Assembly (NCBI RefSeq): GCF_902832845.1
Contig: NZ_CADFDB010000008.1
Location: 248,001 to 312,000 of the forward strand
Reading direction: 5' to 3'
Source: Burkholderia metallica
GTDB taxonomy: Bacteria > Pseudomonadota > Gammaproteobacteria > Burkholderiales > Burkholderiaceae
DNA: 64,000 nt
A model generated the notes under the pieces. That model was not told the DNA's origin. It saw only the letters and a list, made by a program, of their open reading frames with translations, and ran no database searches. The translations under genes were made by a program, and so were the position numbers. Positions 1-64,000 of the stretch are shown in pieces (positions within the stretch are counted from its first letter, which is position 1; each line of letters starts with the position of its first letter).

Positions 1-31
1 GGTGTGCTTGCATGGGGCAATCCGTGGGGTA

Positions 32-63
32 AGGAAAACACGGCGCGGCAGGGCCCGCGCCGT
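32..63 (-). terminator. Probable Rho-independent terminator of the spinster-type MFS gene
   Basis: A perfect 9-bp stem (40-48 with 55-63) and a 6-nt loop. Read on the minus strand it is followed by TGTTTTCCTT, so it would end transcription leaving the MFS gene whose stop codon is at 171. The plus-strand reading has no T run. Confidence 0.6.
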
Positions 64-170
64 CATGCGATCGAGAATAGGGACGGGCATCGCATAAATC
101 AAATCGATAAAAAAACGATGCCTGAATCAGCCGGATGGATGATGGTCGCGACGCAAAATGTGCGCCGTAT

Positions 171-1568
171 TTAGCGCGCGGCGATCGCGCTGGCTGCTTC
201 GGCCGCGTGCGGTGCGGCTGCCGACGCATGACCGCGTTCGCGATCGAGGCTGCGGCGATAGTGCCGGCACCCGGCGGCGAGCAGTAGCGCGGCGAGCGTG
301 GCCGCCGCGACGTTGACGATCGACATCGAATGGCCGACCGCCGCCGGCGCGCCGAACACGCGGTCGGTGAACAGCGCGACGACGGTCGTGCCGATTCCGA
401 GCGCGATCAGGTTCGACACGAGCAGGAACAGCGCGGAGATCTGCGCGCGCATCTGGTTCGGCGCGAGCGTCTGCATCGCGGCGGTCGACGTCGGCATCGG
501 GAACGACGCGAAGAACATCGCGACGACCAGCGTCGCGAGCGACGCCTGCAGGCTGTCGAGCTGCGTGAACAGCGTCGCGGGGATCACCATGCACGCGGCG
601 CCGATCGCGCCGGCGCGCATCGGCGCATCGGCACGGCCGCGCCGCAGCAGCCAGTCGTTGAGCCAGCCGCCGCAGAACACGCCGGCCGTGTTCGCGACCA
701 GCAGCACGATGCCGAGCGTGTAGCCGGCTTCGACGGCCGTCATTCCGAAGCGGCGGATATAGAACGCGGGCGTCCAGCTCAGCAGGCAGTACAGCGTCAT
801 CGCGTAGAACGAGAAGCCGAGGTAGTGACACGAGAAGGTCGCGCGATGCGTGCCGACGAAGCGCAGCGAATCGCGCATCGACACGCGCCGCACGGCGCCC
901 GAGCGATCCTGCGCGAGCCCCTTGCGCTGCGGGTCGCGCACGGTCGCGGCGAACAGCAGCGCAACGAGGATCCCCGGCAGCCCGACGATCAGGAACGTGA
1001 CCTGCCACGCATGCACCTGCCCGACGACCGGCAGCGTGAACGCGCTCGCATGCTTGAGCAGCGCGATCACGTAGCCGCCGATCAGGAACGCAACGCCGCC
1101 GCCGATGAACGAGCCGAGCGAATACACGGCGATCGCGCGGCCGAGCTTCTCCTTCGGGAAGTAGTCGGCGAGCATCGAATACGCGCCGGGCGACAGCGCG
1201 GCCTCGCCGACGCCCACCCCCATGCGCGCGATGAACATCTGTACGAAATGCTGGCTCATCCCGCACGCGGCGGTCGCGACGCTCCACAGCGCGATGCCGA
1301 GCGAGATGATCCGCGGGCGCGCGTAGCGGTCGGCGAGATACGCGACGGGCAGCCCCATCACCGCATAGAACAGCGAGAACGCGAAGCCGTTCAGCAGGCT
1401 GAACTGCGTGTCGGACAGGTGCAGGTCGCGCTTGATCGGTTCGATCATCAGCACGAGGACCTGGCGGTCGACGAACGAAAAGACGTACGCGAGCATGCAG
1501 ATGACGACGACATACCATTCGTACGTATAGCGCTTGCCGTCGGCAGCGCGGGCCGTGGATGCGGACAT
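171..1568 (-). CDS. MFS transporter, spinster-like
   Basis: 465-residue inner-membrane carrier of the major facilitator superfamily, with about 12 hydrophobic segments. The first segment carries the FVDRQVL stretch typical of the spinster-like branch, followed by LADRYARPR, the MFS loop 2-3 signature, near residue 75. Members export or import small organic acids and lipids, and the substrate cannot be read from sequence. The start at 1568 has a CTGGAG ribosome site 7 nt upstream; an in-frame extension to 1730 lacks one and is not hydrophobic. It is divergent from the porin at 1981, and the pair may bring the same solute across both membranes. It is followed by a good terminator. Confidence 0.88.
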   Translation of the reverse strand: MSASTARAADGKRYTYEWYVVVICMLAYVFSFVDRQVLVLMIEPIKRDLHLSDTQFSLLNGFAFSLFYAVMGLPVAYLADRYARPRIISLGIALWSVATAACGMSQHFVQMFIARMGVGVGEAALSPGAYSMLADYFPKEKLGRAIAVYSLGSFIGGGVAFLIGGYVIALLKHASAFTLPVVGQVHAWQVTFLIVGLPGILVALLFAATVRDPQRKGLAQDRSGAVRRVSMRDSLRFVGTHRATFSCHYLGFSFYAMTLYCLLSWTPAFYIRRFGMTAVEAGYTLGIVLLVANTAGVFCGGWLNDWLLRRGRADAPMRAGAIGAACMVIPATLFTQLDSLQASLATLVVAMFFASFPMPTSTAAMQTLAPNQMRAQISALFLLVSNLIALGIGTTVVALFTDRVFGAPAAVGHSMSIVNVAAATLAALLLAAGCRHYRRSLDRERGHASAAAPHAAEAASAIAAR

Positions 1569-1980
1569 GCGGATTCTCCAGGAGCGGGCGGGGGAAACGC
1601 GCGGGGCGGCGGCCTTGCGGGCCGCGCGCCTGCGCGGCGCGAAAGCGTGCGGGGGCACGTGTCGGAGACGCAGCGTAGTCGGCCAAATTCGGCCGCCATA
1701 GCCGGAGTGACAGCGCCGCCACACGGGCATCTACCGACCCGGATAAAGAAAACACCAGGGTCGTGCGCGCGGGCCGCCGCGCAGCGCGCCTGCGGCGGGG
1801 CGCGTGCACATCATGCGACGCATCTATAAGCGTTATAGAGCGCATTGCGTCGACGTCCGAAATTGTCGTTCCTAGACTCGGCCCGTTTTCGATCGGCAGC
1901 GCCGGCCCGTTGCGGCGAGCGCGCCTCACACCACGCGGCGCGCAGCCGAACGGCGCCGGCACTTCTACGGGACGACCAAC
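1569..1980. promoter_or_regulatory. Divergent promoter region between MFS gene and porin, with palindromic box
   Basis: 412 bp without a gene. It holds CTATAA-GCG-TTATAG at 1824-1838, a perfect 6+6 inverted repeat that fits the T-N11-A pattern of LysR-type operators. The box is about 140 bp before the porin start, so it could control the porin or both genes. The regulator is not known; the LysR gene ending at 3144 is the nearest candidate. Confidence 0.5.
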
Positions 1981-3099
1981 ATGAACCAACCGAACGGGCG
2001 GGCCGACCGGCTTGCCGTACCGCTTGCCGCGCTGCTCGCGTGCATCGCGCTGCCGGCCGCCGCGCAGTCGAGCGTGACGCTCTACGGCCGCATCGACACC
2101 GCGATCGAATACGCGAACGCCGGGCCGAACCACGTGACGCGCATGGGCAGCGGCAACCTGTTCGCGTCGCAGTGGGGGATCAGGGGCTCCGAGGATCTCG
2201 GCGGCGGCTATGCGACGATCTTCAAGCTCGAGGACGGCTTCAACGCGGCCAGCGGCGCACTGTCGAACAGCAGCGCGCTGTTCGGCCGCGAGGCGTGGGT
2301 CGGCATCACGGGGCCGTTCGGCGGCGTGCAGCTCGGCGAGCTTTACACGATCTTGCACACGACGCTCGTCACGTACAGCCTGCCGGGCCTCGGCGCGGGG
2401 CTCGCGTGGGGCAATGCGACGAACAACTTCGTCGGGCCCGCGTTCCTGCGCGTGCGCAACTCGATGCGCTACACGTCGCCGCGCTACGCGGGCTTCATGC
2501 TGCGCGCGATGGCCGCGCGCGGCGCCAACGGCGCGGCCGGACAGCCGGCGACGCTCGGCGACACGTACGGCGCCGGGCTCAACTACGTGCGCGGCGGGCT
2601 GTCGGTCGACGTCGACTATATGCAGCAGAAGTTCAGCCCGGCGGCCGCGGCCGCACTCGGCGACACGAGCCCGGCCGCGAACGGCAACTACACGCTCGGC
2701 GCGATTTCGTACGACTTCCGCGTCGTGAAGGTCGCCGCGCTGTACATGCGCCATCGCGGCGGCCCCGACGTCGCGACCGCGATCGACAGCCAGAGCGCGT
2801 ATCCGCACAGCGACATCATGGAGCTGAGCGCGACGGTGCCGATCGGGCGTGCATCGCTGCTGCTGAGCGTCGGCCATTACCGCAAGGTTGCCGACAGCGA
2901 CGGCAACGCCGATTCGTACGGCATCCGCTTCGACTATCCGCTGTCGAAGCGCACGGTGCTGTACACGGGCGCCGCGATGGTGCGCAACGGCGCGCATGCG
3001 CGCTTCGTCGTGAACGGCGCGGCGGGCGGCGGCGTCGCGGTCGCCCGGCCGGGCGCGACCGCCAGCTCGATCGTCGCGGGCATCCTCACGGCGTTCTGA
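1981..3099 (+). CDS. Gram-negative porin (OmpC-like trimeric family)
   Basis: 372-residue outer-membrane channel. A signal peptide ends at PAAAQ-S near residue 29, then SVTLYGRIDTAIEYAN, the usual first strand of beta-proteobacterial porins. GSEDLGGGYATIFKLEDGF near residue 66 is the family's second conserved block. It is of usual length. The C-terminus SIVAGILTAF ends in phenylalanine as the BAM insertion signal requires. Its role is diffusion of small solutes. It is divergent from the MFS carrier and convergent with the LysR gene. Confidence 0.92.
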   Translation: MNQPNGRADRLAVPLAALLACIALPAAAQSSVTLYGRIDTAIEYANAGPNHVTRMGSGNLFASQWGIRGSEDLGGGYATIFKLEDGFNAASGALSNSSALFGREAWVGITGPFGGVQLGELYTILHTTLVTYSLPGLGAGLAWGNATNNFVGPAFLRVRNSMRYTSPRYAGFMLRAMAARGANGAAGQPATLGDTYGAGLNYVRGGLSVDVDYMQQKFSPAAAAALGDTSPAANGNYTLGAISYDFRVVKVAALYMRHRGGPDVATAIDSQSAYPHSDIMELSATVPIGRASLLLSVGHYRKVADSDGNADSYGIRFDYPLSKRTVLYTGAAMVRNGAHARFVVNGAAGGGVAVARPGATASSIVAGILTAF

Positions 3100-3143
3100 C
3101 CGCGCCGGCCGCACCGCGCCCGCGCGCGTGCCTGCTTGCGCCG

Positions 3144-4181
3144 CTACGCGCAGGCAGGCGGCTGCGGCGCGAGCCATGCATCGAACGGCGCCCGCTCGCC
3201 GATGTTGAACAGTTCGAGCAGCAGCGCGCGCAGCCAGCGATGGCCGGGGTCGGCGTCGAAACGCCGGTGCCAGTACGCATTGACGGCCCATTCGCCGGCA
3301 TCGGCGATCTCGTACAGCGCGCACGGCTGCCGCGCCGCGAACGTGATCGCGATCGTCTCCGGCAGGATCAGCGCATAGTCGCCGTCCTGCAGCAGCGCGG
3401 GCACCACCATGAAATCGGGCAGCGCCGCGCGCACCCGCGGCATCAGCGCGTGACGCTCCAGCAACTGCATCGATTGCGGATGCGACGTGACCGCGACGAA
3501 GCGCAGCGCGTCGGGCGCCGCGCCGTCGAGCACGTAATCGTCGGGCAACGCCATGCGTTGCGCGGTGCGGCGCGGCATCAGCAGCACGCAGCGCTCGTGC
3601 AGCAGTGCGGCGCGCCGGAAGTGGCTCGACGCGTCGGCGAACTGCCCGAGCGCGAAGTCGATGCGCCCCGATTCGAGCGCGACGTTGAGCTGGCATTCGT
3701 CGACGTGCAGCGTCTCGATCACGGCACCCGGCGCGCGCTGGTCGAACGCGGCGAGCAGCGTCGGCAGGAACGCGCTCGCCGCGAAATCGCTCATGTGCAG
3801 ACGAAACACGCGCTGCGTGCTGTCGGGCGCGAAGCGCGAGCCTTCGTCGAGCACGTCCTGCAATATCGCGAGCGCCTTGTCGACCGATATCGCGAGCCGC
3901 TGCGCGCGCGGCGTCGGCTCGACGCCGGTGCCGGTGCGCACGAACAGCGCATCGCGGAACATCAGCCGCAGCCGGCCGAGCGCGTAGCTGACGGACGGCT
4001 GCGTGACGCCGAGCCGCAGCGCCGCGCGGCCGACGTGCCGCGCCTCGTAGACCGCGCGAAACGTCTTCAACAGGTTGAGATCGAGGTCCTGCACACGCAG
4101 GCCGTCGGGCGAATCGCCGTCGTGAGGCGCGGGTTCGGGGCGGGCCGGGGCCGCCGGGCGGCCGGGAGCGGTATGCGTCAT
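3144..4181 (-). CDS. LysR-family transcriptional regulator
   Basis: 345-residue DNA-binding regulator. After a proline-rich N-terminal extension of about 30 residues comes DLNLLKTFRAVYEARHVGRA, then the helix-turn-helix recognition stretch GVTQPSVSYALGRLR, and a periplasmic-binding-protein-like effector domain. The RLRLMFRDALFVRTGTGVEP pattern resembles the NodD/LinR/PcpR branch. Its ATG overlaps the TGA of the upstream AraC gene by 4 bp (ATGA, 4178-4181), so the two are translationally coupled. It probably controls the divergent operon at 5296 or the porin/MFS pair; the inducer is unknown. Confidence 0.9.
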   Translation of the reverse strand: MTHTAPGRPAAPARPEPAPHDGDSPDGLRVQDLDLNLLKTFRAVYEARHVGRAALRLGVTQPSVSYALGRLRLMFRDALFVRTGTGVEPTPRAQRLAISVDKALAILQDVLDEGSRFAPDSTQRVFRLHMSDFAASAFLPTLLAAFDQRAPGAVIETLHVDECQLNVALESGRIDFALGQFADASSHFRRAALLHERCVLLMPRRTAQRMALPDDYVLDGAAPDALRFVAVTSHPQSMQLLERHALMPRVRAALPDFMVVPALLQDGDYALILPETIAITFAARQPCALYEIADAGEWAVNAYWHRRFDADPGHRWLRALLLELFNIGERAPFDAWLAPQPPACA

Positions 4182-5146
4182 CGTGTCTGCCTCGCGGTGA
4201 CGGAAGGCACGTGGCCGTAACGCCGCGCATATGCCTTCGCGAAATGGCCGAAGCCGTGGATGCCGTGCGCGATCAGCACGTCGGTCACGCTGCGCGCGTC
4301 GCCGCGCTGTAGCGCCGCGTGCACGGCGGCGAGCCGGCGTTCGCGCACGTACGCGGCCGGCGTGGTGTGCAGGAACGCGCGGAACGCGTGCTGCAGCGTG
4401 CGCGGCGCGACCCCTCCGACGGCCGCCAGCGCGGCGAGCGCGAGCGGCTCGCCGAGGTGCGCATCGACGTGATCGCACGCACGGCGCACGTGCGCCGGCA
4501 ACGGCGGCGTGCCGCGCGCGAGCGCATCGCTGTACGAATGCGGCAGGTGCGTGAGCAGCAGCGACATCAGCCACGCGGTGAGGTCGGCACCGAAGCTCGT
4601 CGCGGCCGTGCCGATGCCCGGCTGCGCACCGAGCCGGCACAGGTATTCGAAGGTCGGCAGCGCGAGCGCCGCGCCCGCGCCGCCGGCCGCGAGGTCGAAC
4701 TGCAGCGGCCGCGTGAGCGTCGCGTGCAGCATGTGCTGCAGCTTGCGTTCGAGCGCGCCGCGTTCGAGCCGCAGCACGAGGTTGCGGCAGTCGGCGCTCG
4801 TGCGCAGGCGGCTCGCGAGCGCGGGCGACGACACGGTCAGTTCGCCGGGGCCCGCCCGCGCGACTGCGCGGCCGGCCTGCAGCTCGCATGTGCCCGCGAG
4901 CGTCAGCCTGAACAGGAAGTGATCGGCGTCGTCGCCGAAATCGATGCGCGTTTCGCGGCCGTAGCACAGTTCGAGTAGCGCGCCGTGATGCAGCGGCACT
5001 TCATACAGCTCCGCATGAAACGGATCGCGGCCGTACGCGGCCATCCGGTGCGGGCCGAGCCGGTACGCGACCGCGCGTTCGACTTCGTCGGGCGCCTGCA
5101 GTGTGCCGAGCCGGTTCGGCGCATGGCGTGAAAGGGCGATGTCCAT
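4178..5146 (-). CDS. AraC-family transcriptional regulator
   Basis: 322 residues. The N-terminal 180 or so form an AraC-binding-like ligand domain (YEVPLHHGALLELCYGRETR, then a cupin-like core). The C-terminal 100 hold the two AraC helix-turn-helix units, ending HGIHGFGHFAKAYARRYG, the family's second HTH signature. It is the first gene of a two-regulator operon with the LysR gene and is divergent from the dehydrogenase operon starting at 5296, 149 bp away. That makes it the likely activator of that operon. The start at 5146 gives a complete N-terminal domain. Confidence 0.9.
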   Translation of the reverse strand: MDIALSRHAPNRLGTLQAPDEVERAVAYRLGPHRMAAYGRDPFHAELYEVPLHHGALLELCYGRETRIDFGDDADHFLFRLTLAGTCELQAGRAVARAGPGELTVSSPALASRLRTSADCRNLVLRLERGALERKLQHMLHATLTRPLQFDLAAGGAGAALALPTFEYLCRLGAQPGIGTAATSFGADLTAWLMSLLLTHLPHSYSDALARGTPPLPAHVRRACDHVDAHLGEPLALAALAAVGGVAPRTLQHAFRAFLHTTPAAYVRERRLAAVHAALQRGDARSVTDVLIAHGIHGFGHFAKAYARRYGHVPSVTARQTR

Positions 5147-5295
5147 TCATGGGCCTCGTAGCGGATGCGGGGGCGCGGCGGCCTGCGCATCGCCGCGATT
5201 GCGTTGCGTGAACGGGCGTGCCGTTGCGCGTTTTGAAGCGACGCCGGCGACGCGGCCGCGTAGTCTCGGAAGCACTCAATCACCGGGAGAAGACG

Positions 5296-6402
5296 ATGAA
5301 GGCATGTGTTCTGGGCGGCGGCCACGGCTGCCATGCGGCGGCGATCGACCTGCTCGAAAAGGGCCACGACGTGACGTGGTGGCGGCGCGATCGCGCGCCC
5401 CACGCGCGGCTGCGCGAGCTCGGCGTGCTGAACGTGACCGACTATCGCGGCACGCGGACCGTGCCGCTCGGCGACGCGCGCGGCGCGATCCGCCTGACCG
5501 ACGATCTCGCGGCCGCGCTGCGCGGTGCGCAGCTCGTCGTGGTGCCGCTGCCGGCCACGTCGCACGACGCGCTCGCCGCGCAGGTCGCGCCGCTGCTGGA
5601 AGACGGCCAGGTCGTGTTCCTGCCGCCCGGCACGTTCGGCAGCGTCGTGTTCGCCCGCGCGGCGGCCGACGCGGGCAACCGTGCGCGCGTCGCGTTCGCC
5701 GAAACGGGCACGCTGCCGTACCTCGTGCGCAAGCACGGCGACAACGACGTCGTGATCAGCGCGTACGCGACGCGTCTGCCGACCGGCGTGTTTCCGGCGC
5801 AGGCGGCCGGCTGGGCGTTCGACGTGCTGCGCGCGGGCTATCCGTCGGTCGAGCCGGTCGAGGATGCGCTGTCCGGCGCGCTGATGAACGCGGGCCCCGT
5901 GATTCACCCGCCGCTGATCCTGATGAACGCCGGACCGCTCGAACACTTCGACGCGTGGGACATTCACAACGAAGGCACGCAGCCGTCGATCCGGCGCGTG
6001 ACGAACGCGCTCGACGCCGAACGCATCGCCGTGCGCGAAGCGCTCGGCTATCGCGCGCCGCATTTCCCGCTCGCCGATCACTATGCGACCGACGGCGACG
6101 AGTGGATGTACGGGCGCGGCGCGCACGGCAAGCTGACCGATAGCGGCGACTGGCGCGAGAAGATCGATCTGCGTACGCATCGCTACATGCTCGAGGACAC
6201 CCGGCTCGGGCTGTCGTTCATCGTGTCGTGCGGGCGCCGCGCCGGCGTGCCGACACCGGTTGCGCAAGGGCTGCTCAGCATCGCGAGCGCGGTCGCGGTG
6301 CGCGACCTGTATGCGGAAGGCCGCACGCTGGAACGGCTCGGCCTCGCGGCGCTGTCGACGGACGCGATGCGCACGCTGCTCGACGCGGGGTACGCGGCAT
6401 GA
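5296..6402 (+). CDS. NAD(P)-dependent opine/octopine-type dehydrogenase
   Basis: 368 residues. It begins with the dinucleotide-binding fold MKACVLGGGHGCHAAAIDL, and the C-terminal half shows the octopine/nopaline dehydrogenase pattern (LMNAGPVIHPPLILMNAG near residue 195, then HNEGTQPS). Family enzymes oxidise or form secondary amines of amino acids with keto acids. The start at 5296 has GGGAGA 6 nt upstream; the in-frame extension to 5218 is arginine-rich and unlikely. Its stop overlaps the next ATG (ATGA at 6399). The real substrate is unknown; a catabolic role is inferred from the partner enzyme and two regulators. Confidence 0.82.
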   Translation: MKACVLGGGHGCHAAAIDLLEKGHDVTWWRRDRAPHARLRELGVLNVTDYRGTRTVPLGDARGAIRLTDDLAAALRGAQLVVVPLPATSHDALAAQVAPLLEDGQVVFLPPGTFGSVVFARAAADAGNRARVAFAETGTLPYLVRKHGDNDVVISAYATRLPTGVFPAQAAGWAFDVLRAGYPSVEPVEDALSGALMNAGPVIHPPLILMNAGPLEHFDAWDIHNEGTQPSIRRVTNALDAERIAVREALGYRAPHFPLADHYATDGDEWMYGRGAHGKLTDSGDWREKIDLRTHRYMLEDTRLGLSFIVSCGRRAGVPTPVAQGLLSIASAVAVRDLYAEGRTLERLGLAALSTDAMRTLLDAGYAA

Positions 6403-7409
6403 GGGCGGGCGCCGACGTGACGCGCGTGCACGTGCTCGGCGCGGGACGCATGGGGCAGGGGATCGCGCTCGTGTTCGCCTTTGCCGGGATCGACGTGACG
6501 TTGATCGACTTCAAGCGGCGCGACGCGGCCGCGCAAAGCGCGTTCGACGCGCGCACGCGCGACGAGATCGCCCGGCCGTTGCACGCGCAGGTCGCGTTCG
6601 GCCGCATCGACGCCGCACAGGTCGACGCGGTCGTCGCGCGTATCGCGATCGTCGCGCGGGACGGCGCGGCCGACGCGGTGCGCGATGCGCGCATCGTGTT
6701 CGAGGCGCTCCCCGAAGTGCTCGATGCGAAGGCTGACGCGCTTCGCTGGCTCGGCGGGCATGTCGATGCGCATGCAACGATCGCGTCGACCACGTCGACG
6801 TTCGTCGTCACCGCGTTGCAGCGCCATGTCGCGCACCCGGAACGGATGCTGAATGCGCACTGGCTGAATCCGGCGCTGCTGATGCCGCTCGTCGAGATCA
6901 GCCGCAGCGACGCGACGAATCAGGCCGTCGTCGACGCACTGGCCGCGCTGCTCGAACGCGTCGGCAAGAAGCCGGTGATCTGCGGGCCGGCGCCCGGCTA
7001 TATCGTGCCGCGCATCCAGGCACTCGCGATGAACGAGGCCGCGCGGATGGTCGAGGAAGGCGTGGCGAGCGCGGCGGACATCGACACGGCGATCCGCACC
7101 GGCTTCGGCCCGCGCTTCGCGGTGCTCGGGCTGCTGGAGTTCATCGACTGGGGCGGCTGCGACATCCTGTACTACGCGTCGCAGTACCTGGCCGGCGAGA
7201 TCGGCCCGCGCTTCGCGCCGGCCGCGAGCGTCGTGCGCAACATGGAAGCCGGGCGCGACGGCGTGCGTACCGGCGCGGGCTTCCACGACTACGCGAACGT
7301 GGACGTGCCCGCGTACATGCGGCAGCGGCTCGGCGAATTCGCGCGGCTGCTCGAACACCTGGGACTCGCGCCGGTGTTCGACGGCGCGCGGCGTGGCGGC
7401 GACGCGTAG
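6399..7409 (+). CDS. 3-hydroxyacyl-CoA dehydrogenase family protein
   Basis: 336 residues. The N-terminal NAD-binding fold VHVLGAGRMGQGIALVFAFAG is followed by the catalytic-histidine block LNAHWLNPALLMPLVEIS near residue 148 and the C-terminal domain motif GPAPGYIVPRIQALAMNEA. This is the short form, like 3-hydroxybutyryl-CoA dehydrogenase or L-carnitine dehydrogenase; a carnitine-like or hydroxy-acid substrate is possible but not shown. It is translationally coupled to the opine-type dehydrogenase by a 4-bp overlap, so the two probably act in sequence. Confidence 0.85.
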   Translation: MRAGADVTRVHVLGAGRMGQGIALVFAFAGIDVTLIDFKRRDAAAQSAFDARTRDEIARPLHAQVAFGRIDAAQVDAVVARIAIVARDGAADAVRDARIVFEALPEVLDAKADALRWLGGHVDAHATIASTTSTFVVTALQRHVAHPERMLNAHWLNPALLMPLVEISRSDATNQAVVDALAALLERVGKKPVICGPAPGYIVPRIQALAMNEAARMVEEGVASAADIDTAIRTGFGPRFAVLGLLEFIDWGGCDILYYASQYLAGEIGPRFAPAASVVRNMEAGRDGVRTGAGFHDYANVDVPAYMRQRLGEFARLLEHLGLAPVFDGARRGGDA

Positions 7410-7564
7410 CCCGGACGTCGCGGCCGCGAGCGCGCCCGGTGCCGCAGCGGCGCGTGCGCGGCGCAGCGAACCGGCGCGTCGCCTACCGGCCGGAAACGGC
7501 AACCGCATCGCCATCGCCATCGGCGCGGCGGCGCCCGGCCCCAGCCCCGGAACCGTCCGCGCAC

Positions 7565-8902
7565 TCACGCCGGATCGCCGCGGCTGCCGGCATCGGGCGC
7601 GACACGCGTCTCGCGCATCACGCACAGCGTCGCGACGGTCACGAGGCCGAGCGCGACGAGGAACAGCGACACCGGCCACGACGCGTGATAGCGCGCGAGC
7701 AGCGCGGTCGCGATCAGTGGCGACATCCCGCCCGCGAAGATCGACGCGACTTCATGCCCGAGCGCGACGCCCGAGTAGCGCACCTCGGTGCTGAACAGCT
7801 CGCCGACGAGCGCGGGCAGCGTGCCGATCATCGCGCCGTGGCTCACGGCCGTGCCGACCGTCAGCGCGAGCCAGACGAGCGGCGTCACGCGCGTATCGAG
7901 CAGCCAGAAGAACGGGAACGCGCACGCGACGAGGCTCAGTGCGCCGATCAGGTACACCGGCTTGCGGCCGATCCGGTCGGACAGCCGGCCCCACGCGAGC
8001 ATCGCGCCCATCTCGACGATCATCGCGATCATCACGCCGGTCAGCATCACGCCGTTCGGAATGCCGACGTACTTGCCGTAGACGAGCGAGAACGCGAGAA
8101 AGATGTAGGCGCCGCCGTTCTCGGCCACGCGCAGCCCCATCGCGAGCAGGATTTCCTTCGGATGACGCCGGATGCACGCGACGATCGGCAGATGCGTGTG
8201 CGCGCCCTGCTTGCCGGCCTGCTCGAAGTCGCGGCTCTCGGGCAGATGGCGGCGGATGTAGATGCCGATCGCGAAGATGACGATGCTCGCGAGGAACGGC
8301 AGCCGCCAGCCCCAGGTGCGGAATGCGTCGTCCGGCAGCGCCTGCGCGGCGAGAAACGCGGCCGACGACAGTACGAAGCCGCCGCCCACGCCGAGCTGGC
8401 TCCACGCCGCGTAATAGCCGCGCTGCTCCGGCGGCGCGTTCTCGCTGATCATCAGCACGCCGCCGCCCCATTCGCCGCCGGACGCGACGCCTTGCAGCAG
8501 GCGCAGCGCGACGAGCGCCGCCGGCGCCCAAACGCCGACCTGCGCATAGGTCGGCAGCAGCCCGATCGCGAAGGTCGACGCGCCCATGATCAGCAGCGTC
8601 CACACGAGCGACGCCTTGCGCCCGTAGCGATCGCCGACATGGCCGAACACGATTCCGCCGAGCGGCCGCGCGACGAAGCCGAGCGCGAAGGCCGCGAACG
8701 CGGCGAGGCTGCCCGCGAGCGGCGACGCGCCGGGCGGAAAGAACACGTGGCCGAACACGAGCGCCGCGGCCGTGCCGTACACGAAGAAGTCGTACCACTC
8801 CATCGCGTTGCCGGCGACGGAGGCGATGACGATCCGGCGCAGTTGCCGGTCGGCGAGCGGCCGGACGGCGCTCGGGGATTGCACGGTGTCGGTCGGGTAC
8901 AT
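7565..8902 (-). CDS. MFS transporter, metabolite:H+ symporter (MHS) type
   Basis: 445-residue inner-membrane symporter. It carries the MHS hallmark GNAMEWYDFFVYGTAAALVF near the first membrane segment, RPLGGIVFGHVGDRYGRK in loop 2-3, and a C-terminal half with LSDRIGRKPVY. Relatives (ProP, KgtP, ShiA) import betaines, dicarboxylates or aromatic acids with protons. The start at 8902 is preferred because the protein then begins 25 residues before the first helix; no strong ribosome site is visible. It is convergent with the dehydrogenase operon, whose substrate it might import. Confidence 0.85.
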   Translation of the reverse strand: MYPTDTVQSPSAVRPLADRQLRRIVIASVAGNAMEWYDFFVYGTAAALVFGHVFFPPGASPLAGSLAAFAAFALGFVARPLGGIVFGHVGDRYGRKASLVWTLLIMGASTFAIGLLPTYAQVGVWAPAALVALRLLQGVASGGEWGGGVLMISENAPPEQRGYYAAWSQLGVGGGFVLSSAAFLAAQALPDDAFRTWGWRLPFLASIVIFAIGIYIRRHLPESRDFEQAGKQGAHTHLPIVACIRRHPKEILLAMGLRVAENGGAYIFLAFSLVYGKYVGIPNGVMLTGVMIAMIVEMGAMLAWGRLSDRIGRKPVYLIGALSLVACAFPFFWLLDTRVTPLVWLALTVGTAVSHGAMIGTLPALVGELFSTEVRYSGVALGHEVASIFAGGMSPLIATALLARYHASWPVSLFLVALGLVTVATLCVMRETRVAPDAGSRGDPA

Positions 8903-9015
8903 GGCGGACTCTGAAGGGGACGCGGGCGCGTGCCGTCTGTCTGTGTGCGGCACTGCGGGTTAGTGTTGTCGGCCCCGCCGGCCCCGGTCAAATCCGCAGA
9001 AAAAGGGGCGTGTCA

Positions 9016-9165
9016 TCACTCCCGCAAATGATGGTCGGCGTGCGCTGCCGCGCTGTCCCGCAGCAGCGCGATCATCCGCTGCGCGAGCGGCGGCACGTAC
9101 GCGCCCGCGCGATGCATCGCGCCGATGCGGCGGTCCAGTTTCAGTTCGCCGGCCCGCAGGTCATG
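9016..9165 (-). pseudogene. Relic of a LysR-family regulator (C-terminal end only)
   Basis: The minus strand reads about 49 codons in one frame to a TGA at 9016-9018. It contains LKLDRRIGAMHRAGAYVPPL followed by AQRMIALLRDSAA, which resembles the last helix region of LysR effector domains. There is no start codon, helix-turn-helix or room for the other 250 residues. Upstream the frame runs straight into the outer-membrane relic that begins at 9163 on the other strand, so the rest was probably lost by deletion. Confidence 0.5.
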
Positions 9166-9255
9166 CTCGACCCGGCGACGCTCGCGGCGCTGAACCTGCG
9201 GCGCGGCGCGAGCGCGACGACCGGCGTGTCGATCGGGCTGATGACGCAGTTCTGA
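9163..9255 (+). pseudogene. Relic of an outer-membrane protein C-terminus
   Basis: About 30 codons ending TTGVSIGLMTQF and a stop. The alternating pattern and terminal phenylalanine are those of the last strand of a beta-barrel such as a porin. No signal peptide, start or remaining barrel is present. It abuts the LysR relic read on the opposite strand, so this looks like the scar of a deletion joining two genes that pointed away from the junction. Confidence 0.4.
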
Positions 9256-9291
9256 GGTGTCTCTTTCAATTATTTTCAGGAGTGCGATTCG

Positions 9292-9690
9292 ATGATGCGA
9301 ACTTCATCCCGACTGGCTGCGGCGCTGCTGACGGCGACATGCTTGACCGTCGCCGCGCATGCGCAACCCGAAGCCGCGAGCGCGGCGGTGCCGGTCTCGG
9401 CGGATGCGGCCGTGCAGGCGTCGGCGCAGGCGCCTGCGTCGGCCGGCTTGTCGCCCGCACAACGCAAGGCGGCCGACCGCAAGCTGCAGCGCCGCGTCAG
9501 CACGGCGCTCGCGCGCACGAAGAACCTGAATGCCACTCGCATCCTCGTCCGGGTGCGCGACGGCAGCGTGACGCTCGGCGGTTCCGTCACCGATACGAAC
9601 CAGGCGAATCTCGCGGCGGCGGTGGCGCGGCGCGTCGACGGGGGCGCGTCGGTGTCGAACCTGCTGCGCATCGACGGCCAGCAGCCGTGA
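9292..9690 (+). CDS. BON-domain periplasmic protein
   Basis: 132 residues. A signal peptide of about 24 residues ends at AAHA-QP and is followed by an alanine-rich linker. A single BON domain lies at about residues 62-130 (LNATRILVRVRDGSVTLGGS, then VTDTNQANLAAAVARRVDG). BON domains occur in OsmY-like proteins that bind envelope phospholipids and protect against osmotic stress. The gene stands alone behind two gene relics. A TTCAGGAG ribosome site lies before the start. Its specific role is not known. Confidence 0.8.
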   Translation: MMRTSSRLAAALLTATCLTVAAHAQPEAASAAVPVSADAAVQASAQAPASAGLSPAQRKAADRKLQRRVSTALARTKNLNATRILVRVRDGSVTLGGSVTDTNQANLAAAVARRVDGGASVSNLLRIDGQQP

Positions 9691-9736
9691 GTGGCCGCGC
9701 GCGGTCGTTTTTCCTTTCACTACGAGACATAATCCG

Positions 9737-11076
9737 ATGCGACTTCGTCGACGCTTCACCGCTGTCCGGCGCACCGGCCGGCTGGCCGGCACGTTCACGC
9801 CAGCCGGCGGCCTCGCGCTTGCCGCGACCGCGCACGCCGCACCTCCTGCAATCGACGGCGCCACGCCGGGCATGATGCAGGGTTTTCCGCCGCCGGCCGA
9901 CCAGATCGTCGACAAGGCGAACGCGTTCACGCCGGCGCGCCTGCGCTGGGCGTTGTGCAACACGCGGCTGCTCGCGCCGACGGCCGGCATCCGGCACGCG
10001 GCCGCGCCGATGCCGCTGCCGGAGCGGCCGGCGCCCGGCCTCGACGCGTTGCCCGTGACGATCGGCGGTGAGACGCTGACACTCGATGCCTACCTGCGCG
10101 CGACGCGCACCGACGGCTTCCTCGTCGTGCAGCGCGGCCGGATCGTCTACGAGCGCTACTTCGACGGGTTCCGGCCCGACCAGCCGCACGCATGGGCGTC
10201 GATGACGAAATCGGTGACGGGGCTGGTCGCCGCACAGATGATCGAAGCGGGCGTGCTCGACGCGGGCGCGCCGCTCTCGCGCACGGTACCGGAACTCGCC
10301 GACACGCCGTTCGGCAGCGCCACGCTGCAGCAGAACCTGGACATGGAAGTGCCCACCGCGTACGCGCCGGGCATTCCGCCCGATCTCGGCCTGTTCGGTG
10401 CGGTCGGGTTGCTGCCGCACCGCGAAGGCGCACCGGCCAGCATCGCCGATTTCCTGCTGACCGTGCGACGCGTGCCGGACGTCGCGCCCGGCAGCGTGTG
10501 GTTCTACCAGAGCGGGTCGCCGGAAGCCGTCGCATGGGCGATGCAGCGCGCGACGGGGCAGTCGTGGAGCGCGCTGGTCGAGAGCTGGCTATGGCGCGAT
10601 TTCGCGGAAGACGACGCCTACGGCGTCGTCGACCGCAACGCGATGGCGATGGCGAGCGGGGCCTGTACACGACGCTGCGCGACGCCGCGCGCTTTGCCGA
10701 GCGCGTGCGCACCGGGCTCGCCGGTGCACGCGGCGCGCTGCCCGCCGCGGCGATACGCGCGGCGCTGCAGCCCGCGCACAACGCGGCGCTGTTCGCGAAG
10801 GGCAACGTGGTCGCCGGCAAGGACGGCTATGCGTATCGCGACTACTGGTACCAGGTGAACGACGGTCAGGGCGCGTTCGCGGCGGCGGGGCGGTTCGGCC
10901 AGTCGATCCTCGTCGAGCCGAAGAGCGCGCTGACGATCGTCAAGTTCTCGTCGTCGCCCGACTTCGCGCCGCGCGCGCTCGATGCGCAGGGCGCGGCGGC
11001 ACGGCCGCGTGCGGCGCTCGAGCGTGGCGATGCATTGAGTGCGGTGGCGCGAGCGGTGGCGCACCAACTGCGGTAA
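9737..11076 (+). pseudogene. Serine hydrolase of the beta-lactamase/EstB family, frameshifted
   Basis: Two overlapping frames join into one protein of about 445 residues. The first frame (from 9737) has a signal peptide (LALAATAHA), the catalytic SMTK of class C/EstB serine hydrolases near residue 155, and the YQS second motif near 256. At the GGGG run 10658-10661 the reading moves to the frame that ends at 11076 (GLYTTLRDAARFAERVRTG and beyond). Inserting one base there (AGC GGC GGC CTG) restores a continuous chain, so one base appears to be missing. The downstream frame shows no further stop. This is either a recent inactivation or a sequencing error. Relatives are esterases or penicillin-binding-like hydrolases. 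Confidence 0.75.
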
Positions 11077-11362
11077 CGCGGTTACAACCGTGGCCGCGAA
11101 GGGGCCGCCGCGGGATTACCGCTCGATCTGCCGGTTCCGGCGCGTATCCATTGCGCGCAGCGCGCGTTGATCGCCATCCAGTCGAGAAAGCGGGCATGGG
11201 CGTGGCATGCGGTGCGGAACGGTCGATCGCGTATGCATCGAGTATGCATCGAGCGGCGCGGCGATCCGGGGCGGCCGGCCGGGAATCCGGTCGATGCCGA
11301 TGCCGGTGGTTGCGCGCCGACGGACATGCTAGGATTTCCGTCAAACAACTTCGGAGACTGCC

Positions 11363-11746
11363 ATGCCGTTCATCTGCGAAAACGTTGAATGCCGTGCCGT
11401 GCTGGCACGCGGGCAGGTCAGGCCTCATCGCGAGGATGCCGGCTGGTGCTTCTACTGCCCGGACTGCAAGGCCCGGAACGAGTTGATGAACATCGGCGTG
11501 GCCGACGGCGCCGTCGAGCTGATCCAGCCGGAGCGCGCGAGCCCGCCGCACAAGGTCGTCGCGACGGCGCGGCCGCTGGACGACGGCCGATACGCCGCGC
11601 AGTTGAGCGTGCAGCGGGCGCTTGCGGTGAAGGGCACGTATGCGGCCGAGGAGCACTGGGATCAGCTCGGTGTGTTCGGCGACGCGCAGGAAGCAGTCGA
11701 GCATGCGAAGTCGTTCGCCACCGACCTGTTGCAGCGAGCGGCGTAA
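11363..11746 (+). CDS. Cysteine-rich hypothetical protein, probable zinc binder
   Basis: 127 residues with no signal peptide. Cysteines at 5 and 10, then 29, 32 and 35 (CFYCPDCK), suggest a small zinc ribbon at the N-terminus. The rest is an alpha/beta region ending in EHWDQLGVFGDAQEAVEHAK, reminiscent of small cytosolic proteins of unknown function. The start has GGAGA 8 nt upstream. The 286 bp before it contain an 11-bp tandem repeat (GTATGCATCGA twice, near 11232) and no other gene. I do not recognise the family. Confidence 0.7.
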   Translation: MPFICENVECRAVLARGQVRPHREDAGWCFYCPDCKARNELMNIGVADGAVELIQPERASPPHKVVATARPLDDGRYAAQLSVQRALAVKGTYAAEEHWDQLGVFGDAQEAVEHAKSFATDLLQRAA

Positions 11747-11829
11747 CCGACATTTTCCGGTCGCCGTATCTCGCGTAGCGGGCGGCGATACGGCGCTACG
11801 GCGCCTTCGTCAGACGAAATCGCGCGCCG

Positions 11830-12687
11830 TCATGCAACGGGCATCTGCCCGGCCAGCGCCTGCGCGCGTGCGGCCACCAGCGACCGCACGCGTGCGCGGT
11901 CGGCCGCCGTTTCCGGCGTGAAGATCACGAGCGTCTGGTCGGGCCGGCCGTTCACCGCGAACGCCGAATATTCGAGCGCGATTCGCCCGACTGCCGGATG
12001 GTGGATCTCCTTGGTTCCTTCTTCGTGCGACCGGATATCGTGGTCGCGCCACAGCGCGTCGAACTCCGCGCTCGCCGCGCGCATTTCGTCGACGAACGCC
12101 TGCACGGCCCGTGTCGCGCCGCCGCGCGCGACGTCGGCGCGAAACGCACCCACCGCGAACCGCGCGACGCGTTCCCAGTTCGTCTGCGCGCCGCGCACGC
12201 GCGGATCGACGAAGATGAGCCGCAGGATGTTGCGCCGTTCCGGCGCGAGCGTCGCGTAGTCGGTCAGCGTCGCGGCCGCCGCGTCGTTCCACGCGACGAC
12301 GTCCCACGTCGCCGAGCGCACGATCGCGGGGCTCGCGTCGAGCGAATCGAGCACGTGCTGCACGCGCGGCGACACCTGGCCGCTCGCGAGATAGCGCACT
12401 TCCGGCAGGTGGCCGAGGCCGATCAGGAACAGATGCTCGCGCTCGGCGTCGTTCAGCAGCAACGCGCGGGCGAGCCGGTCGAGCACGTCGGCCGACGGCG
12501 CGCCGCCGCGCCCCTGTTCGAGCCACGTGTACCACGCGGCGCTCACGTGCGCGCGCTGCGCGACTTCCTCGCGCCGCAGGCCGGGCGTGCGGCGGCGGGT
12601 GGCCGGCAGGCCGAGCGCGGCCGGGTCGAGTTTTTCGCGGCGGTCACGCAGGTACGCACCGAGCAGGTTGTCGCGGGTGTCAGCCAT
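11830..12687 (-). CDS. XRE-family regulator with MmyB-like ligand domain
   Basis: 285 residues. An N-terminal helix-turn-helix ([20 protein letters not shown], residues 31-50) is followed by the MmyB/MLTR ligand-binding domain with its usual [14 protein letters not shown] and [13 protein letters not shown] blocks. Such proteins usually repress or activate an adjacent divergent gene for a dehydrogenase or reductase, and here an SDR/epimerase gene starts 95 bp away on the other strand. A perfect palindrome (12701-12714) lies between them and is the probable operator. Confidence 0.9.
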
Positions 12688-12700
12688 ATCCTGTTAGTTC

Positions 12701-12714
12701 GTTTACCGGTAAAC
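12701..12714. promoter_or_regulatory. Perfect 14-bp palindrome, likely operator of the XRE regulator
   Basis: GTTTACCGGTAAAC is fully self-complementary and sits 14 bp before the XRE start and 69 bp before the epimerase start. Its position suits autoregulation and control of the divergent gene. Confidence 0.65.
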
Positions 12715-12782
12715 CGTCACGACTTCACCGTGCGCGGCCATCGACGGATAGTAAGCCTCCATGCCATCCGGAGGGTTTGAAC

Positions 12783-13676
12783 ATGCGTGTCTTTGTGACT
12801 GGAGCGTCGGGATTCGTCGGCTCCGCCGTCGTCGCCGAACTGATTGCCGCCGGGCACTCGGTGCTCGGTCTCGCGCGGTCCGACGCGGCTGCCGCGTCGG
12901 TGGCGGCCGCGGGTGCCGACGTCCATCTCGGGTCGCTGGAGGACCCAGACAGCCTCGCGCGCGGCGCCGAAGCCGCCGATGCGGTGATTCATACGGGATT
13001 CAATCACGACTTCTTGCGCTTCGCGCAGAACTGCGAACTCGACCGTCGCGCGATCGAGACGATCGGCGCGGTGCTCGCGGGCTCGGCGCGGCCGCTGGTC
13101 GTCACGTCGGGCCTCGCGCTCGTCGCGCCCGGGCGCGCGGCGACGGAAGACGATCCGCACGTGCCGGTGTCGTCGTCGTACCCGCGTGCGTCCGAAGCGA
13201 CGGCGGTCGCGCTGGAAGCCCGCGGCGTGCATGCGTCGGTCGTGCGCCTGCCGCCGTCCGTGCATGGCGACGGCGATCACGGCTTCGTGCCGCGCCTGAT
13301 CGCGTTCGCGCGGGAGAAAGGGGCGTCGGCCTATATCGGCGACGGCGACAACCGCTGGCCGGCCGTGCACCGGCTCGACGCGGCGCGCGTGTACCGGCTC
13401 GCGATCGAGCGCGGCGTGGCCGGTGCGCGCTATCACGCGGTCGACGATACGGGCGTGCGGTTCCGCGAGATTGCGGAGGTCATCGGCCGCCGGCTGAACG
13501 TGCCGGTCGTCGCGAAAACGACGGCGGAAGCCGGCGAGCATTTCGGCTGGTTCGCGATGTTCGCGGGGATGGATGCGCCCGCAACGAGCGAGCGCACGCG
13601 TGCATCGCTCGACTGGGCGCCGACGCAGCCCGGGCTGCTGGCCGATATCGACCGGCCGCGGTATTTCGAAGCCTGA
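12783..13676 (+). CDS. NAD-dependent epimerase/dehydratase family protein (extended SDR)
   Basis: 297 residues with the Rossmann motif [20 protein letters not shown] at the N-terminus. [19 protein letters not shown] appears where the active-site YxxxK would be, giving an atypical Y without the usual K four residues later, as in several atypical SDRs. A GGAGGG ribosome site 7 nt before ATG 12783 fixes the start. It is divergent from the XRE gene and probably controlled by it. The substrate is unknown; close relatives are nucleoside-diphosphate-sugar epimerase-like or NmrA-like proteins. Confidence 0.82.
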
Positions 13677-13730
13677 GCGCGCGGGCGCGGCGATCGGTCG
13701 GGTTCGACCGGCACACCGCGCCCGCGGCGT

Positions 13731-13869
13731 TCAGGCCGCGACGACGATCTTCGCGGCCTGCGCACCAGCTTCCCCGTATCGATGCGCTTCCATGATGTTG
13801 TGGAATGCGATCGAACGTGCTCGCGATCGGCGGCTTCGGCGCGCCCGTCGCGGGCGCGTGGACGATCAA
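13731..13869 (-). pseudogene. Relic of a zinc-type alcohol dehydrogenase/quinone oxidoreductase C-terminus
   Basis: On the minus strand one frame reads VHAPATGAPKPPIASTF. After a small frame change near 13815 another reads FHNIMEAHRYGEAGAQAAKI and VVAA to a stop at 13731. Together they match the end of MDR-superfamily quinone oxidoreductases (H.x.xEAG...GKIV). The catalytic and NADP domains are absent, and the gene lies in the gap between two intact genes. It is therefore a fragment with at least one indel. Confidence 0.5.
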
Positions 13870-13879
13870 GCGCCGCGCG

Positions 13880-15259
13880 TCATTCGACCGGATGCAGATC
13901 CTGCAGCAGCGTCGGCACGAGCTCCGACACGGTCGGGTGGATGTGCATCGCGCGGCTGATCGTCGTGTACGGCGCGCCGGCAGCCATCACGTCGAGCATC
14001 CCGTGCACGACTTCGTCGCCGGTCACGCCGAGGATCGACGCGCCGAGGATCGCGTGGCTGTCCGCATCGACGATCACTTTCATGAACCCCTGGCTTTCGC
14101 CTTTCTCGACCGCCCGTCCGACGCGCGTCATCGGGCGCGTGCCGACGAGCAGCCGGCGGCCCGTCTGCTTCGCTTCCGCGAGCGTCATGCCGACGCGGCC
14201 GAGCGGCGGGTCGATGTACATCGCGTAGGCCGTGATGCGGTCGGACACCTTGCGCGGATCGTCGTCGAGCAGGTTCGCCGCGACGATCTCGTAGTCGTTG
14301 TACGCGGTGTGCGTGAACGCGCCGCGCCCGTTGCAGTCGCCGAGTGCCCAGATGCCGGGCACGTTCGTGCGCAATTGCTCGTCGACGGTGATGTAGCCGC
14401 GTGCGTCGGTGGCGACGCCGGCCCGGTCGAGCCCGAGATCGTCGGTGTTCGGCACGCGCCCGACCGCGAGCAGCAGGTGCGAGCCCGCGACCTCGCGGCC
14501 GCCGCCCGCGCAGTCGAGGCCGACCGCCACGCCGTTGCCGTCGCGCCGCGCGCTCAGGCAGTTCGCGTCGAGTTGCACGTCGATTCCTTCGTTCTCGAGA
14601 ATCTCGCGCACGGCTTGCGAGACGTCTTCGTCCTCGCGGCGGATGAGGCGCGGCCCCTTCTCGATGATCGTGACCTGCGATCCGAAGCGGCGATACATCT
14701 GACCGAATTCGAGCCCGATATAGCTGCCGCCGACGATAACGAGATGGTCGGGCAGGAAGTCGACGTCCATCATCGTCGAGTTGGTCAGGTACGGCACCGT
14801 GTCGAGGCCCGGCATGTCCGGCACCTGCGCGCGCCCGCCGACGTTGATGAAGATGCGCGCCGCTTCGAGCACGTCGTCGCCCACCCGCACCGTATCGGCG
14901 CGCTCGAATCGGGCGTGACCCTGAAACACGGTCGTGTTCGCGAGGCCGCGCACCCATTGCTCGACGCCGTGGTTCGAGCGGCCGGAGATCTGGTCCTTGC
15001 GCGCCTTCACGGCTTTCATGTCGACGGTGACCGGGCCGCCGACCGACACGCCGTATTCGCCGGCGCGCCGGGCGAGCTGCGCGGCGTACGCGCTCGCGAT
15101 CAGCGTCTTGGTCGGAATGCAGCCGGTGTTCACGCAGGTGCCGCCGAAGCGCCCGCGCTCGACGATCGCGACTTTCAGGCCGGCGGCGGATAGCCGCGCG
15201 GCGAGCGGCGGTCCGGCCTGCCCGGTGCCGATGACGATCGCGTCGAAGTGTTGCGTCAT
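13880..15259 (-). CDS. FAD-dependent pyridine nucleotide-disulfide oxidoreductase
   Basis: 459-residue flavoprotein of the glutathione/mercuric reductase family. It has the FAD fold DAIVIGTGQAGPPLAARLS and the redox pair C42/C47 in GGTCVNTGCIPTKTL. The NAD fold is LVIVGGSYIGLEFGQ, the second FAD motif is IWALGDCNGRGAF, and the C-terminal dimer-interface motif is HIHPTVSE. No N-terminal metal-binding domain is present, so it is not a classical MerA. The substrate is unknown; relatives reduce small disulfides or act on quinones. The ATG at 15259 has AAGGAG upstream, and a longer ORF extends without one. Confidence 0.9.
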   Translation of the reverse strand: MTQHFDAIVIGTGQAGPPLAARLSAAGLKVAIVERGRFGGTCVNTGCIPTKTLIASAYAAQLARRAGEYGVSVGGPVTVDMKAVKARKDQISGRSNHGVEQWVRGLANTTVFQGHARFERADTVRVGDDVLEAARIFINVGGRAQVPDMPGLDTVPYLTNSTMMDVDFLPDHLVIVGGSYIGLEFGQMYRRFGSQVTIIEKGPRLIRREDEDVSQAVREILENEGIDVQLDANCLSARRDGNGVAVGLDCAGGGREVAGSHLLLAVGRVPNTDDLGLDRAGVATDARGYITVDEQLRTNVPGIWALGDCNGRGAFTHTAYNDYEIVAANLLDDDPRKVSDRITAYAMYIDPPLGRVGMTLAEAKQTGRRLLVGTRPMTRVGRAVEKGESQGFMKVIVDADSHAILGASILGVTGDEVVHGMLDVMAAGAPYTTISRAMHIHPTVSELVPTLLQDLHPVE

Positions 15260-15490
15260 GACGTACTCCTTCCTGTGCGGTTCACCTGCGGAGCGACGCG
15301 CACGCAAGCTGTCTGCCGCGCGACGGCAAGCGCCTATGGTAGACCCGCGGGCCGGTTGCCGCGAGGCGCGCGTCGACACACGGAATGCCGACGGACTAGG
15401 TATTTCCACTTGGTTGGCGCGATGGACAGGCGGAAAGCACGCATGACGGAGTGTCCTGTCGAAAGGAGGAACGGGGTGTCGACGGCGGGA

Positions 15491-15955
15491 CTACAAATCG
15501 CGCCCGAGAAACTCGGTGCCCGGCACAGGGTTGAACGCGACGGGCGGCGCGGGCGTGAAGCCGAGCGACGCATACAGTTGCCGGGCGGCCACGAACTCGG
15601 GCAGTACGTCGAGACACATGCGCGCATAGCCGGCTGCCTTCGCGTCGCGCAGCAGCCGTTCGACCAATTCGCGGCCGACGTTCAGCCCGCGCGCGTCGGG
15701 ACGCACATAGACGCGCTTCATCTCGCAGGTCGTCGCGTCGATCTCGCGAAACGCCGCGCAGCCCACCGCGCGCTCGCCGCGCCACGCGAGCAGCAGCAAC
15801 CCGCGCGGCGCCGCGTACTTGCCGGGCAGCGCGGCGATCTCGGGCTCGTAGTCCTGGAATGCGAGGCTGACGGTCGGGCTCGCGATGTACTCGCGGAAGA
15901 TTGCCTCGACGACGCGGGCATCGTCGGGATAGCGGGCGGCGCGGATCTCGATCAT
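15491..15955 (-). CDS. GNAT-family N-acetyltransferase
   Basis: 154 residues with the acetyl-CoA-binding core. MKRVYVRPDARGLNVGRELV is motif A with the R/Q-x-x-G-x-G/A pattern, followed by LLRDAKAAGYARMCLDVLPE and the C-terminal ARQLYASLGF. It transfers acetyl groups to an amine; the substrate cannot be told. The start at 15955 is the first ATG giving a complete beta-strand 1 (MIEIRAARYPDD). It is divergent from the LysE gene. Confidence 0.85.
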   Translation of the reverse strand: MIEIRAARYPDDARVVEAIFREYIASPTVSLAFQDYEPEIAALPGKYAAPRGLLLLAWRGERAVGCAAFREIDATTCEMKRVYVRPDARGLNVGRELVERLLRDAKAAGYARMCLDVLPEFVAARQLYASLGFTPAPPVAFNPVPGTEFLGRDL

Positions 15956-16106
15956 GGCGGGTGGCGCGAATCGCGGGAAACAGGGCCAGCATAGCAGCGC
16001 AATGCCGCTTTCGGTCATGTACGAAGCGTGCCAGAATCGGCGCTTCGACCATCGGAAACGACACGCAGGCGCCGGCGATTCGGCGTCGCTCATCAAGGAG
16101 ACTTCG

Positions 16107-16745
16107 ATGACTGCATCGGCCGCCGTACTCGCCATCCTGGCGGCGCTGTTTCTCGGCGCGATGATCCCGGGCCCGAGCTTCGTGCTGGTTGCCCGCAATT
16201 CGATCGGGCTGTCGCGTCGCGACGGGCTGGCCACCGCGCTCGGCATGGGCATCGGCGGCATCGTATTCGGCGGCGTCGCGCTGGCCGGGCTCTATACGCT
16301 GCTGCAGGCCGTCGAATGGCTGTACGTGGGCCTCAAGGTGGCGGGCGGTGCGTATCTGATCTACATGGCGTCGAAGATCTGGCGCGGCGCCGACCGGCCG
16401 ATCGCGATGGACGATCCGCAGGCGATGGCGGGCGGCAGCGCCCGCAAGTCGTTCCTGACGGGCCTCACGACGCAGCTCAGCAACCCGAAGACGGCGATCT
16501 GGTACGGCAGCATCTTCGCGGCGCTGCTCCCGCAGCATCCGCCGGTGTGGTGCTATCTGGCGCTGCCGCCGCTCGTGTTCGGCGTGGAGTTCGGCTGGTA
16601 CACGATCGTCGCGCTGTGCTTTTCCACGCGCCGGCCGCGGGAGCTTTATCTGCGCGCGAAGAAGTGGGTTGACCGCGTCGCCGCCGGCGCGATCACGCTG
16701 CTCGGGCTGCGGCTGATCCTGAACGCGCCGAAAGCGGGGATCTGA
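16107..16745 (+). CDS. LysE/RhtB-family amino-acid exporter
   Basis: 212 residues with about six hydrophobic segments. The family signature is FLGAMIPGPSFVLVARNSIG at residues 15-34, with TQLSNPKTAIWYGSIFAALL in the middle as in RhtB/LeuE. It exports amino acids or homoserine lactone-like solutes across the inner membrane. AAGGAG 6 nt before ATG 16107 fixes the start, and upstream in-frame codons are non-membrane. A stem-loop overlaps its stop codon. Confidence 0.88.
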   Translation: MTASAAVLAILAALFLGAMIPGPSFVLVARNSIGLSRRDGLATALGMGIGGIVFGGVALAGLYTLLQAVEWLYVGLKVAGGAYLIYMASKIWRGADRPIAMDDPQAMAGGSARKSFLTGLTTQLSNPKTAIWYGSIFAALLPQHPPVWCYLALPPLVFGVEFGWYTIVALCFSTRRPRELYLRAKKWVDRVAAGAITLLGLRLILNAPKAGI

Positions 16746-16759
16746 GCGCTTTCGTTTTC
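16729..16759 (+). terminator. Probable terminator of the LysE gene
   Basis: CGAAAGCG (16729-16736) pairs with CGCTTTCG (16747-16754) and is followed by TTTTC. The stem includes the last codons and stop of the gene. Confidence 0.5.
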
Positions 16760-17098
16760 GGGCGGGATCGCACGGCGGCTGGCCGGTTTCGTGGGCGGTC
16801 GCCGGAGCGAATGGTTCGAACGGCGAGAGCGGCTTGAACCGTCCCGCTAACGCGTGTCCGGGATAAGAAAGCGCCGTTCATTCCGCCCGACTCACCCGTC
16901 GACCCAACCGGCACCCCGATCCGACGGCTGGCCGAGCCGCCGCCGGCGATGTTCCCAAGCCCCGCCGCCGCCCGCCGAGCCTTGCCGGGCGGGCGTTCGC
17001 GTCCGTCGCGCGCCGCGCCGGACGGCGCCGCTCCCCCGATTCCGGCGGTCGGCTCCCCGACGACGTGTAAACTGCTGCCTTTTTTGACGGTTTGCAGC
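16760..17098. other. Intergenic region before the motor-like operon
   Basis: About 340 bp with no credible gene. The base pattern becomes less GC-biased just before the operon (AAACTGCTGCCTTTTTTGACGG at 17067 onwards; quoted loosely as an AT-richer patch), which is the likely promoter region, but no clear -35/-10 pair was found. Confidence 0.4.
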
Positions 17099-17842
17099 AT
17101 GGTGCAAGCACCTCCGCGCCCGGCGCTGAGCGGCCCGGCGCTCGTCCGGCTCCTCGCGCGCGTGGCCGATGCCGACGTCGCGGAATCCCGGCAGACGCTG
17201 TCCGACCGGCTGAGCCAGTGGCTCGGCTGGACCGACGCGATCACGCTGTCGTCCGCGCTGAACGCGAGCGCGCCCGGCGTCGCGGCCGGCGTGCGCGGCT
17301 ACGACGCGGAGCGCGACTGCGCGCGCGTGCGCCACGAGCTCGCGCAGGCGATCACGGCCGCCAACCGGCCGCGCGCGCGGCGCCGGCCCGGCGATCCGCC
17401 GCCGCCGGCCGCCGACACTGCCGATTTCGCCGACTTCCGCCAGCGTTACCTGGCGTTGCAGCAGGACATGGAAACGGCGATCGGCCAGTTGCGCGGCCGC
17501 CTGCGGGTCGCGGTCGCCGCACGCTCGTCCGGGATGGCGCGGCTCGCGACGCTCGACGCGATCATGGAGCGCGTGCTCGGCGCGCGCGAGCGCAGCCTGC
17601 TGTCGGCCGTGCCCGCGCTGCTCGCCACGCGTTTCGGGCGGCTGCGCGACGCGGAGCGGCAGGCGCTGGCCGATGCGGAAGCCGCCGCAGCGGCAGTCGA
17701 GCCGGCCGAGGCCGCCGCGGCGCTCGTGCCCGGCGCATGGCTCGAGACGTTTCGCGACGAGATGCAAAGCATCCTGCTGGCCGAACTCGAAGTCCGGTTT
17801 CAAACGGTGGACGGGCTGCTCGCGGCCCTTCGCACCAGCTAA
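17099..17842 (+). CDS. DUF3348-family protein, first gene of the motor-like operon
   Basis: 247 residues, soluble, without signal peptide or membrane segment, and mostly helical and alanine/arginine-rich. Recognisable DUF3348 stretches are LVRLLARVADADVAESRQTL, then FADFRQRYLALQQDMETAIG, and the C-terminal WLETFRDEMQSILLAELEVR. The function is unknown. It is followed after 10 bp by the DUF802 gene, so both are on one message. In Burkholderia these families typically sit together, which suggests a cytosolic partner of the membrane complex encoded downstream. The start at 17099 is chosen because conserved sequence begins there. Confidence 0.75.
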   Translation: MVQAPPRPALSGPALVRLLARVADADVAESRQTLSDRLSQWLGWTDAITLSSALNASAPGVAAGVRGYDAERDCARVRHELAQAITAANRPRARRRPGDPPPPAADTADFADFRQRYLALQQDMETAIGQLRGRLRVAVAARSSGMARLATLDAIMERVLGARERSLLSAVPALLATRFGRLRDAERQALADAEAAAAAVEPAEAAAALVPGAWLETFRDEMQSILLAELEVRFQTVDGLLAALRTS

Positions 17843-17852
17843 TCAACACGCT

Positions 17853-20800
17853 ATGTCCAGAATTCGCCTTGATCTCGTTGTCTTCGTCGCCGGTCTGCTC
17901 GCTGTGGGCTGGATCGGCGCCGGCTATGCCGCGTCGAACCCGCTGGCGGCGGCCGTCACGCTGCTGATCGCCGCGTGCTACGTCGCAGGCGCATGGGAAC
18001 TGCTGCGCTACCGGCAGGCCACCGCCACGCTGTCGCGCGCGGTCGCCGGCCTGACCGAGCCGCCCGCGAAGCTCGACACGTGGCTCGACACGCTGCACCC
18101 GGGCCTGCGCGGCGCGGTGCGTGCGCGGGTCGAAGGCGCGCGCGTCGCGCTGCCGGGCCCGGCGCTCACGCCGTACCTCGTCGGCCTGCTCGTGCTGCTC
18201 GGCATGCTCGGCACGCTGCTCGGGATGGTCGTCACGCTGAAGGGCACGGGCGCCGCGCTCGAAAGCGCGACCGACCTCGACGCGATCCGCGCATCGCTGA
18301 TCGCGCCGGTGAAGGGCCTCGGGTTCGCGTTCGGCACGTCGATTGCCGGCGTCGCGACGTCCGCGATGCTCGGGCTGCTGTCCGCGCTCGTGCGCCGCGA
18401 GCGGATCGACGCGGCGCAGCAGCTCGACGCGAAGATCGCGACGACGTTGCGCGTGCATTCGTCCGCGCACCAGCGCGACGAATCGTTCCGGCTGCTGCAG
18501 CGCCAGGCCGACGTGATGCCGGCGCTGGTCGACCGGCTGCAGACGATGATGACGACGCTCGAGGCGCGCAGCGTCGCGCTGCACGATCGCCAGCTCGAAA
18601 GCCAGCAGGCGTTTTTCGACCGGACCGAGCGCGCGTATGCGGGCCTCGCGTCGAACGTCGGCGACGCGCTGAAGGAAAGCGCCGCCGAAAGCGCGCGCGT
18701 GGCCGGCGCCGCGCTGCAACCGGTCGTCGCCGCGACGATGACGGGGCTCGCGCAGGAAATGGCCGCGCTGCGCGACACCGTGACGGGCGCCGTGCAACGT
18801 CAGCTCGACGGGCTGACGGACGGTTTCGAAAAGACCACCGGCAACGTGACGGCCGTCTGGAACCGTGCGCTCGACGAACAGCGCCGCGCGGGCGACGCGG
18901 TCGCGCAACAGCTGCAGACGACGCTCGGCCAGTTCACCGATACGTTCGCGCAGCGTTCGACGGATCTGCTCGACGGCGTCGCGACGCGCCTCGAATCGAC
19001 TGAAAACTGCCTGTCGGACGCGTGGCGCGATGCGCTGTCGCGTCAGGAGCAGGTCGGCGAGGCGCTCGCCGGCCAGCATGCGCGTGCGCTGGGCGAAGCC
19101 GCCGCGACGTTCGAACGCCATTCGGGTGCGACGCTCGCCGCGATGCGCGAGTCGCACACGAGCCTGCAGACGCAACTGGCCGCGCGCGACGAAGCACGCC
19201 TCGCCGCGTGGAACGACTCGCTGGCCGCGATGGCTGCAAAGCTCGGCGACGAATGGCAGCGCGCGGGCGCGCACAGTGCGGGCCGTCAGCAGGAAATCTG
19301 CGACGCACTCGCACAAACGACGCGTGAGCTTTCGGTACAGGCCGCGACATTCGAACAACGCTCCAACGACCTGCTGTCGACGATTCGCGATTCGCATACG
19401 GGCCTGCAAACGCAGCTTGCCGCACGCGATGAAGAACGCCTGTCTGCATGGAACGCATCACTGGCCGCGATGGCCGCGAAGCTCGGCGACGAATGGCAGC
19501 GCGCGGGCGCACACAGCGTGGGCCGTCAGCAGGAAATCTGCGACGCACTCGCGCAAACGACGCGCGACCTGAGCGCACAGGCCGCGACGTTCGAGCAACG
19601 CTCGAATGACCTGCTGTCGACGATCCGCGATTCGCATACGGGCCTGCAAACGCAGCTTGCCGCACGGGATGAAGAACGCCTGTCGAAATGGAACGACTCG
19701 CTGGCCGCGATGGCCGCGAAGCTCGGTGACGAATGGCAGCGCGCGGGCGTGCACAGCGCGGGCCGTCAGCAGGAAATCTGCGACGCGCTCGCGCAAACGA
19801 CGCGTGACCTGAGCGCACAGGCGGCGACGTTCGAACAACGCTCGAACGACTTGCTGTCGACGATCCGCGATTCGCATACGGGTCTGCAAACGCAGCTTGC
19901 CGCACGCGATGAAGAACGCCTGTCGAAATGGAACGACTCGCTGGCCGCGATGGCCGCGAAGCTCGGCGACGAATGGCAGCGCGCGGGCGCACACAGCGTG
20001 GGCCGCCAGCAGGAAATCTGCGATGCGCTCGCACAAACGACGCGTGACCTGAGCGCACAGGCCGCGACGTTCGAACAACGCTCGAACGACTTGCTGTCGA
20101 CGATCCGCGATTCGCACGCGAGCTTGCAGACGCAACTGGCCGCGCGCGACGAAGCACGCCTCGCCGCATGGAACGACTCGCTCGCCGCGATGGCCGCCGC
20201 GCTGCGCGACGAATGGGCGCAAGCGAGCGCGCAGGCCGCGACGCGTCAGCAGGACATCTGCGACACGCTGGCCCGCACCGCGAACGACATCACCGCGCAG
20301 GCGAAAGTGCATGCGGGCGACACGATCAACGAGATCGCGCGTCTCGTGCAGGCTGCCTCGGAGGCGCCGAAGGCCGCGGCCGACGTCGTCGCCGAGCTGC
20401 GTCAGCGCCTGTCCGACAGCCTCGCGCACGACACCGCGATGCTCGAGGAGCGCAGCCGTCTGCTCGCGACGCTCGAAACGCTGCTCGGCGCGGTCAATCA
20501 CGCGTCGACCGAACAGCGCACCGCGATCGATGCGCTCGTCAGCACGTCGGCCGACCTGCTCGATCGCGTCGGCGCGCGCTTCAACGACACCGTCGATGCC
20601 GAAACGCGCAAGCTCGACTCGGTGGCCGCGCAGGTCACGGCCGGTGCCGTCGAAGTGGCGAGCCTCGGCGATGCGTTCGGCGCCGCCGTGCAGGTGTTCG
20701 GCGAATCGAACGACAAGCTGCTGACCCATCTGCAACGCATCGAGGCCGCGCTCGAGAAGTCGCTCGCGCGTAGCGACGAGCAGCTCGAGTATTACGTCGC

Positions 20801-20900
20801 GCAGGCGCGCGAGGTGATCGACCTGAGCATGATGTCGCAGAAGCAGATCGTCGAAGACCTGCAGCAGCTCGCCGGCCGGCGGGCGTCCGTCGGAGCGTAA
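17853..20900 (+). CDS. DUF802 protein with MotA/ExbB/ZorA-like membrane core and long repeat tail
   Basis: 1015 residues. Four hydrophobic segments lie at about 7-26, 30-48, 108-128 and 160-185. The last two (LLVLLGMLGTLLGMVVTLKG, then FGTSIAGVATSAMLGLLSAL) match the pattern of MotA/TolQ/ExbB/ZorA stator subunits, with a cytosolic loop between segments 2 and 3. The remaining 830 residues are a predicted alpha-helical, cytosolic tail. Inside it five 80-residue repeats lie at 19104-20303, followed by a DUF802-like end. The next gene is a MotB-like partner. Family members are annotated only as DUF802; the stator reading is inference from topology and motif pattern. The start at 17853 gives a proper first membrane helix. 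Confidence 0.8.
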   Translation: MSRIRLDLVVFVAGLLAVGWIGAGYAASNPLAAAVTLLIAACYVAGAWELLRYRQATATLSRAVAGLTEPPAKLDTWLDTLHPGLRGAVRARVEGARVALPGPALTPYLVGLLVLLGMLGTLLGMVVTLKGTGAALESATDLDAIRASLIAPVKGLGFAFGTSIAGVATSAMLGLLSALVRRERIDAAQQLDAKIATTLRVHSSAHQRDESFRLLQRQADVMPALVDRLQTMMTTLEARSVALHDRQLESQQAFFDRTERAYAGLASNVGDALKESAAESARVAGAALQPVVAATMTGLAQEMAALRDTVTGAVQRQLDGLTDGFEKTTGNVTAVWNRALDEQRRAGDAVAQQLQTTLGQFTDTFAQRSTDLLDGVATRLESTENCLSDAWRDALSRQEQVGEALAGQHARALGEAAATFERHSGATLAAMRESHTSLQTQLAARDEARLAAWNDSLAAMAAKLGDEWQRAGAHSAGRQQEICDALAQTTRELSVQAATFEQRSNDLLSTIRDSHTGLQTQLAARDEERLSAWNASLAAMAAKLGDEWQRAGAHSVGRQQEICDALAQTTRDLSAQAATFEQRSNDLLSTIRDSHTGLQTQLAARDEERLSKWNDSLAAMAAKLGDEWQRAGVHSAGRQQEICDALAQTTRDLSAQAATFEQRSNDLLSTIRDSHTGLQTQLAARDEERLSKWNDSLAAMAAKLGDEWQRAGAHSVGRQQEICDALAQTTRDLSAQAATFEQRSNDLLSTIRDSHASLQTQLAARDEARLAAWNDSLAAMAAALRDEWAQASAQAATRQQDICDTLARTANDITAQAKVHAGDTINEIARLVQAASEAPKAAADVVAELRQRLSDSLAHDTAMLEERSRLLATLETLLGAVNHASTEQRTAIDALVSTSADLLDRVGARFNDTVDAETRKLDSVAAQVTAGAVEVASLGDAFGAAVQVFGESNDKLLTHLQRIEAALEKSLARSDEQLEYYVAQAREVIDLSMMSQKQIVEDLQQLAGRRASVGA
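19104..20303 (+). repeat. Five in-frame tandem repeats of 240 bp (80 residues) in the tail
   Basis: Units begin at 19104, 19344, 19584, 19824 and 20064 with the period exactly 240 bp. Each encodes ATFEQRSNDLLSTIRDSH, then LQTQLAARDEERLSWN-like and GRQQEICDALAQTTRDLSAQ. The three middle units are almost identical at DNA level and the outer two have diverged. The even period keeps the frame, so recombination would lengthen or shorten the tail without breaking it. Confidence 0.95.
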
Positions 20901-20903
20901 CGC

Positions 20904-21548
20904 ATGCACGACGAAATCGACGGCGGCGCGTCATCCGCGCCGGTGTGGCCCGCCTTCGCCGACCTGATGTCGGTGCTGCTCGGCGCGTTCGTGCTGATCC
21001 TCGTCGGCGTGATCGGCATGCAGCTTCAGCTCACATCGAAGCTCGAGGAAGCCGTGCGGGCGCGCCAGCAGGAAGCGCAGCAGCGCAAATCGCTGGAGCA
21101 GGCGCTCGCCGGGCCGCTCGCGGCCGGCCGCGTGACGCTCGTGAACGGGCGCATCGGTATCAGCGGCAGCGTGCTGTTCGCGCTGAACTCCGACCAGTTG
21201 CAGCCCGCGGGCCGCGATCTGCTGCAGACGCTGGCCGCGCCGCTGGGCACCTACCTGAAGACGCGCGACGAGCTCCTGATGATCAGCGGCTTCGCCGACG
21301 ACCAGCAGGTGCATGCCGGCAACCGCCGATTCGCGGACAACTGGGAGCTGTCGGCCAAGCGCGCGCTGACGGTCACGCGTGCGTTGATCGACGCCGGCGT
21401 GCCGGCGTCGTCGGTGTTCGCGGCGGCGTTCGGCTCCGAACAGCCGGTCAGCTCGAACGCGGACGATGAAGGCCGCGCGAAGAACCGTCGCGTGGAAATC
21501 GCGCCGGTGCCGCGCAAGTCGGCGTCGAACGGAGGGAAGGCGAAGTGA
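20904..21548 (+). CDS. OmpA/MotB-like membrane-anchored protein
   Basis: 214 residues. One membrane segment near the N-terminus, PAFADLMSVLLGAFVLILVG, contains the FADLM pattern with an aspartate (residue 20) where MotB, TolR and ZorB carry the ion-binding aspartate. A short helical linker follows. Residues 80-205 are an OmpA-type peptidoglycan-binding domain (SVLFALNSDQLQPAGRDLL, ISGFADDQQ, then DDEGRAKNRRVEI). It would pair with the preceding protein to form an ion-driven stator fixed to the cell wall. It starts 3 bp after the previous stop, and its own stop overlaps the next start (GTGA at 21545). Confidence 0.88.
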   Translation: MHDEIDGGASSAPVWPAFADLMSVLLGAFVLILVGVIGMQLQLTSKLEEAVRARQQEAQQRKSLEQALAGPLAAGRVTLVNGRIGISGSVLFALNSDQLQPAGRDLLQTLAAPLGTYLKTRDELLMISGFADDQQVHAGNRRFADNWELSAKRALTVTRALIDAGVPASSVFAAAFGSEQPVSSNADDEGRAKNRRVEIAPVPRKSASNGGKAK

Positions 21549-22162
21549 CGCTCGACGCGACGCACGTGCGCGCGACGCTCGACGCGTGGCGCGAGCAGGG
21601 CGCCGACCGGCTCGATCCGGTGCGTTTTCACCGGATCGACGCGCTCGAACGGCGCGCGGCCGTGCTCGATGGCAGCGCGCGCGAATTGCTCGACGCACGG
21701 CTGGCGACGCTGATCGAAGGCTTCGCGGAGGTCGTGGCGCGGGCCGATGAAGCGAAGGTGGCGCGCGACACTGCGGACGCCGCGGCAGGTGCGCCCGTGC
21801 GCGGCGCGATCGCGGACCTCGTCGAACGGCTTGCGCGCGATGCGCAGGCCGACCGGCGCGGGCTCGATCCCGAGCTGGTCGACTACTTCCGCACGATGTG
21901 GTCGAAAGTCCGCACGGAACAGCAGTACCGCCAGTCGCTCGACCAGGTGCCGCGCAATGCGGGGCCGCTCAATTCGAACAGTCTCGTGCACCGGTCGCTC
22001 GCGACGATGCGCGAGCTGTCGCCGGAATACCTGCAGCAGTTCCTGTCGTACGTCGATGCGCTCGCGTGGCTCGAGGATCTCGCCGGCGGCGGCGCGCAGC
22101 CCGAGAAGGAAGTGCCGCGCGCGAAGACGGTGAAGAAGGGCACGCGGACCAAGAGCCGGTAG
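21545..22162 (+). CDS. DUF2894-family protein, last gene of the motor-like operon
   Basis: 205 residues, soluble and helical. Family stretches are LDAWREQGADRLDPVRFHRI at the N-terminus and LVDYFRTMWSKVRTEQQYRQ around residue 110, followed by SPEYLQQFLSYVDALAWLED and a lysine-rich C-terminus (KTVKKGTRTKSR) that could contact nucleic acid or membrane lipids. The function is unknown. A GTG start overlaps the previous TGA (GTGA), so it is coupled to the OmpA/MotB-like gene. With DUF3348 it flanks the membrane pair and is a likely accessory or effector component. Confidence 0.75.
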   Translation: MTLDATHVRATLDAWREQGADRLDPVRFHRIDALERRAAVLDGSARELLDARLATLIEGFAEVVARADEAKVARDTADAAAGAPVRGAIADLVERLARDAQADRRGLDPELVDYFRTMWSKVRTEQQYRQSLDQVPRNAGPLNSNSLVHRSLATMRELSPEYLQQFLSYVDALAWLEDLAGGGAQPEKEVPRAKTVKKGTRTKSR

Positions 22163-22195
22163 TGCGCGACCACGCGCCGCTGCGGCGGCAGCCGG

Positions 22196-22699
22196 TTACA
22201 TCGACACCGAGCCCGACTTCGCGGCGCTTCGATACCGGGCCGCGCTGATGAACTTCGAAAAGCGCTCGCACCAGATCACGACCGACGTGTACTGCGCGGG
22301 GTTCACGTCGGCGGGAAGCGGCACGACGAAGTTGCCGAACGTCTTCAGGTCGGCCACGCGCGCGGCACGCGCCTTGATCGCGAGGAACGACGCCTTGGTG
22401 TCGACGAATTCCGGAACGAGGTAGATCTTGTAGTCGGGCCCCGGTGCTACGTCGCCTTCGAAGGCGATCGACGAATCGGTGATGGTCAGCTTGCCGTCGG
22501 CCCAGTGCAGCAGGTCGCTGCCCGGCAGGCCGCGTTCGAAGCGACCGGTATGGCGTGTGTTTTCGGCGGCCACTTGCAGTTCGACGGCGCTTGCGCCCTC
22601 CGATGCCGTCAGGATCGGAAGCACGTAGATGCCCGCGGCGAATGCAACGAGACCCGTCGCGAGATGCGACGCGATCGGTATCCAGATTCTGGTTTTCAT
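22196..22699 (-). CDS. DM13-domain protein, membrane-anchored
   Basis: 167 residues. One N-terminal hydrophobic segment (ASHLATGLVAFAAGIYVLPI) acts as an anchor or signal. Residues 55-160 form a DM13 domain (GKLTITDSSIAFEGDVAPGP, DYKIYLVPEF, then YTSVVIWCERFSKFISAARY). DM13 domains carry a conserved cysteine (here in IWCERF) and are proposed to take part in extracytoplasmic redox or adhesion. It is convergent with the motor-like operon. An alternative start 12 bp upstream exists (22711). Confidence 0.8.
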   Translation of the reverse strand: MKTRIWIPIASHLATGLVAFAAGIYVLPILTASEGASAVELQVAAENTRHTGRFERGLPGSDLLHWADGKLTITDSSIAFEGDVAPGPDYKIYLVPEFVDTKASFLAIKARAARVADLKTFGNFVVPLPADVNPAQYTSVVIWCERFSKFISAARYRSAAKSGSVSM

Positions 22700-22936
22700 G
22701 TCGGACCCCATGAGCGGAAACAGAGGGTGGCGCAGCGCCACGACCCTGTAGTCGCGCGGGCCGCCAGAATCTGACACCCGGCCGGCATTTATTTGCGCAG
22801 CCCGTCTCCACGGCGCGGGGCCCGGCAGCCGCATGGCGACACAATGCCGAAAATTTTCGCCGGCGCGTGTCATCTTTGCGCTCGCGGCTCGACTCACTCT
22901 CTGTCGACAACGTCGTCGATGCCAAGGAGAGTTCAC

Positions 22937-23242
22937 ATGAACAAGCTTGCTCTGTATGTTCTCGCGACGGTTGCCGCGACCGCTTCCGTTTCCGCATGGG
23001 CCGCGCCGCAGTCCACCGTGACGCGCGCGGAAGTCACGGCCGAACTGGCCGCATTGCACACGGCCGGCTACCGTCAGACCGGCGAAGACCCGCACTATCC
23101 GGCGAAACTGGCGGAAGCGCTGACGAAGATCGGCTCGACGGGTACGTCGGTTGCCGATACGAGCGGATACGGGACGATGTCGCCGACCGCGAGCGAATCG
23201 GGCTCGATTGCCGCCGACCGGCCGATCTATCGCGGACGATGA
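22937..23242 (+). CDS. DUF4148-family periplasmic protein
   Basis: 101 residues with a cleavable signal peptide (LATVAATASVSAWA-AP). VTRAEVTAELAALHTAGYRQ opens the DUF4148 core, followed by DPHYPAKLAEAL. Burkholderiales carry many such small proteins, often induced by stress or metals, and the function is unknown. The ribosome site is AAGGAGA 9 nt upstream. It is one of three paralogues in the window (others end at 56207 and start at 58809). Confidence 0.85.
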   Translation: MNKLALYVLATVAATASVSAWAAPQSTVTRAEVTAELAALHTAGYRQTGEDPHYPAKLAEALTKIGSTGTSVADTSGYGTMSPTASESGSIAADRPIYRGR

Positions 23243-23250
23243 TCTGCACA

Positions 23251-23282
23251 GGACATTGCGCCTGTCGACAGGCGCAATGTCC
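23251..23282. terminator. Perfect 32-bp palindrome between convergent genes
   Basis: Both 16-bp halves (23251-23266 and 23267-23282) are exact reverse complements with no spacer. It starts 8 bp after the DUF4148 stop and ends 39 bp before the FMN reductase stop on the other strand. It is best read as a bidirectional terminator, though neither side has a T run; a protein-binding site is the alternative. Confidence 0.55.
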
Positions 23283-23321
23283 GATTCGTCTGGACTGCGA
23301 TGCGTTTGCGAATGCGCAACG

Positions 23322-23894
23322 TCAGCCCGGCGGCGCGCCTTCGGCAATTGCCGCGCCGAGCGCGTGCAACGCATCGGCCAGCGCCGACGCGAACGGCGGA
23401 TGCGCGGCGATGCCCGCCGCATCGAGCTGGCTGCCGAGGATCGGCAGCGCGATCGACGCGCGCTCGACGATGTGCGCGGACATCACCGACAGTGTTTCCC
23501 GCAGCGCCGCGTCCGCATGCGTCGCGCGCGGCGACGCATTCAGTACGGCGACCGGTTTGTACACGACGGCTTCGCATCCCACGACCCAGTCCAGCGCGTT
23601 CTTCATGACGCCCGTCACGCCGTGCGCGTATTCCGGGCTCGCGATCAGCACGCCGTCGGCCGCGTTCAGGCGCTCGATCAAATCGCGCACGGCGGGCGGC
23701 GACGGATATTCGGCATCGGGATTGAACAGCGGGAATTCGCCGAGACGATCGAAGCGCACGATGCGCATGTCGGGCGGCGCGACGAGCGCGGCCGCGTCGA
23801 GCAGCGCCGCGTTGTACGACTGCGCGCGCAGGCTGCCGCACAGTGCGACGATGTCGAAGCGGGGGGCTGAGTGGGGACGGGGTTCGGTAGCCAT
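23322..23894 (-). CDS. NADPH-dependent FMN reductase
   Basis: 190-residue flavodoxin-fold protein. FDIVALCGSLRAQSYNAALL is the FMN phosphate-binding loop (GSLRxxSxN), and LIASPEYAHGVTGVMKNALDW is the second flavin contact (SPEYxxxxPGxLKNALDW in the family). It reduces FMN, quinones or chromate with NADPH. The start at 23894 is the first methionine before the conserved fold, and no strong ribosome site is seen. It lies 54 bp downstream of the acetyltransferase-like gene on the same strand, so co-transcription is possible. Confidence 0.88.
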   Translation of the reverse strand: MATEPRPHSAPRFDIVALCGSLRAQSYNAALLDAAALVAPPDMRIVRFDRLGEFPLFNPDAEYPSPPAVRDLIERLNAADGVLIASPEYAHGVTGVMKNALDWVVGCEAVVYKPVAVLNASPRATHADAALRETLSVMSAHIVERASIALPILGSQLDAAGIAAHPPFASALADALHALGAAIAEGAPPG

Positions 23895-23948
23895 CAATGA
23901 GCGTGTCGATTTGCGTGTCGCGCAGCAGCGTCGCGCGGATCGCACGGA

Positions 23949-24545
23949 TTATCGCACCGGCGTTCGGTCGACGCCGGCCATCCCCATCCCCGTCACGCGC
24001 GCGAATTCTTCTATCTCCCACCCGTGACCGAGCATCAGCCGCCGCGTATGCAGCGCGCCGTGCACGTCGTCGGCGACGGTTTCGCCGAGATAACGCAGCG
24101 CGCGCCCTTCGATATCGACGAAGCCGTGACGGTAATCCTGCGCGAGCGCGGTCCATAGTTGCGCGGCGCCGACCGACTGGCGCGCGCCGCTGATCAGGCA
24201 CAGGCCCGCGTCGAGCCCCCAGCGATACAGCGTGGTCGCAAGGCCCTTGCGTTGCGCCGACCCGCGTAGCCGCGTATGCGGTGCGCGCAGGTAGCGATCC
24301 GCGCGGCGCGGAATTTCGGGCAGGCGGTTGAATACCGTGTAGCCGGCGAGCTGGCGCGCGGCCGGATCTTCGACATACAGGAAGTATTCGCCGTCCGCCT
24401 CGCGGTGGCGGACGATCAGGTCCGAGCGGCCGAGCGCGACCGCAGGCAGGCCGTGCAGGCGATGGCCCGGCTGATGCAGGCGCGCGTAGAGGGTGTCGAG
24501 TTCATCGTCGATGTCGTGCTGGGAATGGTGTACGTCGATGCGCAT
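23949..24545 (-). CDS. Acetyltransferase-like protein (GNAT fold)
   Basis: 198 residues. A strand-loop pattern DLIVRHREADGEYFLYVEDP, then QLAGYTVFNRLPEI and RLRGSAQRKGLATTLYRWGL, carries the Q/R-x-x-G-x-A/G acetyl-CoA site, placing it in the GNAT superfamily. ISGARQSVGAAQLWTALAQD is typical of acyl-homoserine-lactone-independent toxin-type or phage-derived GNATs, but the substrate is unknown. The last 50 residues extend the domain. It is upstream of the FMN reductase on the same strand. Confidence 0.6.
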   Translation of the reverse strand: MRIDVHHSQHDIDDELDTLYARLHQPGHRLHGLPAVALGRSDLIVRHREADGEYFLYVEDPAARQLAGYTVFNRLPEIPRRADRYLRAPHTRLRGSAQRKGLATTLYRWGLDAGLCLISGARQSVGAAQLWTALAQDYRHGFVDIEGRALRYLGETVADDVHGALHTRRLMLGHGWEIEEFARVTGMGMAGVDRTPVR

Positions 24546-24605
24546 GGCAAAGGCCGCCCGTCCCGGGCGGTCCGAGAAAGTGGTTCATCGCAACAGGGAA
24601 AAGGA

Positions 24606-24650
24606 ATGGGTGCGGCCCCCGGGCCCCGCGAAGCGGGCCGGGGCCGCGAA
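24606..24650 (-). terminator. Terminator of the 28-residue peptide gene
   Basis: On the minus strand GCGGCCCCGGCCCGC-TTCG and a matching GC-rich arm form a long stem with a TTCG tetraloop, followed by CATTCCTTTTCCC. It starts directly after the stop at 24651. Confidence 0.65.
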
Positions 24651-24737
24651 TCAGCTGGGGATGTGCTGGAAACCGGCGGCGATCGCGGCGAGGCCCGCGA
24701 TGCAGAGTGCGAACAGGATCAGGACTTTGTGGATCAC
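24651..24737 (-). CDS. 28-residue single-span membrane peptide
   Basis: A GTG start with a GAGGAGAGAG ribosome site 6 nt upstream encodes 28 residues: VIHKVLILFALC at the N-terminus, an IAGLAAIAAG continuation and HIPS at the end. It is almost entirely one hydrophobic helix. It is too short for ordinary gene finders, but the strong ribosome site and the immediate terminator argue that it is real. A role as a small regulatory membrane peptide is a guess; no partner gene is adjacent. Confidence 0.55.
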   Translation of the reverse strand: MIHKVLILFALCIAGLAAIAAGFQHIPS

Positions 24738-25098
24738 GTCTCTCTCCTCATGAATGCGCGGCGCCGGCGGGCGGCATCGCGGAGACGGTGAGCGGCGGGC
24801 ACGGCCCGCGCGGCCGTCGTGCGTGACGACGGTCGGGTGTCGGCGCGACGGATCGTGTGCGGACGGCCAGCACCCTACGCGAGGTGCCGCAGCGCGGCAA
24901 TCGGACCGGCGGAGAAAAGCGACGAAAAGCGGAGAAAGCGGCTGTTTCGCGACGATTGGTCGCATGTCGGCCGGTGGGTGCGTGACGATTCACCGCGAGG
25001 ATCCGGAATCGTCCGCGTGACCGTTTCCGGCCGCAGCCCGCTTTCATGCGGGAAATCGCATACACTTCCCGGCAAACGAACTCCACAAGGATCTGACC
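24738..25098. other. Intergenic region upstream of the drug-exporter leader
   Basis: About 360 bp without a credible gene. A TACACT hexamer at 25061-25066 could be the -10 box of the exporter message, giving a start near 25073 and a short 5' end before the leader peptide. No good -35 match is present, so the promoter is tentative. Confidence 0.35.
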
Positions 25099-25128
25099 AT
25101 GGGAGCGGGCCCGTCCTCGGATCGCTGA
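25099..25128 (+). CDS. Nine-codon leader peptide of the CmlA-like exporter
   Basis: ATG at 25099 with AAGGA 9 nt upstream, nine sense codons (MGAGPSSDR) and TGA at 25126-25128. The next base starts a perfect 12-bp stem. Leader peptides of nine codons before a stem-loop are known from inducible cmlA and other phenicol genes, where drug-stalled ribosomes open the structure. Here the geometry fits but no experiment is implied. Confidence 0.6.
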   Translation: MGAGPSSDR

Positions 25129-25162
25129 GCCGCAACAACCTGCTTCACCCGGTTGTTGCGGC
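25129..25162 (+). promoter_or_regulatory. Perfect stem-loop attenuator after the leader peptide
   Basis: GCCGCAACAACC (25129-25140) pairs exactly with GGTTGTTGCGGC (25151-25162) around a 10-nt loop. It follows the leader stop without a gap and ends 71 bp before the exporter start. No T run follows, so it is not a plain terminator. The GCGGC of the 3' arm could alternatively pair with GCCGC at 25197-25201, giving two exclusive folds. Confidence 0.65.
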
Positions 25163-25233
25163 GATCTCCTCTCGTCGATGACTCAGCAGGCAGATTGCCG
25201 CCGGATTTCCCTTTTCCGAGCGGATGCTTCGTC

Positions 25234-26439
25234 ATGCCTGATCAAACCCGAAACCACACCCCGCCCGTATGGGCTTGCTCGCTGCCGTCGGCCTTGCTGC
25301 TGATGGCCCCTTTCGATCTCCTCGCGTCGCTCGCGATGGACGTGTATCTGCCGGTGGTGCCGGAGATGCCGTCCGCGCTGCACACGTCGGCCGCCGTGGT
25401 GCAGCTGACGCTGAGCGTCTACATGATCGTCCTCGGCGTGGGCCAGCTGGTGTTCGGCCCGTTGTCGGACCGGATCGGGCGTCGACCCGTGCTCCTGGGC
25501 GGCGCGCTTTTGTTCTCGGCGGCTTCCCTCGCGCTCGCGACGGCGGGCAGCGGCGGCGTGTTCGTCGCGTTGCGGCTGCTGCAGGCGCTGGGTGCGTCCG
25601 CCGCGCTCGTCGCGACCTTTGCAACGGTGCGCGATGTGTATGCCGATCGTCCGGAAAGCAGCACGCTCTACAGCCAGTTCGGCGCGATCCTCGCGTTCGT
25701 CCCCGCGCTCGGGCCGATGCTCGGCGCGGGCATCGCGCACGGTTTCGGCTGGCGCGCGATTTTCGTGATGCTCGGCGGCGCCGGATGCGTGGCGTTCGGC
25801 CGCGCGTGGCCGCGTTGGCACGAAACGCGGCCGCGGGCCGCCGGCAAGCCGCGGCAACCCGTCGTCTCGATCCTGCGCAGCCCGTCCTTCCTCGTCTATT
25901 CGCTCGGGTTCGGCACGGCCATGGGCGCATTTTTCGTGTTCTTTTCGATTGCGCCGCGGGTGCTGGTCGGGCAGGCCGGCTATTCCCGCACCGCATTCAG
26001 CGCGGCGTTCGCCACCGTCGCGATCGTGATGATCGTTGCCGCGCGTTTGGCGCGATGGTGCGTGTCGAACTGGGGGATTCCGGGCTGTTTCGTGCGCGGC
26101 GCCGGCGTCATGATGGCCGGCGCGATCGTGCTGGCGGCATGCACGGCCCTGATGGCGCCGTCGTTCGCCGCGTTCGTGATGCCGATGTGGATCGTCGCGA
26201 TCGGCATCGTGCTGATGTCGTCGGTGACGGCGAACGGTGCGCTTCGAGAGTTCGACGACACGGCGGGCACGGCCGTGTCGCTGTATTACTGCGTCCAGAG
26301 CCTGATCGTCGGCGGGGCCGGCACGTTCGTGACGCTGGTGCTGCCCGGCGATACGCCGTGGCCGCTGGCCGCGTTTTGCTTCGTCATGCCGGCGGCATGC
26401 GTCGTCGCGCTCGCCGTACTGACGCGCAAGCGCGGATGA
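25234..26439 (+). CDS. CmlA/FloR-like MFS drug exporter (Bcr/CflA family)
   Basis: 401 residues with about 12 membrane segments. MAPFDLLASLAMDVYLPVVP in helix 1, LVFGPLSDRIGRRPVLLGG in loop 2-3, and ALGASAALVATFATVRDVYA are close to the corresponding parts of CmlA and FloR, the phenicol exporters. FFVFFSIAPRVLVG and NGALREFDDTAGT in the second half also follow that branch. It should export chloramphenicol-like drugs or a related natural compound by proton antiport. The start at 25234 is preceded by a leader peptide and stem-loop, suggesting drug-inducible expression; its own ribosome site is weak. Confidence 0.85.
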   Translation: MPDQTRNHTPPVWACSLPSALLLMAPFDLLASLAMDVYLPVVPEMPSALHTSAAVVQLTLSVYMIVLGVGQLVFGPLSDRIGRRPVLLGGALLFSAASLALATAGSGGVFVALRLLQALGASAALVATFATVRDVYADRPESSTLYSQFGAILAFVPALGPMLGAGIAHGFGWRAIFVMLGGAGCVAFGRAWPRWHETRPRAAGKPRQPVVSILRSPSFLVYSLGFGTAMGAFFVFFSIAPRVLVGQAGYSRTAFSAAFATVAIVMIVAARLARWCVSNWGIPGCFVRGAGVMMAGAIVLAACTALMAPSFAAFVMPMWIVAIGIVLMSSVTANGALREFDDTAGTAVSLYYCVQSLIVGGAGTFVTLVLPGDTPWPLAAFCFVMPAACVVALAVLTRKRG

Positions 26440-26503
26440 ACCGAGGGGCGCGTGGGGCGGGCAGGGCCGATGCGTGACCGGCCCCCCGGCCCGGAAGCGC
26501 CGA

Positions 26504-27787
26504 TCACGCCGCCTGCTGCACGCCGAACGCCTGCCTGATCCGCGCGAACAATCCGTGCTGCGCGATCCACTCCGCATACGCGCGATAGTCAGGATCACGC
26601 ATCAAATGGCGCTCTTCCGTCTTCGCCCGCGTGTAGTAGATCAGGTTGACCGCGACGAGCCCCGCGCAGTGCATCAGCCCGATCTGCCAGCCGTGCGGCT
26701 CCACGAACGGCACCGACACCATCCAGTACGACAGGTTCTTCGTGATGTACGCCGGATGCTTCGTGAAGCGGTACGGGCCCGACGTGATGATCCCGCGGTT
26801 CGTGAGGTTCGAGAACCGCAACCCGAACGAGATCGTGCACAGCGCGTAGGTCAGCAGCAGCAGGATGATCACCGTGCCCCAGATCACGCGCAGCGTCGGG
26901 GCCGACGCCAGCCAGTTGTCCCAGAACATCGAGCCTTCGTAGCGGATGTAGTTGTTCGAGAACAGCGACCAGAACGGCTGGTAGCACATCAGCGCGGCCA
27001 CCCAGCCGAGCGTGGTCGGCTCGACGGTGCGCACGTGGCTGTCGAGGATGCGGAACGTGCACAGGTAGCCGACGGTGCCGAACATCAGGTCCATCGTGAA
27101 CGACAGGTCGTACATGAACATGAAGGTCGCGATCGACGCCGGCGCATGCATCGCGTTCGCAAGCGACGCGGTCAGGTGATCGGCGTCTTTCGACAGGTAG
27201 ACGGTCATCAGCGGCAGGAAGAACGCCTTCACGCCCCAGCCGGCCAGCATCTCGCGCACCGGCTTCCAGCTCGCGGGCTGCTCGCGGCGGAACAGGAAGC
27301 GGCCCCACAGCAGGTACGCGTCGTCGGTCTCGCGCTGGTGGCGGTCCATCCATGCGAAGTAGAACGGCGCGGCGACGATCACGTACGGCGCGAGCGAGCG
27401 CAGCAGCGACCAGAACGGCAGGTAGAACGCGCCGTGATATTCGGGCAGCAGCCAGTAGATCACGCCGATGCCCGCATAGATCGACGTCAATGCGCCGAGC
27501 CGCGTCGCGACGCGCGCGATGCCGAGCGGCCGGACCGCCTGCCGCGACAGGCCCGCGCTCGGGCGCAGGTAGACGCGCGAGATGAAGATTTCGTGCAGCG
27601 CGATCGTGCCGATGATCGCGAGGCTCGCGATGACCGCGCGCGAGGCTGCATCGAGGGTCGGCTGGCCGCGCGTGATCCACAGCGCGAAGAGCCCGGCGGC
27701 AATGCCGAGCAGGCCGGCGCGCAGGGGCGTGGCGGAACGGGGTGGGCGGTCCTGAACCGCTGCGATGCCGTCGAGCGTCGAATTCAT
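26504..27787 (-). CDS. Polytopic membrane protein with ICMT/PEMT-like methyltransferase end
   Basis: 427 residues with roughly 9-10 hydrophobic segments. The C-terminal part has RGIITSGPYRFTKHPAYITK near residue 350, followed by a membrane segment and YYTRAKTEERHLMRDPDY. This is the SAM-binding pattern (GPYxxxRHPxY ... EE) of isoprenylcysteine carboxyl and phospholipid methyltransferases. The N-terminal half is a long membrane region not typical of those enzymes. The substrate is unknown. AGGACC lies 4-9 nt before ATG 27787. It is 117 bp downstream of the repeat lipoprotein on the same strand and may share its message. Confidence 0.75.
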   Translation of the reverse strand: MNSTLDGIAAVQDRPPRSATPLRAGLLGIAAGLFALWITRGQPTLDAASRAVIASLAIIGTIALHEIFISRVYLRPSAGLSRQAVRPLGIARVATRLGALTSIYAGIGVIYWLLPEYHGAFYLPFWSLLRSLAPYVIVAAPFYFAWMDRHQRETDDAYLLWGRFLFRREQPASWKPVREMLAGWGVKAFFLPLMTVYLSKDADHLTASLANAMHAPASIATFMFMYDLSFTMDLMFGTVGYLCTFRILDSHVRTVEPTTLGWVAALMCYQPFWSLFSNNYIRYEGSMFWDNWLASAPTLRVIWGTVIILLLLTYALCTISFGLRFSNLTNRGIITSGPYRFTKHPAYITKNLSYWMVSVPFVEPHGWQIGLMHCAGLVAVNLIYYTRAKTEERHLMRDPDYRAYAEWIAQHGLFARIRQAFGVQQAA

Positions 27788-27907
27788 GATCGGGTCCTCG
27801 TACGAGTGAGGGCCGGCGCCCCCGCTTGGCGGGTGACGCCGGCCGTCGGCCGGGCTTGGTATGGATGCGTGCCCGGCCATTGGCCTGTGGTTCTGATAGG
27901 TAAAGCG

Positions 27908-30304
27908 TTACTTCTTGTTGCCGCCGCCGAGCAGGCCGCCGAGGAGGTTCGTCACCGGCGACAGCAGGTTGCCGGCGCCGCCCGCGGTGCCGCCGTTCGA
28001 GCTGCCGGTCAGGCCGCCCACCACGGTGCCGCCGCCGGCCGGCGTCGTGACCACGCCCGCCGCCCCGCCGGCGGCCGCGCCGCCTGCCGGCGTCGTCACC
28101 GCACCGGCCACCGCGCCGACCGGGCCGCTCGTCAGCAGGCCGCCGAGCGTGCCCGTCACGTTGCCGCCCGGCGTCGTGACCGTGCCGGTGAGGCTGGCGC
28201 CGAGCGGCGTCAGCGCGTTGACGAGGTTGGTGACCGGCGCCAGCAGGCCGCCGACACCCACGCCACCGGTGCCGCTGGTGCCGCCGGTGCCACTCGTTCC
28301 GCCGGTGCCGCTCGTGCCGCCCGAACCGAGGCCGCCGAGCGCACCCGTCAGCGAGCCGAGCAGGCCCGTGACCGGGCCGAGCGGGCCGCCGCTGCTCGTG
28401 CCGCTGGTGCCTCCAGAACCGCTCGAGCTGCCGCCGCCCAGGCCGCCCAGCCCGCCCGTCAGCGTGCCGAGCAGGCCCGTGATCGGGGCGAGCGGGTTGC
28501 TGCCGCCCGTGCCGCTGCTGGAACTGCCGGCGTTGTTGTCGTGGACGAGACCGCCGGTGGACGTCACCGTGTTGCCGAGCTGCGCCACGACGCCGCCGAG
28601 ACCGGCGCCGACCGGGTTGTCGGTTGCACCGCCGACCTTCGTGCCGGCGCTGGCGAGGCCGTTGCCGAGCGCGCTCAGCAGGCCGTTGAGCGGCGTGCCG
28701 AGCAGCGTCACGCCGCCGAGCGTCTGGGTGGCGCCCGGCGTCGTGACACCGCCGGTCAGCGTGTTCGTGATCGGGTTGATCACCTTGCCGATCTGCGTCT
28801 CGAGCTGCTGGACCGGCGAGCTGTTCAGTGCCGTGTTGAGGCCCGACGCGGTCGAGTTGACGGCGCCGCCGACCGTGCCGACGAGATCGCCGACGAGCGT
28901 CGTGACCGGCGACAGCGGCGACAGCGGGCCCGAGCCGAGGCTCTTGACCGCGTTGCCGAGGCTGTTGACCGCGCCGCCGGTGCCGGTCAGCAGGCCGGTG
29001 GTCGACGTCAGCGTCGGTCCGAGCGGGTTGGCCGACACGCCGATCGAGCCGAGGCCGGCCGCAACGCCGTTGCCGAGCGCCTGCACGCCGTTGCCGAGGC
29101 TCGTGACCGCGTTGCCGACGCTGGTGGCCGTCGTCGGGTTCGTGCCGGGGATCTGCACGCCGCCGATCTGGCCGCCGCCATTCGCCACCGTCGTGCCGAT
29201 TGCCGTCACGAGATTGCCGGATTTCTGCAGGACGTTGCCGAGCGGGGTGACGCCGGTGCCGGAGGTGCCGGAAGTGCCGGAAGTGCCGGAGGTGCCGGAA
29301 GTACCTGACGTACCGGAGGTGCCCGAGGTACCGGAGGTGCCCGACGTGCCGGAAGTGCCCGACGTGCCGGAAGTGCCCGACGTGCCCGAGGTACCGGAAG
29401 TGCCTGACGTACCGGAAGTACCCGACGTACCGGAAGTACCCGACGTACCGGAAGTACCGGACGTACCGGAAGTGCCCGACGTGCCGGAAGTACCCGAGGT
29501 GCCCGAGGTGCCCGAGGTGCCCGAGGTACCCGAGGTACCGGAAGTGCCTGACGTACCGGAAGTACCCGACGTACCGGAAGTGCCGGACGTACCAGAAGTG
29601 CCCGACGTACCGGAAGTGCCCGAGGTACCGGAGGTGCCAGAAGTACCGGAAGTACCCGAAGTACCGGAGGTGCCTGACGTACCGGAAGTACCCGACGTAC
29701 CGGAGGTGCCCGACGTACCGGAGGTGCCTGACGTACCGGAGGTGCCTGACGTACCGGAGGTGCCTGACGTACCGGAAGTACCCGACGTACCGGAGGTGCC
29801 CGAGGTACCGGAAGTGCCCGAGGTACCGGAAGTGCCCGAGGTACCGGAAGTGCCCGAGGTGCCGGAAGTGCCCGAGGTGCCCGAGGTGCCGGAAGTACCC
29901 GACGTACCGGAAGTACCCGACGTACCGGAAGTGCCGGAAGTGCCGGAAGTGCCGGAAGTGCCGGAAGTGCCGGAAGTGCCGGAAGTGCCGGAAGTGCCGG
30001 AAGTGCCGGAAGTGCCGGAAGTTCCGGAAGTTCCCGACGTACCGGAGGTGCCCGAGGTGCCGGAAGTGCCCGAGGAAGTACCCGAGGTCCCAGAACTACC
30101 CGACGTACCCGAACTGCCGCCGCCCGAAGTCCCCGAAGTCCCGCCGCCCGACGTACCCGAAGTCCCCGAGCTGCCGCTCGTCCCTGACGTGCTCGGCTTG
30201 ATCGTCGGCGGGGTGGTCGGTCCATCGACCGAGCCGCAACCGTAGAGCGCGAGCAACGACGAGACGGCCATCGTTACCGTCGTCTTCTTGAAGAGTGTGT
30301 GCAT
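27908..30304 (-). CDS. Repeat lipoprotein with collagen-like Gly-Thr-Ser tract
   Basis: 798 residues. The N-terminus [20 protein letters not shown] is followed by YGC, a lipobox, so the mature protein should be lipidated at cysteine 23. Residues about 40-350 are almost pure Thr-Ser-Gly triplets (Gly-Xaa-Yaa periodicity as in bacterial collagen-like proteins, here with Thr and Ser). The C-terminal 450 residues alternate glycine/asparagine-rich blocks ([20 protein letters not shown], then VTTPGG motifs) and end [10 protein letters not shown]. It is probably an extended surface or envelope protein; adhesion or matrix roles are conjecture. The start at 30304 is set by the signal peptide. Confidence 0.8.
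29256..30090. repeat. Long 9-bp tandem repeat tract encoding Thr-Ser-Gly
   Basis: About 90 copies of a 9-bp unit with two or three synonymous forms (for example CCGGAAGTG, CCGGAAGTA, CCCGACGTA on the plus strand). All changes are at synonymous positions, so the protein repeat is nearly perfect. Higher-order blocks of these forms recur, showing expansion by unequal exchange. The unit is a multiple of three, so copy changes stay in frame. Confidence 0.95.
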
Positions 30305-30665
30305 GTTGGCCTCGACATTGGAAGTGTGTCCCGGCCATCTCTGCAAATTTCGCGCCATGGCAGATTCCCCGAAACGGTGTCGAGCTTTATTGCAGAAATC
30401 GGGAATATCTGCGCGATTTAAACGGTGTAACGGGTTTTTCGCGCGACGGGCACGCGGGGTGCGCCGGCGAGGCGGTTGCGATGTTCCCGTAAGCCGCCGT
30501 AACGCGCGGCGCGATGTTACGTAGCGTTCGATATCGCGTCACGCGGCCGGCCGCGAACCGAGGGGCCCATCTTTGACGAGATGCGCCGGCCCGACGAACA
30601 TGGCGCGATCCCCGGCTGCCGACGAAGCCGAAGCGGCCGCGACTCCATCCACACAGGACACGGAC
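30305..30665. other. Divergent intergenic region between lipoprotein and CMD genes
   Basis: 360 bp, AT-richer at 30385-30450. The imperfect repeat GCAGA-N11-TCTGC (near 30394-30414) could be an operator. Promoters of both flanking genes must lie here, but no convincing -35/-10 pair was found. Confidence 0.35.
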
Positions 30666-31064
30666 ATGAGCGAACAGGACAGGGAATACGGCAAGGCGCG
30701 ACGCATCGACGTGATGGGCGCGGCGTTCGTCGAGCGCGCGATGCGCGATCTCGACGGCTTTTCACGCCCGCTGCAGAACTGGCTGAACGAGCACGCGTGG
30801 GGCAGTACGTGGCAGCGGGGCGGGATCGACCTGAAGACGCGCAGCCTGTGCACGTGCGCGATGCTGGCGGCGCTCGGCCGCAGTACGGAACTGAAGGGGC
30901 ACATTCGCGGCGCGCTCAACAACGGCGCGAGCCTCGTCGAGATCCGCGAGGTCTTGCTGCACAGCGCGCTGTATGCGGGCGCGCCGGCGGCGGTCGAGGC
31001 ATTCCGCAGTGCGCGCGAGGTGATATCGGATCTCGGGCTGTCGGTGCCCGACGACGAATCCTGA
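30666..31064 (+). CDS. Carboxymuconolactone decarboxylase-family protein
   Basis: 132 residues with the CMD fold: DLDGFSRPLQNWLNEHAWGS, then KTRSLCTCAMLAALGRSTEL with a Cys-x-Cys pair, and HIRGALNNGASLVEIREVLL containing the conserved histidine. The family covers 4-carboxymuconolactone decarboxylase of aromatic catabolism and AhpD-like peroxide-handling proteins. No other beta-ketoadipate gene is nearby, so the exact role is open. ATG 30666 is preferred over 30600 because family homology begins there. Confidence 0.85.
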   Translation: MSEQDREYGKARRIDVMGAAFVERAMRDLDGFSRPLQNWLNEHAWGSTWQRGGIDLKTRSLCTCAMLAALGRSTELKGHIRGALNNGASLVEIREVLLHSALYAGAPAAVEAFRSAREVISDLGLSVPDDES

Positions 31065-31134
31065 TCCCGCCGCCGGCGCGGCGCCGGATCAGGTTCCCGC
31101 TTCGATCCGCGCCGCGTTCCGGTGCGCCAGCACG

Positions 31135-32121
31135 TCAGTGCGCGACCCGCGCCGTCTGCGCGACGCCATCGGCCGGCGCGGCGGCGACTTCGAGCAGCCA
31201 GTCGGCGGTCGCGTCAGGAAGCGTGACCGGCAGCATGTGCCCGCCGTCGACGACCTTCAGCCGCACGCGCGCCGACTTCTTCGCGAGCGCTTCGCCGTGA
31301 TCGCGCCAGTTCAGGATCGGGTCGGCACGGCCGTACAGCACGTCGACCGGCAGCGCGAGATCAGCGTAGCGGCGCACCATCGCGGGCAGGTCGACGGGCG
31401 CCGACAGCAGGTCGGTCGCGGTCGCATAGAACACGTGCGGGCGCATCCCGAGCAGCCCGCCGCCCTTGACCGGGAAGTCGCGCGGCACGGCTTCCGGCGC
31501 GAACACCTGCTGGACGGCCTTGCGGCCCGTCAGGATCGTCAGCGGAATCGCGAAGGTCCACGACACGAAGCGGCGTACCAGCGGCGACGGCAGCATCAGC
31601 GGCTTGAACGGCGCCGGCGGCTCGCTCTGCTCGTGCGACAACGGCGCGATCAGCGCGAGCCGGCTCACGCGGTCCGCATGGTTGAGGCCGACCGCCAGCG
31701 CGATCGCGCCGCCGAGCGAGTGGCCGACCAGCACGGGCTTGTCGAGCTTCAGCGCGTCGATGAACGCGGCGACCGTGCGGGCCTGCGCGAACACGTTCGC
31801 CTGCGAGCTCGCGCCGCGCAGCGAGCGGCCGGCGCCCGGGCGGTCGATGAGGATCACGCGATGCCGTTGCGCGAGCCGCGTGAGCGGCAGGTACGCGAAG
31901 TTGCGCAACTGCCCGGCGAGCCCGTGCACGAACACGAGCGGCGGGCCGCTGCCGTATTCGACGTAGTGGATGCGGTCGCCGCCGATGTCGACGAAGCGGC
32001 CTTCGGGCGGAAACGCGCGCGTCACGCGGCGGGCCACGTAAGCGGTAAACAGCGCGAGCGCGGCGAGCACCGCGACGACGCCGAGCAGCACGTTCTGGAT
32101 CAGATGGAGCGTAGGAGTCAT
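31135..32121 (-). CDS. Alpha/beta hydrolase, membrane-anchored
   Basis: 328 residues. An N-terminal hydrophobic segment (LLGVVAVLAALALFTAYVAR) is followed by the hydrolase fold: FVHGLAGQLRNFAYLPL (oxyanion HG), VLVGHSLGGAIALAVGLNHA with the nucleophile serine in GHSLGG, LYGRADPILNW for the acid and VDGGHMLP for the catalytic histidine. It is third in an operon with the SDR and monooxygenase, 8 bp after the monooxygenase stop. It would hydrolyse the ester or lactone that a Baeyer-Villiger enzyme makes. Confidence 0.88.
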   Translation of the reverse strand: MTPTLHLIQNVLLGVVAVLAALALFTAYVARRVTRAFPPEGRFVDIGGDRIHYVEYGSGPPLVFVHGLAGQLRNFAYLPLTRLAQRHRVILIDRPGAGRSLRGASSQANVFAQARTVAAFIDALKLDKPVLVGHSLGGAIALAVGLNHADRVSRLALIAPLSHEQSEPPAPFKPLMLPSPLVRRFVSWTFAIPLTILTGRKAVQQVFAPEAVPRDFPVKGGGLLGMRPHVFYATATDLLSAPVDLPAMVRRYADLALPVDVLYGRADPILNWRDHGEALAKKSARVRLKVVDGGHMLPVTLPDATADWLLEVAAAPADGVAQTARVAH

Positions 32122-32129
32122 GTCTGGCC

Positions 32130-33704
32130 TCAGCGGGTTTCGAGTGCGGGTTCGGCAACCGGCGTCGCGGCAGCCGGGGCGCCCGTCGCACGGCGTTCGA
32201 ATTGCATCGCCGAATCGGCGAGCGGGCTGAACTTCAGCGATGCGAGATCGCGCACGTAGTTTTGGTGGAACTTCCACGGCTTGCGGTGGCCCTGCTTCGG
32301 CAGGATGCCGGCCGCGCGCTGGATGTAGCCCGAACTCAGGTTGACGGCCGGCACGTCGCCGATGTCGCCGGCCCCGAGCCGCGGCACGCAGGTGTCGTAG
32401 CCGTTCGCGCGCATGTGGTTCAGCAGCCGGCACACGTAGCGCGCGATCAGCTCGGCCTTCAGCGTCCACGATGCGTTCGTGTAGCCGAACGACGACGCGA
32501 GGTTCGGCACGCCGCTGTACATCATGCCCTTGTAGGACACCGTCTCCGGCAGGTCGACCGGGCGGCCGTCGACCGTGACGCGCGCGCCGCCGAGCAGCTT
32601 TACCTTCAGCCCGGTCGCGGTGACGATCACGTCGGCGTCGAGCTGCTGGCCGCTCTTCAGCTGGAGGCCGGTCGGTGTGAAGCGCTCGATCTCGTCGGTG
32701 ACGATCGATGCGCGGCCCGCGCGGATCGCCTTGAACAGATCGCCGTTCGGCACGAGGCACAGGCGCTGGTCCCACGGCATGTAGCGCGGCGTCAGGTGCT
32801 TCGCGACGTCGAAATCCGGCCCGAGCTGCTTGCCGGCCGCGCGGATGATGAATTTCTTCGTCTGCTCGGGCTTGCGGCGCGACACGTTGTACAGGTAGAT
32901 CGTCAGCAGTACGTTCTTTACGCGTACGAGCCGGTGCGCGAGCCGCGACGGCAGCACGCGGCGCAGCGCGTTCGCGATCTTGTCGCGCGCGGGCAGCGAC
33001 ACGATGTAGGTCGGCGAGCGCTGCAGCATCGTCACGTGCTGCGCGTCGGCCGCCATCGACGGCACGAGCGTGACGGCCGTCGCGCCGCTGCCGATCACGA
33101 CGACGCGCCGGTTCGCGTACGCCAGGTCCTTCGGCCAGTGCTGCGGATGCACGAGCGTGCCTTCGAACGTGTCCATGCCGGCCCAGTCGGGCCGGTAGCC
33201 GGCGTCGTAGTCGTAGTAGCCGCTGCACATGAACAGGAAGCGGCATGTGTACACGAGCGTGTCGGTCGCGCCGTCCCGCGTGCGCTCGACGTGCACCGTC
33301 CAGCGCGCGCGGTTCGAGTCCCAGTCGGCCGCGACCACCTTCTGGCCGTAGCGGATCGTCTTGTCGATGCCGTACGTGCGTGCGGTGTCGCGGATGTAGT
33401 CGAGGATCGTCTGGCCGTCCGAGATCGCCTTGTCGCTGTGCCACGGACGGAAGCTGTAGCCGAGCGTGAACATGTCGGAGTCCGAACGGACGCCAGGATA
33501 GCGGAACAGGTCCCACGTGCCGCCGATCGCGTCGCGCGCCTCGACGATGGCGACGCTCGCATCCGGGCAGCGCCGTTTCAGGTGATAGGCGGCGCCGATG
33601 CCGGACAGGCCGGCGCCGACGATCAGCACGTCGAGGTCGTGGCCGTCCGGGCGGGCGCCGCGGGCGGGCGGCGCGTCGCGCCGGTCGGTCGTCGTCGAGG
33701 TCAT
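32130..33704 (-). CDS. Flavin-containing monooxygenase, Baeyer-Villiger-like
   Basis: 524 residues. The FAD-binding motif is LDVLIVGAGLSGIGAAYHLK near residue 25. GTWDLFRYPGVRSDSDMFTL is a conserved block of this group. The NADPH motif is RRVVVIGSGATAVTLVPSMA near residue 200, and VTATGLKVKLLGG is the linker to the C-terminal domain. The FxGxxxHxxxW Baeyer-Villiger motif appears as FEGTLVHPQHWP (F-x-G-x-x-x-H-x-x-x-W), a full match. It oxidises a ketone to an ester with O2 and NADPH. Its start overlaps the SDR stop (ATGA, 33701-33704). Confidence 0.9.
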   Translation of the reverse strand: MTSTTTDRRDAPPARGARPDGHDLDVLIVGAGLSGIGAAYHLKRRCPDASVAIVEARDAIGGTWDLFRYPGVRSDSDMFTLGYSFRPWHSDKAISDGQTILDYIRDTARTYGIDKTIRYGQKVVAADWDSNRARWTVHVERTRDGATDTLVYTCRFLFMCSGYYDYDAGYRPDWAGMDTFEGTLVHPQHWPKDLAYANRRVVVIGSGATAVTLVPSMAADAQHVTMLQRSPTYIVSLPARDKIANALRRVLPSRLAHRLVRVKNVLLTIYLYNVSRRKPEQTKKFIIRAAGKQLGPDFDVAKHLTPRYMPWDQRLCLVPNGDLFKAIRAGRASIVTDEIERFTPTGLQLKSGQQLDADVIVTATGLKVKLLGGARVTVDGRPVDLPETVSYKGMMYSGVPNLASSFGYTNASWTLKAELIARYVCRLLNHMRANGYDTCVPRLGAGDIGDVPAVNLSSGYIQRAAGILPKQGHRKPWKFHQNYVRDLASLKFSPLADSAMQFERRATGAPAAATPVAEPALETR

Positions 33705-34603
33705 GCGGGGTCCTTGGTCGGGGTGGTCGGGCGCGCGGCCGGGGCGGCCGCACGTTCCAGATTGCGGGCGCGGGCGCGCCGCACGTGGCGCAGCATCAGC
33801 CACTGGTAGCCGGCGCCGAGCAGGCGCGCGATCTTGTCGAGCCGGCGCGCGTCGGCGCCGACGAGCACGCGGCGCGCATTGCGCTCGACCCCCGCGAGGA
33901 TCTGCCGCGCGGCGTCGTTGGCCGTCGTCGTGTTGATCAGGCGGTTCGCCTGGCGGCGATGGGTCGCTTCGTCCTGGCCCGTCAGTGTGTGGATGCTGGT
34001 GTCGACGCGGCTCGCGTCGACGATGTTCGTCGCGACGCCGCCCGGATGCACGCAGGTTGCGCTCACCGGCGCGCCGTCGAGTTCGAGTTCCATCCGCAGC
34101 GCCTCGGTGAAGCCGCGCACCGCGAATTTGGTCGCGTTGTACGCGCTCTGCGTCGGCATCGCGACGAGGCCGAACAGGCTCGACGTGTTGACGACGTGCC
34201 CGTCGCCCGACGCGCGCAGATGCGGCAGGAACGCCTGCGTGCCGTGCACGACGCCCCAGAAGTTGATGCCGACGATCCATTCGAGATCGGCGATGCGCGC
34301 GGTTTCGGCGCTCGCGGCCAGCGACACGCCCGCGTTGTTGAAGATCAGGTTGACCTTGCCGTGCTCGGCGCGCACGAAATCGGCCCACGCGAACACCGCG
34401 TCGCGGTCGGCGACGTCGAGCCGCCGCGTGCTTGTGCGCACGCCGTGCCGCGCGCAGGCAGCCGCCGTGCCGGCGAGCCCGGTTTCGTCGATGTCGGCGA
34501 GCGCGACATCGCAACCGCGTCGCGCGAGTTCGACCGCAAGGCTGCGGCCCATGCCCGAACCGGCGCCCGTGATCGCGGCGACCTTGCCGGAAAACCCGTT
34601 CAT
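33701..34603 (-). CDS. Short-chain dehydrogenase/reductase
   Basis: 300 residues. The cofactor motif is KVAAITGAGSGMGRSLAVEL at the N-terminus; NNAGVSL follows. The active site has serine in HVVNTSSLFGLV and tyrosine/lysine in SAYNATKFAVRGF. It is first gene of the SDR-monooxygenase-hydrolase operon. It would oxidise an alcohol to the ketone used by the monooxygenase. The arginine-rich C-terminal tail (RRARARNLERAAAP) is unusual for the family. It is divergent from a TetR gene 88 bp away. Confidence 0.9.
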   Translation of the reverse strand: MNGFSGKVAAITGAGSGMGRSLAVELARRGCDVALADIDETGLAGTAAACARHGVRTSTRRLDVADRDAVFAWADFVRAEHGKVNLIFNNAGVSLAASAETARIADLEWIVGINFWGVVHGTQAFLPHLRASGDGHVVNTSSLFGLVAMPTQSAYNATKFAVRGFTEALRMELELDGAPVSATCVHPGGVATNIVDASRVDTSIHTLTGQDEATHRRQANRLINTTTANDAARQILAGVERNARRVLVGADARRLDKIARLLGAGYQWLMLRHVRRARARNLERAAAPAARPTTPTKDPA

Positions 34604-34651
34604 CCGTTGCTCCTCCCGTTCCGCTTGTGCTGCACCGGCGGCGCGTCTATT

Positions 34652-34671
34652 GTGGTGTTGGTCGTCACCAC
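34652..34671. promoter_or_regulatory. Candidate TetR operator
   Basis: GTGGTG (34652-34657) and CACCAC (34666-34671) form an inverted repeat with an 8-nt centre. It lies midway between the SDR start (34603) and the TetR start (34692), as expected for a shared operator. Confidence 0.5.
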
Positions 34672-34691
34672 TTTAGTTTTCGGGTGTCCTG

Positions 34692-35348
34692 ATGTCAAAT
34701 AGCGGAATGGAGAAAGCACTCGAAACGGAAAAACGGGGCCGCGCATATGGCGGCGTGGCGCCCGAGGTGCGGGCCGCCGAGCGCCGCGACGCGCTGATCC
34801 GCGCGGCGACGCGCGTGTTCGGCACGGTCGGGTTCCGCAAGGCGACCGTGCGGTCGATTTGCCAGGAAGCGAAGCTGAACGATCGCTATTTCTATGCGGC
34901 GTTCGACAGCACCGAGGATTTGCTGCGCTGCACCTACCTGCATCACGCGCAGCAACTGCACGACGCGGTCGCGCGGGCGGTGGCCGAGCGCGGCGGCGAT
35001 CTGCACGCGAGCGTCGATGCGGGGCTCGCGGCGTTCTTCGCGTTCCTGCGCGACCCGTGCGCGGCGCGCGTGCTGCTGCTCGAGGTGATGGGCGTGAGCG
35101 CGGACACCGACATGACCTACCAGCGCATGCTGATCGACTTCGGCAAGCTGATCATGGCGATCGGCGCGCCGCGCGAAGCGGCGACGCCCGCGGAGCGCAC
35201 CGAGCAGCGGCTGATCGGGCTCGCGCTGGTGGGCGCGATGACGAACGTCGGCGCGGCGTGGCTGCTCACCGACTATCGCGATCCGGAGGCGCAGATGGTG
35301 GCCAGTTGCAGGAAGGTGCTGCTGGGGACGTTGCGGGAGCAGGATTGA
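34692..35348 (+). CDS. TetR/AcrR-family regulator
   Basis: 218 residues. The N-terminal helix-turn-helix spans about 28-75 (RRDALIRAATRVFGTVGFRK, then ATVRSICQEAKLNDRYFYAA), matching the TetR pattern with the conserved G-F-x-x-A-T/S-V. The C-terminal helical domain binds an unknown ligand. It is divergent from the SDR-monooxygenase-hydrolase operon and most likely represses it. The first ATG is used; MEKALE at residue 6 is an alternative. Confidence 0.9.
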   Translation: MSNSGMEKALETEKRGRAYGGVAPEVRAAERRDALIRAATRVFGTVGFRKATVRSICQEAKLNDRYFYAAFDSTEDLLRCTYLHHAQQLHDAVARAVAERGGDLHASVDAGLAAFFAFLRDPCAARVLLLEVMGVSADTDMTYQRMLIDFGKLIMAIGAPREAATPAERTEQRLIGLALVGAMTNVGAAWLLTDYRDPEAQMVASCRKVLLGTLREQD

Positions 35349-35398
35349 ACCGGAGCGGCGCGAGGCGTCGGCGCACGTTCAATTTCGAGACTAAATTC

Positions 35399-35414
35399 GG
35401 ACTATAATCGGTCC
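35399..35414 (+). promoter_or_regulatory. Promoter and possible operator of the toxin-antitoxin pair
   Basis: A perfect TATAAT at 35403-35408 lies inside the inverted repeat GGAC-N8-GTCC (35399-35414). A weak -35 (CAATTT at 35380) is 17 bp upstream. The overlap of -10 and palindrome suits autorepression by the antitoxin. Confidence 0.5.
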
Positions 35415-35442
35415 TGTTGCGGCCATGCTGGACGATGCTCTC

Positions 35443-35715
35443 ATGAAATTCTCTACCCAGGTCAAACCCATCAGCTATCTCAAGAGCCATGCGGCCGAGA
35501 TCGTCAAGGACATTTCGGAGAGTCGCGAGCCGATGCTGATCACCCAGAACGGCGAAGCGAAGCTCGTCGTGATGGATGTCAAGTCGTACGAGGAGCAGGA
35601 AGAGACGCTCGCGCTTCTCAAGCTGATTGCACTGGGCAATCGGGAGATCGATCAAGGCCACTTTCGTCCGGCCGAGGATGTCTTTGCAGATCTCGACAAG
35701 GACGACGATCAATGA
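35443..35715 (+). CDS. Antitoxin, Phd/YefM family
   Basis: 90 residues. VKPISYLKSHAAEIVKDISE followed by REPMLITQNGEAKLVVMDVK is the standard Phd/YefM DNA-binding fold, and the acidic tail (DVFADLDKDDDQ) is the toxin-binding part. It neutralises the toxin encoded next and should repress the operon. ATG 35443 is preferred over 35425 because the promoter's start site would lie at about 35415, but 35425 cannot be excluded. Its TGA overlaps the toxin ATG by 4 bp. Confidence 0.9.
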   Translation: MKFSTQVKPISYLKSHAAEIVKDISESREPMLITQNGEAKLVVMDVKSYEEQEETLALLKLIALGNREIDQGHFRPAEDVFADLDKDDDQ

Positions 35716-36041
35716 CACTTCGTGTCGTTATCCTTCGTTCGGCGGAAGAAGATCTGAAGGTGTTGAAGCGCTATCTCGTTTCGAATTTCGGCGCGGAAAT
35801 CTGGCGAGCAGGCTATGGCCAGATCAAGGATGTCATTGCATCGATTCGCGCTTTTCCGAAACAGGGCAGGACTCCCGACGAGCTTGCGAATATCGACGTC
35901 GGTCAATATCGGCAGGTCGTTGCCGGAATGAATCGCATCATTTACGAAGTGCGCGCCGACACCCTCTATGTCCATATCGTCTGCGATACGCGGAAGGATC
36001 TGAAATCGTTGCTTATGAGAAGGCTCATGCTTGCTCATTGA
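35712..36041 (+). CDS. Toxin, ParE/RelE superfamily
   Basis: 109 residues with the RelE/ParE pattern. LRVVILRSAEEDLKVLKRYL is at the N-terminus, GQIKDVIASIRAFPKQGRTP in the middle and YRQVVAGMNRIIYEVRADTL in the core sheet. RelE toxins cut mRNA on ribosomes and ParE toxins poison gyrase; the sequence favours ParE by overall pattern (FPKQGR, RIIYEV) but does not prove it. The ATGA overlap with the antitoxin shows coupled translation. Base composition is less GC-rich than the surroundings, which suggests acquisition. Confidence 0.9.
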   Translation: MTLRVVILRSAEEDLKVLKRYLVSNFGAEIWRAGYGQIKDVIASIRAFPKQGRTPDELANIDVGQYRQVVAGMNRIIYEVRADTLYVHIVCDTRKDLKSLLMRRLMLAH

Positions 36042-36148
36042 AGCAGATCGGAACGTCACTCGCCGTTCGCGCGTTTCGATCCGCGCGCTTGCACGTTCCG
36101 GCCCGCACGTTCTCGTCGACGGGCACGACTGACTCGATCGATGCGTTG

Positions 36149-37126
36149 CTATCGCGCGTTGCGGGCCACCGACCGCTTGCCGGACGCGCGGCGCTCGGCG
36201 GGGATAATTTTCGCGTTTGTCGCGCCGGCGCCGATACGCCCCTTCATCGCGTCGATGAACGCGCGCACCTTCGGCGACGGCAGACGCGTCGACGGAAACA
36301 CCGCATGAATCCCCGCCGGCGCCGAGCGCCACGCAGGCAGCAGCCGCACGAGCCGGCCGGCCGCGATGTCCTCCGCGGTTGAGAAATCCGTCAGCAGGCC
36401 GAATGCGCCGCCGGCCAGCACGATCGCCCGGCAAGCCGTCGCGGTGTTCGACACGAAATGCGGGATGCAGCGCACCGACGCGCTGCCCCCGTTCGCACTT
36501 TCAAGCTCGACCGTGTGCGGACGCGCCAGCGTCGACAGCATCACGAACGGCAGCGCGGCGAGCGCATCCGGATCGCGCGGCAGCCCGTGCCGCGCGACGA
36601 ACGCCGGGCTCGCGACCAGCCATTTCTCGTACGTGCCGAGCTGCACCGCGCGATAGTTCGAATCGGCGAGGCGGCCGATGCGGATCGCGACGTCGAGGTT
36701 GTCCGCGACGAGATCGACCACGCGATCGTTCGCGATGAGTTCGACATCGAGCCCCGGATGCGCGTCGCGCAGCGCGACGACGGCCGGCGCGACGACCTGC
36801 GCGCCGTAGTCGATCGGCACGCTCACGCGCAGCGTGCCGCGCAGCGGCCCCGCGTCGGACGACACCGCGTCGAGCGCGCTTTCGGCGGCGCGCACGATGT
36901 CGCGGCACGCGTCGTAGAACGCGCGCCCCGCGTCGGTCACGCTCAGCCGGCGCGTCGTGCGCACCAGCAGGTTCGCGCCGACCTCTGATTCGAGGCGCTG
37001 CATGTGCGTGCTGACGACCGTCTTCGCGAGGCCGAGCCGCTCGGCCGCGGCCGTCAGCGAGCCGGCATCGACCACCGCGACGAAGATCGCCAGCCGGTTC
37101 AGGTTCACGTCGCGCAAGTCGGCCAT
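36149..37126 (-). CDS. LysR-family transcriptional regulator
   Basis: 325 residues. NRLAIFVAVVDAGSLTAAAE is followed by the recognition helix LAKTVVSTHMQRLESEVGAN, then the effector domain with LRGTLRVSVPIDYGAQVVAP. It belongs to the CrgA/DsdC-type LTTR subgroup by appearance. It is divergent from a glutathione transferase gene (start 37254), with an inverted repeat in the gap, and it probably controls that gene and the flavin-iron-sulfur reductase after it. It is convergent with the toxin gene. Confidence 0.92.
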   Translation of the reverse strand: MADLRDVNLNRLAIFVAVVDAGSLTAAAERLGLAKTVVSTHMQRLESEVGANLLVRTTRRLSVTDAGRAFYDACRDIVRAAESALDAVSSDAGPLRGTLRVSVPIDYGAQVVAPAVVALRDAHPGLDVELIANDRVVDLVADNLDVAIRIGRLADSNYRAVQLGTYEKWLVASPAFVARHGLPRDPDALAALPFVMLSTLARPHTVELESANGGSASVRCIPHFVSNTATACRAIVLAGGAFGLLTDFSTAEDIAAGRLVRLLPAWRSAPAGIHAVFPSTRLPSPKVRAFIDAMKGRIGAGATNAKIIPAERRASGKRSVARNAR

Positions 37127-37147
37127 CGTCGATTGTCCTATGGGAAA

Positions 37148-37170
37148 GGATAATGTTTCGTCGATTATCC
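37148..37170. promoter_or_regulatory. Candidate LysR operator
   Basis: GGATAAT (37148-37154) and ATTATCC (37164-37170), a 7+7 inverted repeat with 9-nt centre, lie 22 bp before the LysR start and 84 bp before the GST start. Confidence 0.5.
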
Positions 37171-37253
37171 GTCTTCTGGTGACGAACGGCGAGCGCTACG
37201 CTGCAGGGGTTCGTCGCCGACTCCCGGCGACGCGAGATTCCGGAGCGTTTTCC

Positions 37254-37898
37254 ATGTCTGCTTCCCGCCAGCCCGCCTCGCCGATCCGTGTGTATTCGTT
37301 CCTGCTGTCCGGGCACGCGCATCGCGTCCGGTTGTTCCTGTCGCTGCTCGGCTTGCCGTCCGAGACCATCGACGTCGATCTCGCGGCCGGTGCGCAGCGC
37401 GAACCGGCGTTCCTCGCGCTCAATCCGCTCGGGCAGGTGCCGGTGATCGACGACGGCGGCACGGTGATCGCCGATTCGAACGCGATTCTCGTGTACCTCG
37501 CGAAGCGCTACGGCGACGCGCACTGGCTGCCCGACGACCCGGTCGGCGCGGCCGTCGTGCAGCGCTGGCTGTCGTATGCGGCCGGCCCGATCGCGTCCGG
37601 CCCGGCGGCCGCGCGGCTCGTGACCGTGTTCGGCGCCCAGCTCGACCCGGAGGCCGCCAAGCGCACGGCCGCGAAGGTGCTCGACGTGATCGACCGCGAG
37701 CTGGCCGCCAAGCCGTTCGCGGCCGGCGCGCAACCGACGATCGCGGACATCGCCGCGTACACGTACATCGCACACGCACCGGAAGGCGGCGTGTCGCTCG
37801 AACCGTATCCGCACGTGCGGGCGTGGCTCGCGCGCGTCGAGGCGCTGCCGGGCTTCGTCGCGATGCCGACGACGCGCGCGGGCCTGCTCGCCGCGTAA
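37254..37898 (+). CDS. Glutathione S-transferase family protein
   Basis: 214 residues. The N-terminal thioredoxin-like domain is IRVYSFLLSGHAHRVRLFLS, with ALNPLGQVPVIDDGGTVIAD holding the cis-proline VP of the glutathione site. The C-terminal helical domain has PTIADIAAYTYIAHAPEGGV, the N-capping motif of GSTs. It conjugates or reduces electrophiles. It is divergent from a LysR regulator and 33 bp before the flavin-iron-sulfur fusion gene, so the two are probably co-transcribed and linked in detoxification or redox. Confidence 0.9.
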   Translation: MSASRQPASPIRVYSFLLSGHAHRVRLFLSLLGLPSETIDVDLAAGAQREPAFLALNPLGQVPVIDDGGTVIADSNAILVYLAKRYGDAHWLPDDPVGAAVVQRWLSYAAGPIASGPAAARLVTVFGAQLDPEAAKRTAAKVLDVIDRELAAKPFAAGAQPTIADIAAYTYIAHAPEGGVSLEPYPHVRAWLARVEALPGFVAMPTTRAGLLAA

Positions 37899-37931
37899 CG
37901 CCAGCCGAAGCCACGCCTGCCCACGGAGAAC

Positions 37932-40001
37932 ATGATGAACGCCCCGACCGCCGTCGTACCGGGATGGGAACTCGACACCGCGCCGTTTCACGCGGGCGAG
38001 CTGGCCGTGCAGCAGCGCGCGGGCGTGACCGAGGCCGCGGGTTCGGCCGGCCGGCGCGGGATCCGGCGCTTCATGCCGGACCAGCACCGGACGTTTTTCG
38101 CGCAACTGCCGTTCTTCGTGCTTGGCGGTGTCGATGCGCACGGCCAGCCGTGGGCGACGCTGCGCGCCGGTGAGCCAGGGTTCGTGACGTCGCCCGATGC
38201 GCGCACGCTGCGCATCGCGGCGCGCGCGCTGCCCGGCGATCCGCTGGCCGGCGCGTGGCGCGCGGGCGCGCCGCTCGGCGGGCTCGGCATCGAATTCGAT
38301 ACGCGGCGGCGCAATCGCGTGAACGGTATCGTGCGGGCGGTCGACGGCGACGTGCTGACGATCGCGGTCGAACAGAGCTTCGGCAACTGCGCGAAATACA
38401 TCCAGGGTCGCAAGCCGACGTTCGTCGCGCGCGATGGCGATGCGCAGGTCGAGCCCGACGTGTCGGACCGGCTGAACGACGCCGATCGCGCGCTGCTCGC
38501 GCAGGCCGATACGTTCTTCGTCGCGAGCGCGAACACGTCGGCGGACGCGGGCGCCGCGCGCGGCGCGGACGTGTCGCATCGCGGCGGGATGCCGGGCTTC
38601 GTGCGCGTCGACGACGCGCGCACGCTGACGACGCCGGATTTCAGCGGCAACCGCTTCTTCAACACGCTCGGCAATTTGCAGCACGATCCGCGCGCGGGGC
38701 TGCTCTTCGTCGATTTCGACAGCGGCGACCTCGTGTATGTCGCCGCGCGCGCCGAGATCGTGTGGGACGGGCCGCTCGTCGCGTCGTTCGACGGTGCGCA
38801 GCGCGTCGTGCGGTTCCACGTGCGGGAAGTGCGGCGCATGCGCGCGGTGCTGCCGTTCCAATGGTCGGCGGTCGAGCGCGCGCCGCAGTTCCCGGCGATG
38901 GCGGCCGCCGCGGGTGGAGCGGTGGCGACGGCGGCCGCTTCGGTGCCGTCCGCATCGGCACCGGTATCGGCACCGGCGTGGCGGCCGCTGCGCATCGCGA
39001 AGATCGTCGACGAAGCGCGCGCGATCCGCTCGTTCCATTTCGAAGCGGCGGACGGCGGCGCATTACCTGCCTACGAAGCCGGCCAGCACCTGACGCTGCG
39101 CGTCGCGCTGCCGGGCGGCGATTCAGCGGCGATCCGCAGCTATACGCTGTCCGATGCACCGGGCGGCGCGCATTACCGGATCACCGTGAAGCGCGAAGGA
39201 CGCGTATCGGCGTGGCTGCACGATCACGCACAGGCGGGCATGACGCTCGACGCGCAGATGCCGCGCGGCCGCTTCACGTTCGATCTCGCGAGCCCGCGTC
39301 CGGCCGTGCTCGTGTCGGCCGGCATCGGCATTACGCCGATGATCGCGATGCTGCGCCGCGCGCTGGCCGACGCCGCACCGTCGCGCCGCGTGGTGTTCGT
39401 GCATGGGGCGCGTGAAGCGGCCGACCGGCCGTTCGCGGCGGAACTGGCGCGTATCGCGGCCGCCGATGCGCGGCTGTCGCTCCACTGGTTCGACAGCCGC
39501 CCGCACGACGGCACGGCAGCGCGGGCGGGCCGCATCGACATCGCGCAACTGAAGCGGCTGCTCACATTCGACGACTACGACTTCTACCTGTGCGGGCCGG
39601 CCGCGTTCATGCGCGACCTGTACGACGGGCTGCGCGCGCTGAACGTGCCGGACGAGCGCATCCGTTTCGAGGCGTTCGGGCCGTCGAGCGTCGCGCGCAG
39701 CGCCACCCGCGCGGCGGGCCTGCCGGCGGTGGCGGGCGTGCCCGTCGTGTTCCGGCGCTCGGGGCGTGAAGCCGCATGGACGCCCGCCGACGGCACGCTG
39801 CTCGAATTCGCGGAAGGGCAGCGCGTGGCCGTGCCGTCCGAATGCCGCTCCGGTTCGTGCGGCACGTGCGCAACGCGCGTGCTGTCCGGCGCGGTCGCCT
39901 ACAACTCGGCGCCCGACGCGCCGGTCGCACCCGGCAGTGCGCTGCTGTGCGTCGCACGGCCCGCGCAAGGGGCCACGGCGCCGCTCGTGCTCGACCGCTG
40001 A
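37932..40001 (+). CDS. Three-domain redox protein: PNPOx-like, ferredoxin-reductase, 2Fe-2S
   Basis: 689 residues. Residues 30-310 form a pyridoxamine-phosphate-oxidase-like split barrel (FFVLGGVDAHGQPWATLRAG, then TPDFSGNRFFNTLGNLQHDP). Residues 350-580 are an FAD/NAD(P) reductase with IRSYTLSDAP for FAD, VLVSAGIGITPMIAMLRR for nucleotide and YLCGPAAFM. The C-terminal 90 residues are a plant-type 2Fe-2S ferredoxin (C-x4-C-x2-C in CRSGSCGTC, last cysteine in ALLCVA). Electrons would flow NAD(P)H to FAD to iron-sulfur to the FMN-like domain. It probably reduces a toxic compound; the substrate is unknown. ATG 37935 is an equal alternative. Confidence 0.9.
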   Translation: MMNAPTAVVPGWELDTAPFHAGELAVQQRAGVTEAAGSAGRRGIRRFMPDQHRTFFAQLPFFVLGGVDAHGQPWATLRAGEPGFVTSPDARTLRIAARALPGDPLAGAWRAGAPLGGLGIEFDTRRRNRVNGIVRAVDGDVLTIAVEQSFGNCAKYIQGRKPTFVARDGDAQVEPDVSDRLNDADRALLAQADTFFVASANTSADAGAARGADVSHRGGMPGFVRVDDARTLTTPDFSGNRFFNTLGNLQHDPRAGLLFVDFDSGDLVYVAARAEIVWDGPLVASFDGAQRVVRFHVREVRRMRAVLPFQWSAVERAPQFPAMAAAAGGAVATAAASVPSASAPVSAPAWRPLRIAKIVDEARAIRSFHFEAADGGALPAYEAGQHLTLRVALPGGDSAAIRSYTLSDAPGGAHYRITVKREGRVSAWLHDHAQAGMTLDAQMPRGRFTFDLASPRPAVLVSAGIGITPMIAMLRRALADAAPSRRVVFVHGAREAADRPFAAELARIAAADARLSLHWFDSRPHDGTAARAGRIDIAQLKRLLTFDDYDFYLCGPAAFMRDLYDGLRALNVPDERIRFEAFGPSSVARSATRAAGLPAVAGVPVVFRRSGREAAWTPADGTLLEFAEGQRVAVPSECRSGSCGTCATRVLSGAVAYNSAPDAPVAPGSALLCVARPAQGATAPLVLDR

Positions 40002-40124
40002 CGGCGCCTGCGACACGCCGCCGCAGACGGCCTGCTGCGCGAAAAGCGCACGCAACTGCTGCTTTTTTCGGAGACCGGTTGGATCGACGATAGCGTCAAC
40101 CGATTCGATGAAAGGAGCGTCATC

Positions 40125-40328
40125 ATGAAACTGCTCGGCATGATCAAGCTGGTCCTGTGGAGTTTCTTCGGCGTACGCAACAGCAAGGCGCACGCAGCCG
40201 ATCTCGCGAACGTCAACTTCACGCTGCTGCCGTTCGTCGCGATCATCCTCGCGGTGCTCGTCGGTGCGGTGATTTACGGCGTCGTGCATCTGGTCGTCGA
40301 TCCGACCGTGACGATGCAGGGGTTCTGA
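40125..40328 (+). CDS. DUF2970-family small membrane protein
   Basis: 67 residues. GMIKLVLWSFFGVRNSKAHA at the N-terminus is the DUF2970 signature, followed by one membrane segment (LLPFVAIILAVLVGAVIYGV). The function is unknown. A strong AAAGGAG lies upstream. The preceding 123 bp show no terminator, so read-through from the reductase is possible. Confidence 0.85.
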   Translation: MKLLGMIKLVLWSFFGVRNSKAHAADLANVNFTLLPFVAIILAVLVGAVIYGVVHLVVDPTVTMQGF

Positions 40329-40889
40329 CCGGCAGCCGGATCGCGAGCGGGCGAACGTGCCCGCTCCGCTCGCAGGCCGCGCGGCCGCGCACGAATGCGC
40401 TGGCCCGTATGGGCACCGTCGCCGTGCCGCACGAATCCCGCTTCCCCCCTTTTCGCCCGATTCCAGGGCGTTCAGCCCCGCCCGGGGTAAAATGCGCGCC
40501 GCGCCGCGATGTCGCGCGCGACGGGCATGCCGCCGTTCCAGCGAACGGTGCGCGCAAATGCGTCGCGCCCGCACCGAGGCGTTCGAAGCGTCCCCCGCAT
40601 GACAAGACCGCGCGATGCCGCCGGCCGCCCGACACGCCCCCGACGAACCGTCGACGGCTGCGTCGGTTCCCGGCGCGTCACCTGAATCCGATGTCCCATC
40701 CTGCGTCTTCCCGACCGGTCGGCCCGCGCGCGTGCCGTGTCGTCCGATTCGTCGGATGAATATCGTGCCGACGCACGCGTCCGGCGCTCGGGCGCGGAGC
40801 CGTTCGCGGGCGCGCGCTTCGCAGCATTCGTAATGCAGCTTCGTAACGTGTTTCGACAGGGTCGAGTGGCGAGTTTTCCATCCAGAACA
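40329..40889. other. 561-bp leader region before the TonB receptor
   Basis: No credible gene. GGGTAAAATG near 40488-40497 could hold a -10 element (TAAAAT), which would give a leader of nearly 400 nt. I looked for thiamine (TPP) and cobalamin riboswitch consensus blocks on the plus strand and did not find them. Several GC-rich self-complementary stretches exist but none stands out. Confidence 0.35.
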
Positions 40890-43121
40890 ATGACGGTGAA
40901 TAAAACAACAGCGTCGCGCGCAAGGCGGCGGCGCGCGAAGGTCGGACTTGGCGTCGGTGTCGGCATCACGCTTTTCGCGGTGCAGGCCGCCGCGGCGCAG
41001 GGCGACACGCCGGCGCCGGACGCCGGAGCGGCCGGCGGCGCGACGCTGCCGACGATCACGGTGAGCGGCGAGCGCGGCAATGCGCTGCGCGTGCGCAATG
41101 CATCGGTCGCGGGGCTCGACGATGCGCCGCTGCGCGACACGCCGGCGTCGGTGAGTGTCGTCACGCGTGCGCAGCTCGACGACCAGCAGGCGAAGCGGTT
41201 GAGCGACGTCGTGCGCAACGACGCGTCGGTCGTCAACGACTATGCGCCGGTCGGCTATTTCGAAGGTTTCGCGATCCGCGGGTTTCCGGTCGATCTGGCG
41301 AGCGCGATCCGGATCGACGGGCTGACGGTGTCCGGCGAGCAGAACGTGCCGCTCGAGAACAAGGAGCGCGTCGAGATCCTGAAAGGGCTCGCGGGCATCG
41401 ACAGCGGCGTCGTCGCGCCGGGCGGCGTGATCAACTTCGTGACCAAGCGCTCTGCGAACGTCGCGAGCGTGACGGGCGGCGTCGACAGCCGCGGCTCGAC
41501 GTCGGCGGCCGTCGATCTCGGCCGCCGCTTCGGCCCCGACAATCAGTTCGGCTTCCGGATCAATGCCGCGAAGGAGAACATGCACTCGTATGTCGACGGC
41601 ACGAACGGACGGCGCACGTTCGGCTCGATCGCCGCCGACTGGGACATCAGCCCGCGTGCGAGCCTGCAGCTCAACGCCGAATTCCAGCAGTGGATCCAGC
41701 GTTCCGCGCCCGGCTACCAGTTGCTCGGCGGCACCGTCGTGCCGTCGGTCAAGACGACGTCGAAGGCGCTTGGCACGCAGCCGTGGGCGAAACCGGTGAC
41801 GACCGACGCGCTGAACCTGAACGCGCGCTTCGACTACCAGTTCAACGACGACTGGAAAGCCTACATCGCCGCCGGCCGCAGCCGCACGATGATCGACGAC
41901 AACAGCGCGTTCGCATACGGCTGCTCGTACGCGGCCAGTTGCGCGGCCGGCGCGACGTCGCCGTTCTTCTTCGGCGCGAACGGCGACTACGACGTGTACG
42001 ACTTCCGCAGCCCCGGCGAATACCGGCGCAACGACGATCTGCGCGCGGTCACGACGGGCAAGTTCGCGACGGGCCCGCTGCGGCACGAACTGACGCTCGG
42101 CGTGAGCGTGCAGCGCCGCGTCGTGAGCATGGCCGACGCCGTGTACGACTACGTGGGCAGCGAGAACATCTACGGGCCCGACGTGACTTTCGCGCCTTCG
42201 CCGAATTCGCCGGGGCCGTCGTATCCGCGCCTCGATGCGTGGCAGTACGGTGTGTTCGGGCTCGACCGCATCAGCATCGGCGAACACTGGCAGGTGCTCG
42301 CGGGCGGCAAGGAAGTGCTGCTGCGCCAGCGCAGCTGGAGCAGCCTCGACGGCGATGCGACACATACCGACCGCTCGGTGTTTCTGCCGCAGGTCGCGCT
42401 CGTCTACAAACCGGTGAACGTGCTGTCGCTGTACGCGTCGTACAGCAAGGCGCTGTCGCTCGGCGACCAGGCCCCCGTGCGCGCGACCAACGCGTATGCG
42501 TTCCTGCCGCCCGTCGAATCGCACCAGTTCGAGCTCGGCGCAAAATACGACTGGCTCGACCGGCTGAGCCTCACGGCCGCGGTGTTCTCGATCAGCAAGC
42601 CGTTCCAGTTCGCCGATCCGGACGCATCGGGTACGAGTTACACGTTCGTGCAGCGCGGCACGCAGCGGCACCAGGGGATCGAACTCGGCGCGGCCGGGCG
42701 CGTGACCGAGCGGCTGGGGCTGACCGCGAGCGTCGCGGCGATTCGCGCGCGGGCCTACGATTCCGGGTCGCCGGCGTACGAAGGGCACCAGATCATCAAC
42801 GTGCCCGCGTTGCGCGCGTCGCTGTACGCGGACTACGCGGTGCCGGGCGTCGCGGGGCTGAACGTGCTGGGCGGCGTGGAGTACAGCGCGGCCCGCAACG
42901 CGAACGAAGAGGGCACCGCGCGCGTGCCGTCGTGGTTCGTGTTCAATCTCGGCGCGCGCTACACGACGAAGATCGGCGGCCATCGCACGGTGTTGCGCGT
43001 GTCGGTGGACAATCTGTTCAACAAGTTCTACTGGCGCGACGCGGGCGAGCAGCAGGGCGATGCGTACCTGTTCCCGGGTGCGCCGCGCACCGCGCGCGTG
43101 TCGTTGACCTATGATTTCTGA
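40890..43121 (+). CDS. TonB-dependent outer-membrane receptor, siderophore-receptor type
   Basis: 743 residues. A signal peptide ends AAAAQ near residue 38. The TonB box region is LPTITVSGE. The plug domain is PLRDTPASVSVVTRAQLDDQ, then GFAIRGFPVDLASAIRIDGL and VEILKGLAGIDSGVVAPGGV with NFVTKR. The barrel ends ARVSLTYDF with terminal phenylalanine. It belongs to the FhuA/FpvA-like class by sequence, but its neighbours are a PnuC-type permease and a kinase. The ligand may therefore be a vitamin-like molecule rather than iron. Start choice is uncertain: 40833 and 40737 are also in frame. Confidence 0.88.
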   Translation: MTVNKTTASRARRRRAKVGLGVGVGITLFAVQAAAAQGDTPAPDAGAAGGATLPTITVSGERGNALRVRNASVAGLDDAPLRDTPASVSVVTRAQLDDQQAKRLSDVVRNDASVVNDYAPVGYFEGFAIRGFPVDLASAIRIDGLTVSGEQNVPLENKERVEILKGLAGIDSGVVAPGGVINFVTKRSANVASVTGGVDSRGSTSAAVDLGRRFGPDNQFGFRINAAKENMHSYVDGTNGRRTFGSIAADWDISPRASLQLNAEFQQWIQRSAPGYQLLGGTVVPSVKTTSKALGTQPWAKPVTTDALNLNARFDYQFNDDWKAYIAAGRSRTMIDDNSAFAYGCSYAASCAAGATSPFFFGANGDYDVYDFRSPGEYRRNDDLRAVTTGKFATGPLRHELTLGVSVQRRVVSMADAVYDYVGSENIYGPDVTFAPSPNSPGPSYPRLDAWQYGVFGLDRISIGEHWQVLAGGKEVLLRQRSWSSLDGDATHTDRSVFLPQVALVYKPVNVLSLYASYSKALSLGDQAPVRATNAYAFLPPVESHQFELGAKYDWLDRLSLTAAVFSISKPFQFADPDASGTSYTFVQRGTQRHQGIELGAAGRVTERLGLTASVAAIRARAYDSGSPAYEGHQIINVPALRASLYADYAVPGVAGLNVLGGVEYSAARNANEEGTARVPSWFVFNLGARYTTKIGGHRTVLRVSVDNLFNKFYWRDAGEQQGDAYLFPGAPRTARVSLTYDF

Positions 43122-43180
43122 TCGTCCGGAACCGGCCGCGTGACGCGCGGCCCCGGCAGCCAACCTGGAGAGCACAGACG

Positions 43181-43813
43181 ATGTCCCCACTTGAAATCGC
43201 CGGCGTGATCGTCAGCGCGCTCGCGATTTGGCTGACCGCGAAGCGGCGCATGCTGTGCTGGCCGGTCGGGCTCGTGTCGGTCGCGCTGTACGGCTGGATC
43301 TTCTTCGACGCGAAGCTGTATTCGGAAATGCTGCTGCAGGGCGCGTTCGCGGTGCTGCAGGTGTACGGCTGGCAGCGCTGGCTCGCGCAGCGTGCGCGTG
43401 AAGCCGAAGGCGGCGCGGCGCCGGCGGGCGACGTCGCACCCGTCACCGGCGTGCGGCCGATGCAGATGCTGCCCGACCTGGTCGCGGCCGTCGTCGGCAG
43501 CGCGCTGCTCGGCGGCATGATGGCGCGCTGGACCGATGCGGCACTCCCGTTCGTCGATGCGTCGCTGACCGCGTTCAGCCTCGTCGCGCAATACTGGACC
43601 GCGCGGCGCTACATCGCGTCGTGGGGGCTGTGGATCGTCGTGAACGTCGTGTACGTCGGGATGTTCGTGTTCAAGGAACTGTATCTGACGGCCGGACTCT
43701 ATGCGCTGTTCATCGGGCTCGCCGTCGTCGGCTGGCGCGACTGGAGCCGCACGGCCGCGGCGCTGCGCGCGGCGGCCGGTGGTGCGCTGGCGACGGGCGA
43801 CGGCGCGCGCTGA
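43181..43813 (+). CDS. PnuC-family vitamin transporter
   Basis: 210 residues with about seven hydrophobic segments. WPVGLVSVALYGWIFFDAKL followed by YSEMLLQGAFAVLQVYGWQRW matches the PnuC core (W-P-x-G ... YGWxxW) that binds nicotinamide riboside in PnuC and thiamine or riboflavin in relatives. Transport is facilitated diffusion, trapped by a kinase, and a kinase gene follows 42 bp later. It begins 60 bp after the receptor stop with TGGAGAG upstream. The specific vitamin cannot be told. Confidence 0.88.
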   Translation: MSPLEIAGVIVSALAIWLTAKRRMLCWPVGLVSVALYGWIFFDAKLYSEMLLQGAFAVLQVYGWQRWLAQRAREAEGGAAPAGDVAPVTGVRPMQMLPDLVAAVVGSALLGGMMARWTDAALPFVDASLTAFSLVAQYWTARRYIASWGLWIVVNVVYVGMFVFKELYLTAGLYALFIGLAVVGWRDWSRTAAALRAAAGGALATGDGAR

Positions 43814-43855
43814 TTCGCGCGCCGATTCGGATTCAACTACGGAGCAACGTCGTTC

Positions 43856-45046
43856 ATGTCATTCCCACTCGAGCCGGACGGAAACCTGTCGCGTGAGGTC
43901 GCGCCGCCGCAATTCGGCGTCGACGGCGAGCAGGCCGAACGCGACTGGCCGCTGATGACGCACGACGAGGTGGCGGCGGTGCTCGCACGGATCGACGGCG
44001 CCGGCGAGCCCGCGCGGCTCACCTGGCACAGCCCGCGGCAGTTCGCGGCGGCCGTGCTGGTGCAGATGACGGACGGCCGCGGGCTGTTCGTCAAGCGTCA
44101 TCACGTGAGCCTGCGCGATGTCGAGGGGCTCGAGGAAGAGCATCGTTTCATCGCGCATCTGCGCGAACGCGGGATGCCCGTGGTCGACATTCTTGCGGCT
44201 CGCGACGGCGCGACCGCATTCGCGTCCGGCGAGTGGACCTACGAAGTGCACGTGCGCGCACCGGGTGTCGACCCGTATCGCGGCGTGATGTCGTGGCAGC
44301 CGTTCACGCATGCTTCGCATGCATACGCGGCCGGCCGCGCGCTGGCCGAACTGCATCGCGCATCGGCCGGCTACGAAGCGCCGGCGCGGCCCGTGCGGAC
44401 GCTGCTGTCGAGTTTTCGTGTGCTGTCGTCCGCCGATCTGGCGGGCGCGCTCGAACGCTGGGTCGACGCGCAGCCGCTGCTCGTGCGTGCGCTCGGCGCG
44501 CGCGACTGGCGCGGCGACGTGGCCGACGCGATCGGCCCGTATCACGCGCGGCTCGTGCCGCTGTTGCCTGCGCTTGCGCCGCTGTGGACCCACGGCGACT
44601 GGCATGCGTCGAATCTGTTGTGGACCGAGGCGGGGCCCGGCGCACAGGTGCGGACCGTGCTCGATTTCGGGCTGGCGGATCGCACCTGCGCGGTGATGGA
44701 CCTCGCGCTAGCGATCGAGCGCAATACGGTCGACTGGATGGCGCCGGCCGATGCGCGCCGCGTCGAATACGCGCAGATCGACGCGCTGCTCGACGGCTAC
44801 GAATCGCTCGAGCCACTGGGTGACGAAGCCTATGCGGCGCTGGTCGCGCTGCTGCCGATCGTGCATACGGAGTTTGCGCTGTCGGAAGTCGCTTATTTCG
44901 GCTGCATCATCGATGCGCCGGCGATCGTCGACATCGCGTACGACGGGTACCTGATCGGGCATGCGCGATGGTTCGGCGAGCCGGATGGGCGACAGCTGCT
45001 CGCATGGCTGCAGCGTCGCAGGCAGATAAGGAACGGGCAAACTTGA
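43856..45046 (+). CDS. Phosphotransferase (APH/ThrB-II-like kinase)
   Basis: 396 residues with a protein-kinase-like fold. A lysine strand is GRGLFVKRHH, the catalytic loop LWTHGDWHASNLLW (H-G-D-x-H-x-x-N) lies near residue 245, and the metal aspartate is in VLDFGLADRTC. It resembles aminoglycoside/homoserine/choline-type small-molecule kinases. Position after a TonB receptor and a PnuC permease suggests it phosphorylates the imported vitamin to trap it, as NadR or thiamine kinase do. A resistance role is less likely given the context. Confidence 0.8.
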   Translation: MSFPLEPDGNLSREVAPPQFGVDGEQAERDWPLMTHDEVAAVLARIDGAGEPARLTWHSPRQFAAAVLVQMTDGRGLFVKRHHVSLRDVEGLEEEHRFIAHLRERGMPVVDILAARDGATAFASGEWTYEVHVRAPGVDPYRGVMSWQPFTHASHAYAAGRALAELHRASAGYEAPARPVRTLLSSFRVLSSADLAGALERWVDAQPLLVRALGARDWRGDVADAIGPYHARLVPLLPALAPLWTHGDWHASNLLWTEAGPGAQVRTVLDFGLADRTCAVMDLALAIERNTVDWMAPADARRVEYAQIDALLDGYESLEPLGDEAYAALVALLPIVHTEFALSEVAYFGCIIDAPAIVDIAYDGYLIGHARWFGEPDGRQLLAWLQRRRQIRNGQT

Positions 45047-45636
45047 GCGGTGTATTTGGCACTGGGGCGTATGTAGCGCGTGCTGTCGGATCTGGCCGGC
45101 GGCAACTCGTCTGAACCCACCTTCGGCGTGGCTTCCCACAAGCCTTAGATTGCCCTTCGTTTCCGCGCCGTGGCCAATGGTCGTGGCGACTGAGCGCCGA
45201 TTACTGCGGCGTGCTACGCGCGTCCGGACGGCGGACCCTTGCATCGCGCCACGCGGCCCGCACAACTTCAATACGAAATCGGCCGCCCGGCAAATCAGGA
45301 CGAGAGTCAGCCGCCAATAAAGACGAGCGCTGGAAACGCGCGTCCGGCATTTTAATTCGCGAATCCCGTCGTTCAGTCGTTTTAGACGAACGTGGCGACA
45401 TGTGCGCATTGCAGCCAAAAAAATTCGGACAGTGCGGGCATCCGGGCCGACGCCGCGCCGTCCGATACCCGGAAATTGCGCTCACCTCTTTGCATCCGAG
45501 AGATCTTCATGGCTTTCATTCGTGTACCAGATGGTCGTTACCGAATTTTCGTACATGGATGATTTATCCCTCTGTCGGATTGGCGTTAAGTTGGCGTGGA
45601 GCACCTTTCACCCACTTAACCAGAGAGGGATGCAGG
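45047..45636. other. 590-bp intergenic region entering an AT-richer island
   Basis: No credible gene. GC content falls across this stretch and stays lower to about 47.5 kb, suggesting the left edge of acquired DNA. A 17-codon open stretch at 45510-45563 (MAFIRVPDGRYRIFVHG) has no ribosome site. No direct repeats or integrase remains were recognised. Confidence 0.4.
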
Positions 45637-45762
45637 ATGACGAACGAACAAGCAGCAAAAGCGATCAGTAGCCTTGGCGTCGCGGATTACCCGGACTGCA
45701 CGCCGTTTACCTTCGTGGGTTGCGAACTCCCGAATGGCGAGAACCAGGAGGCTGCGACATGA
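45637..45762 (+). CDS. 41-residue ORF coupled to the PAAR gene
   Basis: ATG 45637 has GAGAGGG 7-13 nt upstream. It encodes MTNEQAAKAISSLGVADYPD and ends at a TGA that overlaps the PAAR ATG (ATGA, 45759-45762). There are two cysteines and no signal or membrane segment. It may be a real small protein or a coupling device for PAAR translation. I do not recognise it. Confidence 0.5.
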   Translation: MTNEQAAKAISSLGVADYPDCTPFTFVGCELPNGENQEAAT

Positions 45763-46307
45763 TCCGGTTTTTCCTCGCCAAGGGCGACCGCGCGGGGAGC
45801 GCGATCATCACCGAGGGTCTCGACACTGTGACCTGTTCTAATCCGCCTCCGGCAGTACAAATCGCCACGCTCGGCATGAAAACCTACTGCACGACCTGTA
45901 GGCAAGAAGGATTCATTGCACCGGAGGGGCCACGCTGGCCAGGGACAGGCCCGAACGGCAAGCAATGGGCATTGAGCGGCGATATCAACGTGTGCGACTG
46001 CAGCCCGCCGCCGGTTTTCTACGCAGAGCGCAACATGAGAATGACTTTCACGGCGGAGGAAGCGGCTGCGCTGACGGGGCGAAGCGTTTCGCGTTCGGTG
46101 GTGGCGGGACGGACTGAACACGACGAACAATTTGTTCTCCGCGACGCCGATACCGGCCGACCGTTGGCGAGATTGCAATATCGAATTCGTACCGCGGCCG
46201 GGAAGGTATTCAGCGGCGTCACGGATGCTACCGGCCATACACAGCGCGTCACGACAACCAATGCCGAATCGCTTTGCCTTGAAATTGTGAGGAGCGAAAA
46301 TGCCTAA
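45759..46307 (+). CDS. PAAR-domain protein with transthyretin-like C-terminal extension
   Basis: 182 residues. Residues 1-95 follow the PAAR pattern: IRFFLAKGDRAGSAIITEG, then TTCRQEGFIAPEGP and ALSGDINVCDCSPPPVFYA with paired cysteines. PAAR proteins cap the VgrG spike of type VI secretion and carry effectors. Residues 115-180 (EQFVLRDADTGRPLARLQYR, then GVTDATGHTQRV) are a small beta domain often found at the ends of VgrG/PAAR proteins and used to hold cargo. No VgrG or other secretion gene is in the window, so this is an orphan cargo locus. Its end overlaps the peptidase start by 8 bp. Confidence 0.82.
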   Translation: MIRFFLAKGDRAGSAIITEGLDTVTCSNPPPAVQIATLGMKTYCTTCRQEGFIAPEGPRWPGTGPNGKQWALSGDINVCDCSPPPVFYAERNMRMTFTAEEAAALTGRSVSRSVVAGRTEHDEQFVLRDADTGRPLARLQYRIRTAAGKVFSGVTDATGHTQRVTTTNAESLCLEIVRSENA

Positions 46308-46971
46308 TGACGGTTACGAAATCGTTCACGACTCCGCTGCCACGAACACGACACCTGGATCGAAGGTCTACGTTGACGTCAACATGGCGCCGATATGCCC
46401 AAATATGACGAATAAGCAATTCGCCGATGTGGTAATGCGTGCGCGAGATGCGGGTGTGGTCTTGATTCAGGATCGTATCGCGGCGGTTACGCGATGGGAC
46501 AGAAGCGAGCAGGATCGAGCCAAAACTTACTTCGGCCGCGCAGATGAGGAGATCAGAAGCACACTAGTCGCTGGCCTGCCTCGCCTGCTGAAAGCCATGC
46601 AAGAGCTTGTTCCGGAGAAAATTGTTCGCTGGGACAGCGATCTCAACCGGAGCCTGTCGTGCGCCGTTGTACCTGATACCGGCTCGAATCATGCGGGAGT
46701 CTGTAAGCCTGATTCCGAACGGCGAGTCATAGCAATCTATTCAAAATTCTGCTCTACTTCAAACGGTGAGCTATTCCATGCCGCAAAAGTAAAAGTTTTG
46801 ATTCATGAGTGCACGCATTACACTGACACATTTAATTCCGACGATATTGTTTATGGCGATACTGAAATTGGCATGAAGGTTTTTGCAATGAATAATTCGG
46901 ATTGTGCGATCAAGAACGCCGATAGCATAACTGGGTATATTGCGACATTTGATAGGGTTGTTATTCAATGA
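46300..46971 (+). CDS. M35-type (aspzincin) metallopeptidase, probable type VI effector
   Basis: 223 residues with no signal peptide. VLIHECTHYTDTF contains HExxH (His169, Glu170, His173), and DDIVYG nine residues later supplies the aspartate zinc ligand (Asp182) and the D-x-x-Y-G of aspzincins. The N-terminal half is helical (QFADVVMRARDAGVVLIQDR). It should be a zinc endopeptidase delivered by the PAAR protein and acting on proteins in the target cell. The usual GTxD motif is reduced to NSDD. The stop overlaps the next ATG. Base composition is clearly less GC-rich than the flanks. Confidence 0.8.
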   Translation: MPNDGYEIVHDSAATNTTPGSKVYVDVNMAPICPNMTNKQFADVVMRARDAGVVLIQDRIAAVTRWDRSEQDRAKTYFGRADEEIRSTLVAGLPRLLKAMQELVPEKIVRWDSDLNRSLSCAVVPDTGSNHAGVCKPDSERRVIAIYSKFCSTSNGELFHAAKVKVLIHECTHYTDTFNSDDIVYGDTEIGMKVFAMNNSDCAIKNADSITGYIATFDRVVIQ

Positions 46972-47459
46972 TCATCACACGGTGTTTGAAGTCTTTTCTG
47001 TCGGCTCTGGCAATCCTGGTGTTCGCATTCTTCGACGGACCGGCTGTCGCGTGTACTATCGGAGAGGAGGCGCAGATCCAACTGCCGTTCAATGCCACTG
47101 ATATTTCCAATGCCGACAGGCTCGCAATAGCCAATATCGTGATTGAGGCGAAGCAATGGCCCGATGTGGAAATTCAAGCGGTTGTGATTGCGGGTGCATA
47201 TAAAAACGAAAAAAATGTGGAGAGATTGAAGGAGACCCGAGCCGACATTGTTAAAGCATATCTGCAGCAACTTGGCATCAAGAGCGAGAACATATTGATT
47301 GACAAGAAGACGTTCACAGATGAGATGGTGGTTAAGCATCCCGACGGCACGATGACTATCCATCAAATCGTGATCGAGTTGACGCCGATATGTAAGGGCA
47401 GTTGCGCGCGGCTTTGCGATGATCCTCGCGTGACGCCGACAAGCAAGGCGATCAAGTAA
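46968..47459 (+). CDS. Secreted putative immunity protein of the M35 effector
   Basis: 163 residues. The signal peptide SFLSALAILVFAFFDGPAVA is followed by C-T, so it is either a lipoprotein or a cleaved periplasmic protein. The middle (ERLKETRADIVKAYLQQLGI, KSENILIDKKTF) recalls the OmpA-like alpha/beta fold. Cysteines near the C-terminus (CKGSCARLC) may form disulfides. Position directly after the effector with an ATGA overlap, and periplasmic location, fit an immunity protein protecting against a toxin that acts in the periplasm. This is inference from context. Confidence 0.6.
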   Translation: MIITRCLKSFLSALAILVFAFFDGPAVACTIGEEAQIQLPFNATDISNADRLAIANIVIEAKQWPDVEIQAVVIAGAYKNEKNVERLKETRADIVKAYLQQLGIKSENILIDKKTFTDEMVVKHPDGTMTIHQIVIELTPICKGSCARLCDDPRVTPTSKAIK

Positions 47460-47460
47460 T

Positions 47461-47769
47461 TTCAGCGCAGTGTGGCGCCGTATCGGCTGGGCTTCTTTTT
47501 CTTGCAATCAAACACGAGACCGAGACGTTTCGCGCTGGCGTCGCTCACCGCGCGCGTGACACTCGCTGTTAGCTCGTGCGCGAAGCCATAGGTTCCGGCG
47601 CTCGCTGGCGAGCGTTGCTGGACAACTTCTGCATGTCATTTGTGACGTGCGCCGCCCACGTATTCATGAACGGAATACGTTGCGCTAGCGGGTCGGTGTA
47701 GTGACACACCGCTTCATCCAATTGCTGCGCGCTCACGCGCTGCCGCCCCGAAGATGACGGAAATATCAT
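47461..47769 (-). pseudogene. Possible decayed gene after the effector module
   Basis: On the minus strand ATG 47769 opens 66 codons (IFPSSSGRQRVSAQQLDEAV and on). A second frame reads SAGTYGFAHELTASVTRAVS and then KRLGLVFDCKKKKPSRYGAT to a stop at 47461. The two frames overlap near 47600 and would join by one frameshift. The composition looks protein-like but I do not recognise it. It may be a remnant of the acquired segment. The remaining bases to 47837 hold the promoter region of the efflux operon. Confidence 0.3.
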
Positions 47770-47837
47770 CTTCGCCTCATGTTCGCACTGCGGCCTGACC
47801 GTAGCATCGGTCGCAAACCGTTACCGCAGAACCGAAC

Positions 47838-49148
47838 ATGCTCAAGCTCAACCTCGTCGTGGCCGTCATCTTCGCGATGGCCGCGACGGCTCATGCGCAG
47901 CCGTCGCCAGCGCCGGCGACGTCCGGCAGCGCCGCGCCAATCGCCGCCCCGCCCCCCGACGCGCCCCCTGTTCCGCCGTTGACGCTCGCCGACGTGCTGT
48001 CGGTCGCCGCCCGCAACAACCCGGCGCTGCGCGGCGCGCGCGCCGACGTCGATGCGTCCGCAGGCGCGCTGCTGCAAGCCGGCGCACGCCCGAACCCGGA
48101 AATCTCGTTCCTGCAGGAAGGGTTTCGCCGCGCCGAACGCACGTCGACCGCGCTGATCAACCAGACGATCGAACTCGGCGGCAAGCGCAGCGCGCGCGTC
48201 GACGTCGCGTCGTACGGCAGGGAAGCGGCCGATGCGTCGCTCGACGAGCAGGGCGCCGTCGTGCGCGCCGACGTGATCGCCGCGTTCTACGGGCTGCTCG
48301 CCGCGCAGCGCCAGCTTCAGGTGACAGAGGAGTCGGCCGCGATCGCCGCGCGCTCCGCGGATCTCGCGAGCCGCCGTGCGCAGGCCGGCAAGGTGTCGCC
48401 GGTCGAGGCGACCAAGGCGCACGTGGCGGCGGCGGGCGTGCAGATCGAAGTCGTGACCGCGCGCGGCCGGGTCGAGGTCGCACGTGAAAAGCTGAACGCG
48501 GTGATGGGCGAAGCGCGCGACGGCCGGGTGGCGGTGCTCGGCGATCTCGAAGCGGTGCCGCCGGTGGCGCCGCTGTCCGCGCTGACCGCGCAGATCGACG
48601 ATGCGCCGCTCGCGCGGGTCGCGCGCGCCGAGATGCTGCGCTCGAACGCGGCCGTGTCGCTCGAACGCGCGCGGCGCATTCCGGACGTGACGATCAGCGC
48701 GGGCGTGAAGCGCGTGACCACGGGCGGCGTGCCGGACAACCAGGCGGTGGTCGGCGTGTCGATCCCGATTCCGCTGTTCAACACGAACAAGGGCGCGCTG
48801 CTCGAGGCGACGCACAAGGCCGAGCGCGCGAACGCCGATCTCGATCGCGAACGCATGCGTCTGCGGCTGGAACTCACACAGGCGTACGCGAATTTCGAAG
48901 CCGCCGCGCAGGAAGCGCAGCGGCTGAAGGGCGACATCCTGCCGGCCGCGCGCGTCGCACTCGACGCGATGTCACGCGGCTACGAACTCGGGAAGTTCAG
49001 CTTCCTCGACGTGCTCGACGCGCAGCGCACGCTGTTCCAGGGCCAGTCGCAATACGTGCGCGCGCTTGCCGACGCACATACGGCCCGCGCCGACATCGGC
49101 CGGCTCGTCGGTACGCCGCTCGCACCGCTTGCACCGGTCGCGCAATAG
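47838..49148 (+). CDS. czcC: Outer-membrane efflux channel of the CzcC/TolC family
   Basis: 436 residues with a signal peptide (VVAVIFAMAATAHAQ). Two outer-membrane-factor repeats follow: LTLADVLSVAARNNPALRGA at about 52 and the second half from VAPLSALTAQIDDAPLARVA. The QGQSQYVRALADAHTARADI stretch is typical of the second alpha-hairpin. It forms the exit duct of the three-part heavy-metal pump. It is first of five genes (CzcC-CzcB-CzcA-regulator-sensor) on one strand. The gene symbol is by family position; the metal (cobalt, zinc, cadmium or copper) is not established. Confidence 0.9.
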   Translation: MLKLNLVVAVIFAMAATAHAQPSPAPATSGSAAPIAAPPPDAPPVPPLTLADVLSVAARNNPALRGARADVDASAGALLQAGARPNPEISFLQEGFRRAERTSTALINQTIELGGKRSARVDVASYGREAADASLDEQGAVVRADVIAAFYGLLAAQRQLQVTEESAAIAARSADLASRRAQAGKVSPVEATKAHVAAAGVQIEVVTARGRVEVAREKLNAVMGEARDGRVAVLGDLEAVPPVAPLSALTAQIDDAPLARVARAEMLRSNAAVSLERARRIPDVTISAGVKRVTTGGVPDNQAVVGVSIPIPLFNTNKGALLEATHKAERANADLDRERMRLRLELTQAYANFEAAAQEAQRLKGDILPAARVALDAMSRGYELGKFSFLDVLDAQRTLFQGQSQYVRALADAHTARADIGRLVGTPLAPLAPVAQ

Positions 49149-49182
49149 CGCAACGGACGCCTCTATTACCTGAAGGATCACC

Positions 49183-50653
49183 ATGTCACGCAGCAGAATC
49201 CTGATCATCGCGGCGGTCGTGCTCGGCGGCGCCGGGATCGTCCTCGGCGCACTCGGCGTCACGCGCAACGGCGGCGGCGCGGCCGCACCGGCCGCTTCCA
49301 CCGCCTCCACGGCAGCTTCGCCGACCGAAGCCGCCGGCGAGCGTGGCGGCGTCGTGCTCAAGCGCGGCAAGCTGTCCGTCGAAATCGTGATGACGGAAAA
49401 GCCCGGCGATGCGCGCCTCGTCGTCTATCCGTTCGTCGACGGCAAGCCGGCCGACAAGGGCGTCACCGTATCCGGCACGCTGGTGCGCTACGACCGCACG
49501 CACGAACCGCTGCGTTTCGATGCGGCCGGCCAGAAGTTCGTGTCCGCGCAGTCGATTGCGAAGCCGCACGTGTTCGACGCGACGATCGACGTGAAGGCGG
49601 GCAGCGAAGCCGCGTCGTTCCCGTTCGCACGCGCCGACGGCGCGATTGCGCTGACCGACGCGCAGCTCGCCGCTTCGAAGATCGCGCTCGCGAAGGCAGG
49701 CCCCGCGCAGATAGCGACGCCGTTCCAGTTGCCGGGCGAGATCAAGTTCAACGAGGACCGCACCGCGCACGTGGTGCCGCGCGTGGCCGGCATCGTCGAA
49801 CAGGTATCGGTGTCGCTCGGGCAGAACGTCGCGAAGGGGCAGGTGCTCGCCGTGATCGCGAGCACCGATCTGGCCGACCGGCGCAGCGAACTGCTGACGG
49901 CCGAGCGCCGGCTGTCGGGCGCGCGCGCGACCTACGCGCGCGAACGCACGCTGTGGCAGGAGCGCATTTCGGCCGAGCAGGACTACCAGCAGGCGCAGGT
50001 GCAGTTGCGTGAAGCCGAGATCGCCGTGCAGAACGCGCGGCAGAAGCTCGCCGCGCTGAATGCGCCGGTCGGCGCGGGCGCGCTGAACCGCTACGAACTG
50101 CGCGCGCCGTTCGCGGGCACGATCGTCGAGAAGCACGCGACACCGGGCGAAGCGATCGCCGCCGACGCCAGCATGTTCGTGATTTCCGACCTGTCGACGG
50201 TATGGGCCGAAATGGCGGTGCCGGCACAGCGGTTGAACGACGTGCGGGTCGGTCGCGACGCGACGGTCGTCGCGACCGCGTTCGAATCGCGTTCGAGCGG
50301 CCCGATCGCGTACGTGGGTTCGCTGCTCGGCGAACAGACGCGCACCGCGCCCGCGCGCGTCGTGCTGCCGAACCCGGACGGCGTGTGGCGGCCCGGGATG
50401 TTCGTGAACGTGTCGGTCGACGCGGGCAGGCAGGGCGTGCCGCTCGCGGTCGCGACCGACGCGCTGCAGGACGTCGACGGCGCACCGTCCGTGTTCGTGC
50501 GCTCGCCGAAGGGCTTCGTCGCGCAGGCCGTCGAAACGGGGCGGCGCGACGAGCGTGCGACCGAAGTGCTGAAGGGGCTCAAACCGGGCCAGGAATACGC
50601 GGCGTCGAACAGCTTCGTGCTGAAGGCCGAACTCGGCAAGGGGAGCGCGGAAC

Positions 50654-50661
<8 letters not shown>
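49183..50661 (+). CDS. czcB: Periplasmic adaptor (membrane-fusion) subunit, CzcB-like
   Basis: 492 residues anchored by one N-terminal segment (ILIIAAVVLGGAGIVLGALG). A CzcB-type N-terminal beta domain lies at about 60-160, then barrel-sandwich halves (VVPRVAGIVEQVSVSLGQNV and LRAPFAGTIVEKHATPGEAI) around a long coiled hairpin (LLTAERRLSGARATYARERT). It links the outer-membrane channel to the pump. It has no C-terminal histidine-rich extension. Its stop overlaps a 50-codon ORF that fills the gap to the pump gene. Confidence 0.9.
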
Positions 50662-54022
<3,361 letters not shown>

Positions 54023-54023
<1 letters not shown>

Positions 54024-54706
54024 TGCGAATTCTGATTGTCGAGGATGAACCGAAGACGGGCGCGTATCTGCGCAAGGGGCTGACCGAAGCCGGCTACGTC
54101 GTCGACTGGGTCGAGGACGGCATCACGGGCCAGCATCAGGCCGAGACCGAAGAGTACGACCTGCTCGTGCTCGACGTGATGCTGCCCGGGCAGGACGGCT
54201 GGACGCTGCTGCAGAACCTGCGGCGCAGCAAGTCGACGCCGGTGCTGTTCCTCACCGCGCGCGACGACGTCGGCGATCGCGTGAAGGGCCTCGAACTCGG
54301 CGCCGACGATTATCTGGCGAAGCCGTTCGACTTCGTCGAGCTCACGGCGCGCATCAAGTCGATCCTGCGGCGCGGCCAGCCGCGCGATTCGAACACGCTG
54401 CGCGTGGCCGACCTCGAACTCGACCTGACGCGCCGCAAAGCCACGCGGCAGGGCGACACGATCCTGCTGACCGCGAAGGAATTCGCGCTGCTGTGGCTGC
54501 TGATGCGCCGCGAGGGCGAGATCCTGCCGCGCGCGACGATCGCGTCGCAGGTCTGGGACATGAACTTCAACAGCGACACGAACGTCGTCGATTCGGCGAT
54601 CCGCCGGCTGCGCTCGAAGATCGACGACGCGTACGACCCGAAGCTGATCCACACCGTGCGCGGGATGGGCTACGTGCTCGAAGCGCGCGGCGGCGCGGCC
54701 GCATGA
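54023..54706 (+). CDS. OmpR-family response regulator of the metal-efflux operon
   Basis: 227 residues. The receiver domain is [20 protein letters not shown], phospho-acceptor aspartate in [13 protein letters not shown] and lysine in [13 protein letters not shown]. The winged-helix output domain ends [13 protein letters not shown]. It resembles IrlR/CzcR/CopR. ATG 54023 overlaps the pump's TGA; GTG 54020 is also possible. It is coupled to the sensor gene by ATGA. It should activate this operon when the sensor detects metal. Confidence 0.92.
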
Positions 54707-56127
54707 TCGCGCGCCTGCTGCCGCGCACGCTGCGCGGACGCCTGACCGCGCTGATCATCCTGTCGACGTCGGTGATCCTCGCGTCGAGCGGGGTCGCGCT
54801 GTACGAAGCGCTCAGCAATCGCGTCGAAACGACGGCGGCCGAGCAGATGGCCGGCATTTCCGCCGCGCTGGGCGCGCACCTGGGCGAAGCGCGCTCGACG
54901 GCGGACGTCGCGCGCAACACCGATATCTGGATCGACCAGTTGCACGGCCATCCGAACATGGATCTCGCGATCTACGACGCGACGGGCACGCGCCTCGTCG
55001 GCACGCCCGGCTTCCGGCCGGTGGCGCCGCTGCTGTCGCTCGACGCGGGGCGCGTGCCCGTCGGCGTCGCGCCGCCCGGTGCGCGGCAGCGGTATCTCGT
55101 GACGGTCGTGCCGCTCGCCGGCGCCGATGCGCCGACGGTGCGCGTCGCAGTGCAGTACGACCGCAGCGCCGACATGCTGCTACTGCGCACGCATGCCTAT
55201 ACGATCGTCGTGATCGAGGTGTTCGGCGTGGTGCTCGCGGCGGCGGTCGCGTACGGCATCGCGGCGCTCGGGCTGAGCCCGCTGCGGCGGTTCGCGGCGC
55301 GCGCCGAGCAGATGTCGACGAGCCGGCTCGCGCATCCGCTGCCGGCGCTCGATACGGCCGGCGAGCTGAAGGAGCTCGAGCATGCGTTCAACGGCATGCT
55401 CGAACGGCTGAACGAATCGTTCACGAGGTTGAGCCAGTTCTCGTCGAATCTCGCGCACGACATGCGCACGCCGCTCACGAACCTGCAGGCGGCCGCGCAG
55501 GTCGCACTGTCGCAGCCGCGCGGCGCGGATGACTATCGGAGCGTGATCGAGTCGAGCATCGACGAATATCAGCGGCTGTCGCGGATGATCGAGGACATGC
55601 TGTTTCTCGCGCGTTCGGAGCAGGCCGGCACGTCGATCGACGTGCGGCGGTTGAATGCGGCGGAGGAGGCGGAGCGGGTGGCCGGCTACTACGAGCCGCT
55701 CGCGGAGGATGCGGGCGTGCAGGTGAAGGTCGACGGCCACGCGTGGGTCGATGCGGATCTGACGCTGTACCAGCGCGCGCTGAGCAACCTGCTGTCCAAT
55801 GCGCTGAGGTACGCGCCGCGCGGCAGCGTCGTGACGATCGACTGCGTCGAGCAGGGCGGCGCGACGACGATCGCCGTGTCGGATACGGGGCCCGGCATCG
55901 ACGCGCAGCATGTCGGGCGGATCTTCGAGCGCTTCTATCGCGTCGATCCGTCGCGACACAATTCGGCGTCCGGAACGGGGCTCGGCCTCGCGATCGTCCG
56001 GTCGATCATGGACAATCACGGCGGCGAATGCGGCGTCGACAGCGACCCGGGCCGCCGCACGACGTTCTGGCTGCGCTTTCCGCGACGGCCGGCCGAGCCG
56101 AACCGGCCGGCCACCATCCGCACCTGA
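54703..56127 (+). CDS. Heavy-metal sensor histidine kinase
   Basis: 474 residues. Two membrane segments ([20 protein letters not shown] and [20 protein letters not shown]) enclose a periplasmic sensor of about 150 residues. A HAMP linker, phospho-acceptor block [20 protein letters not shown] (His in AHDMRTP), N-box [13 protein letters not shown] and G-boxes DTGPGI and GTGLGLAIV follow. It matches the CzcS/CopS/SilS/IrlS heavy-metal group. It starts inside the regulator stop (ATGA) and ends the efflux operon; a GC-rich hairpin (56131-56150) lies just after. Confidence 0.93.
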
Positions 56128-56130
56128 CAT

Positions 56131-56150
56131 CGCGGGCGGGGCCGCCCGCG
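56131..56150. terminator. GC hairpin between sensor kinase and DUF4148 gene
   Basis: CGCGGGCGG and CCGCCCGCG form a 9-bp self-complementary arm pair with only two bases between, 3 bp after the sensor stop. There is no T run on either strand, so termination is plausible but weakly supported. Confidence 0.35.
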
Positions 56151-56206
56151 CGTTCGCCCTGAGGCGGCCGCGCGCGGCGTGCTGCCCGTGGTGGCGTGGC
56201 CGAGCG

Positions 56207-56500
56207 TCACTGCTGCGCGGTCAGCTTGTCGTGGTTGTCGGTCTGCGGCTTCTTCTCGCCGCCATGCACGGAGATCCCGTGCAGCTCCTTGTTGCGCGCG
56301 ACCAGCTCGCCGCTCGGCGGGTACTGCGTCTTGCTCATCGGCACGACGCCGTCGTGCTGCGCCTGCTTCAGTTCGTTGGCGACCTGCGCGCGGGTCTTGC
56401 CCTGCGTTTGCGTCTGTGTCTGCGCGAAGGCGGCTTGTGTGGCCGCGCCGAACGACAGCGTGGCGGTGACGATCAGTGCTGCGAATTTTGCGGTTTTCAT
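56207..56500 (-). CDS. DUF4148-family periplasmic protein
   Basis: 97 residues with a signal peptide (LIVTATLSFGAATQAAFA). A glutamine/threonine-rich mature start leads to KTRAQVANELKQAQHDGVVP, the DUF4148 core, ending in HGISVHGGEKKPQTDN. The function is unknown. It is convergent with the metal-efflux operon. Its upstream region carries two TGACGC/GCGTCA inverted repeats. ACGGAGAG lies before the start. Confidence 0.85.
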   Translation of the reverse strand: MKTAKFAALIVTATLSFGAATQAAFAQTQTQTQGKTRAQVANELKQAQHDGVVPMSKTQYPPSGELVARNKELHGISVHGGEKKPQTDNHDKLTAQQ

Positions 56501-56594
56501 CGAGTGCTCTCCGTGATCGGGGCCGCCGGGTGGCGAACCGTGGACCCAGTATGCGAAAGCAGCCCTGCGTGATCGTGATCGCGAGATGAAAAAT

Positions 56595-56667
56595 GCGTCA
56601 GATTGCTTGACGCGGCGATGCGCCGTTCGGACGCGACCGATCTGACGCGATCGTCATGTTCGCGTCA
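56595..56667. promoter_or_regulatory. Two inverted repeats with TGACGC half-sites
   Basis: GCGTCA-N7-TGACGC at 56595-56613 and TGACGCG-N11-CGCGTCA at 56643-56667. They lie 95-167 bp before the DUF4148 start. Similar TGACG/CGTCA pairs precede the paralogue at 58809. Confidence 0.45.
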
Positions 56668-56796
56668 CGGGGGCGATGTGCGCGAAGCGGAACATGAAGT
56701 CTGCCGATGGCTACGTGGCCCGCGGCGTTCGCGCCGTTCGCTGCAGCAGTCTCGCAAGCGGGCGGCCCTGTTCAGACTTTCACTCCGGACCGAAAA

Positions 56797-57036
56797 GTGC
56801 ATCGTCCCGTCCTTCGTTTAACCTTGATCGCAGTCCTGATCGTCCCGTTGCTGGCTGGCTGCGCGTCGACACGCTCCGGCACCGCTTCGACCGCGCCCGC
56901 CGCCGCGCGCAAGCCGGCGCCGGCCGACCTCATGCCTGGCGAGCAGATCGACTATGCAGGGCATCGCTGCGGCAATCCGAACCTGTATGTAAAAACGCAT
57001 ACGTGCCTGTTTCCGCAGCGCAACGGTACGCGTTGA
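56797..57036 (+). CDS. Small lipoprotein
   Basis: 79 residues from GTG 56797. LTLIAVLIVPLLAGC is a signal with lipobox LLAGC, and the mature part is proline/alanine-rich, ending YAGHRCGNPNLYVKTHTCLF with two cysteines. An in-frame ATG at 56707 would add 30 residues in front, which would be unusual before a lipoprotein signal. No good ribosome site decides this. The function is unknown; it is a probable envelope protein. Confidence 0.5.
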   Translation: MHRPVLRLTLIAVLIVPLLAGCASTRSGTASTAPAAARKPAPADLMPGEQIDYAGHRCGNPNLYVKTHTCLFPQRNGTR

Positions 57037-57321
57037 GCGCGATCGTCCGGTCTTCGGTGACTGCGCTTGCATCGACAGATCTCGCGGTTCAAGGGAGCGT
57101 TCCCGCCCGGACCATCATCCGGTCCGTCGCGATGGCAAAAAAAGAGGCCCGGCACTCGACGTGTCCGGGCCTAACGCGTGACGTGCCGTGCGGCAGCGAC
57201 CCGCTTGCGTGGTCTGGAACGGGCGCTGCCCGTCACGTATCCGATCGTAGCGATGCGAAGCTTCGCGAACCTGACCGCAACATGAAAACTTCGTCATGCG
57301 GCGCGTATCTTCCCGCCGCGC
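57037..57321. other. Intergenic region holding the porin terminator
   Basis: 285 bp with no credible gene. The only clear element is the terminator at 57137-57172. Confidence 0.45.
57137..57172 (-). terminator. Rho-independent terminator of the second porin gene
   Basis: On the minus strand AGGCCCGG pairs with CCGGGCCT around a 12-nt loop and is followed by C and seven T. It lies 150 bp after the porin stop (57322). Confidence 0.8.
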
Positions 57322-58482
57322 TCAGAACCGGTGGCGCAGCCCGAGATTGACGATGCCCTGCGTGCGCGTTCCGCCGTAGCCGTAGGAGCCGATCGACGCC
57401 TGCGCCGTCTGCGTGCCGCCGTCGAACGTGCGCTGTTCGCCGTTCGCCCGTTGCCACGCACCGACCGCATAGAGATCGGTGCGCTTGGACAGCACATAGT
57501 CGGCGCCGGCCGATACCTGATGATAGGTCGCGCCCGTGTCGCCGCGGGCGCGGGTGTAGCTGTAGCCGACGCCGACGAGCAGCGCGGGCGTCGCCTGATA
57601 GTTGAAGAAGCCGCGTGCGGTGTCGTACTTCTGCGTGCTGCGAAACGCGGACATCGCATCGGCCTTGTACAGCGCGTTGCTGTAGTCGATGCCGACCGCG
57701 AACGGCGCGAAGCTGTAGCGCAGCGCGCCGCGCGCGATGCCGATCGATTTCGCGGAGACATAGCCGCCATTGACGAGCGACCCGTCGAACGTGCCGTCGG
57801 AGGTGCCGTTCCAGCCGGTCCGGATGCCGTCGGCGAGCGATGCGCGATTGGCCGCGTAGTAGTAGCCGCCCGCCGCGTCGACCGGGCCGTTGCTGTACGA
57901 CAGGCCGGCCGACCAGGTCTGCCCGGCGCCACGCTTGCCGGCCACGCCGCCGAGCGCATACATGCCGACGAACTGGAATCCGCTCATCACGGGCGATGTG
58001 TATTTGACCGCGTTGTCGGTGCGCGACGACGTGTCGTAGTTGTCGACGTCGCCGGGTGTCGCGTAGACGCTGCCGAAGTAGAAGTCGCCGGTGACCGGCC
58101 ACGCGACATCCGCGAGCGCGTCGTACTGGCGGCCGAGCGTCAGCGTGCCCCAGCGCGCGCTCTCGAGGCCGACGAATGCCTGCCGGCCGAACATCCGGTT
58201 GCCTTGCCCGAGCGCGCCGGTGTTCGGATTGAAGCCGTTTTCCAGCGTGAAGATCGCCTTCAGGCCGCCGCCGAGGTCTTCCGAGCCCTTCACGCCGAAG
58301 CGGTTGCCGAGCAGATTGCCGTTGCCGAGGCCGACGAGGTGCTTGCCGTCCGCGTTGGCGTTCCATACGTAGGTCAGCGACGTATCGAACAGGCCGTATA
58401 ACGTGACTTCCGACGCTTGCGCCGCATTTGCGGTCGCGAGCAGCGCGCCCGACATCATGGCGAGCCGAATTGGCGTTTTCAT
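57322..58482 (-). CDS. Gram-negative porin (OmpC-like trimeric family)
   Basis: 386 residues. The signal peptide ends NAAQA-S, then EVTLYGLFDTSLTYVWNANA. GSEDLGGGLKAIFTLENGFN is the second family block, and the C-terminus TQGIVNLGLRHRF has terminal phenylalanine. This has all marks of beta-proteobacterial porins and normal length. MKTPIRL at 58482 has GGGGGC 6-11 nt upstream and gives a clean signal peptide. It lies between two DUF4148 genes, in a region of envelope proteins after the metal pump. The solute is unknown. Confidence 0.93.
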   Translation of the reverse strand: MKTPIRLAMMSGALLATANAAQASEVTLYGLFDTSLTYVWNANADGKHLVGLGNGNLLGNRFGVKGSEDLGGGLKAIFTLENGFNPNTGALGQGNRMFGRQAFVGLESARWGTLTLGRQYDALADVAWPVTGDFYFGSVYATPGDVDNYDTSSRTDNAVKYTSPVMSGFQFVGMYALGGVAGKRGAGQTWSAGLSYSNGPVDAAGGYYYAANRASLADGIRTGWNGTSDGTFDGSLVNGGYVSAKSIGIARGALRYSFAPFAVGIDYSNALYKADAMSAFRSTQKYDTARGFFNYQATPALLVGVGYSYTRARGDTGATYHQVSAGADYVLSKRTDLYAVGAWQRANGEQRTFDGGTQTAQASIGSYGYGGTRTQGIVNLGLRHRF

Positions 58483-58808
58483 GGAGTGCCCCCTGGTATT
58501 CAAGATGATCGTTGCGAGCTTGGGTCGATTCCACGCGACGCTGTGCGTCGTGCCGCCGAATGCGGAATATCCCCATCGCGTTGCCGATTCTGGGAAGCGT
58601 TCGGATCGTGACGGTGACGGACAAATGAGAAAAATGTCATCGCGGCGTCATGCGCGTCGAAGCATGCGACGCATTTGATTCGCACTGCGATGCAGAAGAT
58701 GCCGGATCGGTGACGAAACCGTCATGTGGCGATCACGATTGCGCACCGCTACCGGATCAAAGTGAAGGCTCCCCTCCCGTCAGGGCTTTTCAGCAAGGAG
58801 TGAACAAC
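58483..58808. promoter_or_regulatory. Divergent control region of porin and DUF4148 gene
   Basis: 326 bp without a gene. TGACGAAACCGTCA at 58711-58724 is an inverted TGACG/CGTCA pair, 85 bp before the DUF4148 start. Further CGTCA hexamers occur near 58634 and 58646. They resemble the repeats before the other DUF4148 gene at 56595-56667. Confidence 0.45.
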
Positions 58809-59084
58809 ATGAACCTTCAGCGACCGATGATCGTCATTGCCGCTGCCGCACTGTCGATGGCGGCCTTTTCGCAGGCGGTAGCCGCGCAGCAGAAGACCCG
58901 TCAGGAAGTCCGGCAGGAGCTGGTACGGGCGCGCCACGACGGCGTGATCCCGAGCCCGAATCACGACTATCCGGCGAGCCCGGCCACGGTCGCGCGCAAC
59001 CAGGAAATCCATCGCGCGACGGTGCATCGCGGCGAGGCGGCGCCGTGGCTCGACGCGCACGACAAGCGCTTCGCGGCGCGTTGA
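58809..59084 (+). CDS. DUF4148-family periplasmic protein
   Basis: 91 residues with a signal peptide (MIVIAAAALSMAAFSQAVAA). KTRQEVRQELVRARHDGVIP is the DUF4148 core, almost parallel to the paralogue at 56207 (KTRAQVANELKQAQHDGVVP), followed by HRATVHRGEAAPWLD. AAGGAG 8 nt upstream sets the start. The two paralogues flank the porin and lie in opposite directions, which suggests local duplication. The next gene follows after 64 bp. Confidence 0.87.
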   Translation: MNLQRPMIVIAAAALSMAAFSQAVAAQQKTRQEVRQELVRARHDGVIPSPNHDYPASPATVARNQEIHRATVHRGEAAPWLDAHDKRFAAR

Positions 59085-59148
59085 TCGTTCATTTGCGGCT
59101 GGCGACACAGTGCCCGTCGGCCGCCTCCCATTCGAACAGGAGCATGAC

Positions 59149-59652
59149 ATGCGCAATTGCGCGAAAGGAATCGTACTGGCGGCGTGCCTGATGTCGACGG
59201 CCGCCATGGCGGCCGGCTGGCCGGAACGGGCGTTGTCGCACGCGTCGGCGCACGACGTCGGCCGGCGCGCGAACGAGCGGATGCGTTGCGAGTATGCAGC
59301 CGTCCCGGCAGGCGAGTGGAGCGCGACGTTCGCGCAAGGGCAATGCGAGGTCGACAACGGCCGGCTGACGTTCGTGCCGGCCGACGCGGGCGGCGAATCG
59401 ACCGTTGCGGCAACGCAGGTCCTGCTCGGCGACGTCCGCACCGCATCGCATCAGTCGCGCAAGCTGAAGGAGCAGGTGCAACTGACGACGCGTGACGAAG
59501 TGATCGCGCTGAACGTGCTGACCGACGACTGCAGCCGCAAGTCGCGCGAACATGCGATCGACCTGTGGGCCGCGCTGCGCAACGCAGGCGTGACGCCCGT
59601 CAACGGCACCCGCATCGTCGATACGTATCCGGCGGGCGCGACCACGTGGTAG
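59149..59652 (+). CDS. Secreted hypothetical protein
   Basis: 167 residues with a signal peptide (LAACLMSTAAMA-AG). Four cysteines are present, three of them in the mature protein: C48 and C66, which flank EYAAVPAGEWSATFAQGQ, and the one in NVLTDDCSRKSREHA. The mature part is beta/alpha-mixed with no motif I recognise. CAGGAGC 7-12 nt upstream sets the start. It follows DUF4148 on the same strand and may be co-transcribed. Its setting suggests an envelope-stress or metal-related role, as inference only. Confidence 0.6.
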   Translation: MRNCAKGIVLAACLMSTAAMAAGWPERALSHASAHDVGRRANERMRCEYAAVPAGEWSATFAQGQCEVDNGRLTFVPADAGGESTVAATQVLLGDVRTASHQSRKLKEQVQLTTRDEVIALNVLTDDCSRKSREHAIDLWAALRNAGVTPVNGTRIVDTYPAGATTW

Positions 59653-59674
59653 CCGGTGCGCGGCCGCGTCGCGC

Positions 59675-60400
59675 TTATCCGGCCTTCACCGATCCTTCGA
59701 TCAGGAAGAACACGATGAAGCCGATGAAGAACGCGGCCGTCGCGAACGGCGTCTCCGGCACTTCGTGCGCTTCGACCAGCAGCTCCTCGGTGACGAGGTA
59801 CAACAGCGCGACGGTGCCCAACCCGAGCAGGGCCGCGTAGATAGGGGCCGGAAGCCCGGCGAACGCCGCGTTGCCGGCGACGGCCGCGAGGCTCAGCAGC
59901 GCCGCGAGCCCGACCGGCACGGCGACCGACGGCAGACGGCCGATGCCGGCGGCCGCGAGCGCCGCACTGACCGACAGCGCGAGAAACAGCACTTCGAGCG
60001 TCAGTGCGACGGTCAGGATGATGCCGCTTTCGTCGCTCGCGGAGAACGCGATGCCGAGCACGAGGCCGTCGATGACGAGATCGATCGCGGTGACGATGAC
60101 GAGGCTCACGGGCAGCCGCGCTGCCTCGAAGCGCGTCTCGATCGCGCCGGACAGCGCACGGATCGCGAGCATCAGCGCGAGGCCAAGCACGAAACCGACG
60201 ACGACCGGAAACAGCGCGTGCGCGCGGTCCTGCGGCAGCAGTTCGAGCGCCGCGGCCGCGAACACGATGCCGCCGGTGAAATGCTGGATGACGCTGGACG
60301 TTTTCGGGCCGGGCGCGCGCCAGGCGGCGGCGACGGCGCCGAAACAGGCGGCCAGCAACGGCGGTAACGTGAGCAGCGCAAGCTTCGCGGTCGGTGTCAT
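59675..60400 (-). CDS. ZIP-family-like metal transporter
   Basis: 241 residues with about eight hydrophobic segments. VIVTAIDLVIDGLVLGIAFS holds the conserved D-G of ZIP segment 4, and TEELLVEAHEVPETP holds the E-x-x-E-A-H-E pattern of segment 5 that binds metal. The histidine usually at the segment-4 site (HNxxDG) is replaced by aspartate here (DLVIDG). It may move zinc or another divalent cation. Lying near the efflux operon, it fits a metal-homeostasis region. It is convergent with the secreted protein gene. Confidence 0.75.
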   Translation of the reverse strand: MTPTAKLALLTLPPLLAACFGAVAAAWRAPGPKTSSVIQHFTGGIVFAAAALELLPQDRAHALFPVVVGFVLGLALMLAIRALSGAIETRFEAARLPVSLVIVTAIDLVIDGLVLGIAFSASDESGIILTVALTLEVLFLALSVSAALAAAGIGRLPSVAVPVGLAALLSLAAVAGNAAFAGLPAPIYAALLGLGTVALLYLVTEELLVEAHEVPETPFATAAFFIGFIVFFLIEGSVKAG

Positions 60401-60582
60401 GGGGCCTCTCGAACGGTTGGCGTACCGCGGCGGGCTCGGCATCGTGCTGCCCGGTTGCGTGGTACGGATCGTACGCGCCGGGCATCGCCCCGGCATCGAC
60501 CGCAGATTGAACACCTTGAAGCCGCTTCAAGGTCAACCCGTTCGATGCAGGCCGCACCGGCAAGCCGGCGCGGCCGGGCCGG

Positions 60583-61878
60583 TCAAAGCTGCGCGAGCGC
60601 CTGGTCGAGATCGGCGAGCAGGTCGTCGACATGCTCGATGCCGATCGACAGCCGCACCGTTTCTTCCTTCACGCCGGCCTTCGCGAGTTCGACCGGCGAC
60701 AGTTGCCGGTGCGTGGTCGATGCCGGATGGGTCGCGAGCGACTTCGTGTCGCCGATGTTGACGAGCCGCGTGAATAGCTTCAGCGCGTCCTGGAACTTCG
60801 CACCGCCGTCGCGGCCGCCTTTCACGCCGAACGTCAGGATGCCCGGCGCGCGGCCCGACAGGTAGCGTGCGACGAGCGGATGGTCGGGATGATCGGGCAG
60901 GCCCGCATAGTTCACCCATTCGACGTGCTCGTGGCGCGCGAGATGCTGCGCGATCTTCAGCGCGTTGTCGCTGATTCGCTCGACACGCAGCGCCAGCGTT
61001 TCGATACCCTGAAGAATCTGGAACGCATTGAACGGCGAGATGGCCGCGCCCATGTTGCGCAGCGGCACCACGCGCGCGCGGCCGATATAGGCGGCCGGCC
61101 CGAGCGCTTGCGTATAGACGACGCCGTGATAGCTGACGTCCGGCTCGTTCAGCCGCTTGAAGCGGTCCGCATGCTCGGCCCACGGGAACTTGCCGGAATC
61201 GACGATCGCGCCGCCCAGGCTCGTGCCGTGGCCGCCGAGATACTTCGTCAGCGAGTGCACGACGATGTCCGCGCCATGCTCGAACGGACGCAGCAGGTAC
61301 GGCGACGGCACCGTGTTGTCGACGATCAGCGGAATCCCGTGCCGATGCGCGACTTCCGCGAGCGCGGCGATGTCGGTGACGTTGCCGAGCGGGTTGCCGA
61401 CCGATTCCGCGAAGATCGCCTTCGTGCGCGCGTCGATCAGCGGTGCGAACGACGCGGGATCGCGCGGATCGGCGAAGCGCGTGGTGATCCCGTATTGCGG
61501 CAGCGTATGCGCGAACAGGTTGTAGGTGCCGCCGTACAGCGAACTCGCGGACACGATGTTGTCGCCGGCTTCCGCGATCGTCTGGATCGCGTACGTGACG
61601 GCCGATTGCCCCGATGCAAGCGCGAGCGCGCCGATGCCGCCCTCGAGCGCGGCGATCCGCTGCTCGAGCACGTCCGTCGTCGGGTTCATGATCCGCGTGT
61701 AGATGTTGCCCTGGACCTTCAGGTCGAACAGGTCGGCGCCGTGCTGCGTGTCGTCGAATGCGTACGCAACGGTCTGGTAGATCGGCACGGCGACCGCGCG
61801 CGTGGTCGGGTCGGGACGATATCCGCCGTGCACGGCGATGGTTTCGAGGCGCCAGTTCGATGCGGCCTGATCGGTCAT
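60583..61878 (-). CDS. metY: O-acetylhomoserine sulfhydrylase (MetY family, PLP-dependent)
   Basis: 431 residues of the Cys/Met-metabolism PLP fold. YTRIMNPTTDVLEQRIAALE is the N-terminal block and GIGALALASGQSAVTYAIQT the phosphate-binding helix. VHSLTKYLGGHGTSLGG contains the PLP lysine in S-L-T-K, and FTRLVNIGDTKSLATHPAST binds the substrate carboxylate. Length and the H-G-T sequence after the lysine are those of MetY. It makes homocysteine from O-acetylhomoserine and sulfide. A TATAAT -10 box lies on the minus strand at 61912-61917. Confidence 0.92.
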   Translation of the reverse strand: MTDQAASNWRLETIAVHGGYRPDPTTRAVAVPIYQTVAYAFDDTQHGADLFDLKVQGNIYTRIMNPTTDVLEQRIAALEGGIGALALASGQSAVTYAIQTIAEAGDNIVSASSLYGGTYNLFAHTLPQYGITTRFADPRDPASFAPLIDARTKAIFAESVGNPLGNVTDIAALAEVAHRHGIPLIVDNTVPSPYLLRPFEHGADIVVHSLTKYLGGHGTSLGGAIVDSGKFPWAEHADRFKRLNEPDVSYHGVVYTQALGPAAYIGRARVVPLRNMGAAISPFNAFQILQGIETLALRVERISDNALKIAQHLARHEHVEWVNYAGLPDHPDHPLVARYLSGRAPGILTFGVKGGRDGGAKFQDALKLFTRLVNIGDTKSLATHPASTTHRQLSPVELAKAGVKEETVRLSIGIEHVDDLLADLDQALAQL

Positions 61879-61955
61879 GGGTGCTCCATCTGTAGTTGTG
61901 GTGGTCGGGCGATTATAGGAGCACGTCCGCGGCTGCCCTTAGAACGAATGGTGGG

Positions 61956-61983
61956 TTGCTTATGGCGGCGCGACGCATAAAAT
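61956..61983 (+). promoter_or_regulatory. Promoter of the O-methyltransferase gene
   Basis: TTGCTT (61956-61961), 16 bp, TAAAAT (61978-61983); predicted start near 61990 and ATG at 62012. Confidence 0.5.
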
Positions 61984-62011
61984 GCCTGTTCCACAAACGA
62001 GGGGGCGCGCG

Positions 62012-62680
62012 ATGAATCAGGATCGATGGAACCAGGTGGATGCGTATTTGTCGGCGACGCTCGTGCCGTCCGACGATGCGCTCGACGCCGCGCTGGCGGC
62101 GAGCGACGCGGCCGGGCTGCCCGCGATCAACGTCGCGCCGAACCAGGGCAAGCTGCTGCAACTGCTCGCGACGATTCGCGGCGCGCGGCGCATCCTCGAA
62201 GTCGGCACACTCGGCGGCTACAGCACGATCTGGCTCGCGCGCGCGTTGCCGCCGGGCGGCACGCTCGTGACGCTCGAACTGAACCCCGAGCATGCGAAGG
62301 TCGCGACGCGGAACATCGCGCGTGCCGGATTCGAGCAGGCCGTGACGGTAATGGTCGGCCGCGCGAAGGACAGCCTCGCACGGCTCATCGACGCAGGCGA
62401 GGCGCCGTTCGATTTCATCTTCATCGATGCGGACAAGGACAACAACCCGGCCTATCTCGACGCGGCGCTGAAGCTGTCGCGGCCCGGCACGGTGATCGTC
62501 GTCGACAACGTGGTGCGCGGCGGGCGCGTGGCCGATCCGGACAATCGCGAGCCCGACGTGGTCGGCGTGCGCGACGGGTTCGCGCGTCTCGCGGCCGCCC
62601 CGAATCTCACGACGACCGCCGTGCAGACGGTAGGCCAGAAGGGCTGGGACGGGTTCTCGATCTCGATCGTCGGCGCGTAA
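62012..62680 (+). CDS. SAM-dependent O-methyltransferase (caffeoyl-CoA/catechol OMT-like)
   Basis: 222 residues. The SAM-binding loop is RILEVGTLGGYSTIWLARAL and the acidic strand LVTLELNPEHAKVATRNIAR. FDFIFIDADKDNNPAYLDAA holds the metal aspartate and SAM contact of class I O-methyltransferases (family 3), followed by GTVIVVDNVVRGGRV. It methylates a catechol-like hydroxyl using a divalent cation. The biological substrate is unknown. CGAGGGGGCG precedes ATG 62012. It is divergent from MetY. Confidence 0.9.
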   Translation: MNQDRWNQVDAYLSATLVPSDDALDAALAASDAAGLPAINVAPNQGKLLQLLATIRGARRILEVGTLGGYSTIWLARALPPGGTLVTLELNPEHAKVATRNIARAGFEQAVTVMVGRAKDSLARLIDAGEAPFDFIFIDADKDNNPAYLDAALKLSRPGTVIVVDNVVRGGRVADPDNREPDVVGVRDGFARLAAAPNLTTTAVQTVGQKGWDGFSISIVGA

Positions 62681-62689
62681 CGTGACGCG

Positions 62690-63841
62690 TCAGCGCGCGG
62701 TGCCTGCCGCGTCGGCCCGTCGATACAGGCGTGGCCACTGATCGTCGAAGAGGCCGTTGCAGGTGCCGTGCGTGGCGATGTCGTCGAGCATGAAGCGCCG
62801 GCCGTCGAAGATCCACGACGCGCTCGAGCCGCAGTCGCCGGCACTGCGCAGCCGGACCTTGCTCGACAGCGTCGCGCGGGTGCGGTCGTAGCCGGCGTCG
62901 GTCAGTTCGTTCGCGAACGACGCCGAATCGAGCCCCGCGTTCGCGTTTTCGCCGAAGTTCATCGCCGTCGGCGCATAGGGCGCGGTTCGCCGCACGCGGT
63001 ACCACAGGTCGGTGTGGTTATACATGCTGCTGGTCTGGCACGGTATCGCGACGAGCGCTTCGTCGGCGGAGATCGCCACCGCGCGCGACGCCTTCCTGCG
63101 ATCGCTTGCCGGCATTTCATCTTCGACATCGGCCGCGCATTGCTTCACGTCGTCGCCGAATTTCGCGAGCACCGCGTCGACGAGCGGGCGCTGCTCGGCG
63201 GCCGCGAGGGTCGCGGTGGTCGGTGCCGGGGTGACGGCGGGCGGCAATGCGGGCGCGGCCGGCACCGACGACGCGGGCCGGCTGCCGGGGCGCAGCAGCG
63301 CCGTGACGGTGCCGACCCGGCCCTGCGTGTCGTCGATCAGCAGCAGCGCCGCATTCAATCCCGTCAACGGCGTGCGGGCCGTTTGTGCCGACGCCGGATC
63401 GCCGAAGCTCAGCAGTTGCGCATCGCGCGCTGCCGCGAGCCATGCGGCAACCGTCGCCGGATCGTGGGTCCTGATCCGGAACGGGTGCGCTTCGTCATCG
63501 TCCGGTTTGCCGCCGAACGCATGCCATTGGGGCGCCATTGCGTCGAACGGGCGGCCATCCACGCGAGCGGTGCGCAAGTCCAGCGGCGCCGACGCGTAGA
63601 TGTCGAGCGATGCCGGTGCGTCCGGGCCGGCGTCGCGCGTCACGCGCAGGATGACGCGGGTGCCTGCGTCGTCGATGTCGTCGGCGTGGCTTTCGGCGAT
63701 GCAGCGGTTGCCGTTGTCGCAGACGACCGACCAGTTCTTGAAATCGCGCTCGACCGGCGGCCGCGCGAGCGGACGGGCCTGGGCAATGATCGGGGACACG
63801 GCGAGGAGGGCGACGACGGCGAGCGTAAGGCGGTGCGACAT
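62690..63841 (-). CDS. DUF1176-family periplasmic protein
   Basis: 383 residues. The signal peptide VVALLAVSPIIAQA is followed by RDFKNWSVVCDNGNRCIAES, the DUF1176 opening with its cysteine pair. The C-terminal third has RTAPYAPTAMNFGENANAGL, RLRSAGDCGSSASWIFDGRR and GLFDDQWPRLYR, all typical of the family. A proline/alanine linker divides the protein near residue 190. The function is unknown; relatives are small-molecule- or stress-related secreted proteins. It is convergent with the O-methyltransferase, 9 bp apart. Confidence 0.88.
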   Translation of the reverse strand: MSHRLTLAVVALLAVSPIIAQARPLARPPVERDFKNWSVVCDNGNRCIAESHADDIDDAGTRVILRVTRDAGPDAPASLDIYASAPLDLRTARVDGRPFDAMAPQWHAFGGKPDDDEAHPFRIRTHDPATVAAWLAAARDAQLLSFGDPASAQTARTPLTGLNAALLLIDDTQGRVGTVTALLRPGSRPASSVPAAPALPPAVTPAPTTATLAAAEQRPLVDAVLAKFGDDVKQCAADVEDEMPASDRRKASRAVAISADEALVAIPCQTSSMYNHTDLWYRVRRTAPYAPTAMNFGENANAGLDSASFANELTDAGYDRTRATLSSKVRLRSAGDCGSSASWIFDGRRFMLDDIATHGTCNGLFDDQWPRLYRRADAAGTAR

Positions 63842-64000
63842 GACGGTTCGTATCGACTATGGATGGGCGGGCGGAAGCGGTCCGATTGCAGGCGCATCGT
63901 CAGCCGGCGGCGCAGGTCGAAGGCTGCGGCGCATGCGGCGGCGCGCGTTGCCGAACCGCATCGAGTATACCGCCGCAACGCGTCGCGATCGCGGCGGCGA

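Follow-up and report, generated by a model that had tools for sequence, protein, structure and literature searches.

Zorya type III was named in 2021 from 6,401 cases, and the system of Stenotrophomonas nitritireducens was one of three, each of which reduced plaque formation by at least one phage in E. coli (Payne et al., 2021, accessible part; PMC8565338). According to that account, the type consists of ZorA and ZorB flanked by a DUF3348 protein, named ZorF, and a DUF2894 protein, named ZorG; the two labels are reversed in PADLOC-DB (17099–17842 and 21545–22162 in the locus described below), and the Pfam names are used here. Types I and II have been solved as ZorA5B2 motors (PDB 8VVN and 8VVI), sharing a ZorA core, a long pentameric cytoplasmic rod modelled as a five-helix bundle and a ZorB with an aspartate and a peptidoglycan-binding domain, and they carry ZorC/ZorD or ZorE, of which ZorE was identified as the nickase effector of type II (PMC11890865, accessible part). 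The same source names Burkholderia and four further genera in which type III occurs more often. For type III itself, neither a structure nor a mechanism was found in the literature that was accessible.

The locus studied here lies in a stretch of 64,000 nucleotides from Burkholderia metallica, called the window below (assembly GCF_902832845.1, contig NZ_CADFDB010000008.1, positions 248,001 to 312,000). It is a real and intact Zorya type III, a system already known, and it is therefore modest as a discovery. What looks new is the genus-wide fixation in Burkholderia and the stepped length of the ZorA tail, neither of which we found in the accessible part of the 2021 account of type III. Our overall explanation, to which we give a probability of roughly 0.7, is that of a motor with a helical rod and tip-engaged partners, forming a near-universal and mostly vertically inherited system in Burkholderia.

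Operon structure and type assignment

The operon occupies positions 17099–22162 (Table 1). Its first two junctions are gaps of 10 and 3 bp, and the third is a 4-bp overlap between the end of the ZorB3 gene and the DUF2894 gene, which starts with GTG. The original prediction had placed four genes with these junctions here, without a nuclease or helicase gene among them, and this anatomy held throughout, as did the family assignments (DUF802 at 3.6e-26, the other three in Table 1). It did not describe the repeat array at 19141–20264. A survey of genome context that it had proposed showed an arrangement beyond chance: the gene order was the same in 92 of 94 loci that were fetched, and likewise in 76 of 80 loci of named genomes; in the six others a gene is missing where the locus reaches a contig end.

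Table 1. Positions of the operon features in the window
Feature	Positions	Strand	Evidence
DUF3348 protein, 247 aa (ZorG3 in PADLOC-DB, ZorF in the 2021 paper)	17099..17842	+	Pfam PF11828 2.9e-85; PADLOC PDLC00658 1.9e-94; predicted all-helical, pLDDT 85.8, pTM 0.79
ZorA3 (DUF802), 1015 aa, MotA/ExbB-like membrane core and long cytoplasmic rod	17853..20900	+	PADLOC PDLC00649 E=0, 1574 bits; 8vvn_C
ZorA membrane core, residues 1-180, four hydrophobic segments	17853..18392	+	Hydropathy scan; 8vvn_C profile match
Proximal part of ZorA rod, upstream of repeat array, residues 181-429	18393..19139	+	First 400 residues align gap-free with 47 same-genus genes
Tandem array in ZorA rod, 4.7 copies of a 240-bp (80-residue) unit	19141..20264	+	Tandem Repeats Finder score 1646; four units with 85-96% DNA identity
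Conserved distal tip module of ZorA, residues 798-1015	20244..20897	+	Low entropy in 32 distinct 698-aa homologues; alignment A7
Tip motif SDEQLEYYVAQARE, ZorA residues 974-987	20772..20813	+	Strict form in 147/165, relaxed form in 165/165 distinct type III genes
ZorB3, 214 aa, one membrane helix and OmpA peptidoglycan-binding domain	20904..21548	+	PADLOC PDLC00651 1.5e-114; NCBIfam PRK09040 2e-116; 8vvn_B
ZorB Asp20 codon, presumed ion-carrying residue	20961..20963	+	Invariant in 14/14 aligned; equivalent to D24/D21 in types I/II (PMC11890865, accessible part)
OmpA domain of ZorB, residues 91-195	21174..21488	+	PF00691 7e-18
DUF2894 protein, 205 aa, basic C-terminal end (ZorF3 in PADLOC-DB, ZorG in the 2021 paper)	21545..22162	+	PF11445 4.8e-56; PADLOC PDLC00652 1.2e-81; predicted all-helical, pLDDT 80.2, pTM 0.45

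The original prediction had also held that the operon is not a standard Zorya type, and this part of it fell. All four genes match the type III models of PADLOC-DB, a type that was defined and phage-tested in 2021, and a non-standard type is thereby rejected; judged from these matches, the operon is almost certainly a member of type III, from which it shows no difference in gene content. The window ZorA matched the PADLOC model of ZorA1 at only 3.5e-15, against E=0 for ZorA3, and reached 18 bits with the NCBIfam model of type I ZorA, whose cut-off is 190 and which nothing in the whole genome exceeded. While types I and II carry ZorC/ZorD or ZorE, neither accompanies the window operon, the 8 neighbouring genes having no PADLOC match at E <= 0.001.

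A simple hydropathy scan placed hydrophobic segments of ZorA near residues 1–26, 33–51, 109–127 and 158–180, in agreement with the four membrane segments that had been predicted, and left about 835 residues beyond residue 180, close to the predicted tail of about 830. The predicted resemblance of the membrane core to MotA, ExbB and ZorA, for which a profile comparison had been suggested as a check, gained support from the match to PADLOC ZorA1 and from a profile match to Shewanella ZorA (8vvn_C, E 5e-6). ZorB has a single hydrophobic segment at residues 21–39 in the same kind of scan, and FADLM occupies its residues 18–22, so that the aspartate is D20, which is invariant in 14 of 14 aligned ZorB proteins. 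Profile matches to Shewanella ZorB (8vvn_B, 6.5e-9) and to 8qyd_F (4e-7), which we take to be E. coli ZorB, likewise favour the ZorB-like partner with a membrane Asp20 that had been proposed. The window protein thus has the membrane aspartate and the OmpA domain of a type III ZorB, its binding to peptidoglycan being predicted. By these profiles, ZorA and ZorB are shown to be the motor pair, of the MotAB/ExbBD superfamily. The flagellar stator MotAB, ExbBD and TolQR share with it the superfamily and the membrane aspartate, and MotB an OmpA-type anchor as well, but they differ from the window system in its tail of about 835 residues and in its partners; among the best 25 of 41 NCBIfam families, ZorB stayed under the curated cut-offs of MotD (85.5 bits vs 283) and of the MotB family (84.8 bits vs 259).

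Partner proteins

Both DUF3348 and DUF2894 are predicted to be all-helical, the arrangement being less certain for the latter, as the pTM values in Table 1 indicate. The DUF3348 model had no Foldseek match at E <= 0.001, and VIA-align gave generic bundles only. Searches with Pfam, NCBIfam, PADLOC and profiles, and with Foldseek for DUF3348, found no nuclease, helicase or other enzyme domain in either protein. We propose that the two may be adaptors or DNA- or tip-binding parts; an effector step performed by them is a guess, because DUF3348 lacks a structural match at the above threshold. In comparisons of the window with 47 same-genus genes, dN/dS was 0.10 for ZorA residues 1–330, 0.14 for ZorB, 0.30 for DUF3348 and 0.32 for DUF2894, with 0.04 for rpoB (34 pairs). 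On these substitution ratios, the operon appears to be under purifying selection, which is weaker on DUF3348 and DUF2894.

Length of the ZorA tail

The tandem array of the window lies in the ZorA tail. Of the 49 same-genus loci that share flanking genes with the window (see below), 47 have a whole ZorA, and its length is exactly 855, 935 or 1015 aa (4, 9 and 34 loci), with front and back parts that align with the window ZorA without gaps; the other 11 same-genus ZorA genes have different lengths, from 700 to 1110 aa. Over 165 distinct type III genes the length ranges from 625 to 1193 aa. An array is present in 104 of these 165, and other lineages have units of a different kind. The period of the best array was a multiple of 3 bp in all 106 cases in a set of 170 genes that holds five duplicates. 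Tandem arrays were found in none of 12 type I ZorA genes, a small sample in which some genes are cut by locus ends, and in 2 of 18 other distant ZorA relatives. Two distant ZorA-like genes outside type III (L307 and L310) have 108-bp arrays, whose unit of 36 residues is close to a whole number of turns.

Repeat units within a genome had a median identity of 0.904 (241 pairs in 48 genes including that of the window), and units at the same position in different species had a mean identity of 0.832, compared with 0.909 and 0.931 between species for the front and back parts of ZorA. In 47 of 48 genomes the within-genome identity exceeded the median between genomes, and the units appear from these identities to be undergoing homogenisation within genomes; despite this homogenisation, the nearest other species was closer than the within-genome units in 33 of 48. 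The tail has changed its length at least 9 times among 35 genomes.

We also used a measure that is independent of repeat finding, namely the number of residues separating the core motif GTS from the tip motif, which was obtained in 169 of 170 genes and took 40 values. The window value of 814 is 494, the common value, plus four times 80. When the 39 offsets from 494 were examined, the best pitch was 3.636 residues per turn, a value fitted to the same data that it describes, and 27 of the 39 distinct offsets fell within 0.15 turn, where about 12 would be expected and none of 20,000 jittered sets did as well; each distinct length was counted once, although lengths are not independent events. The other 12 miss the register by more than 0.15 turn. 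Counted by gene, 146 of 163 distinct genes were within 0.15 turn, related genes sharing lengths. The 16 distinct lengths of the repeat units, from 22 to 149 residues (102, 153 and 160 being omitted as multiples), gave a pitch of 3.634 with a mean cosine of 0.927, and the nine with at least 80% match gave a cosine of 0.953; in both cases, 0 of 20,000 random sets were as good. Hydrophobicity in the tails of 32 distinct 698-aa homologues had a period of 3.67 with power at 3.5 almost nil (peak 12.2, at most 11.7 in all 500 shuffles), and along the tail the period was mostly 3.64–3.68 and distally 3.58, not 3.5. The core-to-tip length of ZorA thus appears to vary mostly in whole helical turns.

Such steps could be purely mutational, recombination between repeats changing the copy number and the length having no meaning. 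The homogenised units and the length changes described above fit this explanation, as do microhomologies in the DNA of 39 array-free genes, which follow a separate, weaker helical pitch near 3.67 (8-base words, mean cosine 0.28; 10-base words, 0.45). It accounts for copy number, but poorly for the fit of 16 unit lengths to 3.634, and the 8- and 10-base microhomologies lack register at 3.636 (mean cosines of 0.02 and 0.00); those of 12 bases (18 pairs) lean towards this pitch (0.30). A mutational bias may lie behind the register, and we regard a purely mutational origin of the steps as unlikely. Because a continuous helical bundle requires its core residues to be in phase, insertions of whole turns would be tolerated and others selected against. 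The register pattern therefore points to one uninterrupted rod from membrane to tip, rotation not being proved by the pattern alone, and on this evidence the ZorA tail probably is a continuous rod. The rise of a helix is 0.15 nm per residue, which gives a rod of about 122 nm for the window, 74 nm for the commonest form and 63–148 nm over the family.

At the distal end, the last 200 residues of ZorA are mostly well conserved in the 32 homologues, and the best arrays end at least 164 residues from the C-terminus in 106 genes. The motif YYxxxA[RK] was absent from all of 30 type I or distant ZorA-like proteins, 7 of which the whole tip profile matches weakly.

Distribution and descent

DUF3348 was found in 210 of 299 genomes sampled from the family, in 22 of 300 from the order (20 above the cut-off) and in 24 of 397 from the phylum (23 above it), these samples overlapping, and in 0 of 14 control genomes. 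Separately, the DUF2894 model exceeded its cut-off in the control genome of Corynebacterium glutamicum, far from the range otherwise seen. Within Burkholderia, DUF2894 was present in 63 of 65 species, and the remaining two, which are fragmented assemblies, have DUF3348; there is one copy per species, one gene being split over two contigs in G956. A type I restriction domain was found in 28 of the same 65 species (27 over the cut-off). The operon thus seems to be core and near-universal in Burkholderia genomes. A genus-wide statement of this kind about type III in Burkholderia was not found in the literature searched.

Loci were fetched from 60 of the 64 other species, leaving out G223 and G956, where the operon was split or partly found, and G961 and G969. 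The window's seven flanking genes are oxidoreductase, acetyltransferase, LysE, DM13, FMN reductase, the gene at 23949–24545 and MFS; at least one of them recurs in 49 of these 60 loci, and none in the other 11. A mobile island is rejected on the records of DUF3348 on phages (0 of 50,697) and in the plasmid collection (26 of 72,556, the smallest of 588,872 bases). A scan of viral_contigs for ZorB gave 25 pattern matches and, by tblastn, no relative.

In a comparison with rpoB over 80 genomes, 46 of them of the genus including that of the window, distances of the Zor proteins followed those of rpoB (Spearman 0.83–0.86, against at most 0.28 in 299 shuffles each), and the combined Zor tree had 18 of 77 splits in common with the rpoB tree, with 0.19 expected by shuffling. 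Among well-supported Zor splits, 28 of 47 conflict with well-supported rpoB splits, the rpoB protein being nearly invariant in the genus (median distance 0.014). In the tree, the f56/f65 group joins the Burkholderiaceae genome G055; G942 was recognised as Dyella amyloliquefaciens because L117 and L208 are identical. Strictly vertical descent is not supported, the trees showing conflicting splits and exchange between families and genera, and we read the descent, as far as these trees indicate, as mostly vertical within clades with occasional exchange.

This distribution could also be that of a housekeeping gene set, in which ZorAB, DUF3348 and DUF2894 form a motor with an envelope or stress function and the phage resistance in E. 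coli arises incidentally from expression there. A single copy with one gene or the other in all 65 species, flanks largely shared within the genus, distances like those of rpoB, and records limited to none on phages and 26 in the plasmid collection, each of at least 0.59 Mb, all accord with such a role, and 0 of the 8 neighbouring genes is a PADLOC defence gene. So does the accessible part of a study of B. cenocepacia K56-2, for which Zorya III is listed: on infection, altered expression was limited to the first gene or the first two genes of the operon, and knocking down predicted defence genes left fitness against phage Bcep176 unchanged (PMC12584637). However, phage protection by type III was measured in E. 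coli (PMC8565338, accessible part), the trees show exchange at the levels of family and genus, and core status is compatible with defence, as in Ralstonia solanacearum, where type III was described in 2026 as highly conserved within the species as a defence system (PMC13064858, accessible part). We consider the housekeeping role improbable and a native role in defence likely. That a defence system is spread over a whole genus is relevant to the common picture in which defence genes are mobile.

Proposed mechanism

By analogy with types I and II, five ZorA would surround two ZorB in the inner membrane, ZorB anchoring the complex to peptidoglycan, and the passage of ions at Asp20 would turn ZorA. 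The five tails would form a single helical bundle that runs without a break, with a pitch of about 3.64 residues and a length of about 120 nm for the 814 residues from core motif to tip motif, and this bundle, as its sequence suggests, would pass motion or a signal to the conserved tip. The weakest steps follow: the tip might bind or release DUF3348 and DUF2894, which take the place of ZorC/ZorD or ZorE of types I and II, and these two proteins might then act on the infecting phage. We give even odds to the transmission from tip to partners.

An ion-leak channel of the abortive-infection kind is a different arrangement of the same parts: DUF3348 and DUF2894 would keep ZorAB shut until infection, after which the cell would be depolarised, the tail being a sensor that passes on no force. 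Payne et al. suggest that ZorAB is under the control of ZorF and ZorG, and they refer to an earlier proton-channel idea (PMC8565338, accessible part), and the lack of a recognised enzymatic domain in the two proteins is in keeping with this. In type II, however, the effector is the nickase ZorE and thus not ZorAB (PMC11890865, accessible part), and a plain channel gives no reason for a rod that keeps register; we hold such a channel to be quite improbable. A drive shaft or continuous bundle, if true, should fail when the register is broken and tolerate whole-turn changes of length, and the natural series of ZorA lengths together with the register rule provides a handle on how the tail relays a signal of infection from the wall to the effectors. 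A bolder reading, tentative and somewhat doubtful in our judgement, is that the type III system is a core motor, retained for the most part by vertical descent, with a register-locked drive shaft of about 63 to 148 nm, resized chiefly by whole turns because the tip must hold a fixed register with the motor, and that it may serve the cell beyond phage defence.

Other observation in the window

Elsewhere in the window, three ORFs on the plus strand at 45720–47459 lie in a dip of GC content (0.547 at 46001–48000, most of the window being near 0.64–0.73). They encode a protein of 195 aa without a Pfam match, an Aspzincin_M35 metallopeptidase of 223 aa (5.3e-10) and an OmpA-like protein of 163 aa (0.00026, under the cut-off), and our guess is that they are a recently acquired effector-type cassette.
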